This document shows, piece after piece, positions 1 to 63,408 of a stretch of DNA of 63,408 bases. Position 1 is the first letter of the stretch; each line of letters starts with the position of its first letter. Under the pieces are notes generated by a model. It saw only the letters and a program-made list of their open reading frames with translations, was not told where the DNA came from and ran no database searches. The DNA comes from Gemmatimonadetes bacterium bin94 (GTDB lineage Bacteria > Gemmatimonadota > Gemmatimonadetes > Longimicrobiales > Gaopeijiaceae): positions 1-63,408 of the forward strand of contig MPNE01000023.1 of assembly GCA_002238865.1 (NCBI GenBank), given 5' to 3'. A program made the translations under genes and the position numbers.

Positions 1-1
1 G

Positions 2-916
<915 letters not shown>

Positions 917-920
917 AAGC

Positions 921-1127
921 ATGTCACGCATAGCGAACACGAAGAACTTTCTCGAAGAGTGCGTCACGGAGATGGCGAAGGTCACGTGGCCCGATCGTGA
1001 CCAGCTCCGCAACGCGACCTGGGTGGTCATCGTCTTCACCATACTGATTTCGCTGGTCATCTGGATCATGGACATCATTTCACGGGCGGTAATCGTCGAC
1101 TTGATCATGGGGGTGTTCCGCTCTTGA
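921..1127 (+). CDS. secE: Preprotein translocase subunit SecE
   Basis: Small essential subunit of the SecYEG channel, 68 residues in the short single-span form. The N-terminal amphipathic part contains the SecE signature (EMAKVTWPDRDQL), followed by one transmembrane helix around residues 30-55 rich in V, I, L and W. The ATG at 921 is preferred over in-frame codons inside tuf because it begins the usual short N-terminus just after the tuf stop. Its stop overlaps the nusG start in a TTGA arrangement, typical of the secE-nusG pair and suggestive of translational coupling. Confidence 0.95.
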   Translation: MSRIANTKNFLEECVTEMAKVTWPDRDQLRNATWVVIVFTILISLVIWIMDIISRAVIVDLIMGVFRS

Positions 1128-1660
1128 GTGGTGACGAGCGCTGGTACGCGGTCCAGACCCAGGCAAGGCACGAAAACCGGGTCCGACGCTTGATCCAGCA
1201 GGAGATCGACAAGGATCCGGGCCCTGACCGGGAGATCCGGGAAGTCCTGGTACCGACCCAGGAGGTGGTGGAAATCCGGCGTGGCAAGCGCGTACCGGTC
1301 ACAAAGCCGCTGTACCCGGGCTACGTGCTGGTCCGGATGATCCTGAACGAGCAGTCCGAACACGCGATCAGCGCGATGAAGGGTGTGAGGTTCGTGGGTC
1401 AGGGCGGAGGGCCTCAGCCCCTTCGCGAAGAAGATATGAACCGCATCATGGGGATCGAAGTCGAGGACGAGGCCACGGGCCGGGAAGAGATTCCCTTCCG
1501 CGCGGGCCAGGTCATCGAGATCATCCAGGGACCGTTCATGGACTTTTCCGGAACGGTTCAGGAGGTCTATCCCGAAAAGGGGAAAGTGAAGGTCGAGGTG
1601 TCCCTGTTCGGACGCCCGACATCGGTGGAGCTGGACTTCACCCAACTCAGAGGTTTCTAG
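1124..1660 (+). CDS. nusG: Transcription termination/antitermination factor NusG
   Basis: NusG binds RNA polymerase and links it to Rho or the ribosome. The 178-residue protein has the NGN domain at residues ~6-115 (starts RWYAVQTQARHE, with KPLYPGYVLVRM in the middle) and a C-terminal KOW domain (~125-178) with GQVIEIIQGPFMDFSGTV. The start is a TTG that shares bases with the secE stop codon. A TTG start is uncommon, but no better codon lies nearby and the NGN domain begins at once. Followed by rplK after 21 nt containing a GGAG ribosome site. Confidence 0.95.
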   Translation: MSGDERWYAVQTQARHENRVRRLIQQEIDKDPGPDREIREVLVPTQEVVEIRRGKRVPVTKPLYPGYVLVRMILNEQSEHAISAMKGVRFVGQGGGPQPLREEDMNRIMGIEVEDEATGREEIPFRAGQVIEIIQGPFMDFSGTVQEVYPEKGKVKVEVSLFGRPTSVELDFTQLRGF

Positions 1661-1681
1661 AAACCTTCAGGAGTCTGGAGA

Positions 1682-2119
1682 ATGGCGAAAAAAGTGCTCG
1701 GTTTCTGCAAGCTGCAGATCGTGGGTGGCCAGGCAAACCCGGCACCCCCTGTCGGGCCCGCGCTCGGTCAGCACGGCGTGAACATCATGGAGTTCTGCAA
1801 GCTGTTCAACGCCCGGACCAAGCAACAGGCGGGAACGCTGGTTCCCGTTGAGATCACGGTGTACACGGACCGGTCCTTCACGTTCATCACGAAGACGCCG
1901 CCGGCTTCCTTTCTGATCCTGCGTGCTGCCGGCCTCGACAAGGCCTCCTCGGAGCCACACATGGACAAGGTGGCGACCCTTTCGGTGGCACAGGTGAAGG
2001 AAATCGCCGAAGCGAAGATGGAAGACCTCAACACCGAAGATGTCGTCGCAGCCATGAGGATGATCAAGGGCACCGCGCGCTCGATGGGAATCGAAGTGGA
2101 CGCGGAGCTCACCGCCTGA
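1682..2119 (+). CDS. rplK: 50S ribosomal protein L11
   Basis: L11 forms the GTPase-associated centre with 23S rRNA helices 43/44. The 145 residues match the usual length. Recognisable parts are the proline-rich N-terminus around [21 protein letters not shown], the KTPPASFL segment at the domain linker, and the C-terminal rRNA-binding domain with [11 protein letters not shown] start preceded by GGAG. Part of the secE-nusG-L11-L1-L10-L12 run. Confidence 0.97.
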
Positions 2120-2131
2120 CGGAGGAAAGGC

Positions 2132-2830
2132 GTGCCAAAACGCAGCAGGAAATACGCTGGAGCGCGAGAGTCCTACGACCGCCTGGTTCGGCAATCCCCC
2201 AAGGATGCGCTGGACCGGGTGAAGGGTATGGCCTTCGCGGGTTTCGACGAGAGCATCGATGTCGCCACGCACCTGGGGGTGGATCCGCGACGGGCCGACC
2301 AGATCGTACGCGGCACCGTGGTCCTGCCCAACGGCACAGGGAAGTCCCCTCGGGTACTTGCCATCTGCCAGGGCGACAAGGAGGTCGAGGCGGAGGAAGC
2401 GGGAGCGGACTTCGTCGGAGTCGACTACGTCGGCAAGATCAAGGAGGGCTGGCTCGATTTTGACGTTTGCGTCGCCACCCCCGACCTGATGCGGATGGTG
2501 GGTCCCCTTGGGCGTATCCTGGGACCCAGAGGGCTCATGCCCACTCCCAAGGCCGGGACGGTGACCTTCGACGTCGGTCGCGCGGTTGGAGAAATCAAGG
2601 CCGGGAAGATTGAATTCCGGGTGGACAAGACGGGCAACCTGCACGCTCCGATCGGCAGGGTGTCGTTCGAGGTCGGGCAGCTCGAAGAGAACCTCAACGC
2701 TTTCATGTCTTCGGTGCTGCGAGCCAAGCCAGCCGCTTCCAAAGGCACCTATGTGAGGAGCGTCACGGTGTCGAGCACGATGGGACCGGGCGTCCCGGTG
2801 GACCCCGGCAGCTTTTCGCGAGGCGGCTGA
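2132..2830 (+). CDS. rplA: 50S ribosomal protein L1
   Basis: L1 forms the mobile stalk at the ribosomal E site and in many bacteria represses its own operon. The protein has 232 residues, the family's normal size, and a GTG start with GGAGGAAAGG just upstream. Signature segments are [11 protein letters not shown] near residue 67, the P-D-L-M/[17 protein letters not shown] stretch around residues 115-140, and a C-terminal SSTMGPGV. It lies 12 nt after rplK and ends 2 nt before rplJ, which leaves no room for the long L10 leader seen in many bacteria. Confidence 0.97.
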
Positions 2831-2832
2831 TC

Positions 2833-3369
2833 ATGAACAAGGAACAGAAAGAAACGTTCGTCGCTGATTTCCGGGAGCGTCTGGGAAGGGCCGAAGCCAT
2901 CTTCCTGACTGACTTCACCGGGCTCGACGTCAAGGCCATGACCAGTCTGCGCCGGCAAGTAAAGAAGTCGGGCGGTGAGTACCTGGTGGTCAAGAATCGC
3001 CTGGTCAGGCGTGCACTGGCCGATACGGAAACACCCGATATCTCTCGTTATCTGACGGGTCCGACCGGCGTGGTGTTCGGCGACGACGACGTGGTGGATG
3101 CCGTCAGGAACGTGTCGGACTTTGCGAAGGAGAACGGGAACAAGCCGGTCTTCAAGGTCGGAGTCCTCGACGCCACGGTGCTGGACGAGGGACAGATCCA
3201 GCGTCTTGCACAGCTGCCTCCCCGGGCGGTGCTGCTGTCAGAGGTGGCCGGTGTGCTGAGCGCGCCGATGTCGGCATTGGCGGGTGCGCTGGAAGGAAAG
3301 ATCCAGGAGATGGCGGGCCTTGTCGACGCGCTTCGGGAGGACCGGGAGTCCAAGGAAAGCGGTAGCTGA
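2833..3369 (+). CDS. rplJ: 50S ribosomal protein L10
   Basis: L10 anchors L7/L12 dimers on the 50S stalk base. It has 178 residues with the N-terminal rRNA-binding domain (FLTDFTGLDVKAMTSLRR, then VVKNRLVRRAL) and a C-terminal helix that would bind L12 dimers. It starts 2 nt after rplA, so translation is probably coupled. A short hairpin lies in the 48-nt gap before rplL. Confidence 0.96.
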   Translation: MNKEQKETFVADFRERLGRAEAIFLTDFTGLDVKAMTSLRRQVKKSGGEYLVVKNRLVRRALADTETPDISRYLTGPTGVVFGDDDVVDAVRNVSDFAKENGNKPVFKVGVLDATVLDEGQIQRLAQLPPRAVLLSEVAGVLSAPMSALAGALEGKIQEMAGLVDALREDRESKESGS

Positions 3370-3377
3370 AACAGAAC

Positions 3378-3393
3378 GCCCGGCGAACCGGGT
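3378..3393 (+). promoter_or_regulatory. Hairpin in the rplJ-rplL gap
   Basis: GCCCGG, loop CGAA, CCGGGT form a 6-bp stem with one G-U pair. No T-run follows, so it is not an ordinary terminator. It sits just upstream of the rplL ribosome site (GGAGGAAA). L12 is needed at several copies per L10, so a stabilising or processing role is possible; that is inference. Confidence 0.5.
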
Positions 3394-3417
3394 GAATTCC
3401 ATGGAGGAAACCAGAGA

Positions 3418-3795
3418 ATGGCAGTGAATCAACAGGAACTTCTCGAGACCTTTGGCAACATGTCGGTGATCGAACTGTCCGAGTTCGTCGAAGCGTTCAA
3501 GGACCGGTTCAACGTGACCGCCGCCGCCGCGCCCGTCATGGCGATGCCCGGAGCGGCGGCAGAGGAAGCCGCGGCTGAAGAGCAGGACGAGTTCGAGGTT
3601 GTGCTCGAGTCGTTCGGAGCCAAGAAGATCCAGGTCATCAAGGTCATCCGGCAGATCACCAGCCTCGGACTCAAGGAGGCCAAGGAGCTTGTCGACAAGG
3701 CCCCGAGCACGGTGCGAGAAGCTGTCACCAAGGACGAGGCCGAGGAGATCAAGAGCAGCCTCGAGGCTGCCGGCGCCACCGTCAACGTCAAGTAG
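3418..3795 (+). CDS. rplL: 50S ribosomal protein L7/L12
   Basis: Multicopy stalk protein that recruits translational GTPases. The 125 residues show the N-terminal dimerisation helices ([15 protein letters not shown]), an alanine-rich hinge around residues 38-60, and the conserved C-terminal domain ([20 protein letters not shown], then LVDKAPSTV and the ending VNVK). ATG with a strong AGGAAACC ribosome site 8-10 nt upstream. Followed by a 192-nt spacer with two hairpins before rpoB. Confidence 0.97.
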
Positions 3796-3811
3796 TGCAT
3801 CCGCCCGACTT

Positions 3812-3864
3812 CGCCGCCGGCACCGGCTGTCGGCGGCGTGGCGGATCCGGTTTCCGAAAACCGG
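3812..3864 (+). promoter_or_regulatory. Tandem hairpins in the rplL-rpoB spacer
   Basis: Two perfect inverted repeats lie in the rplL-rpoB spacer. CGCCGCCG (3812-3819) pairs with CGGCGGCG (3831-3838) across an 11-nt loop. CCGGTTT (3847-3853) pairs with AAACCGG (3858-3864) across CCGA. Neither is followed by a T-run. In E. coli this same spacer holds an attenuator and an RNase III site that reduce rpoBC expression relative to the ribosomal genes; an equivalent role here is inferred from position. Confidence 0.6.
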
Positions 3865-3987
3865 GCCGAGCGGACGCGTACACGTGTTCGTGCTCGGCTT
3901 GCAGCCGGTGTGCACCCCCGTGCGGAGCCTCCGTGCGTACTCGATCCCGCGGCATGTGCCCGCAACACAACAGAGGGGAGTGGTCCT

Positions 3988-6900
3988 TTGGCTAAACGAA
4001 ACGGCACCGGTGTAGGCGCTCGGCCGGTCCTGAGCTTTGGCAAGCTCGAATCGGCCATGCCCATGCCGAACCTGCTGGATGTCCAGATCCGCTCGTTCAA
4101 GAAGCTGGTCGATACGGACGCCAAACCGGACGAGATGTGGGATTTCGGACTGGACCGGGTTTTCAGGGACATCTTCCCGGTCTCGGACGCGAATGGCGGG
4201 TTGACCCTGGAGTACGTGAAGTGCAAGCTGGGCGAGCCCAAGTACTCCGTCGAGGAGTGCATCGAGCGCGATATGACGTACGCGGCGCCCCTCAAGGCGA
4301 CGCTGCGTCTCATCGTCTGGGAGAAGGCGGGGAGGAAAGAGCCCCGGCCCGGTGACATCATCGAGAAGGAAGTCTACCTGGGCGACCTTCCTCTGCTGAC
4401 CCACCTCGGGACCTTCATCATCAACGGTGCGGAGCGCGTCGTGGTGAGCCAGCTGCACCGCTCTCCGGGCGTGGTCTTCGAGGAGGATATCCACCCCAAC
4501 GGCACCAGGCTCAACAAGGCGCGGATCATCCCCTTCCGGGGTTCGTGGGTCGAATTCACGATCGACATCAACGACATCTGCTACGTCCACATCGACAAGA
4601 AGAAGAAATTCCCCGCGACAGCCCTGCTGCGAGCGTTCGGATACAGCGAGGATTCCGAGATCTACCAGCTCTTCTTCGAGACGCGAGACGCCCGGGTGCC
4701 CGGCGCGGACGACGACGTGCGGGACCTGCTCGGGGCGGTGCTCGCCGAAGAGGTCGTCGACCGGGAGACCGGTGAAATCCTGCTGGAGGAGTGCACGGAA
4801 CTCGACGAGGACGGGATCCGGCTTCTGCAGCGGGGCGGTTATGCGGACATTGTCGTGTACCGGTCGGCCAGCGAGGGGCAGGGAGGTCGTCCCGGGGAGA
4901 GTCCGATCGTCAAGAATTCCCTGAAGAAGGATCCCACGGCGAGCGAGGAGGAGGCTCTCAATGCCATCTATTCGCTCCTGAGGCCCGGCGATGCTCCCAA
5001 TATCCAGACGGCGCGTGCCGCGCTTGCCCGCGTCTTCTTCGACCCGAAGCGCTACGACCTGGGACGCGTTGGCCGCTACAAGATCAACCAGCGGCTCGGA
5101 CTGGACATCTCTCACAGCGAGACCGTGCTCACCCGCGAGGATTTTGTTTCCATCCTTCGCTACCTCATCGAATTGAGCGAGGGCCGGGGGCGCATCGATG
5201 ACATCGACCACCTGGGGAATCGCCGCGTGCGAACCGTCGGCGAACTGATCGCCAACCAGTTTTCCGTCGGCCTGTCCCGGATGGCCCGCCTCGTCAAGGA
5301 GCGCATGTCGATCAACACGGATCCCGGGAAGATCAACATCGACGATCTGGTCAACGCCAGGACGGTTTCCGCGGTGATCCAGGCGTTCTTCGGCTCTTCC
5401 CAGCTGAGCCAGTTCATGGACCAGACCAATCCGCTCGCCGAACTGACGCACAAGCGCCGTCTGTCGGCACTCGGTCCAGGAGGTCTGACCCGTGAACGCG
5501 CCGGGTTCGAGGTGAGGGACGTGCACTACTCCCACTACGGGCGGATGTGTCCCATCGAGACACCGGAGGGTCCCAACATCGGCCTGATCACCTCGCTCAC
5601 GACCTACTCCCGCATCAACGACCTCGGGTTCGTGGAGACCCCGTACCGCAAGGTGGTCGATGGCCGGGTAACGTCGGACATCGAGTGGTTGTCCGCCAAC
5701 GAGGAGCAGGAAGCCACCATCGCTCAGGCCAACGCGCCGCTCGAAGCCGACGGCCGCTTCCGAAACGAGTACGTTCTCTGCCGGCGACGGGGTGACTTCC
5801 CCCTTATGCGTCCGGACGAGATCCACTACATCGACGTTGCCCCGGACCAGCTGGTTTCGGTGGCGGCGGCGATGATCCCCTTCCTCGAACACGACGACGC
5901 CAACAGGGCCCTGATGGGCTCGAACATGCAGCGACAGGCGGTGCCGCTCCTGTACACGGATGCACCGCTGGTGGGAACGGGCCTGGAGGAGAAGGTCGCG
6001 CAGGATTCGGGAGCAGTCATCACCGCCCGCCGAGACGGCATGGTGGTGCGCGTCACCGCTGACGAGATCGTGGTGGACACCGGAGAGGAAGCGCCGGAAC
6101 AGGAGAGTGCCCCGCTGGCCAAGCTCGCGCAGTTTGACCGGTACCGGCTCAAGAAGTTCTGGAGGACCAACCAGGATACCGCGATCAACCAGCGGCCGCT
6201 CGTGAAATCGGGCCAGCGGGTCGAATGGGGCGACATCATCGCCGACGGTCCTTCGACCGATCACGGTGAGCTGGCCCTCGGGCGGAATGTCAACGTCGCC
6301 TTCATGCCCTGGTACGGCTACAACTTCGAGGACGCGATCGTCGTTTCCGAGCGGATGGTGAAGGACGACCTGTTCACGTCCATCCATATCCAGGAGCTGG
6401 AACTGCACGTCCGGGACACCAAGCGGGGAATGGAGGAAATCACTCGCGAGATCCCGAACGTCGCCGACGAGCACCTGGTCGACCTCGACGAGCGCGGGAT
6501 CGTGCGCGTTGGCGCTCGTGTGAAGAGCGGCGACATCCTCTGCGGCAAGATCACGCCGAAGGGCGAGACCGAGCTGTCGCCGGAGGAGAAGCTCCTCACG
6601 GCGATCTTCGGCGAGAAGGCCAAGGACGTGAAGGACTCCTCGTTGCGCATGTCTCCCGGTATGACCGGCACGGTTATCGACGTCAAGATCTTCTCACGGC
6701 GGATCGACGATCCCCTGCTCGAGCGCGAGCATGGGGCGCGGATCGGGGAGCTTCGGCAGGAAGAGCGGGACAAGATCCGGCGGATCACCGAAGCGCGTGA
6801 CGAGGAGCTGAGGCTCCGGCTTCGGCGTCAGACGATCGCCCTGTGCCTGAAGAAGGGAACGGTCGAGCCGTACCTGCCCGAGGGCACAAAGGTGCTCAAG

Positions 6901-8205
6901 AGGCACCTGGACAAGATGATCCTTGCAGAGGTGGACCTGGCTACCCTGAAGGTCCGCAACAAGGAGGTGAACCACGAAGTCCGCCTGCTCATCGACGAGG
7001 CGAAGCGGCGGATCGAGCGTGTCAGGGAACGGACGGAAGAGCAGATCGACAAGGTCTTCCAGCCCGACGAACTGCCACCGGGGGTGGTTCAGCTGGTAAA
7101 GGTCTACATCGCCGAGAAGCGCAAGATCTCGGTGGGTGACAAGATGGCCGGGCGCCACGGGAACAAGGGGATCATCGCGAGGATCGCGCCGGAAGAGGAT
7201 ATGCCGTACCTCCCCGACGGGAGCCCGGTCGACATCGTCCTCAATCCGCTTGGCGTGCCGTCTCGAATGAACGTGGGGCAGATTCTGGAGACTCACCTGG
7301 GGTGGTCGGCGATGAACCTGGGGTTTGAAGCCAAGACGCCGGTTTTCCAGGGTGCCTCCGAGGACGAAATCTCCGTGCTGCTCAAGCTCGCGGGCGCGAA
7401 GTGGGCCGGAGAATCGCTGAGATCCGGAGTCGAATGGCCGCTGGAGACCGAGCAGTATCACCAGTTGCTCGACCTGGTCAAGACACACGCGGAAGCGGAT
7501 GCGGGCCGGACGGTCGTCGCAAGCGACGCCAACGGAGCCGGAGAGCACGGCACGGGGTTTGGACGGAGCCTGGACGAATACGCCGGGTTGGCGGACGACG
7601 CGGGAGCCGGCGCGGCGCTGGGACAGTTTCGCGACTTCGTGGTCCAGGTGGGCGCCCGCGTTGCCGGGAGACACAGCCGCCCGCTTCGGGAGGTCTTCCC
7701 GGCGACCGGGGAGCTGGCGGTGCGCGAGCTGAGCGAGGGTGGGCTCGAAGCTGCGGTGCAGGAGCTGATGTCGACGGGCGAGATCCTCGCCAACGGCAAG
7801 GCCTGGCTCCGGGACGGCCGGAGCGGAGAGCGTTTCGATTTTCCGGTCACGGTGGGGGCGATCTACATGCTGAAGCTGTCCCATCTGGTGGACGACAAGA
7901 TCCACTCGCGGAGCATCGGTCCCTATTCGCTTGTCACGCAGCAGCCGCTGGCGGGCAAGGCGCAGTTCGGCGGACAGCGTTTCGGAGAGATGGAGGTCTG
8001 GGCGCTGGAGGCCTACGGTGCGGCCCACACCCTTCAGGAGATCCTCACCGTCAAGTCCGACGACGTGATGGGCCGCTCAAAGGTATACGAGGCGATTGTG
8101 AAGGGGGACAACCTTCCGAAGCCGGGTATTCCGGAATCCTTCAATGTGCTGGTGAAGGAACTGCAGGCCCTGGGTCTGACCGTGGAGCTCGGCGAAGAGG
8201 AGTGA
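3988..8205 (+). CDS. rpoB: DNA-directed RNA polymerase subunit beta
   Basis: Catalytic core subunit, 1405 residues. The TTG at 3988 is chosen because AGAGGGGAG lies 7 nt upstream and the N-terminus then leads quickly into [19 protein letters not shown]; the reading frame stays open further upstream but without family similarity. The rifampicin pocket reads [20 protein letters not shown] then [10 protein letters not shown], so the D516, H526 and S531 equivalents (E. coli numbering) are the sensitive residues. The C-terminal clamp contacts ([20 protein letters not shown]) are intact. Between LLKLAGAK and [14 protein letters not shown] there are about 130 residues (~1137-1269) where E. coli has about 10, a large lineage-specific insertion. 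Confidence 0.97.
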
Positions 8206-8225
8206 CGGCGAAGGCAAGGTAACCC

Positions 8226-8249
8226 ACGCCCCGCCAACGAGCGGGGTGT
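8226..8249 (+). promoter_or_regulatory. Hairpin in the rpoB-rpoC gap
   Basis: ACGCCCCGC (8226-8234) pairs with GCGGGGTGT (8241-8249) across CAACGA, 9 bp with one G-U pair. No T-run follows, and AAGGA near 8251 is the likely rpoC ribosome site. It is the third hairpin in the gaps of this operon. Confidence 0.5.
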
Positions 8250-8270
8250 TCAAGGAATGGTGGCCAGAAC

Positions 8271-12587
<4,317 letters not shown>

Positions 12588-12591
12588 TCGG

Positions 12592-13689
12592 ATGGACACC
12601 CGCCTGGCGGCACGTCTCAGTGAAACCGAGGAGCGGTTCCGGATCGTGGAGCGCGAGCTCTCGAATCCGGATGTCATCCGCAACCGCGACCGCCTGCGCG
12701 AGCTGGGGCGGGAGCGGGCGGGGCTGGCGGAGGCGGTGATTGCCGGGCGCCTGGTGCGCGGGCTGGAGGAGGAACTCGCGGATGCACACGAGCTGCTCGC
12801 CGAATCCGACGATGCCGAGATGAAGGCGCTCGCCGAGGAGGAGATCACCTCGCTGGATCACCGTCTCGAAGTGGCGGCCGTACGGCTCCGCACGGCGCTC
12901 GTTCCCCCCGATCCGATGGAGAACAGGCCCGCCGTGGTGGAAATCCGCGCCGGCACCGGAGGAGACGAGGCGGCGCTCTTCGGGGCCGATCTCGTGCGGA
13001 TGTACCGGCGGCTGGCCGAGCGAAACAGCTGGAACATCGAGTTGATGAGCCTCTCGGAGGGGATCCCGGGCTCGGTCAAGGAGGCGATCTTCACGGTTCG
13101 GGGAAAAGGTGCGTACGGGCGCTTGCGGTACGAGTCGGGTGTCCATCGCGTTCAGCGGGTCCCCGAAACCGAGAGCCAGGGCCGGATCCACACGTCGGCG
13201 GCCTCGGTAGCTGTCCTTCCCGAAGCCGAGGACGTCGACATCGAGATTGATCCCTCCGACCTGCGTATCGACGTGTTCCGTTCGTCGGGGCCCGGCGGCC
13301 AATCGGTGAACACCACCGATTCGGCGGTGAGGATCACCCACCTTCCCACCGAACTCGTGGTGACCTGTCAGGACGAAAAATCCCAGCACAAGAACAAGGC
13401 CAAGGCCATGAAGGTGCTGCGATCCCGTCTCCTCGACCGCAAGATCGCCGCCCACGAAGCGATCCGGGCGGCCGAGAGAAGGTCGCAGATCGGGACCGGG
13501 GACCGTTCCGCCAAGATTCGGACCTATAATTTTCCGCAGAACAGGGTGACCGATCACCGCATCGGTCTCAGCTTGTATCGGCTCGGAGACGTGCTGGACG
13601 GCGATCTGGAGGAGATCGTCGCGGCCCTGCGGCTCGCGCGCGAGGAAGAACTGCTCGCCGGGTCGGGTGCAAAATCGGGTGCTGGGTGA
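12592..13689 (+). CDS. prfA: Peptide chain release factor 1
   Basis: RF1 reads UAA and UAG stop codons and triggers peptide release. From the ATG at 12592 it is 365 residues, close to the ~360 expected. The catalytic GGQ is in [17 protein letters not shown], and the [16 protein letters not shown] and [14 protein letters not shown] segments are typical; PxT-type stop-recognition surroundings precede the GGQ. Longer in-frame starts inside rpoC give no family-like sequence. The next gene, prmC, encodes the enzyme that methylates the GGQ glutamine, a classic pairing. Confidence 0.96.
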
Positions 13690-14678
13690 TGTCCTCTCCC
13701 ACGGTTCCCACTGGCCGCAGCGTTCCACCGGGTGCCGGCCAGCCTCCTGCTCCCCGCGACCGCCCCGCGGTATGGACGGTCATGGACATTATCCGCTGGA
13801 GCGGCACCTACCTGCACGACAAGGGGATCGAGAGCGGGCGCCTTAACGCTGAACATATTCTTGCACATGTACTTGAGACTGAACGCTTTCAGCTTTACAT
13901 GAACTTCGATCGTCCGCTCACCAAGGGGGAACTCGCGAAGTACAGGCCGCTGCTTCGTCGCCGGGCTGCGAGGGAGCCTCTGCAGTATGTGCTCGGCTCC
14001 GCTCCGTTCAGGAACCTCGGTCTGCGGGTGGATCGGCGGGTCGCCATACCCCGTCCCGAAACCGAATACCTGATCGACGTGCTCAAGCGTGTGGCCGGAG
14101 AAGACAGGGTCTTCGATTCGGCGGTGGATGTGGGTACCGGTTCGGGGGCGATCGCCGTCGCGCTGGCGGCGGAAGGGTTGGCGACGTCGGTCATCGCCAC
14201 CGACATTTCACCCGCCGCCATTTCCCTTGCGAGGGAGAATGCGGTTGCCGCGGGTCTGTCCTGCATCGATTTCCGGTTGGGTTCGTTGCTGAATCCGGTT
14301 TCGGGGCTGACCTTCGACCTGGTCCTGTCCAATCCGCCCTACCTCACCGAGGCGGAATGGCTCGACACGGAGCCGGAAGTGCGGGAATGGGAACCTCGGC
14401 TGGCCATGGTGGCCAGGAACGCCGGACTCGAAGTGATCCGGAACCTGGTCAAGGGGCTCGGTGGGGCAGTGCGGCCCGGTGGCTGGGTGGGGCTGGAAGT
14501 TGGAAGTACGCAGGGGGAGGTCGTGGCCGGGTTGCTGCGGGCCATGCCCGGGTTTGAGGATGTTGGGGTGCATGACGACCTTGCAGGCCGGCGTCGCTAT
14601 GTTTTTGCACGCAGGATCGTGGGCGGGAATACGGAGACCGTGCCGGCAGTACCTGCCCCGATTGCCCGAGAGGAGTGA
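13689..14678 (+). CDS. prmC: Release factor glutamine methyltransferase
   Basis: S-adenosylmethionine-dependent N5-glutamine methyltransferase acting on the GGQ of release factors. Motif I is VDVGTGSGAIAVALA and the catalytic NPPY is in LVLSNPPYLTEAEW. The ATG at 13689 overlaps the prfA stop by one base and gives 329 residues with a low-complexity proline-rich first 30. An internal ATG at 13782 would give 298 residues, nearer the family norm (~280-290), and starts at MDIIRWSG; the true start is unsettled. Confidence 0.93.
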   Translation: MSSPTVPTGRSVPPGAGQPPAPRDRPAVWTVMDIIRWSGTYLHDKGIESGRLNAEHILAHVLETERFQLYMNFDRPLTKGELAKYRPLLRRRAAREPLQYVLGSAPFRNLGLRVDRRVAIPRPETEYLIDVLKRVAGEDRVFDSAVDVGTGSGAIAVALAAEGLATSVIATDISPAAISLARENAVAAGLSCIDFRLGSLLNPVSGLTFDLVLSNPPYLTEAEWLDTEPEVREWEPRLAMVARNAGLEVIRNLVKGLGGAVRPGGWVGLEVGSTQGEVVAGLLRAMPGFEDVGVHDDLAGRRRYVFARRIVGGNTETVPAVPAPIAREE

Positions 14679-14682
14679 ACCG

Positions 14683-15042
14683 TTGTCCGAAATCCATGAT
14701 AGAGCCGAATCGCTGGGCAGGGCACTGGGCAGCACCCCCGAGTACCGGACGCTGACCAGAGCGCTGGAGGCGGTGGACGGCGACCGCGAGATGGTCGCCC
14801 TGAAGAATGAGGTGCGGGAAATCGAGGAGACCTTCAAGGCGGCCGTCGGTAGAGGTGAAGAGCCTTCCTCGACGGATATGGAGCGGTACGAAGCCGTCGT
14901 TGGAAAGCTCCAGGCGTCCTCGCTCTACCAGAGCGTCGTTGCCGCCCAGGCCAATTTCGACAAGATCATGTATCGCGTGGACGGCGCAATTCAGGAGGGG
15001 ATGCGCGCGGGGGCCGCGTCCCGGATCATCCTCACCCCATGA
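14683..15042 (+). CDS. YlbF/YmcA-family protein
   Basis: A 119-residue helical protein starting at a TTG with AGGAG 7 nt upstream. It resembles the Com_YlbF family: LGRALGSTPEYRTLTRALEAV at the N-terminus, then a charged coiled-coil region and LYQSVVAAQANFDKIM. In Bacillus, YlbF, YmcA and YaaT form the Y-complex that modulates RNase Y; no partner is visible here and the role is unknown. The stop codon overlaps the following phosphotransferase gene by 4 nt. Confidence 0.75.
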   Translation: MSEIHDRAESLGRALGSTPEYRTLTRALEAVDGDREMVALKNEVREIEETFKAAVGRGEEPSSTDMERYEAVVGKLQASSLYQSVVAAQANFDKIMYRVDGAIQEGMRAGAASRIILTP

Positions 15043-15752
15043 GCCGTCCCGTGCCCGGCCCCGACACGCCCGGGAGAGAAGCCGACACGCCCGAGAGAGA
15101 AAAGGGCCTGAAGGTCTTTCGAAGCGTCGTCTACGCGACCATCGAACCCGTCACCCTGTGGCTGGTCCGGCGCGGCGTACACCCCAATGCGATCACGATC
15201 ATGGGGTTTCTCGCGACCCTCGCGGCGGCGCTGATGTTCTCCCGCGACCACGTCCGTACCGCCGGGCTCCTTGTTCTCCTGGGCGGGTTGCTCGACATCT
15301 TCGACGGACGCGTGGCCCGGGTCTCGGGCCTGGCCTCCAAGTTCGGCAGCTTCTTCGACTCCACCCTGGACCGCATCTCCGAGATTGCCATGTACATCGG
15401 CTTCATCACCCTGTACAACGGCTACATCCTCGAGGCAACCGATATCTGGATGATCTACGTGATCACACTGGCACTCGGGGGCTCGCTCATGGTGAGCTAC
15501 ACGCGGGCCCGCGCCGAAGCGCTTGGCTTCGAGTGTACCGTGGGGTTGATGCAGCGTGCCGAACGAATCGTTCTGCTCGGCGTGGGATCCCTTGTCTTCG
15601 GCCTCGCATGGGGTGGCAGGGTACTGAGCCTGATTATCATCATTGTCGCGGTCCTCACCAACATCACCGCAATTCACCGCATCGTCTGGGTCTACAGACA
15701 CGGTAAGGGCGTTCCTCTCGACGGCGGCGGGGATGCCGCCGGAAAGGCGTAA
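15039..15752 (+). CDS. CDP-alcohol phosphatidyltransferase, likely inositol-phospholipid synthase
   Basis: Integral membrane enzyme of 237 residues with about six hydrophobic segments. It has the complete CDP-OH-P signature D-G-x2-A-R-x8-G-x3-D-x3-D, read as DGRVAR...G.FFD.TLD at residues ~88-110. Such enzymes swap CMP on CDP-diacylglycerol for an alcohol. The next gene is inositol-1-phosphate synthase, 7 nt downstream, so the alcohol is probably inositol-1-phosphate (phosphatidylinositol-phosphate synthase type). The alternatives are PgsA-like phosphatidylglycerophosphate synthase or a di-myo-inositol-phosphate type enzyme. Substrate is inferred from context only. Confidence 0.88.
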   Translation: MSRPVPGPDTPGREADTPEREKGLKVFRSVVYATIEPVTLWLVRRGVHPNAITIMGFLATLAAALMFSRDHVRTAGLLVLLGGLLDIFDGRVARVSGLASKFGSFFDSTLDRISEIAMYIGFITLYNGYILEATDIWMIYVITLALGGSLMVSYTRARAEALGFECTVGLMQRAERIVLLGVGSLVFGLAWGGRVLSLIIIIVAVLTNITAIHRIVWVYRHGKGVPLDGGGDAAGKA

Positions 15753-15759
15753 GGAGTAC

Positions 15760-17076
15760 GTGGCGCAAACCCCCAATATTTCCTCTCCCGACGGGCGTGT
15801 CGGCCTTCTGCTGCCGGGACTCGGTGCCGTGGCCACAACGGTCGTGGCAGGGGTCGAGGCTGTTCGGCAGGGGCTGGCCGAGCCTGTCGGCAGCCTGTCC
15901 CAGATGAATACCATTCGGCTCGGCAAGCGCACGGAGGGCCGAGCTCCGCTGATCCGGGACCTGGTCAGCATCGCCCGACTGGACCAGCTCGTCTTCGGCG
16001 CGTGGGATCCGATCCCCGACAACGCGTACGAGAGCGCTGTAAACGCCGGAGTGCTGGACAGGCACCAGCACCTGGACCCCATTCGCGACTTCCTGTCATC
16101 GGTCGAGCCGATGTCGGCCGTCTTCGACACGGCGTACGTAAAACGCCTTGACGGGCCCAACCGCAAGCAGGCCGGCAACAAGATGGAGCTCGCGGAGGCA
16201 TTGAGGGAGGACATCCGTCGCTTCAAGGCCGACCATGACTGTGCGCGCGTCGTCATGATCTGGTGCGGCTCGACCGAGATCTTCCAGCGTGCGGGGCCGG
16301 CTCACGCCGACATCGAGGCGTTCGAGCAGGCGATGTACAACAACGACCCCGCGATCGCGCCCAGCATGGTGTACGCATACGCGGCCATCCTGGAGGGTGT
16401 TCCCTACGCCAACGGGGCGCCGAATCTCTCCGCCGATGTCCCCGCCCTGGAGGCACTGGCGCTGGAGCGCGGGGTACCCATCGCCGGCAAGGACTTCAAG
16501 ACGGGCCAGACCCTGATGAAGACGATCCTGGCTCCCGGGCTGAAAGCCAGGATGATTGGGGTCAACGGCTGGTTCAGCACGAACATCCTGGGGAACCGGG
16601 ACGGGGCCGTGCTCGACGATCCCGAGTCGTTCAAGACCAAGGAGGAATCCAAGCTGGGCGTGCTCGACTACATCCTCCAGCCGGAGATGTATCCCCAGCT
16701 GTACGGTGATATCTACCACAAGGTCAGGATCAACTACTACCCGCCGCGTGGTGACGACAAGGAGGGGTGGGACAACCTCGACATCTTCGGCTGGCTCGGT
16801 TATCCCATGCAGATCAAGGTCGATTTCCTTTGCCGGGATTCGATCCTCGCCGCGCCGATCGTCCTGGATCTGGCCCTCTTCCTGGACCTTGCGGGGCGCG
16901 CCGGACTGGGGGGCATCCAGGAGTGGTTGTCCTTCTACTTCAAGAGTCCGCACGTCCCCGAGGGGCTGTACCCCGAACACGACCTTTTCATCCAGCACTG
17001 GAAGCTGAAGAACACGTTACGATGGCTCGCGGGTGAGGAGCAGATCACCCACCTTGGCCGGGAGTACTACGAATAG
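15760..17076 (+). CDS. ino1: Inositol-1-phosphate synthase (Ino1/MIPS)
   Basis: Converts glucose-6-phosphate to inositol-1-phosphate with NAD+. Visible are an N-terminal nucleotide-binding glycine stretch (LLLPGLGAVATT), WDPIPDNAYESA, the catalytic-domain segment GKDFKTGQTLMKT, and GVNGWFSTNILGNRDG. The length, ~438 residues, suits the family. The GTG at 15760 follows AAGGAG but with only 3 nt spacing; an ATG at 15733 would overlap the previous gene by 20 nt and is possible. Sits between a CDP-alcohol phosphotransferase and tmk. Confidence 0.92.
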   Translation: MAQTPNISSPDGRVGLLLPGLGAVATTVVAGVEAVRQGLAEPVGSLSQMNTIRLGKRTEGRAPLIRDLVSIARLDQLVFGAWDPIPDNAYESAVNAGVLDRHQHLDPIRDFLSSVEPMSAVFDTAYVKRLDGPNRKQAGNKMELAEALREDIRRFKADHDCARVVMIWCGSTEIFQRAGPAHADIEAFEQAMYNNDPAIAPSMVYAYAAILEGVPYANGAPNLSADVPALEALALERGVPIAGKDFKTGQTLMKTILAPGLKARMIGVNGWFSTNILGNRDGAVLDDPESFKTKEESKLGVLDYILQPEMYPQLYGDIYHKVRINYYPPRGDDKEGWDNLDIFGWLGYPMQIKVDFLCRDSILAAPIVLDLALFLDLAGRAGLGGIQEWLSFYFKSPHVPEGLYPEHDLFIQHWKLKNTLRWLAGEEQITHLGREYYE

Positions 17077-17123
17077 CCGTGGGATTGCGCGACGGAGCGG
17101 CCGGTTCGGCCGGGAGTGATCCG

Positions 17124-17762
17124 GTGACGGGCCGATTCATCGTGGTCGAGGGTGCGGAGGGGGTCGGGAAGTCCACCCAGATCGCGCGGTTGCAGGCGTT
17201 TCTGGGGGAAGCCGGGGTGTCGGTCGTGGCGGGGCGGGAACCCGGTCAGACCTCCATCGGCGAGGGCATTCGCGAACTGCTCCTGCACGGGAGCCGTTCG
17301 CCGCTTCCGCCACGGGCTGAACTTCATCTGATTCTGGCGGCCCGGGCCGCGTACGTGACCGAGGTCGTAAGGCCCGCCCTCGATTCCGGCAGGTGGGTGG
17401 TTTCCGACCGCTTCGATCTGAGCACCTTCGCCTACCAGGGCTACGGCCGGGGCCTCGACCGCGAGCGGATTGCCGAAATGAACCATGACGTAACGTCAGG
17501 GTTGGCTCCGGACCTCTACCTGGTGTTGGATCTGGGCGTGGAAGAAGGCATGGCGAGGCGGGCGCGAGCGGGGAGGAGCAACGACCGGATCGAGTCTGCC
17601 GGCCCCGACTTTCTCAACCGGGTGCGGGAAGGGTATGTTGAGTTGGTGAAGTCCAGGACGAACGCAGTGCTGATTCCCGCGGACGGCACGCCTGAACAGG
17701 TCGAGGGCCGGATCCGCCGCGAAATCATGCGCCGTTTCCCCGAGGTTGGCGATTTGCCTTGA
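17124..17762 (+). CDS. tmk: Thymidylate kinase
   Basis: Phosphorylates dTMP to dTDP. The 212 residues start at a GTG with GGGAG 7 nt upstream, which places the P-loop (VEGAEGVGKST) at residue ~8 as in other Tmk proteins. A longer GTG at 17079 adds 15 residues without family similarity. The DRx motif is VVSDRFDLSTFAYQG, and the LID region RARAGRSNDRIE follows. In many bacteria tmk is near holB; here it closes the inositol-lipid gene group. Confidence 0.95.
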   Translation: MTGRFIVVEGAEGVGKSTQIARLQAFLGEAGVSVVAGREPGQTSIGEGIRELLLHGSRSPLPPRAELHLILAARAAYVTEVVRPALDSGRWVVSDRFDLSTFAYQGYGRGLDRERIAEMNHDVTSGLAPDLYLVLDLGVEEGMARRARAGRSNDRIESAGPDFLNRVREGYVELVKSRTNAVLIPADGTPEQVEGRIRREIMRRFPEVGDLP

Positions 17763-17840
17763 CGAAACTTTTTGCGGTGGAACGGTTTAGCGGGGGTGGG
17801 GCGGGTGGTGCGAACCAGGGCGAGCGACAAGGGTGAACTG

Positions 17841-19496
17841 ATGCCAAAGCGAAAGACAGCGGTTGTTCCTGCCCTGATCGTGGTGCTCGCCGTGGCGAGC
17901 GGCGGCTGGTTCCTCCAGCGCGACGTCGGGTTGGGAGCCAACGTCTACTTCCAGACCCGGCTCCTGGAAGAGGTGATTTCGCGCATCGACCGTCACTTTG
18001 TGGACGAAATCGAGGTCGATGACCTGTACGATGCGGCCATCCAGGGCGCGGTTCGGCAGCTGGAGGATCGCAACTCGGCCTTCCTCGAGGCTTCGGATTG
18101 GGAGGACGTCAGGATCCGGACCCAGGGGGAGTACGGGGGCGTGGGGTTGGAGGTCAACGACCGTGACGGGCACATCACGATCGTGGCCCCGATCCCGGGG
18201 ACTCCCGGTGCGAGGGCGGGTTTGAGGCCCGGCGACCGGATCGTCGAGGTGGACAGCACGTCGGTCGCCGGCTGGAAGACCGACCAGGCGGTCGATCTGC
18301 TGCGGGGCGAACCGGGAACGGCGGTCCGGATGGGCATCCAGCGGCCTGGTGTGGAACGGGTCCTCTCCTTCGATGTCACCCGCGCGGTCATCCAGTTCCC
18401 CTCCGTCCCGTTTGCAACGATGCTGCGGGGAGGCGTGGGGTATGTGCCGTTGCGCATCTTCAACGGGACGACCACGAGCGAGGTCCGGGCCGCCATCGAT
18501 TCGCTGTCGGCACAGGGGATGACGTCGCTCATCCTGGATTTGCGCTTCAACCGCGGTGGGCTGCTCGACGAAGGAGTGGGTCTGACGGACCTGTTCCTTG
18601 ACCCCGGGATGGACATCGTGGAGATACGGGGGCGCAGTACCGCGCCCGAGCGGTACACGGCGCGAGCGGGGCAGGAGTACCCCGATCTTCCCGTCGTCGT
18701 CCTGGTCGGACATGGGAGTGCCTCGGCGGCCGAGATCGTGGCGGGGGCCCTGCAGGACCACGACAGGGCGCTGCTGGTCGGCTCCGGTACCTTCGGGAAG
18801 GGTTCCGTCCAGTCCCTGTTCCCGCTGTCGGGAGGAAACGTCCTCAAGCTTACAACGGCGCGCTGGTATACCCCGTCGGGCCGTTCGATCCAGAAGGCGC
18901 TGGCTGACCAGATGGCCAGGGTGGAAAACGGCGTGATCACGATATTCGGCGATTTTGCCGAACGTCCCGACCTTGCCGACAAGCCACAATTCCGGTCCGC
19001 GGGAGGCCGGCTCGTTCATGGTGGTGGCGGGATCGTGCCGGATCTCTGGGTCCTGCAGGACACCCTTACGACCACGGAGCGGCAGGCGTATCGGAAGTAC
19101 GAGTCGGTTGGCAACGACTTCGCGCCGGCGGTTCAGAACTGGGCAGTGCGTTACCTGCAGGAACACCCGGGGCTGGAGCCCGGCTTCGGCATCACCGACG
19201 CCGATCGGGCGAACTTCCTGACTGCTCTTGCGGCCCGGGGGGCTGACATCACCTTGGACGACCTCCTTCGCGGGCGCCGCTACGTGGACTTTCTGCTTGG
19301 GCGGGAGATCGCACTTCAGGCCTGGGACGACGCCGGCCTCTTCATGCGGACCGCCGGGACCGATGCGCAACTTCAGAGGGCGGTGGACCTGCTGCTCGCC
19401 GCACGCGACCAGACGGAGCTCTTCAGGTTGGCGGGCACGCCTCTGGGGGGTCCGCGTCCGGGCGGGCGTGCCACCGGGAACGAATCTCCCCGCTGA
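17841..19496 (+). CDS. ctpA: C-terminal processing peptidase, S41 family
   Basis: Secreted or membrane-anchored serine protease, 551 residues. An N-terminal signal anchor (residues ~8-25) is followed by a PDZ domain (~95-180, EYGGVGLEV...GLRPGDRI) and the S41 catalytic domain. The catalytic set is Ser295 in GHGSASAAEI, Lys320 in GTFGKGSVQ and Gln324; the 25-residue Ser-Lys spacing matches CtpB. After the protease fold there is a ~150-residue C-terminal helical extension. ATG at 17841 chosen because it leads directly into the lysine-rich signal anchor. A TTGACG at 17759 in the spacer may be a -35 box. Confidence 0.93.
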   Translation: MPKRKTAVVPALIVVLAVASGGWFLQRDVGLGANVYFQTRLLEEVISRIDRHFVDEIEVDDLYDAAIQGAVRQLEDRNSAFLEASDWEDVRIRTQGEYGGVGLEVNDRDGHITIVAPIPGTPGARAGLRPGDRIVEVDSTSVAGWKTDQAVDLLRGEPGTAVRMGIQRPGVERVLSFDVTRAVIQFPSVPFATMLRGGVGYVPLRIFNGTTTSEVRAAIDSLSAQGMTSLILDLRFNRGGLLDEGVGLTDLFLDPGMDIVEIRGRSTAPERYTARAGQEYPDLPVVVLVGHGSASAAEIVAGALQDHDRALLVGSGTFGKGSVQSLFPLSGGNVLKLTTARWYTPSGRSIQKALADQMARVENGVITIFGDFAERPDLADKPQFRSAGGRLVHGGGGIVPDLWVLQDTLTTTERQAYRKYESVGNDFAPAVQNWAVRYLQEHPGLEPGFGITDADRANFLTALAARGADITLDDLLRGRRYVDFLLGREIALQAWDDAGLFMRTAGTDAQLQRAVDLLLAARDQTELFRLAGTPLGGPRPGGRATGNESPR

Positions 19497-19569
19497 CTCG
19501 GAGGGCGGGCAGGCATCGGGCGCATCGGACCATGGCAGCGCCCCGGTCCCGGCGTCAGGATAGTGTCCC

Positions 19570-20577
19570 ATGAAGTCCAAGATCCGATACCTGGAGGTGA
19601 GCGTCAGAAGAGGGCGCGTGATCGAGTCGAGGCACAGGGTCCACGCGGTCGTCGCCGATCCCTCCGGGCGGGTTGTGCGGAGCTGGGGCGACCACCGCCG
19701 GCCAACGATGCTGAGGTCCGCGGCGAAGCCCTTCCAGGCCCTCCCGCTGGTCGCGGACGGGGCTGCCGACCATTTCGGAATATCCGGTGAGGAGATTGCC
19801 CTGTGTTGCGGCTCACACAGTTCGGAGGAATCCCATGTGAGGGTGGTGCGGTCGATCCTGGCGAAGGCGGGTGCAGGGGAAGAGCTGCTCGTGTGCGGTC
19901 CGCATCCTCCCCTTTCGGCGGCCCGCGCCGAGGCGCTCGCAGCTGCCGGGACACGTCCGACGCCGATCATGAGCAACTGCTCGGGCAAGCACGCGGGCAT
20001 GCTGGCGCTCGCCGCGTTCCACGGTTGGCCGCTGGACGGATACGAGAGCCCCGCCCACCCCGTGCAGGCACGCATGTCGCGCGAGGTGTCGCGCTGGACG
20101 GGCACGGACCCGTCCGAGATGCACAGCGAGGTGGACGGGTGTGGCGTGCCCACCTTCGCCGTTGCGCTCGGGGACCTGGCCCGGGGTGCCGCTCGCCTGG
20201 CCGCTGCCGGGAGGGTGGAGGGGAGTTCTCGCCGCATCGTTCGCGCCATGGTCGATCATCCGTTCATGGTCGCGGGCACCGGGCGTCTCTGTACTCGCTT
20301 GATGGAGGAGGAGCGGGGGCGGGTATTCGCCAAGGTCGGGGCGGAAGCCGTGTACATGGCGGGTGACCTCGACCGGGGGCTGGGGGTCGCGCTCAAGGTC
20401 GAGGATGGGGCGTGGCGGGCCGCCCCGCCGGCGCTCATGGCGGTGCTGGACCTTGCCGGGATCGTGTCCCCGGGCGCCAGGGAAGCGCTGTGGCCGGACT
20501 TCGTGGAGCCTGTCCGGACCAACACGCTGGGCAATGAGGTGGGCCGTATCACCGTGGAGGAGCGCCCGTGTTCATAG
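19570..20577 (+). CDS. L-asparaginase II, Rhizobium (AnsA) type
   Basis: Predicted cytoplasmic asparaginase of the family typified by Rhizobium etli ReAV, unrelated in fold to E. coli AnsA/AnsB. All signature residues are visible: the Ser-x-x-Lys pair in LRSAAKPFQ, the serine in CGSHSSEESH, the metal-site Cys and Lys in SNCSGKHAGM, the second Cys in DGCGVPTFA, and the late Lys in FAKVGAEAVY. It has 335 residues, usual length. ATG start. It overlaps obgE by 10 nt. Confidence 0.9.
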   Translation: MKSKIRYLEVSVRRGRVIESRHRVHAVVADPSGRVVRSWGDHRRPTMLRSAAKPFQALPLVADGAADHFGISGEEIALCCGSHSSEESHVRVVRSILAKAGAGEELLVCGPHPPLSAARAEALAAAGTRPTPIMSNCSGKHAGMLALAAFHGWPLDGYESPAHPVQARMSREVSRWTGTDPSEMHSEVDGCGVPTFAVALGDLARGAARLAAAGRVEGSSRRIVRAMVDHPFMVAGTGRLCTRLMEEERGRVFAKVGAEAVYMAGDLDRGLGVALKVEDGAWRAAPPALMAVLDLAGIVSPGAREALWPDFVEPVRTNTLGNEVGRITVEERPCS

Positions 20578-21581
20578 ATTCCGTCGAGATCGATGTCGCA
20601 GGGGGCAGGGGCGGGTCGGGCTCCGAAGCGTTCCGGCGCGAGAAGGGCGTGCCACGGGGCGGCCCGGCCGGGGGTGACGGGGGGAGCGGTGGGGACGTGG
20701 TTCTCGTGGCCGACGACTCGCTGACGACCCTCAGCGACTACCGCTACAGGCGGCACCACCGCGGGGAGCGGGGCCGGCATGGCGAGGGCTCCAACAGAAC
20801 CGGCAAGAGCGGCCGGGACGTGGAGCTCAGAGTGCCGCCCGGCACGATCGCGGTGGACAGTCGCAGCGACGAGGCGCTCGGAGAGCTTCTGGCGGCCGGA
20901 GACCGGCTGGTCGTAGCCCGGGGCGGCCGCGGTGGCTGGGGGAACGTGCGCTTCGCTTCGGCGACACACCAGGCACCGCGCCGCTGGGAGCCAGGCGGGG
21001 AGGGGGAGCACCGGCTGGTGCGACTGGAACTCAAGCTCCTCGCCGATGTGGGGTTGGTCGGCGAGCCCAATGCAGGGAAGTCGACCTTGTTGTCGCGGAT
21101 CAGCCAGGCCAGGCCGAAGATCGCCGACTACCCGTTCACGACACTGACCCCCAACCTGGGCGTGGTGGAGATGCCGGACTTCCGCTCCTTCGTCGTCGCC
21201 GACATCCCGGGAATCATCGAGGGGGCACACGAGGGCAAGGGGCTGGGTCACCGCTTCCTGCGCCACATCGAGCGGACCCGTGCCCTGGCGATCCTGTTGC
21301 CGGTGGACGACGAGGATCCCGCCGCGACGCTGGCGGGGCTGCGCGATGAACTGGAGAGGTATTCGCCCGGACTCGCGGCACTTCCTTTCGCAGTGGTGTT
21401 CTCCAAGATGGACCTGCACCCCGCGGGAACGTCCCCGCCGGTGTTGGACGCGCCCGGGGCCTGGGGTTCATACCAGGTCAGCGCGGTGACGGGCGAGGGG
21501 GTGACCGGGCTGCTGGAGGGGTGCTGGGCGCAGTTGGGCGCTTCACGGCGCGCCGCGCCGGAGGGGGACGACGAATGGTAG
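20568..21581 (+). CDS. obgE: GTPase ObgE/CgtA
   Basis: Ribosome-assembly GTPase of 337 residues. The glycine-rich Obg fold occupies residues 1-158 (GGDGGSGGDVVLVAD, GRGGWGNVRFAS). The G domain follows with GEPNAGKSTLLSRI (G1), DIPGI (G3), FSKMD (G4) and SAVTGEG (G5). There is no OCT C-terminal domain. The GTG at 20568 has GGAGGAG just upstream and lies inside the end of the asparaginase gene. Confidence 0.96.
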   Translation: MFIDSVEIDVAGGRGGSGSEAFRREKGVPRGGPAGGDGGSGGDVVLVADDSLTTLSDYRYRRHHRGERGRHGEGSNRTGKSGRDVELRVPPGTIAVDSRSDEALGELLAAGDRLVVARGGRGGWGNVRFASATHQAPRRWEPGGEGEHRLVRLELKLLADVGLVGEPNAGKSTLLSRISQARPKIADYPFTTLTPNLGVVEMPDFRSFVVADIPGIIEGAHEGKGLGHRFLRHIERTRALAILLPVDDEDPAATLAGLRDELERYSPGLAALPFAVVFSKMDLHPAGTSPPVLDAPGAWGSYQVSAVTGEGVTGLLEGCWAQLGASRRAAPEGDDEW

Positions 21582-22693
21582 GGCTCCCGATCCCTCACGG
21601 CACGAGGCTCGCGCAGCCCGCGTACGCCGCGCTGACCCTCCGGGGGTTGCCCGGCGTGGGACCCGTGCGCTTCCGTTCCCTGGTCGACCGCTTCGGGACC
21701 CCGTCGACCGCTCTCGCGGCGCCCTCGGCGGAGTTCGCGGAGGTTGCGGGCCAGCGCGCGGAAGGGGCGCGGCACGGGAACGCGCCCGCCCGCCGCGCCC
21801 GCGATGTCCTCGGCCAATGCGAGGCCGGCGGGATCGCCCTGCTGGTGTACGGGTCGCCCGAGTACCCCCCCGCGCTGGGCGACCTGAGCGGGCCACCGTC
21901 CGTCCTCTTCGCGCTGGGACGGACCGGGTTGCTCTCGGGCCCGTGCGTTGCGGTCGTGGGGTCTCGCCGCGCGACCGCCTACGGCCGCCGCATCGCCCGA
22001 CGGATCGGAGCACTCCTCGCGGGCCAGCGGCGGTGCGTGGTGTCGGGGATGGCGATGGGGATCGATGCCGAGGCCCATCGCGGTGCGCTGCCCGGGCCGA
22101 CCGCGGCCGTCCTCGGATCCGGGGTGGATGTGCCCTCGCCTCGCCGCAACGCGGCTCTGTACCGGAACATCGTCGAGCATGGGGTGGTGGTTTCGGAGTA
22201 CGCGCCGGGGGTGCGGCCCGAACCCCATCACTTTCCGGCGCGCAACCGGATCATCGCTGCGCTGTCCCGGGACGTCGTCATCGTCGAGGCCTCGCGCCGA
22301 AGCGGTGCCCTGATCACCGCCGGCATCGCCCTGGACCTGGGTCGCGAGGTGCACGCAGTGCCGGGTCCCATCGACCGTCCCACCAGCGAGGGGACGAACC
22401 GGCTTATCGCCGATGGTGCCGGCGTGATCTTCGACGCAGGGCCCGAAAACCCGTTCGCGGGCGAAGAGACACTGCCCGAGGAACCCGAGTTGCGCGCCCT
22501 GCTGGCGGCGATCCCGACGGCGCCGCTTACGGTGGAAGAGGTCGCGTTGGCGACAAATCGGCCCGTGGAGGAGGTTTCGACGTTGCTCATGGTGCTGGAA
22601 ATCAGGGGATTCCTGACACCGACGCGCGATGGCCGGGTGATGCGGACCCCGGGACGGAGACCGCTTGGGGTCCGCGAGGAGGTCGCCCGGTGA
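21575..22693 (+). CDS. dprA: DNA-processing protein DprA
   Basis: Loads RecA on incoming single-stranded DNA during transformation. The 372-residue protein has an N-terminal helix-hairpin-like region (LRGLPGVGPVRFRSL), the Rossmann-like core with VVGSRRATAYG, SGMAMGIDAEAH, FPARNRIIAALS and EASRRSGALITA, and a C-terminal winged-helix region (LTVEEVALATNRPVEEV). ATG at 21575 has a GGAGGGGG ribosome site and overlaps the obgE end by 7 nt. No com genes are in view. Confidence 0.93.
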   Translation: MVGLPIPHGTRLAQPAYAALTLRGLPGVGPVRFRSLVDRFGTPSTALAAPSAEFAEVAGQRAEGARHGNAPARRARDVLGQCEAGGIALLVYGSPEYPPALGDLSGPPSVLFALGRTGLLSGPCVAVVGSRRATAYGRRIARRIGALLAGQRRCVVSGMAMGIDAEAHRGALPGPTAAVLGSGVDVPSPRRNAALYRNIVEHGVVVSEYAPGVRPEPHHFPARNRIIAALSRDVVIVEASRRSGALITAGIALDLGREVHAVPGPIDRPTSEGTNRLIADGAGVIFDAGPENPFAGEETLPEEPELRALLAAIPTAPLTVEEVALATNRPVEEVSTLLMVLEIRGFLTPTRDGRVMRTPGRRPLGVREEVAR

Positions 22694-23832
22694 CGGCGGC
22701 GAGGATCGCAAACGTGTATGTCCACGCACCCTTCTGCGCGCGCCGGTGCTGCTACTGCGACTTCGCCGTGGATGTGGACCGGAAGCCCGACGGAGTGCGC
22801 TGGCTGGCGTCGATACGGAAGGAATACGACACGCTGCAGGCCTCGGGCGAAGCACCGCTCGCCGACTCGATCGATACTCTGTACGTAGGAGGAGGCACGC
22901 CATCGGTCCTGGAGCCGCGGTTCATCGCGGCGCTGCGCGGCGTGATTGGACGGAAGCGGATGGCCGGCCCGGAATTGGAGTGGACCGTGGAAGCCAACCC
23001 GGAGTCGTTCACGGGGAACACAGCCCGGGAGTGGGCGGCGGTGGGTGTGAATCGCGTATCCCTGGGAGTCCAGAGCTTCGACCGGGGCGCGCTGAAGTGG
23101 ATGGGTCGCCTCCACTGTGTCCGGGACATCGGCGCGGCCGTGCAACAGGCCAGGGCGGCCGGGATCGCCAACCTTTCCGTCGACCTGATCTTTGGGCTTC
23201 CGGACACGATCACACGTTGCTGGGCAGACGATCTGGAACGCGCGCTGGAGCTGAACGTGCCCCATATTTCGCTGTACGGCCTCACGGTCGAGAAGGGCAC
23301 GCCGCTGCACCGCGCGGTTGGGGAGGGACGAGCGCCGATGCCCGTGGAGGGACGCTACCGCGACGAGTACCTCCTGGCAGTGGAAACACTGGTCGCGGAG
23401 GGGTATGAGCACTACGAGGTTTCCAACTTCTCCCGGCCGGGCTTCAACTCGCGCCATAACCGGGCCTGTTGGGAACACGCCCCCTACCTTGGCCTGGGAA
23501 ACGGGGCTCACAGCTACCACGCGGGGCGACGCTGGTGGAATGTCCGGGACTGGTCCGAGTACGCCGCACAGGTCGCGCGTACGGGGAGTGGCCGGGCGCA
23601 GATCGAGGTGCTCAACGAGGAACAGTCCCGGCTGGAGGCCCTCTGGCTGGGACTGCGCACCGCTGCCGGCGTGGACGCCACCGTCCTGGGGGATTCGGCC
23701 GCCCCCGTTCTGCGAGGCTGGGAAGCCCGGGGCCTGGCTTCCCGCACGCATGGCCGAACCCGTCTCGCAGCCGAGGGCTGGTTGATTCTGGACGATCTTG
23801 CACTGGAGCTGGACCAGGCTTTGGGCGGCTGA
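22690..23832 (+). CDS. hemW: Radical SAM heme chaperone HemW
   Basis: 380 residues, GTG start overlapping the dprA stop (GTGA). The radical-SAM cluster motif is CARRCCYCDF (C-x3-C-x2-C), then YVGGGTPSVL and EANPES. HemW-type features are the CYCDF motif and the C-terminal HemN_C-like region with HNRACWEHAPYLGLGNGAHS. This favours HemW over the true coproporphyrinogen dehydrogenase HemN. HemW genes commonly sit next to hrcA, as here. Confidence 0.92.
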   Translation: MTAARIANVYVHAPFCARRCCYCDFAVDVDRKPDGVRWLASIRKEYDTLQASGEAPLADSIDTLYVGGGTPSVLEPRFIAALRGVIGRKRMAGPELEWTVEANPESFTGNTAREWAAVGVNRVSLGVQSFDRGALKWMGRLHCVRDIGAAVQQARAAGIANLSVDLIFGLPDTITRCWADDLERALELNVPHISLYGLTVEKGTPLHRAVGEGRAPMPVEGRYRDEYLLAVETLVAEGYEHYEVSNFSRPGFNSRHNRACWEHAPYLGLGNGAHSYHAGRRWWNVRDWSEYAAQVARTGSGRAQIEVLNEEQSRLEALWLGLRTAAGVDATVLGDSAAPVLRGWEARGLASRTHGRTRLAAEGWLILDDLALELDQALGG

Positions 23833-23870
23833 ATTCGGGCACGCGGAGGGGCCCACGATGATGAAGACGG

Positions 23871-23898
23871 TTGACGGCGGCGCCGTACGGGAGATTTT
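23871..23898 (+). promoter_or_regulatory. Possible promoter upstream of hrcA
   Basis: TTGACG (23871-23876) is followed after 16 nt by GATTTT (23893-23898). The -35 is good and the -10 weak. No CIRCE element (TTAGCACTC-N9-GAGTGCTAA) is found in the 100-nt gap, so heat-shock self-control by HrcA is not evident here. Confidence 0.3.
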
Positions 23899-23931
23899 CA
23901 AGTACCCGGGGCATCAGGAGGCAGGCGGTTC

Positions 23932-24993
23932 ATGATGGATTTGCGGCGCCGCAGCGACGACGATTCGCTTTCAAGCAGGGAGCGCAGTGTTCTCGAGGCC
24001 GTCGTGCGCACCTACGTGGAAACCGCCGAGCCGGCGGGGAGCCGAACACTGGCACGCCGCTACAATTTCGGCGTGTCCCCGGCCACGATCCGAAACACCA
24101 TGGCCGATCTGGAGGATGAGGGCTATCTGACCCACCCCCACACCTCTGCGGGCAGGGTGCCGACCGATCTCGCGTACCGGTTCTTCGTGGACAGGGTGGT
24201 CCGTCCCGAATCGCTGACCGTTGCGGAGAGAGGCCTGATCGAACGGGAGCTCGGGACCGGCGAGTCGACCCTTGAACGCATCCTGCTCAACGCCACTCGT
24301 GCGCTGGGGATGCTGGTCAATGAGCTCGGTGTCGGCTCGGTGCCTCAACTCGACACCGCCCGCATGGAGCAGATCGATCTGATCCGGGTGTCGTCCAGCA
24401 AGGTACTCATGGTGGTGACGGTGCACAGCGGGATCGTGCGCACGGTGTATGTTGACCTCCCGGGCGATGTGCCCGCCGACGTCCTCGAAGGGCTTCAGCG
24501 GGTGTTGAATGAACGGCTCGCCGGACTGACCTTCCTGGAAATCCGCAGTTCGTTCGGAGAACGTCTCCGCGATGCGGTGGAGGATCCGGTCGCACAGGAC
24601 ATCCTCAATATTTTCGTCGAGTCGAGCGACGAGTTCTTCGCGCCGGTGCCCGCGGCGCAGGATCAGGTTGTTCTGGGGCAGACCTCTGCCATTGCAGCGC
24701 AGCCCGAGTTTTCGACCAACGAGCGTCTGCGCGACCTCATCGCGCTGACCGAACAGAAGGACTTGCTGGCCCGTGTTCTTGGTACGCGGGTCACACGCGG
24801 GGGCCCCTACGTCACCATTGGCGGCGAGCACGTCCCGGAACTGGCCGGCTTCACCCTGGTCACGTCCGGATACCGTCTCGGGGGACTCCGGGGGATCGTC
24901 GGAGTGATCGGGCCCACGCGCATGCCGTACGAAAAGGTGATCGCAATCGTGGACTACACTTCGTCCCTTGTAACTCGCATGCTGGAGCCCTGA
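23932..24993 (+). CDS. hrcA: Heat-inducible transcription repressor HrcA
   Basis: Repressor of groESL/dnaK-type operons through CIRCE sites. 353 residues, normal length. N-terminal winged helix with AVVRTYVETAEPAGSRTLARRY and SPATIRNTMADLEDEGYL, then the GAF-like middle domain and the C-terminal GLRGIVGVIGPTRMPYEKVIAIVDY. AGGAG lies 11 nt before the ATG at 23932 (a second ATG follows directly). dnaJ comes 27 nt later, but grpE and dnaK are absent from the locus. Confidence 0.95.
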   Translation: MMDLRRRSDDDSLSSRERSVLEAVVRTYVETAEPAGSRTLARRYNFGVSPATIRNTMADLEDEGYLTHPHTSAGRVPTDLAYRFFVDRVVRPESLTVAERGLIERELGTGESTLERILLNATRALGMLVNELGVGSVPQLDTARMEQIDLIRVSSSKVLMVVTVHSGIVRTVYVDLPGDVPADVLEGLQRVLNERLAGLTFLEIRSSFGERLRDAVEDPVAQDILNIFVESSDEFFAPVPAAQDQVVLGQTSAIAAQPEFSTNERLRDLIALTEQKDLLARVLGTRVTRGGPYVTIGGEHVPELAGFTLVTSGYRLGGLRGIVGVIGPTRMPYEKVIAIVDYTSSLVTRMLEP

Positions 24994-25020
24994 AGCCGGG
25001 CGTTCGCGCCCAGGGAACAT

Positions 25021-26160
25021 ATGGCCGACTACTACACGTTGCTCCGCGTTTCGCGCGGCGCAAGCCAGGAAGAAATCAAGAAGGCGTACCGCAAGGTCGC
25101 CCTGGAACACCACCCCGACCGGAACGCCGGGTCCAGGGACGCGGAAGAACGTTTCAAGGAGGTTACCAGGGCATACGAGGTGCTGAGGGACCCCGAGAAG
25201 CGTGCCCGGTACGATCGTTACGGTGAGGAAGGGCTGCGCGGACAGCAGGGCTTTGGAGGTGGTTTCGACTTCTCCGACGCGCTCGAAGTGTTCATGCGCG
25301 ACTTCGGGAACTTCGGGGGCTTCGAAAGCCTCTTTGGCGGGGGGCGGGCGACCAACCGGCCCGTGAAGGGGAAGTCGTTGCGCCTGACGGTGCCGCTGAC
25401 GCTGAAAGACGTGCGCAGGGGGGTCAGGAAGAAGGTCCGCGTTGCTGTTCTGGATCTTTGTGATTCCTGCCAGGGGACCGGCGTGAAGGACGGCGCTCGG
25501 CCCTTGCCGTGTCCCACCTGCCAGGGAGCCGGGGAAGAACGCCGGGTGGAGCGGTCCGTGTTCGGGCAATTCGTGAGCGTGGCGCCCTGTCGCCGCTGCA
25601 GCGGCGAAGGCACGGTCATCGTCGATCGCTGCGAGGCGTGCCACGGAGAGGGGCGCTCTCGGGTCGAGCGCGAGATCGGCGTGGAGGTGCCGCCCGGCGT
25701 TTCGTCCGAGAACTACATCACGCTGCGGGGGGAAGGAAACACCGGTCCGCGGGGCGGTCCGCGCGGCGATATCGTCGTGCTCCTCGATGTCGCCGAAGAC
25801 AGTCGGTTGACCCGTGAAGGGAACGACCTCGTTGCGGAAGTTCCGGTTTCGTTCAGTCAGGCCGCGCTCGGTGGGCAGGTGTCGGTCCCGACGGTGGAAG
25901 GCCAAACCAGCGTGGACATACCGGCGGGGGTCCAGAGCGGAGAAGAGATCCGGATCCGGGGAGAGGGGCTCCCCGATCTGAACAGCAGGCGAAACGGGGA
26001 TCTGGTGGTCCGTGTGGCCGTGTGGGTGCCGGACCATCTGACGTCCGAGCAGGAACGCATCATTCGCAGCCTGCGCGCGGTCGAGGATCCCCCTCCGGAG
26101 AAGATCGATCCGTCGGCGCGCCGGGGGTTCTGGTCCAAGGTCAGGGAGGCGCTGGGGTAG
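25021..26160 (+). CDS. dnaJ: Chaperone protein DnaJ
   Basis: Hsp40 co-chaperone that stimulates DnaK. J domain at residues 1-70 with HHPDRN, then a Gly/Phe-rich linker (~75-105), the zinc-finger domain with four CxxCxGxG repeats (CDSCQGTG, CPTCQGAG, CRRCSGEG, CEACHGEG), and the C-terminal substrate-binding domains. 379 residues, full length. Its stop lies 3 nt from the end of a convergent reverse-strand gene. Confidence 0.97.
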   Translation: MADYYTLLRVSRGASQEEIKKAYRKVALEHHPDRNAGSRDAEERFKEVTRAYEVLRDPEKRARYDRYGEEGLRGQQGFGGGFDFSDALEVFMRDFGNFGGFESLFGGGRATNRPVKGKSLRLTVPLTLKDVRRGVRKKVRVAVLDLCDSCQGTGVKDGARPLPCPTCQGAGEERRVERSVFGQFVSVAPCRRCSGEGTVIVDRCEACHGEGRSRVEREIGVEVPPGVSSENYITLRGEGNTGPRGGPRGDIVVLLDVAEDSRLTREGNDLVAEVPVSFSQAALGGQVSVPTVEGQTSVDIPAGVQSGEEIRIRGEGLPDLNSRRNGDLVVRVAVWVPDHLTSEQERIIRSLRAVEDPPPEKIDPSARRGFWSKVREALG

Positions 26161-26163
26161 GCT

Positions 26164-26565
26164 TTACCGCCGGTCCGCCGCACACAGCCGCCGCGCGCGC
26201 TCGGCCTTGATCATCCAGCGGCTCACGCTGATCCTGCACGTCGGGTCCAACTCGGCAGCCAGGGCGGCCAGGCCTTCCCACAGCCGGTGGGCGAGCCCGT
26301 TCCGCGACGGTGCGTCCTCCGGGTCCATCAGGATGATCCAGCTCTCGAGCGGCCGGGTGCCTTCATCGTCGACCAGCGGGTCCGTGCGCACTTCCAGGAG
26401 CATCAGGCGCGGCCGCGACTCCTCCACCAGGAGCCGGAGCCCCTCCATCCTCATGACGATGGCAGGGCGATACCGGCGGAGTTCGGCTCTGAGCCGATCC
26501 GCCGACAGCGTCCCTGGACCGACTCTGCGAAGGATGTCGACGACACGTTGCGTGGTTCGGACCAT
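26164..26565 (-). CDS. Hypothetical protein
   Basis: 133-residue protein on the opposite strand to its neighbours. I do not recognise a family. The composition is protein-like: alternating charged and hydrophobic residues, MVRTTQRVVDILRRVGPG at the start, a PLESWIILMDPEDAPS stretch, and a basic C-terminus (SRWMIKAERARRL). The ATG has GGAG 6 nt upstream on the reverse strand. No signal peptide or transmembrane helix. The main doubt is that GC-rich DNA produces spurious reverse-strand frames, but no forward frame here is convincing. Confidence 0.55.
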   Translation of the reverse strand: MVRTTQRVVDILRRVGPGTLSADRLRAELRRYRPAIVMRMEGLRLLVEESRPRLMLLEVRTDPLVDDEGTRPLESWIILMDPEDAPSRNGLAHRLWEGLAALAAELDPTCRISVSRWMIKAERARRLCAADRR

Positions 26566-26764
26566 TTGCGCTCCGGCTCACTTCTCGCTGGGGACAGCCC
26601 GTGACAGAAAGCCCCGCTCCCTTTTCGACAGGCGGCGGTTGCAACCCACGGGCGCAGGTACGGTACCGGGTGTTTCGGGGGCATCATATGGCTGGATGGG
26701 ACTACTTTTCGGACGGATGGTGTGGACGCCGGCGTGTTTGGCCATATTCAGGGGGGAGGTACCG

Positions 26765-27208
26765 TTGAGAGGCTCGCTGAACGACACATTGAGATCGGAT
26801 CTGGCGGATGCGCGCCGGGCACGGGACCGGGAGCGCACCCTGGTCCTGTCCACAACGCTGGCGGAGGTCCGAAACCGGGAGATCGAGGTCGGTTCGGCTC
26901 TGGACGACGAAGGCGTCCGAAGCGTTGTCGCCCGCGCGATCAAACAGCGTCGCGACGCTGCCGCCCAGATGAAGGATGGCGGCCGGCCGGAGCTGGCCGC
27001 GAAGGAGTTGGGTCAGGCGAAGATCCTCCAGGCCTATCTGCCTCCCGAACTGTCGGCCGACGAGGTACGGACCTGGGTTCGTGAGATCATCCAGGGAGGT
27101 GCGGGCCACATGGGTGCGGTCATGTCCGGGCTCATGCCGCGGATCCGCGGCCGCTTCGACGGCGGTAGCGCGTCCAGAATCGTCCGGGAGGAACTGGGCC
27201 GCTCATGA
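26765..27208 (+). CDS. yqeY: GatB/YqeY domain protein
   Basis: 147-residue helical protein resembling the tRNA-binding tail domain of GatB: LNDTLRSDLADARRARD, then TLAEVRNREIEVG, VVARAIKQRRDAA and KILQAYLPPELSADE. Function of stand-alone YqeY proteins is unclear. The TTG at 26765 is supported by GGGGGGAGG 5-6 nt upstream. The 199-nt gap before it, shared with the divergent hypothetical gene, contains a TACTTT (26703-26708) that could be a -10 box. rpsU, a common neighbour, is absent. Confidence 0.85.
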   Translation: MRGSLNDTLRSDLADARRARDRERTLVLSTTLAEVRNREIEVGSALDDEGVRSVVARAIKQRRDAAAQMKDGGRPELAAKELGQAKILQAYLPPELSADEVRTWVREIIQGGAGHMGAVMSGLMPRIRGRFDGGSASRIVREELGRS

Positions 27209-27241
27209 CCCGTCCCAACCGGCCCGCGGGCTGCTGAAACG

Positions 27242-29686
27242 ATGACGCGCCGCGCTCTCCAGGTGCTGGAGTTCGGGCGAGTCCTGGAGTACGCAGCCGG
27301 TTTTGCCTCAACCTCCGGGGGGCGGGAGGCGGTGCTGGCCATGAGGCCTGCCCGTGAGAGGGGGACCGTACAGGATCGTCTCGCTGCCGTCGACGAGACG
27401 GGGCGCTTTCTCGCCGAGACGGACGAGTGGGTGTTTCCCGACCTCCCCGATGTGGACGTTGCGGTGAAGAGGCTTGCCGTGGACGGCGCGGTCCTCTCGC
27501 CCCGGCAACTGGCCGAAGTCGGCGGACTGCTGGCTGCGGGGGCCACGTTGCTCCGCTCCCTGAACCGGCAGCCGGTTGCGCGGAACCGGGGGGGCGCCCA
27601 CAACGGGGATCCGTCCAACGGCCCGGGTGCGACCCGGTATCCGACGCTCGATGTTCTCGGGGCCCGACTCCTCGCCGAGCCGCGTCTCGAATCGACCCTG
27701 CGCCGTGCCGTTGATGCCCAGGGTACGGTCCTCGACGGTGCGAGCCGGGAACTCCGGCGTATTCGTGGCCGGTTGACCGGCGCTCACAATCGCGTTGTGG
27801 CTCACCTGGAGCAGTTTCTCGACGGCGTCGGTGATCGCCACCGGGTGCCGGGCGCATCGGTCACCATTCGTGAAGGGCGTTACGTGATCCCCCTGCGCCG
27901 CGAGGGGAAGAGGACGGTGGGAGGATACGTCCACGACGAATCCTCCTCGGGTGCCACGGTGTTCGTCGAACCGCCCTCGGCCATCGAGATGATGAACCGC
28001 GTGCGCGAGCTGGAAAGGGCCGAGACGAGGGAGGTTGACCGAATCCTGAGGGAGTTGACGGACCGCTGCCGTCCCCTGGCCGTCCGGTTGGCCGATTCGC
28101 TCGCGGCACTGACGGAGATGGACAGGCGAGTGGCGCTGTCCCGGGCCGCAAACCGTTGGGAAGGGTGCGTGCCGGAAGTGACCGAAGGTCCGCTTTGCAT
28201 CCGGGGAGGACGTCACCCGCTCCTCGTCGCGGCGGGCGTCGACGCGGTCCCTTTCGACTTCGAGCTCGACGACGGAGAGGGTGTGATGGTCGTGACCGGC
28301 CCGAACACCGGCGGCAAGACGGTCTTCCTCAAATCGGTGGGGCTCGTCGCCGCCCTCGCCCAGTCGGGGATCATTCCCCCCGCGGGCCCCGGCACCCGCC
28401 TTCCCGTCTTCGACGCCTTCTTCGCCGATGTGGGTGACGAGCAGTCGATCGCCGACAGCCTTTCGACATTCTCGGCGCACCTGCGCAACCTGCGGGAGGT
28501 GCTGGAAGTTGCGGGGCCGCGCTCCCTGGTCCTCATCGACGAGCCCGGCGCGGGAACCGATCCCAAGGAAGGGGAAGCCCTGGCGCGTTCCCTCATCGAG
28601 ACCCTTGCGGAGCGCGGCTGCACGGCGGTGGTCACCTCGCACCTGGGGGGCCTCAAGCGGCTCGGACGCGAGGGCAGCCGCATCGTCAACGCCTCGCTGC
28701 ACTTCGATGGCGAGCGTCTCGCACCCACCTACCGTTTTGCGAAGGGACGCCCCGGGCGCAGCTACGGCCTCGCAATCGCTCGCGGCCTGGGATTCCCGGA
28801 CGATGTGCTGGACCGCGCCGAAGCATATCGGGATACGAGCGAAGCCCGGCTGGACGACCTGCTGGAGAGCCTCGAAAGGAAGGAGCAGCACGTCTCGCGC
28901 CTCCTCGCGGAACTCGACGGCGAGCGGAAGCGCACTGCAGTCCTGGGCTCCGAGTTGGAGGCGCGGGCGGCGGAGCTCCGCCGGTCGGAGAGGGAACATG
29001 CCGCGCGCGCCAGGAGGGAGGCCCGCCGGATGCTGCTCGATGCCCGCGCGGAGGTGGAAGCCGCCATCGCGGAGCTGGGGGACCGCGTGACCACGGGAGA
29101 GTCCCTGGAGGAGGCATCTCGCCGGGCGCGACGTACGGTCGAGGTCGCGGCCCGGGGGCTGGAGGTCCCGACCGGGGTCGCACCGGACTACGATCGGGAC
29201 CCGGACGCGAGGCTTGAGCCGGGTGCGAAGGTGATCATGGTGAATTCCGGTGCCCGTGGCAGGGTAGTGGCCGTGGAAGGGGACCGGGTGATCGTCACGG
29301 TCGGAGGGGTTCGCATGAAGGTCTCGCCGGGATGGTTCGTCGTCGAGGGGGAAGGGGGTGCCGGTCCCGCCGCCGACCTGGGACGGCGCGAACCGGCGGC
29401 TGAAGCTCGCGGCGGGGGGGGCTGGACCGCACCGCGCATCGAAGCGGTCAGCGAGCTGGATCTGCGCGGCCAGCGCGTCGACGAGGCCGAGACTTCCCTT
29501 TCCCGTGCGCTGGACGCGGCGTCGGTTGCCGACCTGCGCGAACTCCGGGTTATCCACGGCATGGGGACCGGTGCCTTGCGCGAGCGGGTGGCCGAAGTCC
29601 TGGGCCGCGACGCCCGGGTCGAGCGCTTCCGGGCGGGGAAGCCGGGCGAAGGCGGATACGGGGTCACCGTGGCCAGGATCCGGTAG
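27242..29686 (+). CDS. mutS2: Endonuclease MutS2
   Basis: MutS-like ATPase linked to recombination suppression and, in Bacillus, collided-ribosome splitting. 814 residues. The clamp/lever region contains GRYVIPLRREGKRTVGG and DESSSGATVFVEP. The ATPase domain has Walker A GPNTGGKT, Walker B LVLIDEPGAGTDP and TSHLGGLK. A coiled-coil region follows, then KOW-like and C-terminal Smr domains (LDLRGQRVDEA, RVIHGMGTGALR). A hydrophilic insert around residues 110-140 (GGAHNGDPSNG) is unusual. Stop lies 1 nt before the dnaG start. Confidence 0.95.
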   Translation: MTRRALQVLEFGRVLEYAAGFASTSGGREAVLAMRPARERGTVQDRLAAVDETGRFLAETDEWVFPDLPDVDVAVKRLAVDGAVLSPRQLAEVGGLLAAGATLLRSLNRQPVARNRGGAHNGDPSNGPGATRYPTLDVLGARLLAEPRLESTLRRAVDAQGTVLDGASRELRRIRGRLTGAHNRVVAHLEQFLDGVGDRHRVPGASVTIREGRYVIPLRREGKRTVGGYVHDESSSGATVFVEPPSAIEMMNRVRELERAETREVDRILRELTDRCRPLAVRLADSLAALTEMDRRVALSRAANRWEGCVPEVTEGPLCIRGGRHPLLVAAGVDAVPFDFELDDGEGVMVVTGPNTGGKTVFLKSVGLVAALAQSGIIPPAGPGTRLPVFDAFFADVGDEQSIADSLSTFSAHLRNLREVLEVAGPRSLVLIDEPGAGTDPKEGEALARSLIETLAERGCTAVVTSHLGGLKRLGREGSRIVNASLHFDGERLAPTYRFAKGRPGRSYGLAIARGLGFPDDVLDRAEAYRDTSEARLDDLLESLERKEQHVSRLLAELDGERKRTAVLGSELEARAAELRRSEREHAARARREARRMLLDARAEVEAAIAELGDRVTTGESLEEASRRARRTVEVAARGLEVPTGVAPDYDRDPDARLEPGAKVIMVNSGARGRVVAVEGDRVIVTVGGVRMKVSPGWFVVEGEGGAGPAADLGRREPAAEARGGGGWTAPRIEAVSELDLRGQRVDEAETSLSRALDAASVADLRELRVIHGMGTGALRERVAEVLGRDARVERFRAGKPGEGGYGVTVARIR

Positions 29687-29687
29687 C

Positions 29688-31490
29688 GTGATTCCCGACG
29701 ACGTGGTCGAGGAGGTGCGCGCCCGCGCCGATATCGTCGGGGTCATCGGCGAGTTCGTTCAACTGAAGAAGGCGGGCAGGGAATTCAGGGGACTGAGTCC
29801 CTTCAAGAAGGAAAACACCCCCTCCTTCTACGTCATTCCCGCCAAGGCGTTTTTCCACGACTTCTCTTCCGGCGAGTCCGGAGACGTCTTCTCGTTTCTG
29901 ATGAAGCACCAGGGCATGAGTTTCGTGGATGCCGTCAAGTTCGTGGGCGCGCGCAGCGGGGTGGACGTGCGCGAGGTCGGCAAGGGAAAGCGGCGCGACG
30001 ACGCCTGGCGGCCGTACTACGAAGCGACCGCGCACGCCGGAGCCTTTTTCGCGGAGCGTCTGTGGGAGTGGGAAGGCGGTGGGGGTGCCCGCGAGTACCT
30101 GGAGGGGCGGGGAATCGACCGGGAGGTGGGGGAACGCTTCGGGCTCGGCTATGCGCCCGACGAGTGGGGAGCTTTTCGCGAGGCCGCGTCGGTCCACGGC
30201 CTCGACGAAGGCACCCTGTTGGAACTGGGGCTCCTGAAGAAGAGCGAGAAGGGTGGCGGCCCCTACGACGCCTTCCGGAACCGCATCATCTTCCCCATCG
30301 AGTCGGTCAGCGGACGCGTGCTCGCCTTCGGGGGCAGAGTGCTGGGCCCCACGGGCAAGGGGGCGCCCAAGTACCTCAACTCGCCGGAGAACCCCATCTT
30401 CCACAAGGGCGAGGTTCTGTACGGCCTCGGATGGGCCCGAAACCACGTCCGCAGGGCTGAATCCGTCCTTGTCGTTGAGGGCTTCATGGACGTGGTGTCG
30501 CTCGCGGCGGTGGACATCCGTAACGTCGTTGCACCGCTGGGAACCGCCCTGACGCAGTCGCACGCACGCCTCCTGAAGCGCTACACGAACCAGGTGCGGC
30601 TGCTCTTCGACAGCGACCCGGCCGGGCTCCGTGCGACCTTCCGGGCCGCCGACACGCTCCTTGGCGAGGGGCTCCACGCAGCCGTCGTGACGCTTCCCGA
30701 TGGCGAGGACCCCGACTCGGTGGCCCGCTCCGGGGGCGGGGAGGCGGTCCGCGGTTTCGTGGCTCAGGCGGTGGATGTGCTGGACCGCAAGATCGCGATC
30801 CTCGAGGAGCACGACTACTTCGGTTCAATCGAGAAGACCCGGCGGGCGCTGGACCGTCTGCTGCCCACGCTGCGGGCGGTCAAGGACCGCGGACTGCGGG
30901 ACATCTACCTGACAAGGGTCGCCGAGCGCACAGGCGTGCGCGCGGAAACGCTCGACGCCGAACTGCGCCAGTCCGCGACCACCCGGGCGGTGCCCGAAGG
31001 CCGCACGCCTCTTCGCCGGTCCAGGCCCGGTCCCCGGTTTCATGGACTGGGACCCGAGCGTGCGCTGCTGCTCCTGATGGTCAAGCACCGGGAGTGTATC
31101 GACAAGGTGAGCGAGAGCATTGGTCCCTCCGATTTGGAGGATGGGGTCAAGCGTGTGATCTTCGAGGCACTGGTCACCGACCCGGAGCTCGCAAGGTTGC
31201 CGGCGGATACGATGCCGGAAGCCGTCCAGTTCTTCGAGGATCTGATGGCGGATCCGGAAACGATGGCGTCTCCCGAGCAGGTGTTGACCGACACTGTGTC
31301 TGCGATCGAGACCAACGGAGACAACCGGCGCCGCGACTCGCTGCGGGAGGAGTTCCGGCGAGCACCGGAGGGCCCGGAACAGAGGCGGCTGGTCAGAGAA
31401 TTGGAACGGTTGACGAAGAAGACGGCCGGCCGGTTGCCGGATTGGCGCAGATCCGCCACACACCATAGAGAGGGGGAAGCACCAAAGTGA
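29688..31490 (+). CDS. dnaG: DNA primase without zinc ligands
   Basis: Synthesises RNA primers at replication forks. 600 residues, GTG start right after mutS2. The TOPRIM core has LVVEGFMDVVSL and LLFDSDPAGLRAT; the fold-defining region AFRNRIIFPIE and the C-terminal helicase-binding part are present. The N-terminal CHC2 zinc finger is recognisable by PFKKENTPSF and FHDFSSGESGD, but all four metal ligands are replaced (Ser37, Lys40, Asp58, Ser61). Similar zinc-less variants are known in some alphaproteobacteria. Overlaps the next gene by 4 nt. Confidence 0.95.
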   Translation: MIPDDVVEEVRARADIVGVIGEFVQLKKAGREFRGLSPFKKENTPSFYVIPAKAFFHDFSSGESGDVFSFLMKHQGMSFVDAVKFVGARSGVDVREVGKGKRRDDAWRPYYEATAHAGAFFAERLWEWEGGGGAREYLEGRGIDREVGERFGLGYAPDEWGAFREAASVHGLDEGTLLELGLLKKSEKGGGPYDAFRNRIIFPIESVSGRVLAFGGRVLGPTGKGAPKYLNSPENPIFHKGEVLYGLGWARNHVRRAESVLVVEGFMDVVSLAAVDIRNVVAPLGTALTQSHARLLKRYTNQVRLLFDSDPAGLRATFRAADTLLGEGLHAAVVTLPDGEDPDSVARSGGGEAVRGFVAQAVDVLDRKIAILEEHDYFGSIEKTRRALDRLLPTLRAVKDRGLRDIYLTRVAERTGVRAETLDAELRQSATTRAVPEGRTPLRRSRPGPRFHGLGPERALLLLMVKHRECIDKVSESIGPSDLEDGVKRVIFEALVTDPELARLPADTMPEAVQFFEDLMADPETMASPEQVLTDTVSAIETNGDNRRRDSLREEFRRAPEGPEQRRLVRELERLTKKTAGRLPDWRRSATHHREGEAPK

Positions 31491-32263
31491 CCTCAGAAAA
31501 CGGCCCAATCTCAACACGGCTGCTGGAGCTCCAGGTCATCGATCAGGACATCCGGAAGAACCGGGAACGAATCGACTCATTCGTGCCATTGCTGGAGGAA
31601 GTCGAAGCACCGGCCGAGCGTCTGGCCAAGGATGTCGAGGTCACCGCGACGAAGGTGCGTGAGTTGCGTCTGGAGGAACGTCGCCTGCGTCTCGCGGCCG
31701 AGGAAAAGAGGGTGCGGGTGCAGCGCCTGGAGGAACGCCTCAACCTGGTCCGGACGGTGCGCGAGGAGGCGGCGGTGCAGGCCGAGCTGGGGCTGATCCG
31801 ACGGGCTCTGGACCAGGAAGAGCAGGAGGTCGTGAGCCTGCTCGACCAGCTCAGCCGTTTCGAGGAGCGGCTGTCAGACCAGCGCGAGGCGATGGAAGAG
31901 GCGCGCGCAGAGGTGGAGCCGCGCCGCGATGAGCTTCTGGGCGAGCAGGAGGTGGCGCGCTCCGACGTCGCGACGCTGGAGTTGCGGCGCGTTGATTTCG
32001 CGTCCGCGGTCGATCCCCGGTACCTCCGCGTGTACGAAAAGCTGATCCAGGGAGGGCGTCGGGTCGCGGTGGCCCCCATGACCGAGGACGGGGCCTGCGG
32101 ATCCTGCTTCTCCCTGATCCCCCTGCAGGTCCAGAACGAGATTCGGGAGACTGCGCCACTGGTGCGCTGCGAGGCCTGCGGGGTCATCGTGACCGCTCCC
32201 GCTGCGGAAGACCAGGCGGGCAGCGGAAACGGGGACACCGCGGACGCGTCGTTCGACAGTTGA
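31487..32263 (+). CDS. Coiled-coil protein with C4 zinc ribbon
   Basis: 258 residues. Residues ~20-175 are a long antiparallel coiled coil rich in E, R and L; residues ~195-235 form a zinc ribbon with CGSC and CEAC. This is the family of C4-type zinc-ribbon proteins (CT398/HP0958-like), linked in some species to sigma-54 or flagellar function but widespread in bacteria lacking flagella. GTG start overlaps the dnaG stop. Role here unknown; the dnaG-recJ context suggests nucleic-acid metabolism. Confidence 0.85.
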   Translation: MTSENGPISTRLLELQVIDQDIRKNRERIDSFVPLLEEVEAPAERLAKDVEVTATKVRELRLEERRLRLAAEEKRVRVQRLEERLNLVRTVREEAAVQAELGLIRRALDQEEQEVVSLLDQLSRFEERLSDQREAMEEARAEVEPRRDELLGEQEVARSDVATLELRRVDFASAVDPRYLRVYEKLIQGGRRVAVAPMTEDGACGSCFSLIPLQVQNEIRETAPLVRCEACGVIVTAPAAEDQAGSGNGDTADASFDS

Positions 32264-34017
32264 GCCCCGCCCGGGGGCCCCGTCCCCTGTGGAAGCTCGG
32301 TACAACACCTGATCCGCGGGTCGTCGAGACCCTTCAGCGCACGTTGAACCTGCCGGCTCCCCTGTGCAGGCTGCTGGCGATCAGGGGACACGAGGCTCCC
32401 GAGGCGGCCAAGTCGTTCCTCCGTCCGCTCCTGACTTCGCTGCACGAGCCCGACCGGCTCCTCGACGCCGATGTCGCAGCCCGTCGTCTGGCCCGCGCGG
32501 TCTCCGAGGACGAGGTCGTGGTGGTCCACGGCGACTACGACATGGACGGCATCGCGGCCGCGGCGTTGCTGACACGCTGGATCCGTGCGATGGGGGGCAG
32601 GGCCGAAGCGATCGTCCCCGACCGGAATCGGCACGGCTACGATCTCTCCGCCGTGGGCGTGTCGCGTGCCGCGGCGCGCGGCGCGAAGGTGCTCGTTACG
32701 GTGGATTGCGGGATCGTGGCCCTCGATCCGGTGCGGCAGGCCGTGGAAGCGGGGATGGACGTGATTGTCACGGATCACCACGCCCCCGGCCCCGTGCTTC
32801 CGGCGGCGCATGCGGTCGTCAACCCCAACCGGGCGGATTGTCCCTACCCCAACAAGCATCTGTGCGGCACCGGCGTCATCTTCAAGGTGGGCCAGCTCGT
32901 GGCCCGCATGCTGGGCCGCCCGCCCGACGAGAGCTGGCAGTACCTGGATCTGGTGGCGATGGCGACGATCGCCGACCAGGTGGCGCTCAGGGGAGAGAAC
33001 CGGGTGCTGGCCCGTTACGGCCTTCGAGCCCTGGCGGACACCTCGTGGCCGGGCCTGCGCGCGCTCATGGAAAGGGCCGCTGTCGGGGGCGGAAAGCGCG
33101 TCGACTCGGCGGCCGTGGCCTTCGCTCTGGCTCCGCGCATCAACGCGGCCGGCCGGGTGGGTGACCCCGCGGATGCGCTCCGCCTCCTCCTCACCACGGA
33201 TCCGGCCGAAGCGCGCGCCCTGGCCGCGACGCTGGAGGGCAACAACAGCGCCCGCAAGGATGTGGAACGGCGCACCGCCGAGGAGGTGTTCGCGGCGCTG
33301 GAGGAGTGTCGCGACCCCGTCCGGGACCGCGGGCTCGTGGTCGCGGGAGAGGGGTGGCATGCCGGCGTGGTCGGCATCGTCGCGTCCAGGGTTGTGGAGC
33401 GCTTCCACCTGCCCGCGGTTGTGATCTCCCTGGACGGGGAGCGGGGCCGTGGGAGCGCGCGGTCCATCCCCGACTTCGACCTTCATGGCGCCATCACGCA
33501 GTGCGCCGAGCACCTGGACCGCTTCGGGGGCCACCATCAGGCCGCGGGGATGGACATCGGCCGGGATCGTGTCGCCGCCTTCCGCGATGCCTTCCAGGCC
33601 GTGGCCCGCCGCCGGTTGGGCACGGCGGAACTTCGACCGGTGCTGGCCGCCGACACCGAGATCGCGCTCGGCGAGGTGGACCTCGGACTGAACCACTACC
33701 TGGGCTACCTCGGTCCTTTCGGCCGGGAAAACCCGGACCCGGTCTTCGTTGTCCGGCGGGTCCGTCTCGCGGCTCCTCCGCGCGTGCTGAACGGGGGTCA
33801 CATCAAGTTCCGCATGGTCGAGGACGGGGCGCGGAACCGCAAGCGAGGCCGCCGCCCGGCGTCGTTGAACGCCATCGGATTCGGTCTCGCCGACAGGCTG
33901 CCCGTCGATTCGCTGCAAAACGGTCCGGTGGACGTGGCGTTCACTCTCCTCGAGAATACCTTCAAGGGCGTGACGACGGTCGAGGCAAGGGTCCTGGACG
34001 TCAGATTGGCCGAGTGA
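32260..34017 (+). CDS. recJ: Single-stranded-DNA exonuclease RecJ
   Basis: 5'-3' exonuclease in recombination and repair. 585 residues with DHH-domain motifs GDYDMDGIAAAALL, VDCGIV and TDHHAPGP, the linker, and the DHHA1 motif FGGHHQAAGM, then the OB-like C-terminal domain with PFGRENPDPVF. The TTG start overlaps the previous stop codon by 4 nt (TTGA). Normal length. Confidence 0.95.
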   Translation: MSPARGPRPLWKLGTTPDPRVVETLQRTLNLPAPLCRLLAIRGHEAPEAAKSFLRPLLTSLHEPDRLLDADVAARRLARAVSEDEVVVVHGDYDMDGIAAAALLTRWIRAMGGRAEAIVPDRNRHGYDLSAVGVSRAAARGAKVLVTVDCGIVALDPVRQAVEAGMDVIVTDHHAPGPVLPAAHAVVNPNRADCPYPNKHLCGTGVIFKVGQLVARMLGRPPDESWQYLDLVAMATIADQVALRGENRVLARYGLRALADTSWPGLRALMERAAVGGGKRVDSAAVAFALAPRINAAGRVGDPADALRLLLTTDPAEARALAATLEGNNSARKDVERRTAEEVFAALEECRDPVRDRGLVVAGEGWHAGVVGIVASRVVERFHLPAVVISLDGERGRGSARSIPDFDLHGAITQCAEHLDRFGGHHQAAGMDIGRDRVAAFRDAFQAVARRRLGTAELRPVLAADTEIALGEVDLGLNHYLGYLGPFGRENPDPVFVVRRVRLAAPPRVLNGGHIKFRMVEDGARNRKRGRRPASLNAIGFGLADRLPVDSLQNGPVDVAFTLLENTFKGVTTVEARVLDVRLAE

Positions 34018-34055
34018 GGCGCGGGCCCCGTCCCACAACCCGGAAGGAGGCGCAC

Positions 34056-34637
34056 ATGCGGATCATCGCCGGGAAGTGGAGAAGTCGGCGCCTGACACCC
34101 GTGCGCGGGCGGGCGGTGAGGCCCACGACCGACCGGGTGCGCGAGGCGTGGATGTCGATCGTGAACGAACGGCTGTCCGGTGCCGAGGTCGTCGACCTCT
34201 TCGCGGGATCGGGAGCGCTCGGCCTGGAAGCGCTGAGCCGCGGCGCGTCCCGCGTCACGTTCGTGGAAAAGAGCCGTGGGGCGATCCGGGTGCTGGAGCG
34301 GAACATCCGCGCTCTGGGCGCGGGCGGGGTTGCGAGCGTGGTTCAGGGGGACGCTCTTGCCCACCTGCGCATTCTCGAACCGCTCCGCTACGACCTTGCT
34401 TTCGCCGATCCGCCGTACGACCGTGGCTACGCCTTCCAGCTTCTTTCGGCCTACGGGCGCATTCCTTTCGCGCGTGAACTCTGGGTGGAGCACCACGCGA
34501 AGGAAGGGCTCCCGGCGAACGTGGTGGCCGAGCAACGCCGGTACGGCGACACCACCCTCACGGGCGTGACCACGGACGGCCGCCGGTCCCGGCGCGGTCC
34601 GGAGTCGAGCCCCGGACTGCCAGGAGGTGGCTTCTGA
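34056..34637 (+). CDS. rsmD: 16S rRNA (guanine(966)-N2)-methyltransferase RsmD
   Basis: 193 residues. The N-terminus MRIIAGKWRSRRL, motif VVDLFAGSGALGLEALSRG and catalytic ADPPYD are diagnostic of RsmD. ATG with AAGGAGG 7 nt upstream; longer in-frame upstream codons lie inside recJ and are not supported. The rsmD-coaD pair is common in bacteria; coaD starts on the last base of the rsmD stop. Confidence 0.94.
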   Translation: MRIIAGKWRSRRLTPVRGRAVRPTTDRVREAWMSIVNERLSGAEVVDLFAGSGALGLEALSRGASRVTFVEKSRGAIRVLERNIRALGAGGVASVVQGDALAHLRILEPLRYDLAFADPPYDRGYAFQLLSAYGRIPFARELWVEHHAKEGLPANVVAEQRRYGDTTLTGVTTDGRRSRRGPESSPGLPGGGF

Positions 34638-35149
34638 TGACGAACTCCCGCCCGATCGTTGCGGTGTACCCGGGCTCCTTCGACCCGGTGACGCTTGGCC
34701 ACGAGGATGTGGCGCGCCGCACCCTGCGCTTCTGTGACCGCCTGGTCGTCGCTGTCGCCGAGGCATCCACCCAGGAAAAGCGGCACATGTTCCCGGTCGC
34801 CGAGCGGCTCGAAATCATGAAGGAGGTCTTCGCAGGCGACCCGAGGGTCGAATGCGTCTCGTTTTCCGGCCTTCTCGTCGAGTTTGCCGCGGACGTGGGG
34901 GCGCGGTTCATCATCCGTGGGCTGAGAGCCGTCTCGGACTTCGACTATGAATTCCAGATGGCTCAGATGAACCGGGAGTTGCGCGATGATGTTGAGACCC
35001 TGTTCCTGACGCCGGATATCCACTTTTCCTTCCTGTCCGCGTCGCTGGTCCGGGAGGTCGCGGCTCTCGGGGGTGACGTGAGCGCCTTCGTCTCCGCTCC
35101 GGTGCGGGAACGGATGCGGCGGCGCTTCGCGGGTCCCGGATCCGCGTGA
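34637..35149 (+). CDS. coaD: Pantetheine-phosphate adenylyltransferase
   Basis: Fourth-stage enzyme of coenzyme A synthesis, joining 4'-phosphopantetheine and ATP. 170 residues, with the nucleotidyltransferase motif YPGSFDPVTLGH near the start, IIRGLRAVSDFDYEFQMA in the middle, and the SASLVRE signature. ATG overlaps the rsmD stop. The next gene, a phosphotransacetylase, overlaps its end by 4 nt. Confidence 0.96.
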   Translation: MTNSRPIVAVYPGSFDPVTLGHEDVARRTLRFCDRLVVAVAEASTQEKRHMFPVAERLEIMKEVFAGDPRVECVSFSGLLVEFAADVGARFIIRGLRAVSDFDYEFQMAQMNRELRDDVETLFLTPDIHFSFLSASLVREVAALGGDVSAFVSAPVRERMRRRFAGPGSA

Positions 35150-36054
35150 GGCGCGGGAGCTTCACCCGCGAGCTGGAGGCGCGAGCCCGACGCGCCAAGC
35201 GCAGGATAGCCTTCCCCGAGGCGGACGATTCCCGGATCGGCGAGGCTGTGTCCCACCTGGCCCGGCGTGCTATCGTCCGCCCGGTGCTCGTCGCGGACGC
35301 GGCTGCTCCACGTGCGGCTCGCGGCGAAGCCGGGGTCGAGATCGAGGTGACCACCGATGCTTCACCGCTTCAGCGAGCCGTGGAGATGCTCAACGACGGA
35401 GCGGTCGACGGGGTCGTCGCCGGGGCGGTGCACACGTCGGCCGACGTGATCCGGACGGGGTTGCGGCAAGTGGGACTCAGGCCCGGTGTCCGAACACTGT
35501 CGTCGTGCTTCTTCATGGAGGTGGACGACTTTCGCGGCCGCGGATCCGAAGTGCTGACCTTCACCGACGCCGGAGTGGTAACCGACCCGGGTCCGGGCCG
35601 GTTGGCCGAGATTGCCACGGAGGCGGTCCGGGTACGGCGCCGGGTCGTCGGCGACGAGCCGCGCGTGGCGTTTCTGTCGTACTCGACCCGGGGCAGCGCG
35701 GGAGGCAAGTCGGTCAGGCGGGTCAAGGAGGCAGTCGCCCGCTTCCGGGAAACCTGCCGGGAGGTGATCGCGGACGGCGAGTTGCAGGCCGACGCGGCTC
35801 TGATCCCGGGGGTGGCGCACTCCAAGGCGCCTGACTCGGCGGTAGCGGGGAGGGCGAACGTACTTGTCTTCCCCGGTCTCGACGCCGGCAACATCGCGTA
35901 CAAGCTGGTGCAGAGGCTTGCCGGGGCGTTGGCGCTGGGGCCCATACTGCAGGGGCTGAAGGCACCCCTCAACGACCTCTCGCGCGGGGCGTCGCCGGAG
36001 GACATCGTATACGTTGCCGCCATTACGGCGCTGATGGCCGACAAGAGCAAGTAG
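35146..36054 (+). CDS. pta: Phosphate acetyltransferase (short Pta/EutD-like form)
   Basis: Interconverts acetyl-CoA and acetyl phosphate. 302 residues, the catalytic domain only, without the long N-terminal part of E. coli Pta. Supporting segments are RIAFPEADDSR, DGVVAGAVHTSADVIRTGL, FLSYSTRGSAGG and FPGLDAGNIAYKLVQRL. GTG start overlapping the coaD stop. No ackA is next to it, so the phosphate acceptor or donor step is elsewhere. A phosphate butyryltransferase-type specificity cannot be excluded. Confidence 0.88.
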   Translation: MRRGSFTRELEARARRAKRRIAFPEADDSRIGEAVSHLARRAIVRPVLVADAAAPRAARGEAGVEIEVTTDASPLQRAVEMLNDGAVDGVVAGAVHTSADVIRTGLRQVGLRPGVRTLSSCFFMEVDDFRGRGSEVLTFTDAGVVTDPGPGRLAEIATEAVRVRRRVVGDEPRVAFLSYSTRGSAGGKSVRRVKEAVARFRETCREVIADGELQADAALIPGVAHSKAPDSAVAGRANVLVFPGLDAGNIAYKLVQRLAGALALGPILQGLKAPLNDLSRGASPEDIVYVAAITALMADKSK

Positions 36055-36095
36055 TGTACAATAGTTCTGTACATAATGTACAATCTGTATGTACA
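36055..36095 (+). promoter_or_regulatory. Symmetric four-copy TGTACA operator-like array
   Basis: The palindromic hexamer TGTACA occurs at 36055, 36068, 36077 and 36090, with gaps of 7, 3 and 7 nt, so the whole array is symmetric about position 36075. The stretch is clearly AT-richer than its surroundings and begins right after the pta stop codon. It ends 4 nt before a -35-like hexamer, the normal place for an activator or a cooperatively bound regulator. The protein that binds it is unknown. Confidence 0.6.
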
Positions 36096-36098
36096 CAT

Positions 36099-36127
36099 TT
36101 ACCGGGGCACTTCGCGCGCCTTATCTT
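36099..36127 (+). promoter_or_regulatory. Predicted promoter of the STAS-kinase/phosphatase pair
   Basis: TTACCG (36099-36104) and TATCTT (36122-36127) with 17-nt spacing. The -10 has the TAnnTT form seen at other promoters in this window. It would give a 5' leader of about 55 nt before the STAS gene. Confidence 0.45.
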
Positions 36128-36189
36128 CGTAGGGCCACTCGCCATCCTCGGGCAGCGCGCAGTTCCATCGTCCCTTCACAGTGAGAGCC

Positions 36190-36519
36190 ATGTCCTTCAA
36201 CCTGAGAAAAGTCGCTAACGTCACCGTGGTCGAAGTCGACGGACAACTCATCGTCGGAAATCGCCAGGATCTGAAACAGAAGGTCCTGGCCGAACTGGAG
36301 GGCGGCGCCGGCAGCTTCGTGATCGACTTCTCACGGACCGGCTACATCGATTCGTCGGGTCTCGGTGTCCTGGTCAGCCTCTCCAAGAGGATCCGTGAGG
36401 CGGGTGGCGAGCTGAGGCTGATTTCGCTGAACGAGGACCTGCGGACCCTCTTCGAGTTGACCAAGCTCCACACGCTTTTCGAGATCCGGACGACCCTGGA
36501 GGAGGCCCTGGCGGGATAG
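36190..36519 (+). CDS. STAS-domain anti-sigma factor antagonist
   Basis: 109-residue SpoIIAA/RsbV-like protein. The phosphorylation site is Ser56 in YIDSSGLGVLV; the VVEVDGQLIVGNRQDLK strand-helix and the C-terminal LFEIRTTLEEAL are typical. When unphosphorylated, such proteins bind an anti-sigma kinase and free its target. The ATG at 36190 is preferred over an in-frame GTG at 36181 because GAGA lies just before it. The next gene encodes both a kinase-like and a phosphatase domain, so this is very likely its substrate. Confidence 0.9.
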   Translation: MSFNLRKVANVTVVEVDGQLIVGNRQDLKQKVLAELEGGAGSFVIDFSRTGYIDSSGLGVLVSLSKRIREAGGELRLISLNEDLRTLFELTKLHTLFEIRTTLEEALAG

Positions 36520-36525
36520 CAGGCC

Positions 36526-38592
36526 GTGGAAGAAGTCCCCGGTGTACGACCCCCCATGAGCGAGTCATCGCGCCGCCGGGGCAGTTCGACGGCAGTGGCG
36601 AGGACCGTCTTCCACGTTCCCGGCGACGTCGGCGAAATCGAGCCCGCGGTCGATCGCGCGGTGGAGTGTTGTGCCGGTGCCCGCCTGGACCGGCGGCGTC
36701 TTCTCTTCAACTTCCGCGTCGGGCTGACGGAAGCCGTTTCCAACGCGATTCTCTTCGGCAACGCGAACGATCCCGACAGCAAGGTGCGGGTGGAACTGCT
36801 CGTCGAGCCCGGCACGGTGCGTGCCCGGGTTACCGACGAGGGGCGCGGATTCGACCCCGAGGCCGTGCCCGATCCCCGACTCCCCGAGAACATTACCAAA
36901 CCGGCCGGACGGGGCATCTTCCTCATGCAGGCACTCATGGACGAAGTGCGCTTCAATGCGGCAGGCAATTCGGTCACGCTCGTGTTGCGGGAGAACCCGG
37001 ACGGCCTCGACGGGCAGGGACGGGCGGGTCCGGGGGCAATACCGCGTTCGCTTCCACCGGAGCACGTGACCGCGGTGCTGCGGGACTTCCACGAGGGACT
37101 GGGACTGGACGTACGGGCCTGGCGCACCGATGGCCGGGATCGGATCGCCTTCTTTCCCGACGGGGCGCCCGATATGCCGGACGCCGTCGGTCACCTCTTT
37201 CGGCTCGACCCCGGCGATGGCGCCGTCATCGAAGTCCAAATCGGAGGACATGGTCCGGACAGCCCGGTCGTGCAGGTGCTGGAGGGCACCCTCGAGCGGG
37301 CGTGCGGATTGGCGCGCCAGGCTGCGCGGCGCAGGGCCGAACTCGCGGAGCGCCGCGAGGAGATCGGGCTCCTCTACTCGATCAGCGAGACGCTGGCGTC
37401 GATTCTGCACCTGGACGAGGCCGCCCGCCGGATCCTGGAGGAGGTGTCGCGGGTGCTGGGAGTGAAGCGCGGCTCGCTCTGGGTTCACAGCCGGGACGAT
37501 GACCTGCTGCGCCTCGCCGCGTCCGTCGGGGGCGGCCTGCCGCGCAGCTCGATCCCGGTCGCGGACGAGACCTCGATCACCGCCCGGGCCTTCCGCGCGG
37601 AGCACCCGATCATGGCGGCTGGACACGAGATGGACAGCCCCGACACCGGTTCGATCCCGGCGAGCGAGCGGGAGAGCTGGCTCTCGGTGCCGGTCCGCTT
37701 CAGGCCGCACTCGGGCGCGGCGAGGACGGTGGGGGTGCTGAACCTCATCGGACGCCGGCGCCACGAGGAGTTCACACCTGCGGACCAGCGGCTCATGGTC
37801 GCCGTGGCGAATCAGATCGGCGCCGCCCTGGAGACCAATCGTCTCATACGGGAGAGCATGGCCCGGGAGCGGGTCTCGCGCGAAATGGAGCTGGCTCACA
37901 ACCTTCAGATGAAGCTCCTGCCTCCGGTTCCGACGATCCCGGGGGTGGAAGCCGCGGCCCGCGTGCTTCCCACCGAGTCGGTCGGCGGGGACTTCTACCA
38001 GGTCCTCCAGCTCTCCGGCGGGCGTATCGGCGTCATGATCGGAGATGTTTCGGGGCACGGGTTCCCGGCGGCGCTGATCATGGCGCTGGTCATGAGCGCG
38101 GCCGCGATCTATGCGGAAGAAGGGGCGGGACCCGCAACCGTCCTGGAGCACCTGGACCGCGCAATCGGCGACGAACTGGAGTCGACGGAGATGTTCCTGT
38201 CCCTCTGTTACTGCGTCCTCTCGCAAGGGGGTACCGAAGTCACCTACTCGAACGCGGGCCACCCCCACGCCTTCGTCGTCGAGCCGGGTGGGGCCGCGCA
38301 CCGGCTCCTTGCCACCGACCCCCCGATGGGCATCGGTGCGGCTCCCTACGGCGAATCCACCGTTTCCTGGACCCCGGGCGAGGATCTGCTCCTCCTCTTT
38401 ACCGACGGGCTGTCGGACACACTCGCGCAACTCCGCCGCAGCAGCGGTGAGGAGCTCGTGCTCAGGACCGTCGCCACGAACCACCGACGTCCGGTGTCCG
38501 AAATTCTGGGGCGCCTGTTCGAGATGTCCGTACAGGCAATCCCCTCCATGCCCTCCGACGACCGCACCGCCGTCGTCCTTCGCACTACCTGA
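36526..38592 (+). CDS. RsbW-like kinase, GAF and PP2C (SpoIIE/RsbU) phosphatase fusion
   Basis: 688 residues in three parts. Residues ~25-160 are a HATPase_c anti-sigma-type kinase with the N-box GLTEAVSNAILFGN, VTDEGRGFDP and AGRGIFLM. Residues ~285-445 are a GAF domain (IGLLYSISETLASILHLDEA to VGVLNLIGRR). Residues ~455-688 are a PP2C/SpoIIE phosphatase with metal residues in VGGDFYQV, IGDVSGHG, LFTDGLSDT and SDDRTAVV. Kinase and phosphatase normally sit in separate proteins of a partner-switch. The GTG at 36526 is 6 nt after the STAS stop; an ATG at 36556 is an alternative. No sigma factor gene lies nearby. Confidence 0.9.
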   Translation: MEEVPGVRPPMSESSRRRGSSTAVARTVFHVPGDVGEIEPAVDRAVECCAGARLDRRRLLFNFRVGLTEAVSNAILFGNANDPDSKVRVELLVEPGTVRARVTDEGRGFDPEAVPDPRLPENITKPAGRGIFLMQALMDEVRFNAAGNSVTLVLRENPDGLDGQGRAGPGAIPRSLPPEHVTAVLRDFHEGLGLDVRAWRTDGRDRIAFFPDGAPDMPDAVGHLFRLDPGDGAVIEVQIGGHGPDSPVVQVLEGTLERACGLARQAARRRAELAERREEIGLLYSISETLASILHLDEAARRILEEVSRVLGVKRGSLWVHSRDDDLLRLAASVGGGLPRSSIPVADETSITARAFRAEHPIMAAGHEMDSPDTGSIPASERESWLSVPVRFRPHSGAARTVGVLNLIGRRRHEEFTPADQRLMVAVANQIGAALETNRLIRESMARERVSREMELAHNLQMKLLPPVPTIPGVEAAARVLPTESVGGDFYQVLQLSGGRIGVMIGDVSGHGFPAALIMALVMSAAAIYAEEGAGPATVLEHLDRAIGDELESTEMFLSLCYCVLSQGGTEVTYSNAGHPHAFVVEPGGAAHRLLATDPPMGIGAAPYGESTVSWTPGEDLLLLFTDGLSDTLAQLRRSSGEELVLRTVATNHRRPVSEILGRLFEMSVQAIPSMPSDDRTAVVLRTT

Positions 38593-38601
38593 ATCCCCCG
38601 A

Positions 38602-39435
38602 ATGTCACGCCGGCGCCCCAAGCGGTCCCTGGGCCAGAACTTCCTCGTCGACCCCAACCTGCAGCGCAAGATCGCCGGGGCGGTCCGGGCGGGCGAGGGG
38701 GACCCCGTGCTCGAAATCGGGCCGGGAAGGGGCGCGCTGACCGATCATCTGGCTCGACGGGGCGTGGCGTTGGCCGCCGTGGAGCTGGACGACGAACTTG
38801 CGGCCGACCTGGCGTCCCGCTATCGCGACGACGCGGGGGTGACGGTGGTGCACGGCGATGTCCTGTCGCTCGACCTCCCGTCGCTGACCGGAGACTGGGC
38901 CCGTACGACGGTCGTGGGAAACATCCCGTACAACATCACCACGCCCATCGTGTTCCGGCTGCTCACGCTGCCGTATCCGGCGGACATCGTCCTGACCGTG
39001 CAGGCGGAGGTCGCCGCGCGAATGCTCTCCGGACCGGGGACGCGGACCTACGGTGCCCTCACGGTGGGGGTGGCGGTGCACGCGCGCGCTTCCCGGATCT
39101 GCAAGGTTTCCCGGACCGCCTTCCGGCCCGTCCCCGGAGTGGACTCGACCGTGGTGCGCCTTACCCCCCGTTCCCCTCCGCCACTCGCGCCCGGGGAAGC
39201 GGACCGGGTGCGCGTGCTCACGCGGGCGGCCTTCTCATGGCGCCGCAAGCAGCTCGGAACGATCCTGTCGCGGCACCCCGACCTGGGCATCCCGCGGGAA
39301 ATCTGGTCCGGGGTGCTGGCGTCGCGGTCGCTGTCTCCGACGGTGCGGCCCGAGCAGTTGCCACCGGCCGAGTTCGTGGCCCTGAGCGCCATGCTGGGGG
39401 AAGGATTCGGGGGCGTTCCGGTGGCCCCGCGTTGA
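38602..39435 (+). CDS. rsmA: 16S rRNA dimethyladenosine transferase
   Basis: KsgA/RsmA dimethylates A1518 and A1519 of 16S rRNA. 277 residues with SLGQNFLVDPNL at the start, SAM motif VLEIGPGRGALT, the catalytic GNIPYNITTP and FRPVPGVDSTVVRL. ATG start 9 nt after the phosphatase gene. The rex promoter begins inside its last codons. Confidence 0.95.
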   Translation: MSRRRPKRSLGQNFLVDPNLQRKIAGAVRAGEGDPVLEIGPGRGALTDHLARRGVALAAVELDDELAADLASRYRDDAGVTVVHGDVLSLDLPSLTGDWARTTVVGNIPYNITTPIVFRLLTLPYPADIVLTVQAEVAARMLSGPGTRTYGALTVGVAVHARASRICKVSRTAFRPVPGVDSTVVRLTPRSPPPLAPGEADRVRVLTRAAFSWRRKQLGTILSRHPDLGIPREIWSGVLASRSLSPTVRPEQLPPAEFVALSAMLGEGFGGVPVAPR

Positions 39436-39459
39436 CGCCGTCCACCGGGGTGCTAGCTT
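39432..39459 (+). promoter_or_regulatory. rex promoter
   Basis: TTGACG (39432-39437) and TAGCTT (39454-39459) separated by 16 nt. Transcription would begin about 7 nt after the -10, at or next to the GTG start codon at 39467, so the mRNA would be leaderless. No Shine-Dalgarno sequence is present, which agrees. Confidence 0.6.
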
Positions 39460-39464
39460 CCGTC

Positions 39465-39482
39465 TTGTGAACGAATTCACAA
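39465..39482 (+). promoter_or_regulatory. Rex operator overlapping the rex start codon
   Basis: TTGTGAACGAATTCACAA is a perfect 7-bp inverted repeat around CGAA and matches the known Rex-box consensus TTGTGAAnnnnTTCACAA at every fixed position. It covers the predicted transcription start and the first codons of rex, so binding of NADH-free Rex would block its own transcription. Confidence 0.9.
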
Positions 39483-40105
39483 ACAGAGTCCCCGACGCCA
39501 CGATTCGGCGCCTTTCCCTGTACCTGCGGTTCCTGGAGGACTTCGAGCGCTCGGGCGTGACCAGCGTTGCCAGCGGTGCCCTCGCCGAACGCGGAGGGAC
39601 GACCGCCGCCCAGGTGCGGAAGGATCTGTCGTATCTGGGCTCCTTCGGGAAGCGCGGGCTGGGGTACTCGGTAGCCGAACTCACCGGGGTGTTGCGCGGC
39701 GTCCTGGGCCTCGACACGGTATGGCGCGTCGCACTCCTCGGAGCCGGCCGGATCGGCACCGCGCTCTTCGAGTACGAGCCGTTTCGGGCACGTGGCTTCA
39801 ACATCACGACCGTGATCGACAACGACCCGCGCAAGGTCGGGACGTGCCTCGGCGACATCACGATCAGGGGCGAAGACGAGCTCGAGCAGGCCCTATGCCA
39901 AGAGTCAATCGATCTGGTGATCGTCGCCGTCCCCGTGCCCGTCGCCCAGGCGCTCGTGGAGCGCGTGGTCGCGGTGGGGGTCAAGGCCATACTCAACTAT
40001 GCGCCGACGCAGCTGCGCCTGCCGGACGACGTGGCGCTCCGAAACGTGAGCATGCTGGTCGAACTGGAGGGTCTCTCGTACAGTCTGGCGCGCAGCCAAA
40101 GGTGA
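39467..40105 (+). CDS. rex: Redox-sensing transcriptional repressor Rex
   Basis: Senses the NADH/NAD+ ratio and represses fermentation and respiration genes when NADH is low. 212 residues. N-terminal winged helix (RRLSLYLRFLEDFERSG, then QVRKDLSYLGSFGKRGLGY) and a Rossmann domain with LLGAGRIGTALFEY. The C-terminal swapped helix carries NVSMLVELEGLSY. GTG start lies inside its own operator. Thiolase, 3-hydroxyacyl-CoA dehydrogenase and acyl-CoA dehydrogenase genes lie downstream; such genes are Rex targets in clostridia. Confidence 0.96.
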   Translation: MNEFTNRVPDATIRRLSLYLRFLEDFERSGVTSVASGALAERGGTTAAQVRKDLSYLGSFGKRGLGYSVAELTGVLRGVLGLDTVWRVALLGAGRIGTALFEYEPFRARGFNITTVIDNDPRKVGTCLGDITIRGEDELEQALCQESIDLVIVAVPVPVAQALVERVVAVGVKAILNYAPTQLRLPDDVALRNVSMLVELEGLSYSLARSQR

Positions 40106-40178
40106 TGACGAGCCCGGATCCACGCCTGCTGCCGGGATCGTCCCGGACCGCGACCCGACCGCCCCGGGCCCGGCTCCC

Positions 40179-41009
40179 GTGACCTCGCTCCGGGGCCGCC
40201 GCTCGCTGCTGCAGAGTGCCTGGGCCGCGCTCGATCGAGAGCCCCTTTCGACCGCCGGGCTGGCTCGGGAGGTCCTCGGCCTGAACGGCCATGCCGGCGC
40301 GGCCTCCGCCGCCGTCTTCGCGCTGCTGGGAGACGACGACCGTTTCGAGGTCGACGGCGAGGGCGTGTGGAGCCTTCGAGGGGGAGCGCGCCGCCCCGGG
40401 TCGCCCCTTTCCCGCCTTTGCTATGCGGTCGTGGACGTCGAGACGACGGGGGGCCGCTACGAAGGCGGTCATCGCATGACGGAGGTGGCCGTGGTGGAGG
40501 TGCGGGGCGGTGTGGTGAGCGACCGGTTCGAGACGCTGATACAACCGGGCCGTGCGGTGCCGTCCCGGATCGCCGGGCTCACCGGGATCACCAATCGGAT
40601 GCTTGCGGGTGCCCCCACCTTCGACGAGATCGCGGAAGAAGTCTTCCGCCGCATTGCGGGCCGCGTCTTCGTAGCCCACAACGCCAGCTTCGATTGGTCC
40701 TGGTTGCGGGCCCAGCTGGGGGATGCCCTCGGAGATATCCCCGGCGTGGACCGCCTCTGCACCATCAGCCTGGCGAGGCGCCTCTTGCCCGAACTGCGGC
40801 AGCGCAACCTGGACTCCCTGGCGGAGTTCTTCGACATCCCCATCCACCGCAGGCACCGTGCCGGGGGCGACGCCTTCGCGACGGCCCGGGTCCTGCTGCG
40901 GCTGCTCGACCGTGCGGAGTCCCTGGGCATCGGTGACCTCAGATCCCTGAAGCGCTACCGTCCTTCGCGCCGGGCGAGAGGGCAGGGGGATCTTTTTGTG
41001 CGCGTGTGA
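40179..41009 (+). CDS. DEDDh exonuclease with N-terminal winged-helix-like domain
   Basis: 276 residues. The C-terminal ~190 form a DnaQ-type 3'-5' exonuclease with ExoI VVDVETTGG, ExoII HNASFDWSWL and ExoIII HRAGGDAFAT, all catalytic acids present. The first ~65 residues (LLQSAWAALDREPLSTAGLA to WSLRGG) look like a HARE/winged-helix module; this is my inference from pattern. It could be a polymerase III epsilon-like proofreader or an independent nuclease. GTG start; the 73 nt after rex hold only a short hairpin near 40132. Confidence 0.8.
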   Translation: MTSLRGRRSLLQSAWAALDREPLSTAGLAREVLGLNGHAGAASAAVFALLGDDDRFEVDGEGVWSLRGGARRPGSPLSRLCYAVVDVETTGGRYEGGHRMTEVAVVEVRGGVVSDRFETLIQPGRAVPSRIAGLTGITNRMLAGAPTFDEIAEEVFRRIAGRVFVAHNASFDWSWLRAQLGDALGDIPGVDRLCTISLARRLLPELRQRNLDSLAEFFDIPIHRRHRAGGDAFATARVLLRLLDRAESLGIGDLRSLKRYRPSRRARGQGDLFVRV

Positions 41010-41075
41010 TTGTACATTTGATGGTCGACTGATTGCCGCGAGCCCGCCGCACCCCTGAACAGCGAGGCAAACTTC

Positions 41076-42287
41076 GTGCCGCACCCGGCCCGCACACCCG
41101 TCATACTGGATGGAGTCCGCACACCGATCGGGCGGTTCCTTGGAGGGTTGAGTCCGCTCTCCGGACCGGAGCTCGGCGCCGTCACCGTGCGCGAAGCCGT
41201 CGTCCGCAGCGGCATCGATTCGTCGGACATCGACGAAGTCATCATGGGGAACGTTGTGAGCGCGGGTGCCGGCCAGGCGCCGGCCCGCCAGGCCGCGGTG
41301 AACGGCGGAATTCCCGCCAGCGTGCCGGCGGTCACCGTGAACAAGGTCTGCGGCTCCGGCCTCAAGGCCGTCATGCTGGCTGCACAGGCCGTCAAGGCCG
41401 GGGACGCGCGGCTTGTCGTGGCTGGCGGCTTCGAGTCCATGTCCAACGTGCCGTACTACCTGCGGGGCATGCGAGGCGGTGTGAAGTTCGGCGATCGCAC
41501 CGTGCAGGACGGACTGGTTCACGATGGCCTGTGGTGTTCGTTCGGCATGTGCCACATGGGTGGTCACGCGGAGTATACGGCGGCCAGGGCCGGCGTAACC
41601 CGCGCCGAGGCCGACGCCTTCTCGCTGGCTTCCCACCAGAAAGCCGTCGCGGCGATGAAGGACGGCGGCTTTGCGTCCGAGATTGTGCCCGTCGCGGTGG
41701 AGACGCGCCGCGGGACGGTCGTCGTCAACGGGGACGAAGGTCCTCGCGCGGATACCTCCCTGGAAGCGCTGGGCCGGTTGCGTCCGGCCTTTGCCCGGGA
41801 CGCGCCGAAGGGGCTGGACGAGCTCGTGGTCACGGCCGGAAACGCGCCGGGGCTCAACGACGGGGCGTCGGCGCTGGTCGTGGCCAGCCAGGAGTACGCG
41901 ACGGCCCACGGTCTGGCCTGCCGGGCGGTCATCACCGGCTATGCGGCGGGCGGAACGGAGCCCCGCGACCTCTTCTTCGCTCCGGTTCAGGCGGTGCGGA
42001 AGCTCATGGAGCGAGAGGGCACCCGTGTCGGGGACTACGGGCTCGTGGAGATGAACGAGGCCTTTGCGGTGCAGGCAATCGCGGACATGAGACAGCTGGA
42101 AATGGACCCGGAACGGGTGAACGTACACGGGGGCGCGGTGGCGCTGGGGCACCCCATCGGGGCTTCCGGGGCCCGGATCCTGGTTACCTTGCTGGCAGCC
42201 ATGGCCCGCCGAGATGTCGACAAGGGCCTGGCGACCCTTTGCCTCGGCGGGGGCAACGCGGTCGCGCTGGCCGTACAATCGAACTGA
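41076..42287 (+). CDS. Acetyl-CoA C-acetyltransferase (thiolase)
   Basis: Condenses or cleaves acetoacetyl-CoA/3-ketoacyl-CoA. 403 residues. Nucleophile Cys92 in [20 protein letters not shown], the catalytic His in [10 protein letters not shown] and the second Cys in [13 protein letters not shown] start with GAGG about 9 nt before. Biosynthetic versus degradative direction cannot be told from sequence. Upstream at 41011 is a lone TGTACA, matching the array near 36075, but its relevance is unproven. Confidence 0.92.
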
Positions 42288-42301
42288 AGGGGCACCAAGG
42301 T

Positions 42302-42916
42302 ATGATCGAGTCCGAAGCGACCACCGAACTTGCAATTGCCGAGGCCAGGGGGGCTCCGGCGGCTGCGTTTCTTCCCTCCCTTGCCAAACACCGTCCGGTC
42401 ACGTTGTCGGTGGCGGTTCTGGTGTTTTCGCTGCTGACCGCGGTGTCCGCGTACGTCGCCGTGCCGCTGGGCGTTACGCCGGTCCCGATGACCCTCCAGA
42501 CGCTGGTGGTGTTGCTGGCGGGGGCGCTTCTGGGACCCGTCGCGGGCGCCGCGTCCCAGCTGGTGTACCTGGGGATGGGGGTTGCGGGCGTTCCGGTCTT
42601 CGCGATGGGTGGAGCGGGATTGCCATGGCTCTTCGGGCCGACCGGAGGCTACCTCATGGCGTTCCCGCTCGCCGCGGCGCTGACGGGGTGGATCGCGGGG
42701 CCCGACCGTGGAAAGCTGCGGGTCGGTCTCGCGATCGCCGTCGCCACGTCCGTCATCTTCGCGCTGGGGGCCGGTTGGCTCGCCGTGGTCACCGACCGGA
42801 GCTTCGACGCGGTCTTGGGGGCCGCGGTGCAGCCGTTCCTGCCAGGCGCTTTGATCAAGGCGGCCATCGCTTTCGTTGTGATCCGCCAGGTGAAGACCAG
42901 AACGGTGCCGCGCTGA
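42302..42916 (+). CDS. bioY: BioY-type biotin transporter
   Basis: Membrane S-component of an ECF biotin transporter, 204 residues, about six helices. BioY features are [41 protein letters not shown] and [15 protein letters not shown] start 14 nt after thiolase. No EcfA or EcfT gene is next to it; BioY can work alone or with shared ECF modules. Biotin is the cofactor of acyl-CoA carboxylases, which fits the acyl-CoA genes around it. Confidence 0.93.
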
Positions 42917-42922
42917 CCCGTC

Positions 42923-43771
42923 GTGAGCGCGCTGATGCCGGACCGGAAGGAGATCACCCCGATTCTCGGCCGCCTCTCCGGCTTCGGAGTGCTGTTCTTC
43001 GCGGTCCTCGTCTCGATGGTGTTCCTGACGGGCATGTCCGAGAGCCTCGCCTGGCAGGGATCGATCCAGCTGGTGGCGGCGCTGGTGGCCACCCTTGTCA
43101 TCCTGCGGGTGGACGGGAAACGCGGCCTCGCGGCCATCGGCCTGCCCGTTCGCGGTGCGTTCCGCGGTGTGGCGGGCGGCATGGTGCTCGGGATCGTCAT
43201 CACCGTGGTCGTGCTGGCGATCGCGGTAGGCGCCGGGGGACTGCGGTACACCGGGGACGAAGGCACCCTGGTCGAGTACGGCGCGACGGCCCTGTGGACT
43301 GCGCTGGTCCTTCTGGTCGCCGGTACCGGCGAGGAAGTCCTCGTTCGCGGCTACCCCCTGACCGTGCTGTTGGAGCGGTGGGGTCCCGGCGCGGCCCTCC
43401 TGCTGACGTCGCTGGTCTTCACGGTGCTTCACGGCGCCAACCCTCACGTCGGTGCCCTGGGGCTCCTCAACATCGCACTGGCAGGGCTCATGCTCGGGTT
43501 CGTTCGTCTCAGGACGGGGAGCCTGTGGTGGGCGAGCGGCGTGCACGCCGGGTGGAATCTCGGGACCGGCTTCGTTTCCGACCTGCCGGTGAGCGGACTC
43601 GATGTCGTGGACGCGCCGTTGGTCGAGGTCTCCGCGGGGGGAATGGCCGTGATCACCGGGGGTGACTTCGGGCTCGAAGGCGGTGTCGCCGCGACTGTCG
43701 GGCTTGTCCTGGCCATTCTTTTCGCGACCCGCATGGGGGCGTCGGGCGGCGTCGGGGCGGAGACGGCATGA
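42923..43771 (+). CDS. CPBP-family intramembrane metalloprotease
   Basis: 282 residues, multi-spanning membrane protein. The CPBP/Abi signatures are present: [11 protein letters not shown] (EExxxR type), [10 protein letters not shown], and HAGWNLGTG, which supply the glutamates, histidines and asparagine of the metal site. Substrate unknown. GTG start 6 nt after bioY (ATG at 42935 is an alternative). Overlaps the next gene by 4 nt. Confidence 0.88.
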
Positions 43772-44619
43772 GCATCGATTGCGTCGCCGTGGCCGGTGCC
43801 GGGACCATGGGAAACGGGATAGCGCACGTGTGCGCGCTGGGTGGTTTCCGGGTGGTTCTCATCGACGCGGACCCCGGTGCGCTGGAACGGGGTGTCGCGA
43901 CGATCGGTCGCAACCTGGACCGGCAGCTCGCCAGGGACGTGATCACCGGCGAGGAGCGCGCCGGGGCGCTGGCGCGTATTGCGCCGTCCGCATCCCTGGA
44001 CGCGGTCAAGGGGGCGGGATTGGTCATTGAGGCCGTTCCCGAGATCGCCGAGCTCAAGTACGAGATCTTCGCGGAGCTGGACCGGCTGGCCCCGGGCCAC
44101 GCGATCCTCGCCTCCAACACCTCGTCCATTTCGATCACCGCAATCGCCGCCCGCACCGGGCGCCCCGGCCAGGTCATCGGGATGCACTTCATGAATCCGG
44201 TGCCGGTGATGAAGCTCGTCGAGGTCATACGCGGGCTGCGCACAGACGACGCCACCACGAACGCCGTGATGGAGCTGTCCCGCGCCCTCGGCAAGACGCC
44301 TGTCGAGGTCAGGGACTTTCCCGGCTTCGTGTCCAACCGTATCCTCGCGCCCATGATCAACGAGGCCGTCTTTGCGCTGATGGAGGGCGTGGCGGAGGCC
44401 GAAGCGATCGACACGGTGATGAAGCTGGGCATGAACCACCCCATGGGGCCGCTGACCCTCGCCGACCTGATCGGCCTCGACGTCGTGCTGCACGTCCTCG
44501 AGGTGCTGCACCGCGAGCTCGGCGACGACCGCTACCGTCCCTGCCCTCTCCTGCGGCAGTATGTGGCCGCCGGATGGCTGGGACGCAAGGCGGGTCGGGG
44601 CTTCCATACCTACGCCTGA
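43768..44619 (+). CDS. hbd: 3-hydroxybutyryl-CoA dehydrogenase
   Basis: NAD(P)-dependent oxidation of 3-hydroxyacyl-CoA. 283 residues, the size of stand-alone clostridial/PaaH types. Rossmann motif [28 protein letters not shown], the catalytic His in [15 protein letters not shown], and C-terminal domain [16 protein letters not shown] overlap with the CPBP gene. Together with the thiolase it would make or break C4 acyl-CoA; an enoyl-CoA hydratase is missing from the cluster. Confidence 0.93.
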
Positions 44620-44630
44620 GTGGACGCAAG

Positions 44631-45788
44631 GTGCTTACTTCCGATCAGCTGGAAATCCGTGAACTGGCCCGGGACTTCGCGGCCGGCGAAATCGCCCCCC
44701 GCGCCGCGGCCTGGGACCGGAACCGGGCCTTCGACCGTGATGTGCTCGACAAGCTGGCCGAACTGGGATTCCTGGGCATGCTCGTTCCCTCCGAGTACGG
44801 AGGGCTGGGGCTGGATGTCCCCACCTACCTGGTCGCGCTGGAAGAAATCGCGCGGGGAGATGCCTCCCTGGCCCTGACCATGGCGATCCAGAACGGCCCC
44901 GTGCCCCATGTCCTGCTGGCACACGGCACCGAGGCGCAGAAGTCCGAGTGGCTGCCCACCCTCGCAAGCGGGAAGAAGATCGCCGGCTTCGCCCTCTCTG
45001 AAGCGGGTGCGGGCAGCGACCCGTCGGGGATGACCACCACGGCTCGGCGGCACGCCGACGGGTGGACGATTTCGGGTGTGAAGAGGTGGGTGACAAACGG
45101 ATCCCTGGCGGACGTGGCAGTGGTCTTCGCGCTGACGGGAACCGAGGGCCCCGGTATTCCCGTCGGCGCCTTCCTGGTGGACACGGCGGCTGACGGCTAC
45201 CGGGTTGGCAGGCGCGAGGCCACGATGGGACTCCGCGCCTCGGAGACGGTCTCGATCGAACTCGACCATGTACAGGTGAACGGAGACAGGTTGGTCGGAG
45301 GGGAGTCGCGCGGACTCAGTCACGCTCTCGGCGCCCTTGATCTGGGACGGCTGGGCATCGGCGCCCAGGCGGTGGGGATCGCGCGGGCGGCCATGGAGCA
45401 CGCCACGGCGTATGCGCGGCAGAGGCAGCAGTTCGGCCGGCCCATCGCCGAGTTCGGCGCCATCCGGAGCAAGCTTGCCGTAATGGCCACGGAGATAGCG
45501 GCCGCAAGGGCGCTCGTCTTCGAAGGGGCCCTGGCCTGGGAGAGCCGCAGCGCGCTGGCGGATGGCGGCCCGCCGGTGCCGGCACGGTCCGCGATGGCCA
45601 AGTTGTTTGCCAGCGAGACGGCGGCACGGGTCACCGAAGACGCGGTCCGCATCTTCGGGGGCTACGGTTTCATGCGGGAATTCCCCGTTGAGAGACTCAT
45701 GAGAGACGCAAAGGGCACAGAGATCTACGAGGGTACGAGCGAGATCCTGCGTCTGGTGATCGGGCGCTCGATGACGGCGGAAGGGTGA
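44631..45788 (+). CDS. Acyl-CoA dehydrogenase
   Basis: FAD enzyme introducing the 2,3 double bond in acyl-CoA. 385 residues from the GTG at 44631, which matches the family N-terminus ([16 protein letters not shown]). FAD-binding stretches [15 protein letters not shown] and WVTNGSLAD, the [14 protein letters not shown] signature, and the catalytic Glu in [13 protein letters not shown] are present. Short-chain specificity is suggested by its neighbours only. No electron-transfer flavoprotein genes nearby. Confidence 0.92.
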
Positions 45789-45793
45789 CCCGA

Positions 45794-47047
45794 ATGGAAC
45801 ATCTTCAAAAGGCGGACAGGATCGTCCACGGCGCTGTCCTGGCAGAGGCATCGCGGCAACGGAGCCAGCTCGAGATGATTGCCAGCGAGAACTTCGTGTC
45901 TCCCGCTGTCAGGGAGGCGCTCGGCACCGTCTTCACCCACAAGTACGCCGAGGGCCTGCCCGGGAGACGCTACTACGGCGGGTGCGAGTTTGCGGACCAG
46001 GTCGAAGATCTGGCGCGGACGCGGGCGACGGAGCTCTTCGGCGCCGACCACGCCAACGTGCAGCCTCATTCGGGAGCCCAGGCGAACATGGCCGCGTACT
46101 TCGCCCTTGCGGAACCGGGTGACCGGATCCTGGGCATGAATCTGACCCACGGCGGTCATCTGACGCACGGCTCACCGGTCAACTTCAGTGGACGCTTCTT
46201 CGACGTGGCGGCCTACGGCGTCCGGGAGTCCGACGGTCTCATCGACTACGACGAGGTGCGGGCGGTCGCGCTCGAGAAGCGGCCCGGACTGATCGTCACG
46301 GGAGCGTCGGCCTACCCGCGGATCATCGACTTCGAAGCGTTCGGGAACATCGCTCGCGAGGTCGGCGCATTTCACCTTGCGGACCTTGCCCACGTCGCGG
46401 GGCTGGTGGCGGGCGGGCACCATCCCAGTCCGGTTCCCCACGCCGATGTGGTGACCACAACCACCCACAAGACGCTGCGCGGTCCCCGCGGGGGGCTCGT
46501 CCTTTGCCGTGAGGAGCATGCGAGAGCGATCGACAAGATGGTCTTTCCGTTCATTCAGGGAGGCCCCCTGATGCATGTCATCGCGTCCAAGGCCGTCGCT
46601 CTCGGCGAAGCGCTCCACCCCGGATTTCGGGACTACGGCGGCCGCGTCGTGGAGAACGCCCGCCGTCTGGCCGACCGGATGATGGAGCGAGGGGTTCGCC
46701 TCGTCTCCGGTGGCACGGACAACCACCTGATCCTGGTCGATCTCCGGGACCGCGACCTCACCGGCAAGGAGGCCGAGCAGGCTCTGGAGCGTGCCGGGAT
46801 CACCGTCAACAAGAACACCGTCCCGGGCGAGAAGCGGTCGCCCTTCGTGACCTCGGGGCTGCGGATCGGGACACCGGCGCTAACGACGCGAGGGATGGGC
46901 GCGGAGGAGATGCGGCTCATCGGCGGGTGGATCGCGGATATCCTCGAACGGCCCGGGGACGAGGACGCCATCGGTCGGATCCGGAACCTTGTGCAGGAGT
47001 TGTGCGGGGGTTTTCCGCTGTACCGCGAACTGGCGGCACCTGCGTGA
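45794..47047 (+). CDS. glyA: Serine hydroxymethyltransferase
   Basis: PLP enzyme converting serine and tetrahydrofolate to glycine and methylene-THF. 417 residues. [24 protein letters not shown], the PHSGAQAN loop, and the PLP lysine in [14 protein letters not shown]. The ATG at 45794 has AAGGG 8-9 nt upstream and is preferred over the GTG at 45785 that overlaps the previous stop codon. Confidence 0.97.
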
Positions 47048-47068
47048 GGATGTAAGATTGCATTCACC

Positions 47069-47446
47069 ATGAACGCTTGTGATCCGACCAGAGTCCTCGC
47101 TCAGCTCCAGGAGCGCAATCCGCGCTTTCACCGCCGGGCGTACATCTTCCTTATCGATGCCCTGCATGGCGTAATCGCGGGAATGGACGAGCGACGGCAC
47201 ATCTCCGGACAGGAATTGGCGGAGGGTGTTCGGGGCCTCGCGATGGAGCGCTTCGGGCCACTGGCCCGCACCGTGTTGGAGTACTGGGGAATCAACTCGA
47301 CCGACGATCTCGGCGAAATCGTTTTTGCGCTGGTGGACATCGGCGTTCTCGTCAAGCAGGAAAAGGACCGGCCCGAGGATTTCGAGGACCTCTTTGACTT
47401 CGAGGAGGTCTTTGAAAGCAACTACCCCTGGACGGTTGCATCTTAG
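47069..47446 (+). CDS. Minf_1886 family protein
   Basis: 125-residue protein of a family first noted in Planctomycetes and Verrucomicrobia. Matching features are YIFLIDALHGVI, RRHISGQELAEGVRGLAMERFG, the STDDLGEIVFALVDIGVL core and the acidic tail DLFDFEEVFESNY. No metal motif, signal or membrane segment. No Shine-Dalgarno near the ATG; a TAAGAT 10 nt upstream may be a -10 box. Function unknown. Confidence 0.82.
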   Translation: MNACDPTRVLAQLQERNPRFHRRAYIFLIDALHGVIAGMDERRHISGQELAEGVRGLAMERFGPLARTVLEYWGINSTDDLGEIVFALVDIGVLVKQEKDRPEDFEDLFDFEEVFESNYPWTVAS

Positions 47447-47524
47447 ATTCCCGGGGAGTGTACCCACTCGGGGCCTGCGATCCTCGACCGCACGTGTCCG
47501 CTGGCACGTTTTGGAGTTTCGTGG

Positions 47525-47531
47525 TAGGTTT
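47525..47531 (+). promoter_or_regulatory. Possible -10 element in the gap before the small zinc-ribbon gene
   Basis: TAGGTTT fits the TAnnTT pattern of this window, but no good -35 is visible at 16-18 nt. The 202-nt gap (47447-47648) also holds an imperfect GGGGAGTG/CACTCGGGG repeat right after the Minf_1886 stop codon and no convincing ORF. Confidence 0.3.
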
Positions 47532-47648
47532 CCGCCCCGAGCAAGAGAACGTGCGGTATCGGCCGGCAACAGTGTCAAGCGGCGGGTTCCGCGCATCACC
47601 CGATCTGGGGGCCTTTCGGTCTCCTTTTCACCATGTGCCGAGGGGTTG

Positions 47649-47852
47649 ATGATTACGGAGGGGCAGGAGTGCTTTACCGAGTGTAGAAAATGTGACGATG
47701 GAGTGTTGCTGCCGATGTCCGACTACGGGCGTGACGGAGCTCCGATTCGCTACAAGGCATGGGTATGTTCGAATCCGGATTGCGGATTCAACATCCGCAT
47801 TGACAACGGCGAGATCACCTTTGGCCGGTCGATCGGACAGAGCTACAAGTAG
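47649..47852 (+). CDS. Small double-CxxC zinc-ribbon protein
   Basis: 67 residues with a first cysteine group CFTECRKC at residues ~8-15, a middle LLPMSDYGRDGAPIRYKAWV, and CSNPDCGF, which together form a four-cysteine zinc ribbon. The tail is hydrophilic. ATG preceded closely by GAGGGG. It lies 2 nt upstream of nnr and is probably cotranscribed with it. I do not recognise a named family. Confidence 0.7.
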   Translation: MITEGQECFTECRKCDDGVLLPMSDYGRDGAPIRYKAWVCSNPDCGFNIRIDNGEITFGRSIGQSYK

Positions 47853-47854
47853 CG

Positions 47855-49435
47855 ATGTGCCCGGACAGCCTCGATAGGCCGTTCGGGAAGCCGGTTGTGC
47901 GGGCGCCGACGGCAGGTCAGGCGTCGCATTTCGACCAGGTCTCCATTGATTGTTCCGGGGTCCCGGAACCTGCGCTCATGGAAAACGCGGGCCGAGAGTC
48001 CGCGTTGATTGTCGAGCACCTGTTCCCCGAAGGGGCGGTTGTCGCCCTGGTGGGCTCGGGAAACAACGGAGGCGACGCACTTGTGTGCCTGAGGGCCCTG
48101 GCCGCATGGGGTCGGCGTGTGACGGCCGTCCTCGTGGGAGAGCGGCCCCGCCCGGATCCGGTACTGCACGGCTGGGATGTCCCCACGATGAACTTCGACC
48201 CGGAGGAGTCCGGTGCGGCCATGGAGTTGGCGCTTGTACTGGCGGAGGCCTCGGTCGTCATCGACGGGTTGCTGGGTACGGGGATCCGGGGAGCGCCCCG
48301 TCCGAAATACGCCGCAGCGATAGAGGCCGCCAACCAGGCATCGGGCGCGGTCGTCGCACTGGACACGCCATCGGGGGTGGACGGCGGCAGCGGACTCGTG
48401 CCGGGTGCCGCCGTCATTGCGGACCTCACCGTGGCATTCGGATGGCCAAAGCTGGGCACGCTTCTCTACCCCGGGCGCGAGCGGAGCGGACGAATCGTAG
48501 CCGTCGAGATCGGATTTCCTCCCGGTGGCAAGGAGGAGTGGGCTCGACTCGTGACCCCCGGCTGGGCCTCGGAGGTGCTCCCGCGCCGATCTGCGGTCAC
48601 CCACAAGAACGCGGTCGGCTCCCTGGCCATCCTGGCTGGATCGGCGATGCCGGGGGCCGCGATCCTGGCTGCCAGGTCCGCGTTCCGGTGCGGTGCGGGA
48701 GTGGTGCGGGTGTGCGCATCGCGCTGCGCGCGGGAAGCAGTCCTCGAGGTCCCCGACGCAATCTTCGTCGATGCAAGTGACCGCGGGGCGTTGTGTGCGG
48801 CCGTGGAGCAGAGCGACGCCCTCGCGCTCGGCCCGGGCCTGGGGACGGGGAACGAAGCCCGGCGGCAACTGGAAGCGGCCCTCGACGCGCGCGGGCACCG
48901 GCCAGCGGTCGCGGACGCGGATGCCCTGACCCTGCTCGCGGGCGGTGCAGGCGGCGGACTCGAGGGGCGGGGTGGAGAGGGGATGGTGGTGACACCCCAC
49001 CCGGGAGAGATGGCCCGCCTCACGGCAAGGAGCACCGTGGAGGTGCAGAACGACCGGGTGGCCATCGCGAGAGACTTCGCGCGGTCTCGGGGTGTGTTGA
49101 CGCTGCTGAAGGGAACACCGTCGCTGGTGGCGGAGCCGGACGGCGGGCTGCTGATCAGCACACACGAGCACCCGTCGGAACTGGCCGTCGCGGGAATGGG
49201 AGACGTCCTCGCGGGGGCGGTGGCCTCGTTCCTCGCCCAGGGCGTGGAGCCGGTCGCGGCTTCCGGCCTGGCCCTGCACGTGACGGGGACGGCGGCGTCG
49301 CACACGGGCCTTGGTGCGGCGCTCATGCCGTCCGACGTGGTGGATGCCATCCCGGCGGTGCTGGCCGATGTGGGCGCTGGTGCCACCGCCCTCCCGTTCC
49401 CCTTCGTGACCTTCGACCAGCGTCGCCCCGCCTAG
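47855..49435 (+). CDS. nnr: Bifunctional NAD(P)H-hydrate epimerase/dehydratase
   Basis: Repairs damaged NAD(P)H hydrates. 526 residues joining NnrE (residues ~1-225, GSGNNGGDALVCLRAL, DGLLGTGIRG, DTPSGVDGG) and NnrD (~240-526, KNAVGSLAILAGSAMPGAA, LGPGLGTG, VVTPHPGEMARLT, LLKGTPSLV, VAGMGDVLAG). The usual GSGDVL glycine-serine in the last motif reads GMGDVL, a conservative variation. ATG 2 nt after the zinc-ribbon gene. Confidence 0.94.
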   Translation: MCPDSLDRPFGKPVVRAPTAGQASHFDQVSIDCSGVPEPALMENAGRESALIVEHLFPEGAVVALVGSGNNGGDALVCLRALAAWGRRVTAVLVGERPRPDPVLHGWDVPTMNFDPEESGAAMELALVLAEASVVIDGLLGTGIRGAPRPKYAAAIEAANQASGAVVALDTPSGVDGGSGLVPGAAVIADLTVAFGWPKLGTLLYPGRERSGRIVAVEIGFPPGGKEEWARLVTPGWASEVLPRRSAVTHKNAVGSLAILAGSAMPGAAILAARSAFRCGAGVVRVCASRCAREAVLEVPDAIFVDASDRGALCAAVEQSDALALGPGLGTGNEARRQLEAALDARGHRPAVADADALTLLAGGAGGGLEGRGGEGMVVTPHPGEMARLTARSTVEVQNDRVAIARDFARSRGVLTLLKGTPSLVAEPDGGLLISTHEHPSELAVAGMGDVLAGAVASFLAQGVEPVAASGLALHVTGTAASHTGLGAALMPSDVVDAIPAVLADVGAGATALPFPFVTFDQRRPA

Positions 49436-49441
49436 GCAGCG

Positions 49442-49499
49442 CGTGGACAAGACCCTCCCGCGCATCGCCCCTCTCGGTGCTCGGGCGGGAATGTCCACG
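49442..49499. promoter_or_regulatory. Long interrupted inverted repeat between nnr and thiL
   Basis: CGTGGACA (49442-49449) pairs perfectly with TGTCCACG (49492-49499). Inside, TCCCGC (49456-49461) pairs with GCGGGA (49485-49490), leaving a loop of about 23 nt. No T-run follows. It could be a structured leader for thiL, a processing site or a weak terminator. No thiamine-pyrophosphate riboswitch motif was recognised in it. Confidence 0.5.
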
Positions 49500-49513
49500 G
49501 ACTGTTAGCACCC

Positions 49514-50464
49514 ATGCGGGAGTCCGAGCTGGTCGAGCGTCTCGTCGCCATCGGGTGGAGAGGGAGCCGCTCGGTGATCCTCGGGCCGGGGGACGACGCA
49601 GCCGTGCTGCGAGGGGGACTGGTCCTCTCGACGGATCTGGCGGTCGAGGGGGTGCACTTTCGTCTCGACTGGATCTCCGCCGAGGAAGCCGGATTCCGGG
49701 CGGGGGCCGCGGCCCTCAGCGACCTGGCGGCCATGGGGGCGACGCCGGAGGGCATGCTCGTGTCGCTGGCCGTTCCCGGTGACGGATCCGTGGCGGCGGA
49801 CATCCAGCGAGGCATCCGGAGTGCCGGGGACAGGGTGGCGGCGTCGATCATCGGGGGCGATGTGAGCCGTTCCCCCGGGCCGGTCGTTGTGGATGTCGTG
49901 GTAGCAGGGCGAGCCAGGCCGCCCGTACGGCGGAGCGGGGCGGTGGCGGGCCATGAAGTCTGGGTATCGGGCGCGCTGGGCGGGTCGGCCGCCGCCCTGG
50001 AGGCCTGGTCCGCGGGAGCCCGGCCCGATGCGTTGGCCCGGGCACGCTTCGCCCAGCCGCCCGACCGGGTGCCGCTGGGTACCGCGTTGGCGTCCGCCCG
50101 CATCGCCCGCTCGATGATCGACACCTCCGACGGTCTTGTGGCCGATGCACGGCGCATCGCCGCTGCGTCCGGAGTGAGGATCCGCATCGTCGAGGGTCGC
50201 GTGCCCGCACACCCCGGTACCGGCGGGGACTTGAACCTCGCACTGCAGGGGGGCGAAGATTATGAACTGATGTTTACGGCCCCCGCTCGCGCGGAAGACC
50301 GCATTCTTGCCATCGCAAGGGAGGTGTCGGTGCCTCTGACCCGGATCGGAACCGTCGAGGAAGGGACGGGCGTGGTTCTCGAAGACGCGCAAGGGCGTCG
50401 CACCACCCCGGGCCCGGGAGGGTTCGACCACTTCGCCGACCCCGGTTCGGGTCGCGCCCCGTGA
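49514..50464 (+). CDS. thiL: Thiamine-monophosphate kinase
   Basis: Makes thiamine pyrophosphate from the monophosphate. 316 residues with LGPGDDAAVL, STDLAVEGVHF, ALSDLAAMGATPEGM, IGGDVSRS, SMIDTSDGLVADA and GGEDYELMF, all characteristic. ATG without a clear ribosome site. Overlaps plsC by 4 nt. Confidence 0.96.
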   Translation: MRESELVERLVAIGWRGSRSVILGPGDDAAVLRGGLVLSTDLAVEGVHFRLDWISAEEAGFRAGAAALSDLAAMGATPEGMLVSLAVPGDGSVAADIQRGIRSAGDRVAASIIGGDVSRSPGPVVVDVVVAGRARPPVRRSGAVAGHEVWVSGALGGSAAALEAWSAGARPDALARARFAQPPDRVPLGTALASARIARSMIDTSDGLVADARRIAAASGVRIRIVEGRVPAHPGTGGDLNLALQGGEDYELMFTAPARAEDRILAIAREVSVPLTRIGTVEEGTGVVLEDAQGRRTTPGPGGFDHFADPGSGRAP

Positions 50465-51276
50465 TCCGGCTCGCCTGGACATACGGGGTCGCGGTGGCGT
50501 CGACGATCTTCTACGGCGGCACGGTGGCGGTTCGCTCCGCCCTCGGGATCCGGTGGTTCGCCGAATTCGCGGAACGGGCGACGGCCGGCTGGGCCTCGCT
50601 CATCCTGTGGGGCGCCGGGGTCGATGTTGTTTTTCGCAATGCCGACCGGCTCGGAAGAGACCGCGGCCAGATTCTCGTATCCAACCACCAGAGCTGGTTC
50701 GATGTCTTCTCCCTGGCAGCGGGGCTCCCGGTCAGGTTCAGCTTTGTGGGCAAGAAGGAACTCTCCCGGATTCCGTTCCTGGGCCACGCCTGGGAGAAGG
50801 TGGGGCATGTGGCCATCGACCGTGGCGACCACCAATCCGCGCTGACCTCATTGCAGTCGGTGGACGGCCAGGTCCGGGGCAGGGGCCGCACGATCATCAT
50901 GTTCCCGGAGGGGACGCGTTCTCCGACCGGAGAGCTGACCCGGTTCAAGAAGGGCGCGTTCGTCATGGCCATCAAGGCCCAGGTTCCGGTGGTGCCGGTA
51001 GCGGTCTTCGGCTCGCGCCGGGTCATGAAGAAGGGGAGCTGGAAGATTTCGCCCGGGACGGTGACCATCCGCGTCGGGCACCCTCTCGAGACGACCGGGC
51101 TCACGCTACGCGACCGTGATCGCCTCTTGAAGCAGGCTCGGGCGGCCATTGTGGAGCTCAGGGAAGGTGGTGCCGACGGCGGCAACCAGCGCGACGATGC
51201 GGCTGCCGTGAATGCCATCGAGCCCTCCCGTGTTGAAGCCGCGGCGGACGTGCGCATGCCGCGGAGGCTGGCCTAG
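50461..51276 (+). CDS. plsC: 1-acyl-sn-glycerol-3-phosphate acyltransferase
   Basis: Membrane enzyme forming phosphatidic acid. 271 residues. One N-terminal hydrophobic segment, the catalytic NHQSWFD (HX4D) near residue 75, [11 protein letters not shown], and the acceptor-binding FPEGTRS, then [12 protein letters not shown] hydrophilic tail of ~35 residues extends past the family core. GTG start overlapping the thiL stop. Enolase follows 1 nt later. Confidence 0.94.
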
Positions 51277-51277
51277 C

Positions 51278-52555
51278 ATGTCGGCCATCGTAGACGTTCG
51301 GGGGCGCGAGATCCTTGATTCGCGCGGGAACCCGACCGTTGAAGCCGAGGTGATCCTCGAGACCGGGCACCGGGGGAGGGCCGCGGTGCCCAGCGGGGCG
51401 TCCACTGGCCGCTACGAAGCGGTGGAACTGCGCGACGGCGACCCGAACCGATACCTTGGCCGCGGCGTGCTCAAGGCGGTTCGGAGCATTCGCACCGAGA
51501 TTCGCGGGGCTGTTCGAGGCTTCGAAGCGCGCGAGCAGCGTGACCTCGACCAGACCATGATCGACCTCGACGGAACGCCGGACAAGGGGCGGCTCGGTGC
51601 GAACGCGGTGCTGGCCGTCTCGATGGCCGCTGCACGGGCGGCTGCGTCCGAAACGGGACTTCCGCTGTACCGGTATCTGGGAGGGGAGGATGCGTGCATC
51701 CTTCCCGTGCCCATGATGAATATCGTGAACGGCGGTGCGCACGCGTCGAACAATGTGGACATCCAGGAATTCATGGTCATGCCCGTGAACGCCGACACCT
51801 TTGCAGATGGGTTGCGCATGGGGGTCGAGGTGTTTCATGCGCTCAGGAAGGTGTTGAGCGACGCCGGGAAGAGCACCGCCGTGGGTGATGAAGGTGGCTT
51901 CGCTCCGGATCTCGGATCCGACACGGAAGCGGCCGAAGTGGTCATGCGTGCAATCGAGGTGGCCGGATACCGCCCGGGCGAAGACATCGTGCTTTCCGTC
52001 GATGCTGCCGCGTCGGAGCTCTTCAGCGACGGGTTGTACGCGTTCCGCAAGTCGTCGGGCAGGACTCTGTCCACCGAGAGCATGATCGCCTTCTGGGAAG
52101 ACATGATTGCGCGTTTTCCGCTGGTCAGCCTCGAAGATCCCCTTGACGAGGACGACTGGGAGGGGTGGCAAACGCTGACGGCGCGCGTCGGCGACCGCTG
52201 CCAGATTGTTGGCGATGATCTTTTCGCCACCAACGTCACTCGCCTCGAGCGCGGGATGGGCGAGGGCACGGCCAACGCAATTCTGGTGAAGGTCAACCAG
52301 ATCGGAACCCTCACGGAAGCGATGGACGCCGTGCGCGTGGCCAGGGAAGCGGGATTCGGCACCGTGATTTCGCATCGGTCGGGCGAGACCGAAGACACCC
52401 TCATCGCGGACCTGGCCGTCGCCTTGAGCGCCGGGCAGATCAAGACCGGGGCACCGAGCCGCACCGACCGGGTCGCCAAGTACAACCAGTTGCTGCGGAT
52501 CGAAGAGGCCCTCGGGGCCCGGGCCGAATACCCGGCGAGGAGGCTGTGGAGATGA
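51278..52555 (+). CDS. eno: Enolase
   Basis: Glycolytic conversion of 2-phosphoglycerate to phosphoenolpyruvate. 425 residues, normal length. [15 protein letters not shown] at the N-terminus, [40 protein letters not shown], and [17 protein letters not shown] with the [17 protein letters not shown] end. GGAGG lies 11 nt before the ATG. ATGA overlap with ftsB, the arrangement found in many bacteria. Confidence 0.97.
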
Positions 52556-52848
52556 AACGCCTGATTTTCCCCGCGGTTTTGGGCCTGGTCCTGTACCTGG
52601 CCCTCATGGGTGGGGAGTATTCGCTGCGGGAAGCGCGCCGGGCCAACGCGGAACTGGGCGCGCGCAGTGCCGAACTCCCCGAGGCGCGGCGCCAGATCGA
52701 TTCGCTCCGTGCCTGGATCGATTCCCTGCGCTACAACGATGAGGCTCTCGAGCGCTTCGCCCGTGAGCGGTACGGATTCATTCGCGACGGCGAGTACCTG
52801 TACCGAATCACCGATACCGTGGAGGACAGAGACGCAAGAGAGCGATAG
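52552..52848 (+). CDS. ftsB: FtsB/DivIC-family septum formation initiator
   Basis: 98-residue bitopic division protein. A single transmembrane helix at residues ~3-20, a leucine/arginine coiled coil (~25-65), and the family end motif [21 protein letters not shown] overlaps the eno stop and has GAGGAGG 8 nt upstream. Ends 25 nt from the convergent slipin gene. Confidence 0.9.
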
Positions 52849-52873
52849 CCGGCCCGAATCGGTCTGCTGGCCG

Positions 52874-53824
52874 TCAGTCCTCGCTCGCCGTCTTGCCGCG
52901 CTCGGCCAACAGCTTCCTTGCGCCCTCCAGGAAGCCCTCCGCGTCGCCCGCCTGCAGCGCCTTGATCACCTCGTCCGAGCCGGTCCCCAGCCCCTCCACG
53001 GCCGCCGCCGCCAACGCCTCGGTGTCGTCCGTGCCCCGCCGGGGGAGCAGCTGGCCTTGCCGGGCTCCCCTGTCACCTTCCACGAACGGGGCGAAGAGGT
53101 CGATGGGGATCGGGAACAGGGTGGTCGAGTTGTTTTCGGCCGCAACCTCCACGATGGTCTGCAGGAACCGGAGCTGCAGGGCTTCCGGGTATTGCGAGAT
53201 GATCTTGGCAGCGGCAGAGAGCTTCTGGGATGCCTGGAACTCGCCCTCGGCGGCGATTACCTTGCCGCGCCGCTCTCGTTCGGCCTCGGCCTGCTTCGCC
53301 ATCGCCCGCTTCATCTCCTTCGGCAGGTCGATATCCTTGATTTCGACGCTAGTGACCTCGATTCCCCAGGGATCGGTCTCCATGTCGATGATGCGCCGCA
53401 CGTGCTCGTTGATCCGCTCGCGCTTCGCGAGCAGTTCGTCGAGTTCGGACTGCCCCACCACGCTGCGAAGGGTCGTCTGAGCGATCTGGCTGGTGGCGAA
53501 GTAGTAGTCCTCGACCTCGACGACGGCCTTCGCAGGATCGACTACCCGGAAGTACACGACCGCGTTCACCGTGCAGCTCACGTTGTCCTTGGTGATGGTG
53601 TCCTGCGGGGCGATGTCCAGCGCGATGATCCTCAGGTCCATCTTGCGCATGCGCTCGATTCCGTAGGGAACCATGAAGACCAGTCCCGGCCCCTTCGCCC
53701 GGGTGAGCTTCCCGAGCCGGAAGACCACGCCGCGCTCGTACTCCCACAGGATCCGGAGTGAGCTGAGAAGGCCCAGGACGCCAAGCGTCGTCGCCAGCGG
53801 GATAAGGATGAAGCCCAGGTCCAT
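52874..53824 (-). CDS. Slipin (stomatin/SPFH-domain) membrane protein
   Basis: 316 residues. One N-terminal membrane helix (residues ~3-22), then the SPFH/Band 7 domain: [56 protein letters not shown] and [15 protein letters not shown], then a charged coiled coil with the [14 protein letters not shown] segment of bacterial slipins. The ATG at 53824 has AGGA 7-10 nt upstream; the 26 extra residues of a longer frame are not membrane-like. No NfeD partner gene adjoins it. Confidence 0.92.
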
Positions 53825-53912
53825 GAAACGGTCCTCCGTAGGTGAACGGCAGGCGATGGCTGACGCCAGGCCACAGCCGGGGATGGCTCTGCCTGGCGCC
53901 ACCCGGTGGCTT

Positions 53913-53943
53913 AAGTTAGGGGTGCATGGGTGTCGCTTGACAA
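53913..53943 (-). promoter_or_regulatory. Slipin promoter (reverse strand)
   Basis: On the reverse strand TTGTCA (53943-53938) and TAACTT (53918-53913) with 19-nt spacing, about 90 nt before the slipin ATG. The -35 overlaps the forward-strand TTGACA of the tRNA promoter, because CTTGACAAG is nearly palindromic. The 19-nt spacing is long, so this is tentative. Confidence 0.4.
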
Positions 53944-53965
53944 GTCCCTGCCATTGGGGGAGCTT
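53937..53965 (+). promoter_or_regulatory. tRNA-Met promoter
   Basis: Consensus TTGACA (53937-53942) followed after 17 nt by GAGCTT (53960-53965), just upstream of the mature tRNA 5' end at 53977. The -10 resembles the TAGCTT elements found elsewhere in this window. Confidence 0.6.
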
Positions 53966-53976
53966 TGGTGCGCTTC

Positions 53977-54050
53977 GCCGGAGTAGCTCAGTTGGTCAGA
54001 GCAGCGGAATCATAATCCGCGTGTCGGGGGTTCAAGTCCCTCCTCCGGCA
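53977..54050 (+). tRNA. tRNA-Met (CAU)
   Basis: A 74-nt cloverleaf. Acceptor GCCGGAG/CTCCGGC, D arm GCTC...GAGC, anticodon stem GCGGA/TCCGC with loop ATCATAA (anticodon CAT, T33 present), T arm around TTCAAGT, discriminator A. CCA is not encoded. The stem GCGGA-ATCATAA-TCCGC is typical of elongator methionine tRNA; a tRNA-Ile2 whose C34 becomes lysidine cannot be fully excluded. It is not an initiator because the acceptor starts with a G-C pair and the anticodon stem lacks three G-C pairs at its base. Confidence 0.95.
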
Positions 54051-54112
54051 TTTGGCGGCCGGCCGCGCAGGATCGGCCGCATCCCACGGTCTGATGCGTC
54101 CGGCTCGAGCCG

Positions 54113-55885
54113 ATGAACAACCCCTCCTCGCGTTCGTCCCTCCACCGCCGGGTCGCGGTCGATACCCCTGAGCACGTGCGCCTCGACTACGTGCTTGCCG
54201 ACATTGGCTCCCGCGCGGCCGCTCTCGCGATCGACCTGACGGTGATCGTCGCGACCCTGACCCTGCTGCGCGTTGTGTCGGGGTACGCCGATGTACTCGG
54301 CGACCTGGTGGAGTCGATGAGCATGACCGTGCTCATATTCGCCATCTTCTTCGCGCAATGGGGGTATTTCCTTCTCTTCGAGGGGCTCGGCGGCGGTCGC
54401 ACCCCCGGAAAGCGGGTGGTCGGACTGCGGGTGATTCACGTCGGAGGCGAACCCCTCTCCTTTCAGGGATCCGTGCTCCGCAACCTGATTCGGATCGTGG
54501 ACATGCAGCCCGCCGTCTCCGGGATGGCCGGTGCCGTGTGCATTGTCGTCAACCGGCGCGCGCAGCGGCTGGGCGACCTGGTCGCCGGAACCATCGTGGT
54601 GCGCGACGCCGGCGGGAGTGAGCTGCTCGGCACCGACGCGCTTCCCCCCGGCCGGGTGGGGCGTCCCGTTCTCTCGGTCGAGCAGTTCGAGTTGCTGGCC
54701 GGGTACATGGCGCGGCGGGAGGGGCTGGATCCGGAAGTCCGGCGCCGGGTGTCCGCGTCCGTCATCAACGCGGTGGGCTTCGCGCTGGACGTCGATCATG
54801 AGGCGATCACGCGCACCTCCGACGAGAACCTTGTCCGGCTCCACGAGGGGGAGGCGCCCCGCCACGCGGCCCGGCGCGGCGGCGCAAGCCTGCAGGCGGC
54901 GACGATGGCCCGTGAACAGCGTGAGGAATGGGCAGCGTACGTGGACCTGGTAGAGAAGGGCAGAAAGCGGGGTCTGCGGAGCCTCACCGAGGAGGAGGTA
55001 CGCGCCTTCGGGCAACTGTACCGCGGGGTCACCGCCGATCTTGCGCGGGCACGGACCTACGGTGCGTCGCCGGGGTTGCTCGGGACCGTGCAGCGATGGG
55101 CCGGAGCGGGGCACAACCTGCTATACCGCGCCCGGGGGCAGGTGGCGGTATCGCTGGGTCATTGGATCGCGGTGGAGTTCCCCCGCGCGGTGCGTCTCTA
55201 TTCGCGGCAGATCCTTCTCGCCACCCTCCTGTTCTACGGCTCCGGGGCCGTAACCTACGTTTCCGTCCGCGAGGACCCCCTGTTGGGGCGCGCCCTCGCG
55301 GGTTCGGGAATGATGACCCGAGCGGAGAACACCGAGAAGGACAACATCAACGCACAGTACCTCGAGGAAGACATCGAGGGCGCCGAAATGCCGGTGTTCG
55401 CATCCTTCCTCATGACGAACAACGTCGGCGTCACACTGTTCGCCTTCGCGGGCGGGTTTCTGGCCGGGGCCGGTACACTCTACGTCCTGCTGCTCAACGG
55501 GATCGGACTGGGTGCCGTCTTCGGCGCCTACGCCAACGAAGGCGTGCCCCTCATCCTCCTGGCCTGGGTCTTTCCCCATGGTTTCATCGAGCTTACCGCG
55601 ATCTGCATTTCCGGAGGTGCCGGGTTCGGACTGGGGTCGGCGCTGCTCATGCCGGGCCGGCGCACGCGCGCCGAAGCACTGATGGAGCGCGGCCGTGCCT
55701 TCCTCTCGCTCATTGCGGGAACGGCCCTGATGCTGGTCGTCGCCGGACTGGTAGAGGGCTTCTACTCTCCGCTGGAGTTGCCCGCGGCCGCCAAGTTCGC
55801 CTTTGGCGGCGTGACCGCGGTACTGCTTGTCCTGTACTTCGGGTTCGCCGGCAGGTGGTCGGCGCCGCGGCCCGGCGTCGCCTGA
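54113..55885 (+). CDS. RDD domain and SpoIIM-like (DUF95) membrane protein fusion
   Basis: 590 residues. Residues ~15-170 form an RDD domain with R/D-containing helices (ADIGSRAAALAIDL, GRTPGKRVVGLRV, QRLGDLVAGTIVV). A cytoplasmic linker follows, then residues ~270-590 form a stage II sporulation protein M-like domain of several helices (FASFLMTNNVGVTLFAFAGG, LNGIGLGAVFG, FPHGFIELTAI). In most genomes these are two adjacent genes in MoxR-DUF58 loci; here they are fused and face the MoxR operon convergently. SpoIIM here does not imply sporulation. A palindrome GCGGCCGGCCGC at 54055 separates it from the tRNA. Confidence 0.88.
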   Translation: MNNPSSRSSLHRRVAVDTPEHVRLDYVLADIGSRAAALAIDLTVIVATLTLLRVVSGYADVLGDLVESMSMTVLIFAIFFAQWGYFLLFEGLGGGRTPGKRVVGLRVIHVGGEPLSFQGSVLRNLIRIVDMQPAVSGMAGAVCIVVNRRAQRLGDLVAGTIVVRDAGGSELLGTDALPPGRVGRPVLSVEQFELLAGYMARREGLDPEVRRRVSASVINAVGFALDVDHEAITRTSDENLVRLHEGEAPRHAARRGGASLQAATMAREQREEWAAYVDLVEKGRKRGLRSLTEEEVRAFGQLYRGVTADLARARTYGASPGLLGTVQRWAGAGHNLLYRARGQVAVSLGHWIAVEFPRAVRLYSRQILLATLLFYGSGAVTYVSVREDPLLGRALAGSGMMTRAENTEKDNINAQYLEEDIEGAEMPVFASFLMTNNVGVTLFAFAGGFLAGAGTLYVLLLNGIGLGAVFGAYANEGVPLILLAWVFPHGFIELTAICISGGAGFGLGSALLMPGRRTRAEALMERGRAFLSLIAGTALMLVVAGLVEGFYSPLELPAAAKFAFGGVTAVLLVLYFGFAGRWSAPRPGVA

Positions 55886-55932
55886 ATCGGGGATTCGCGC
55901 CCGGGACGCCCGACCGTGCCGGGACACCGGCG

Positions 55933-57267
55933 CTACAGGAGCCCCCGCTCCTTGATCTCGACGTATTTGTCCAGGGTGCGCACGAGGGTATCGCCCGGCG
56001 GCGTGTCCACCACCAGAATCCCGGACTGCCTCATGACCTGAAGCGTCGTCGCCCGCGCTTCCACCATCTCTTCCGCTGCGGCCCGGTAGAACCCGTCTTC
56101 CGGTTCCGCCACCGGTTGTGCGGCGGCCGACTCCAGGTCGGGGTTCCGGATGGCGATCGCCAAAGGCAGATGGGCCCGTCCGATGCGGGAGAGTGAGCTC
56201 ACCAGCGCCCGCGATACGGACCCGTCGATCACGTCGCAGAAGAGGATGACCAGCGACCGTTTGCGGAAGGTGCGACCGAGGGTGGCGAAGGCAAGGGGGT
56301 AGTTCGGTTCGACCAGCCGGGTCTCCACTCCCGCCAACACCCTGGCCAGCGCCGGGGGATCAGCCCGCCTGGGCGGCGACACGTGCCGGATACGGTCGTC
56401 GAAAACCACGACGCCGATACGGTCGCCGAAGTTCTGGGCCCGGCTGGCGAGCATCATGCACGCTCCGAGCGCGTAGTCCATCCGTTCATGTACCGCCGAC
56501 AGCCGTTCCCGCATGTGACGCCCCGCGTCGATTGCCAGAACGATGTTCTGACTGCGCTCGGCCTCGTAGTTGCGCACGACGAACTTGCGCCGCTTCGCGG
56601 ACGCCTTCCAGTCGATGGCGCGCGGATCATCGCCCCGGGCGTAGTCGCGCAGGCTCTCGAACTCGCGTCCGTCGCCCCACTGACGATTGCGGCGCAGCCC
56701 GGGAGTGCGCAGTCGGCGCCGGACCGCGTATCCGCTGCGGTCGCGCAGGAGGTCCCGCACCCCGGGCTGAACCTGCAGGGTGTCCAGGGCCTCCGTGTGG
56801 GAACGGCGCCAACACAGTCCCCAGGGAGACCGTGTCCGGAGATGGATCGTGCCGAGTGTCAGGAAGCCCCTTGCACGGGGCGTGAGCCTGTAGGAACACC
56901 GTGCTGACGAATTCGCGGGAACCTCGACCCGCCTTCCGCTCTCCCACTCGTCTGCGCCGCCGGGCGCGGAGACACGGCGCAGGCAGGGGTGGAGGTCGTC
57001 GGTGACCTTGACCACGACGTTTCGTTCGGCGGGATTCGTCACCGCGATGACGACGTCGGTTACGGCCGCCATCGCGGAAATCCTTGGCGCCTCGCGGGTG
57101 GCGGAAGGCTCCGGGGTGCGTCTTCCGTCGAGGAAGGCGAGCAGCAGGACCAGGGCGTCGGCAGCCAGCGCGACCGGAGTGCTGATCAGAAACAGCAGCG
57201 ACGCCGTCGCGAGCAGGGCCAGCGTGGGGCCGGCGGGAACCAGGGAGAGCCGTGGCGACCCGTCCAT
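55933..57267 (-). CDS. DUF58 domain protein
   Basis: 444 residues. Two hydrophobic segments at residues ~12-45, a beta-rich region, then the DUF58 signature EFESLRDYARGDDPRAIDWK and a von Willebrand A-like domain (IVLAIDAGRHM, with the metal-site residues LVILFCDVIDGS). Works with MoxR ATPases in envelope or complex-assembly roles. It is the last gene of the reverse-strand operon, 62 nt after moxR. Confidence 0.92.
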   Translation of the reverse strand: MDGSPRLSLVPAGPTLALLATASLLFLISTPVALAADALVLLLAFLDGRRTPEPSATREAPRISAMAAVTDVVIAVTNPAERNVVVKVTDDLHPCLRRVSAPGGADEWESGRRVEVPANSSARCSYRLTPRARGFLTLGTIHLRTRSPWGLCWRRSHTEALDTLQVQPGVRDLLRDRSGYAVRRRLRTPGLRRNRQWGDGREFESLRDYARGDDPRAIDWKASAKRRKFVVRNYEAERSQNIVLAIDAGRHMRERLSAVHERMDYALGACMMLASRAQNFGDRIGVVVFDDRIRHVSPPRRADPPALARVLAGVETRLVEPNYPLAFATLGRTFRKRSLVILFCDVIDGSVSRALVSSLSRIGRAHLPLAIAIRNPDLESAAAQPVAEPEDGFYRAAAEEMVEARATTLQVMRQSGILVVDTPPGDTLVRTLDKYVEIKERGLL

Positions 57268-57329
57268 GCGGGCGGAATCGGGGACCCTTCCGATGGGATC
57301 GTGGGCCTGGCCCGGGATCGTCGACCGCG

Positions 57330-58271
57330 CTATCGGGGGGCCTCCAGCGTCTCCAGCAGGGACGTCAGCTCATCGTCGGAGGAGCGTCCCTCCACCTCGG
57401 CTTCCGCCGTGAGCACCACCCGGTGCCGCAAAACCGGGAAGGAAAGCGACTTCACGTCGTCGGGGGTGACGAAATCGCGTCCGCACAGGTAGGCCTCGGC
57501 GCGCGCGGCCTGGAAGAGCGCGACCCCCGCCCGGGGACTCGCCCCGAGAACGAAGGCGGCGTCGCTGCGGGTCGCCCGCACGATGTCGGTCACGTACCTC
57601 CGCACCCGTTCGTCCATGTGAACCCGGTCGACCGCCGCGCGCCGCTCGAGCAGTTCCTCCCGGGTCATGGGATCACCCATGGGATAGGTCAGCTCATCAT
57701 CGGCCCTGAACCCGGATTCGTGGCGGTCCAGGATCGCCTGTTCGGCCTCCTCGGGGGGATAGTCCACGACGATCTTCATGAGGAAGCGGTCCACCTGCGC
57801 CTCGGGCAGGGGGTAGGTGCCCTCGTACTCGACCGGGTTCTGGGTGGCGAAGACCGTGAAGGACGCGGGCAGCGCACGAGTCTTGCCGTCAACCGTGACC
57901 TGCCGTTCCTCCATCGCCTCGAGGAGGGCGGCCTGTGTCTTGGGCGGCGCCCGGTTGATCTCGTCGGCGAGCAGGAGATCGGCGAAGACGGGTCCCGGCC
58001 GGTACGTGAACCCCGAATCACCGAGGATGTTCACCCCGACCAGGTCGGTGGGCATGAGGTCGGGGGTGAACTGCACCCGGCCGAAATCGAGGCCGAGTCC
58101 CCTGGCCAGTGCCCGCACGGCGAGGGTCTTGGCCGTTCCGGGAACGCCTTCGACCAAAGCGTGGCCACGGGCGAGAAGGGTGATCATGAGTTGTCTGAGC
58201 ACGGCCCGCTGGCCGAGCACGACCTGCTCGAGATCGCCGAGCAGGCGGAGCGCCGCTTCCGGCGTTGTCAT
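57330..58271 (-). CDS. moxR: MoxR-family AAA ATPase
   Basis: 313-residue AAA+ ATPase. Walker A GVPGTAKT near residue 43, Walker [23 protein letters not shown], sensor 1 [19 protein letters not shown], an arginine finger in DRFLMKI and a lid domain. MoxR proteins act as chaperones inserting metals or activating vWA partners; the DUF58 vWA-like protein downstream is the likely partner. Overlaps the DUF4350 gene by 4 nt. Confidence 0.95.
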
Positions 58272-59515
58272 GGGCTGGATCTCCTTGCCAGGTGTTCATC
58301 GATTCCGGTGGCGATCGCCGTCAGGTCCGCCGGGTCCGCGTGCAGGCCGCGGCGCACCCTCTCCAGCGGCGCGTCCGCGCCTTCCCCGGTGGCGAGTCTG
58401 CCGAGCAGCAGGTCGGCTTCCGCCCTGGAGCGGGGTGGGGGATGGCGCGCCGCCCGCGCGAGCCGTGACAGCAGACGAAGCGCCGCCGTATTGGAGGCGC
58501 CAGCCTTCCGGTACAGGTCTCCCAGCGCCGAGACGTGTTCCAGCGGCGACCTGCGCTCCCGGTCGGGTGGGGCCACTCCGGGTGCGGGGGCGCCGAACCG
58601 CAGCCCCATGCAGGCGAGGATCAGAAAACACACCGCGATGAGGTGGAGGAGCGTCCTGCCTCGGGGACGACCCAGGAAGAAGTCCGCCAGGACCCTGGCG
58701 CGCGTCTCAGTGCCCAGTATCCCCTGGTGGTACTCGGCGAAGAAGACCGTGTCGACCTCGCTGGTGTGGGAGAGGGCCGACCGAACCGCGAGTACGGCAA
58801 GGGGATGATCCCCGGCCCGTTCGTTGGACAGCGGCTCGGTCTCGGCGAAAACCACGACGCGTCCGTCCCCGAGAGCGAGCTCGGCGGCACCGAACCAGTC
58901 GTCCTCGTCGCCGTCTTGCAGTCCCATCAGGGGCCGCACGTTCCAGACCCGGGTGGATACGCTGTCGCCGCCGTCGCCTCCGACACGAAACCCGTGAATG
59001 AGGGGGCGCGGCGCGGGAAGGCCTTCGGTCAGGCCGTGGTCGCCCCACTCGGGGTGCTGCAGACTGTCTCTGCGGACTCCTTCCACCACCGACCGCCACC
59101 GGAAATGGACGCCGAGCGAGTCCATGAGAGCAGTCTCGACCGTCTCCTCGTCCCTTTCCCGGTATCTGGGGGCATACAGGAGCGTACCGCCGGAGTTGAC
59201 ATGATCGAGAAGCGCTTTCACCTCGCGCGGGCTCGGGAACACCCTGGGCTCCAGGAGCACGAGCGTGCCGCGCACCGGGTCGGCATCCACCAGCGGAGTG
59301 ATCCGGGGCTCCACGGTGCGGCCCAGTCGGTCGATCCCCCGGGCGAGGGCGGCCACCCCATCGGGTGTCGTTCGCAGGGAGCTGCGGCGGGTATCCGTCG
59401 CTCGCTGCCCCTGGGGGCGAGCGATGTAGCCCACCACCAGAGCGAAGAAGAGGAGTGCGGCGATCCAGAGGAGCGGACGTCCGCCGTGGGCTGCCACCCG
59501 TTTCGAATCACTCAT
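58268..59515 (-). CDS. DUF4350 domain protein
   Basis: 415 residues. A membrane helix at ~15-33, an extracytoplasmic-looking DUF4350 domain ([53 protein letters not shown]) with a second transmembrane segment near residue 280 ([16 protein letters not shown]), and a cytoplasmic tail. ATG at 59515 chosen from the start of the hydrophilic-to-membrane N-terminus. Overlaps DUF4129 by 8 nt. Function unknown; always seen with MoxR-DUF58 systems. Confidence 0.85.
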
Positions 59516-60161
59516 CGGGCTCCGGGTCCGGCGCTTCGGCCCCGCACCCCGCTTCGCGAGCGAGCCTTTCCAGGCCCGCATACCCGGTGTCCGTCGGCCT
59601 TTCCTGTCCGAAGGAGAAGTCCTGGAAGGAGTCGAGGAAGCTTGTGCCGGCCTGCCCGGCGGTGACGCTGCCATCGCCGCCGCCGCCAATCTCCAGCGCG
59701 TAGTCACCGGGGGTCTTTGAGCCGTGGAAGACGAGAGCTCCCTGCTCTTCGAGGGTCAGCAGGAAACCCTGGTAGAGCGCGGTCGCGGCTGGCCGCAACT
59801 CCCCGGAGCCTGCCCGCCGGCTCGCGATCTTCAACCAGTCGCCGGCCGTCGCGGCCGTCGTGTCCAGGTCTTCCGACGCGTCGTCCGGTTCCCGGACCAG
59901 CAATCCCCGGCCGTGTCTGGACACGATCCGGGCAGCCAACACCACCACCGCCACGGGAACCAGGATCAAGAGGACCTGCTGCAGCCAGGTCGCGTCCTCC
60001 CCCATGAACCCGCGCATCCAGTTCCAAAGGTCTTCGATCTTTTGTAGCAGCCACCGGCCGAAACTCCACCGCGACGGTGCGTCGAAGGTGCTGAACTCCG
60101 GTCCGGCCAGGATCTCGCGCAGCACGCGGGAGACCTCATCCGCCCGGGGGAGCTGCGTCAC
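59508..60161 (-). CDS. DUF4129 domain protein
   Basis: 217 residues with one transmembrane helix (LQQVLLILVPVAVVVLAARIV, residues ~60-81) and a C-terminal DUF4129 domain containing GELRPAATALYQGFLLTLEEQG and the KTPGDYAL end. Such domains resemble the C-terminal part of transglutaminase-like membrane proteins. Overlaps the upstream membrane protein gene by 4 nt. Confidence 0.85.
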   Translation of the reverse strand: MTQLPRADEVSRVLREILAGPEFSTFDAPSRWSFGRWLLQKIEDLWNWMRGFMGEDATWLQQVLLILVPVAVVVLAARIVSRHGRGLLVREPDDASEDLDTTAATAGDWLKIASRRAGSGELRPAATALYQGFLLTLEEQGALVFHGSKTPGDYALEIGGGGDGSVTAGQAGTSFLDSFQDFSFGQERPTDTGYAGLERLAREAGCGAEAPDPEPDE

Positions 60162-61069
60162 CGCGTGCCGGGACCCATGGTGTCCGCCGCGGTCTGCAGG
60201 TCATAGGCTTCCTTCCGAACCCGGCGGTCGTGGAAGAGGATCATGATGCTTCCGACCATGAAGGGCGTCGTCAGGGGCGCGATCACGAGATTCGCCGTAT
60301 TGAGCAGCCACTGTCTTTCGGAATCGATCGTACCCAGTTGGTCCGGCGACGTGAAGAGGTTGTCCAGGCCGAAGAGGGCCGTGATGGCGAAAGAAGGCGC
60401 CATGTTGATGATCATCGCGACGATCATGATGCCCATGACACGCAGCCAGCCCCCGTTGCACAGACTGAACGAGCGCTGGAGCGCGGCCATGGCGCGGCGC
60501 CCTTCAACGATCGCCGCGGGGAGGATCCCGAAAGTGGCGGCGAGCCACGCCAGCCCCACGGCCATGATCGGCACAAAGAGGATGACGAACCCGAGGAGAC
60601 CCAGCAGCGTGTTGCCGCTACGCGTGAGCGGGAACGTCGCCAGAGCGCTCATCAAGAGGACCACGACACCCACAACGAAGAACGCCACCATCGCAACCAG
60701 CGTGGCCCCGGCTACGCTGGGCAGGTACCCCATCGAGTTCCGGTACGCGCTTCCCACCGACGTTTGCCGGTCCTCGATTCGGTCGGCCATCGCCACGGTC
60801 AGAGCCACCGCACCGACAAGCGCAAACGCGGCGGCGGCCAGGTTCACGGCCATCACGGCCGCCATCTCCGCAAAAAACGCCCCGAAATCGAGCGTGCCGG
60901 CCGCGCTGAAGTCGGACAGGTTCGGCTCGAAGAGCAGCCTGAACACATACCCCGGCAGGGCGGCGATCAGCACAATCAGGTAGTAAAGGCCGAAGTCGCG
61001 ACGGTAGAGTTGGACCGCCCCGTCGACGATCTCACCGAATCCGAGCGGGCGGAGCGGTATCGTTGACAT
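60158..61069 (-). CDS. Multi-spanning membrane protein, first gene of the MoxR operon
   Basis: 303 residues with about six membrane segments. The N-terminus LRPLGFGEIVDGAVQLYRRDF resembles the membrane domain seen beside glycerophosphodiester phosphodiesterases and in MoxR loci. Catalytic motifs are absent. No ribosome site precedes the ATG; TAGCTT lies 6 nt upstream, suggesting a leaderless transcript. Function unknown. Confidence 0.82.
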   Translation of the reverse strand: MSTIPLRPLGFGEIVDGAVQLYRRDFGLYYLIVLIAALPGYVFRLLFEPNLSDFSAAGTLDFGAFFAEMAAVMAVNLAAAAFALVGAVALTVAMADRIEDRQTSVGSAYRNSMGYLPSVAGATLVAMVAFFVVGVVVLLMSALATFPLTRSGNTLLGLLGFVILFVPIMAVGLAWLAATFGILPAAIVEGRRAMAALQRSFSLCNGGWLRVMGIMIVAMIINMAPSFAITALFGLDNLFTSPDQLGTIDSERQWLLNTANLVIAPLTTPFMVGSIMILFHDRRVRKEAYDLQTAADTMGPGTR

Positions 61070-61075
61070 GGCGGG

Positions 61076-61081
61076 AAGCTA
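61076..61081 (-). promoter_or_regulatory. -10 element of the MoxR operon (reverse strand)
   Basis: TAGCTT on the reverse strand, 6 nt before the ATG of the first operon gene. No Shine-Dalgarno sequence is present between it and the ATG. No good -35 is seen 16-18 nt upstream. It is identical to the -10 of rex and of nfo. Confidence 0.5.
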
Positions 61082-61163
61082 GCGAATCCTGATTGAACGG
61101 CGCCAGATTCCCCGGTGAGCGATGCAGGACTCGAGCGAACTCCGAACCGGCAGGAGGCGGGAC

Positions 61164-61925
61164 ATGAGCAGAATGGCGCGGTTGGCCGCATTGACGGTTG
61201 TCTTCGGCGCATGGGGAACAATGTCCGTCGCGGCGCAGGAACAGGCGCCCTGGCCGCCCGTGGCGACCTTCTCGATCGTGGGCTTCGACCCCGCGACGGG
61301 GGAGGTGGGCGTGGCTGTTCAGTCCCGGGTGTTCTCGGTTGGGAACGGGGTGATCTGGGGCGAAGCGGGGGTCGGTGTGGTCGCCACTCAGGCCATCGTG
61401 GACGTGAGCTACGGCCCGCAAGGCCTCCAGCTTCTGCGCGAGGGCTACTCCCCCGCCGATGCCGTGAAGGAGATCCTCGCGCGGGACCCCGACCCTGACC
61501 CGGAGCGCTGGACCAGGGAAGGGCGGCAGTTTTCGATCATGAACGCGCGGGGGGAGGTGGCGACGCACACGGGCGAGCGGGCAAGCGACTGGGCAGGCCA
61601 CCGCATCGGCGAATACTGCTCGGCCCAGGGCAACATTCTCGCGGGGCCCGGCGTCGTCGACGACATGGTGGACGCCTTCGAGACGACCGAGGGACATCTC
61701 TCACTGAGGTTGCAGGCGGCGCTGGAAGCCGGACAGGCGGCAGGCGGCGACACCCGGGGCATGCAGTCGGCTGCGATGCTGATCGTGCAGGAAGACGGGG
61801 GCGTCTGGCTCAACAACGATGTCGTGCTTCGGCTCCAGGTGGACGACGACCCCGAGCCCATCGCGGAACTGCGTCGACTGGTGGAGATCGCGGCGGCCCG
61901 GATTGAGCGGCGCCGAAGCCGCTGA
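61164..61925 (+). CDS. Secreted DUF1028 family protein
   Basis: 253 residues with an N-terminal signal peptide (residues ~1-25, cleavage after SVAA). The DUF1028 fold, related to Ntn hydrolases, is shown by ATFSIVGFDPATGEVGVAVQSR, GVVATQAIVDVSYGP and GNILAGPGVVDDM. The ATG at 61164 follows AGGAGG with 6-nt spacing, which rules out a longer in-frame start at 61122. Substrate unknown; some relatives accompany peptidase or amino-acid degradation genes. Confidence 0.88.
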   Translation: MSRMARLAALTVVFGAWGTMSVAAQEQAPWPPVATFSIVGFDPATGEVGVAVQSRVFSVGNGVIWGEAGVGVVATQAIVDVSYGPQGLQLLREGYSPADAVKEILARDPDPDPERWTREGRQFSIMNARGEVATHTGERASDWAGHRIGEYCSAQGNILAGPGVVDDMVDAFETTEGHLSLRLQAALEAGQAAGGDTRGMQSAAMLIVQEDGGVWLNNDVVLRLQVDDDPEPIAELRRLVEIAAARIERRRSR

Positions 61926-61996
61926 AGGCCTGAAGTCCACAGGGAAACCGCTGCATCGGGCTGGCTCTGCACGGCGGGTCGGTGCATCCCCGGTAG

Positions 61997-62917
61997 TCAG
62001 GTGCCCCTGAGGCCCCTCAGCACCGCCAGGTTCTCGCGGTCCGCGCTCACCCCGTCGTCCCCCTTGGGGGTTTCAAGCACCTTGGGCACCGCGCGGAACC
62101 GCTCCTCGTTCATGAGCCGCCGAAATGGCTCGATTCCCATTGTCCCACGGCCGATGTTCTCGTGGCGGTCCAGGTGGGAGCCGAACGGAGCCTTGGCATC
62201 GTTGAGGTGAAAGAGTTCGATCCGATGCGCCCCGAAGGTGTCGTCGGCGCGCATCCACACCCCTTCGACATCGCGGCGCAGATCGAACCCGCCCACCCAT
62301 GCATGGCAGGTGTCGAAGCAGATGCCGACCCGGGAGCGCAGCGGCTCGGGGACGAGGCGGATGATCCGGGCGAGTTCCTCGAAGGTGCCACCCACCGACG
62401 TCCCGGATCCGGAGGTCAGCTCCAGCAGGACCCGCGGCCCATCGGGTACGGTCTCCAGTGCCTCGGCAACCCCGGTCGCGTTGCGCTCGATCGCTTCGTC
62501 CCGATCTCCGTCCATTGCGTTTCCCGGATGGGTTACCACCGCGTCGAGGCCCAGCCGGGCCGCGCGGGCCAACTCCCGGCGGAACGAATCGGTCGAGCGG
62601 CGCCAGAGCGCGGGCTCGGGACTGGCAAGGTTGATGAGGTAGGAGTCGTGGGACACGGCGAAGCCCGCACCCGCGCGGGCTCTTTCGGTACGAAAGGCGC
62701 ACACCGCGTCGTCCCCCAGGGAAGGCTCGGCCCAGCGGCTCGGCTGTTTGGTGAAGATCTGGAAGACGGAAGCGCCGATCCGGGTGGCCCGGGCCGGTGC
62801 CTTGTCGACTCCGCCCGCCGCCGAGACGTGAGCGCCCAGCACCCCGGGACGCAGGATCCTGCTCTCGGCACGGCGCGAAGGTTCAGCACCTGGTGCGGGG
62901 TCAAGTACGTTGGGCAT
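61997..62917 (-). CDS. nfo: Deoxyribonuclease IV (endonuclease IV)
   Basis: AP endonuclease in base-excision repair. 306 residues forming a TIM barrel with zinc-binding residues in LGAHVSAAGG, FDTCHAWVGGFD and HLNDAKAPFGSHLDRHENIG, and VLLELTSGSG supplying a catalytic Glu. The ATG at 62917 lies 7 nt after TAGCTT and has no ribosome site; a TTG at 62926 would fall inside that element and is rejected. Confidence 0.93.
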   Translation of the reverse strand: MPNVLDPAPGAEPSRRAESRILRPGVLGAHVSAAGGVDKAPARATRIGASVFQIFTKQPSRWAEPSLGDDAVCAFRTERARAGAGFAVSHDSYLINLASPEPALWRRSTDSFRRELARAARLGLDAVVTHPGNAMDGDRDEAIERNATGVAEALETVPDGPRVLLELTSGSGTSVGGTFEELARIIRLVPEPLRSRVGICFDTCHAWVGGFDLRRDVEGVWMRADDTFGAHRIELFHLNDAKAPFGSHLDRHENIGRGTMGIEPFRRLMNEERFRAVPKVLETPKGDDGVSADRENLAVLRGLRGT

Positions 62918-62924
62918 GACTGCC

Positions 62925-62930
62925 AAGCTA
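62925..62930 (-). promoter_or_regulatory. -10 element of nfo (reverse strand)
   Basis: TAGCTT 7 nt upstream of the nfo ATG, the same distance as in rex. No strong -35 is visible. Suggests a leaderless mRNA. Confidence 0.5.
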
Positions 62931-63099
62931 ATGGCAGCCAGTGGGACAACCCCCCCGGCATTCGGGCGGCGGCGCGTTCCGCCATCGCCACGGCCGTCGC
63001 CTCCCTTGCCCGGATCACCGGTCGGTCAGACCTTTCCCGACCGTGATCTCACACAAACGCCGTGTTCGCGTGCCCGGCTATGCGACAAGGATTCTTCCG

Positions 63100-63408
63100 A
63101 TGTCTACCGGCTCGACTCCTCTCCCCTCGTCAGCGCCTGACGGAAGTCACCAACTCGCCCGGATTCCCCGCCGCTACGGACGGGCACGGCTCACTTCGCT
63201 GCTCGCTCTGGTGTTCGTCGTGGCCGGCTGCGCGGCCGGCGCGTCCCCCCCCCCCCTCCCCCCGCCCCCCCCCCCCCCGCCCCCCCCCCCCCCCCCCGCC
63301 CGGGACGCGCCTCTTCCGGGCGCGGAGGCGGCCCCGCTGGCCGAGGCGGCCCGACCGCCGGCCGAGCCCGCCCCGGCCGGCGACCCCGCCGCCGCGCCCT
63401 TCCTGGAC
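63100..63408 (+). CDS. Proline-rich lipoprotein, 3' truncated by window edge
   Basis: An open frame of 103 codons runs to the window end. A basic n-region (RIPRRYGRARL) leads to a hydrophobic core and the lipobox VAGC, with Cys44 as the likely lipidation site. After it comes a run of proline codons (the poly-C tract) and an Ala/Pro/Glu-rich linker, as in lipoproteins that span the periplasm. The n-region is long (about 30 residues), so a later start is possible. The frame depends on the poly-C length being right. AAGG lies about 10 nt before the ATG. Confidence 0.6.
   Translation, partial: MSTGSTPLPSSAPDGSHQLARIPRRYGRARLTSLLALVFVVAGCAAGASPPPLPPPPPPPPPPPPPARDAPLPGAEAAPLAEAARPPAEPAPAGDPAAAPFLD
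63245..63297 (+). repeat. Poly-C tract
   Basis: About 53 bases of C interrupted only by one T and two G. In frame it encodes prolines, consistent with a lipoprotein linker. It may also be an assembly or sequencing artefact. Confidence 0.9.

Follow-up and report, generated by a model that had tools for sequence, protein, structure and literature searches.

Analysis of the window, a stretch of 63,408 nucleotides from Gemmatimonadetes bacterium bin94, revealed an array of four TGTACA hexamers (36055-36060, 36068-36073, 36077-36082, and 36090-36095) with gaps of 7, 3, and 7 nt, which, judged by its sequence, belongs to the Phd/YefM class of antitoxin operators. The assignment to this class is based on the published core hexamer, on an array at an antitoxin gene on contig C25 of the same genome, on the pairs at seven of nine homologues of this gene, and on 21 of 29 paired sites in other genomes of the phylum. 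What is unusual is the spread of the operator: ten arrays are present here, versus a single pair in nearly all genomes of the phylum that have one. We consider it probable that the window array is such an operator and that the C25 antitoxin also represses the adjacent STAS/RsbU-type operon and the other genes next to arrays.

The array follows the formula TGTACA-N7-TGTACA-TAA-TGTACA-N7-TGTACA, and its first base is the one directly 3' of the pta stop codon (36052-36054). Its A+T content is 71%, compared to 40-44% in the 50 bp to either side, and the edges of this A+T island lie a few bases from the outer hexamers. No decayed extra hexamers were seen flanking the arrays. In 200 windows generated with a first-order Markov model, the biggest TGTACA cluster per 60 bp had one copy, versus four in the real array. 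The whole window has 14 copies of the hexamer versus 1.8 expected from dinucleotide shuffles; because a higher-order expectation already amounts to 8.7, single copies carry little meaning, and those elsewhere in the window are mostly coding by appearance. The single TGTACA at 41011, placed by the initial annotation before a thiolase gene, is indeed a solitary hexamer, located directly 3' of a stop codon, and two bases are mismatched at the position of its N8 partner.

Downstream of the array, Pfam identifies the STAS and kinase-phosphatase genes (Table 1), whose succession we take to represent a partner switch of the RsbV/RsbW/RsbU type. A homologue of the STAS gene is present in all 40 genomes compared, and the -10-like TATCTT of its candidate promoter is also found in genus mates. 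Regarding the overlap of operator and promoter, a sigma-70-like pair lies within the array, and the promoter common to genus mates is situated just downstream of it. The four copies with their gaps, the AT-rich island, the promoter-like pair next to it, and the STAS/kinase-phosphatase operon, all described by the initial annotation, are borne out.

Table 1. Features of the window locus, the C25 antitoxin gene, and genes neighboring the arrays elsewhere in the genome (window positions unless a contig is given).
Feature	Location	Strand	Description and basis
pta (phosphate acetyl/butyryltransferase) gene	35146..36054	+	stop codon abuts array
Four-copy TGTACA array	36055..36095	.	gaps 7-3-7; centre spacing 13, 9, 13 bp
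Sigma-70-like pair inside array	36055..36084	+	TGTACA-18-TACAAT; consensus match only
Central TGTACA-TAA-TGTACA unit	36068..36082	.	identical in C37, C42, and C25 (other strand) arrays
Candidate main STAS-operon promoter	36098..36127	+	TTTACC (36098), 18 nt, TATCTT (36122)
STAS-domain protein gene	36190..36519	+	anti-sigma-antagonist type; Pfam
Kinase-phosphatase gene	36526..38592	+	HATPase_c_2 (RsbW-like), GAF, SpoIIE (RsbU-like); Pfam
C25 antitoxin gene	C25:22265-22507	-	PF02604
C14 array neighbor	C14		molybdopterin oxidoreductase gene; Pfam-confirmed
C26 array neighbor	C26		metallo-beta-lactamase-like gene; label by eye
C34 array neighbor	C34		AraC-like ORF; label by eye
C37 array neighbor	C37		FAD-type ORF; label by eye
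C42 array	C42		gap between 2-oxoacid dehydrogenase E2 and amidohydrolase genes, starts directly 3' of stop codon; Pfam-confirmed
C57 array neighbor	C57		beta-propeller gene; Pfam-confirmed
C72 (window) array neighbor	C72		STAS operon; Pfam-confirmed
C80 array neighbor	C80		M20 peptidase gene; Pfam-confirmed

The assembly of this genome (4.4 Mb in 83 contigs, 97.5% complete) contains 17 TGTACA-N5..9-TGTACA pairs, 16 of them with N7-8 spacing, versus none for the reversed control. They correspond to ten arrays and to one N9 pair on contig C13, which was left out of the count of ten. Full four-copy arrays with gaps of 7/8-3-7/8 are found five times (C25, C26, C42, C72, which is the window, and C80), while those on C14, C34, C37, C45, and C57 have two or three copies. 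Chance or simple AT-richness is ruled out by this genome-wide count against the control and by the Markov windows. The alternatives of a random cluster in AT-rich DNA and of an RNA hairpin or terminator are accordingly given very little credit by us: the region can be folded into a nested hairpin of -17 kcal/mol, but the z-score of the fold is -1.4, and a terminator was looked for at the array and none found.

Using N8 spacing and allowing up to two mismatches, 35 matches, ten of them perfect, were obtained in the genome versus 25 in the control; a graded tail of weak sites is therefore hardly apparent. The perfection of the hexamers is partly due to exact-match searching, a bias limited by the mismatch scans. 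Since the hexamers are constant while the gap letters vary between arrays, the bases flanking the hexamers tend towards TTATGTACATAA, and weak near-matches are not above control, the arrays look, at the sequence level, like protein-binding sites kept by selection and not like recent copies of one sequence. A site for a cooperatively binding type of regulator, as suggested by the initial annotation, is supported, and it recurs in the genome. The same annotation had held that a lack of both conservation in relatives and other intergenic copies would suggest chance; many other intergenic copies exist in this genome, whereas conservation at the locus in relatives is absent.

In most cases, the array is located in the 5' region of a gene. 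Of the ten arrays, only that on C25 borders on an antitoxin gene; a Phd gene lies about 430 nt from the C37 array. According to Pfam, the genes adjacent to arrays share no obvious common function, which counts against the preferred explanation (some neighbors are labeled by eye, as indicated in Table 1, and an AbiE-like label was assigned likewise). The C45 pair also counts against it, being inside a coding region, an unusual place for an operator: in frame, the TGTACA pair takes the place of a loop in a conserved protein, with GPAIHMYRNYVHNSTWEQ in this genome versus, e.g., GPAIFLSPDGDEWEQ in orthologues that are 73-79% identical. Such a substitution favors the chief rival explanation, according to which the arrays are a small dispersed repeat without function, consisting of AT-rich TGTACA cassettes that multiplied by insertion and play no part in regulation here. 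The sharp A+T boundaries point in the same direction. Overall, we regard a dispersed repeat as unlikely, as hexamers and spacings stay constant while gap letters differ and 5' regions hold most arrays. A REP element mobilized by a RAYT/Y1 transposase was rejected, no IS200/Y1 (RAYT-type) transposase (PF01797) being found in the 97.5% complete genome.

A second recurring palindrome, TTTACATSATGTAATSTAGA-like, is present at C55:23355, C81:13905, and C52:44173 of this genome, where it precedes XRE-type regulator, PLP-dependent aldolase-like, and amidase-like genes; it looks like another small regulon.

The C25 array (gaps 8-3-8) stops 2 nt short of the ATG of a Phd/YefM-family antitoxin gene, whose product matches PF02604 with 40.3 bits, above the gathering cut-off of 29.8. 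The gene directly 3' encodes a PIN-domain (VapC-like) toxin (PF01850, 60.9 bits). Nine homologues of the antitoxin were read in other genomes of the family, and the eight that were aligned are 43-49% identical to it. In seven of the nine, TGTACA-N8-TGTACA, with a centre spacing of 14 bp, precedes the ATG by some 25-30 nt; the remaining two overlap the upstream gene and are without the TGTACA pair. Plasmid copies of the C25 antitoxin were looked for and none found.

The genome contains 13 matches to PF02604, eight of which were read. A YefM homologue on contig C1 is preceded by GGTACA-N7-TGTACG, showing that the N7 spacing is in use as well, and YefM-like genes of the genus carry the related pair GGTACA/CGTACA-N7-TGTACA. 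Another PF02604 antitoxin of this genome, or an unrelated factor, could be the binder instead, and the arrays would then be operators of a different DNA-binding protein using TGTACA, e.g., the C1 YefM-type antitoxin or an unrelated repressor. The N7 pair at the C1 gene would fit this, as would an AraC-like ORF (label by eye) following one array and a TGTACA pair in another genome (G411 C198:4397-4415) that lies 24 nt ahead of a ribbon-helix-helix-like ORF and not of a Phd gene. We find a different binder rather improbable: the 3-bp inner gap is present at the C25 antitoxin gene and absent at the C1 gene, and perfect arrays abutting the start occur at C25 only, among the eight Phd genes read.

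Other layouts were observed as well. In four genomes (G010, G006, G013, and G007), a pair TGTACA-N18-TGTACA stands directly where Phd-family genes start, and the sequence between the hexamers is similar (in some cases AACCTAGCGTTATAGA-like); G004 has a similar pair as well. This appears to be another operator layout for the antitoxins of the genus. In the genus mate G007, a lipoprotein-like ORF is preceded by four TGTACA copies with the exact 12-bp spacing of YefM (C41:4737-4778), and no Phd gene was seen near it on this short contig.

Across the phylum, TGTACA-N7/8-TGTACA is matched in 42 of 395 genomes, nearly all of which have one match, compared to 16 in the present genome. In other genomes of the phylum, a Phd/YefM antitoxin gene starts 15-42 nt downstream of the pair at 21 of the 29 sites with sequence, 19 of them recognized with a profile built here and two by eye. 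That the same pairs are antitoxin operators elsewhere in the phylum argues against a dispersed repeat. Two relatives have pairs within a phosphate-binding-like gene (G007 C140 and G013 C105); these look like a coding coincidence and were discarded.

The four-copy array is present in none of the other genomes among 154 of the order, and in a scan of 84,980 species genomes, which may omit near relatives, it was found in Bacteroidota only. Some genomes of Prevotella, Paraprevotella, Tannerella, and other Bacteroidota contain many tandem TGTACA-N7/8-TGTACA-N3 arrays per genome, and the flanks are recurrent around several of them in one Prevotella genome. Such an abundance of tandem arrays, near which no Phd gene was found, would suit a dispersed repeat. 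Because no Phd gene is found in the stretches read, kinship with the Bacteroidota arrays was set aside, and we treat them as a separate phenomenon.

In the comparison of orthologous loci, 29 relatives were found to have no TGTACA in the stretch preceding the STAS gene, the array ahead of the M20 peptidase gene is absent in relatives, and at none of the three places compared do genus mates have an array. The distance from the pta stop to TATCTT is 29 nt in three genus mates versus 67 nt here. As this difference of 38 nt is close to the 41-bp length of the array, the latter looks as if it had been inserted between the pta stop and a pre-existing STAS promoter. These absences and the matching lengths are also what a dispersed repeat would produce. 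Owing to the 83-contig assembly and to a comparison set without close relatives of this genome, the intergenic alignments are weak.

In the preferred explanation, that of an antitoxin operator, the TGTACA palindromes would be occupied cooperatively, next to one another, by dimers of an antitoxin of the Phd/YefM family, probably along with its PIN toxin. The likeliest binder would be the C25 antitoxin, whose own gene has the same array, and its dimers may be bridged by the toxin as in phd-doc (PMC4803016). Copies of the operator would have come, in this species, to stand before about eight other genes and inside one, the window copy sitting between pta and the conserved STAS-operon promoter. 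There, the bound antitoxin would repress rather than activate the STAS operon, since both the promoter within the array and the stretch 5' of the -35 element would be covered. Simple occlusion of the STAS promoter is not given, since the array is upstream of the conserved -35/-10 pair. Under stress, the unstable antitoxin would be lost and the STAS operon released together with the toxin.

Antitoxins are usually viewed as local autorepressors, and to our knowledge few of them act on other genes. Only tentatively, and at somewhat less than even chances, do we propose that a toxin-antitoxin repressor has turned into a multi-gene regulator in one species, with its operator at about nine other loci including a STAS/RsbU-type general-stress operon, so that one protein would switch both toxin release and stress signaling. 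If true, this would physically link a toxin-antitoxin pair to a partner-switching stress pathway and offer a natural, testable case of how the repressor of a selfish module could gain a regulon.

Among known systems, the best solved match of the C25 antitoxin is VapB46 of M. tuberculosis (PDB 6jqy), a weak sequence match (E 0.001) to its residues 5-44, i.e., the N-terminal part; VapB46 is named a VapB antitoxin, and the partner of the C25 antitoxin is likewise of the PIN (VapC) type. The tandem arrays of Bacteroidota share the 7/8-3 geometry and the large number per genome, but differ in their conserved gap letters, in the recurrent flanks of the one Prevotella genome, and in that the portions read contain no Phd gene. 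The array also resembles the yefM-yoeB and axe-txe operators, in which paired palindromes with the same core hexamer are spaced 12 bp between centres (PMC3920265, PMC7730913). The statement of the initial annotation that no described regulator matches is not supported, as paired TGTACA palindromes are known and such pairs directly precede Phd/YefM-family antitoxin genes in this phylum; the geometry does differ, with 7-3-7 or 8-3-8 gaps placing four hexamers at 13/14-9-13/14 bp instead of two at 12 bp. This spacing (13, 9, and 13 bp in the window) counts against the antitoxin-operator explanation. In addition, the C25 array is directly upstream of an antitoxin gene, whereas the window array has pta and STAS genes as neighbors and no toxin-antitoxin gene beside it. 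MqsA (PMC3920265) and DinJ (PMC4996492) of E. coli belong to other antitoxin families with other operator sequences, and the trans sites proposed here are predicted ones; these two antitoxins nevertheless provide the parallel for the proposed action on chromosomal genes away from the own operon, as both act on genes besides it.
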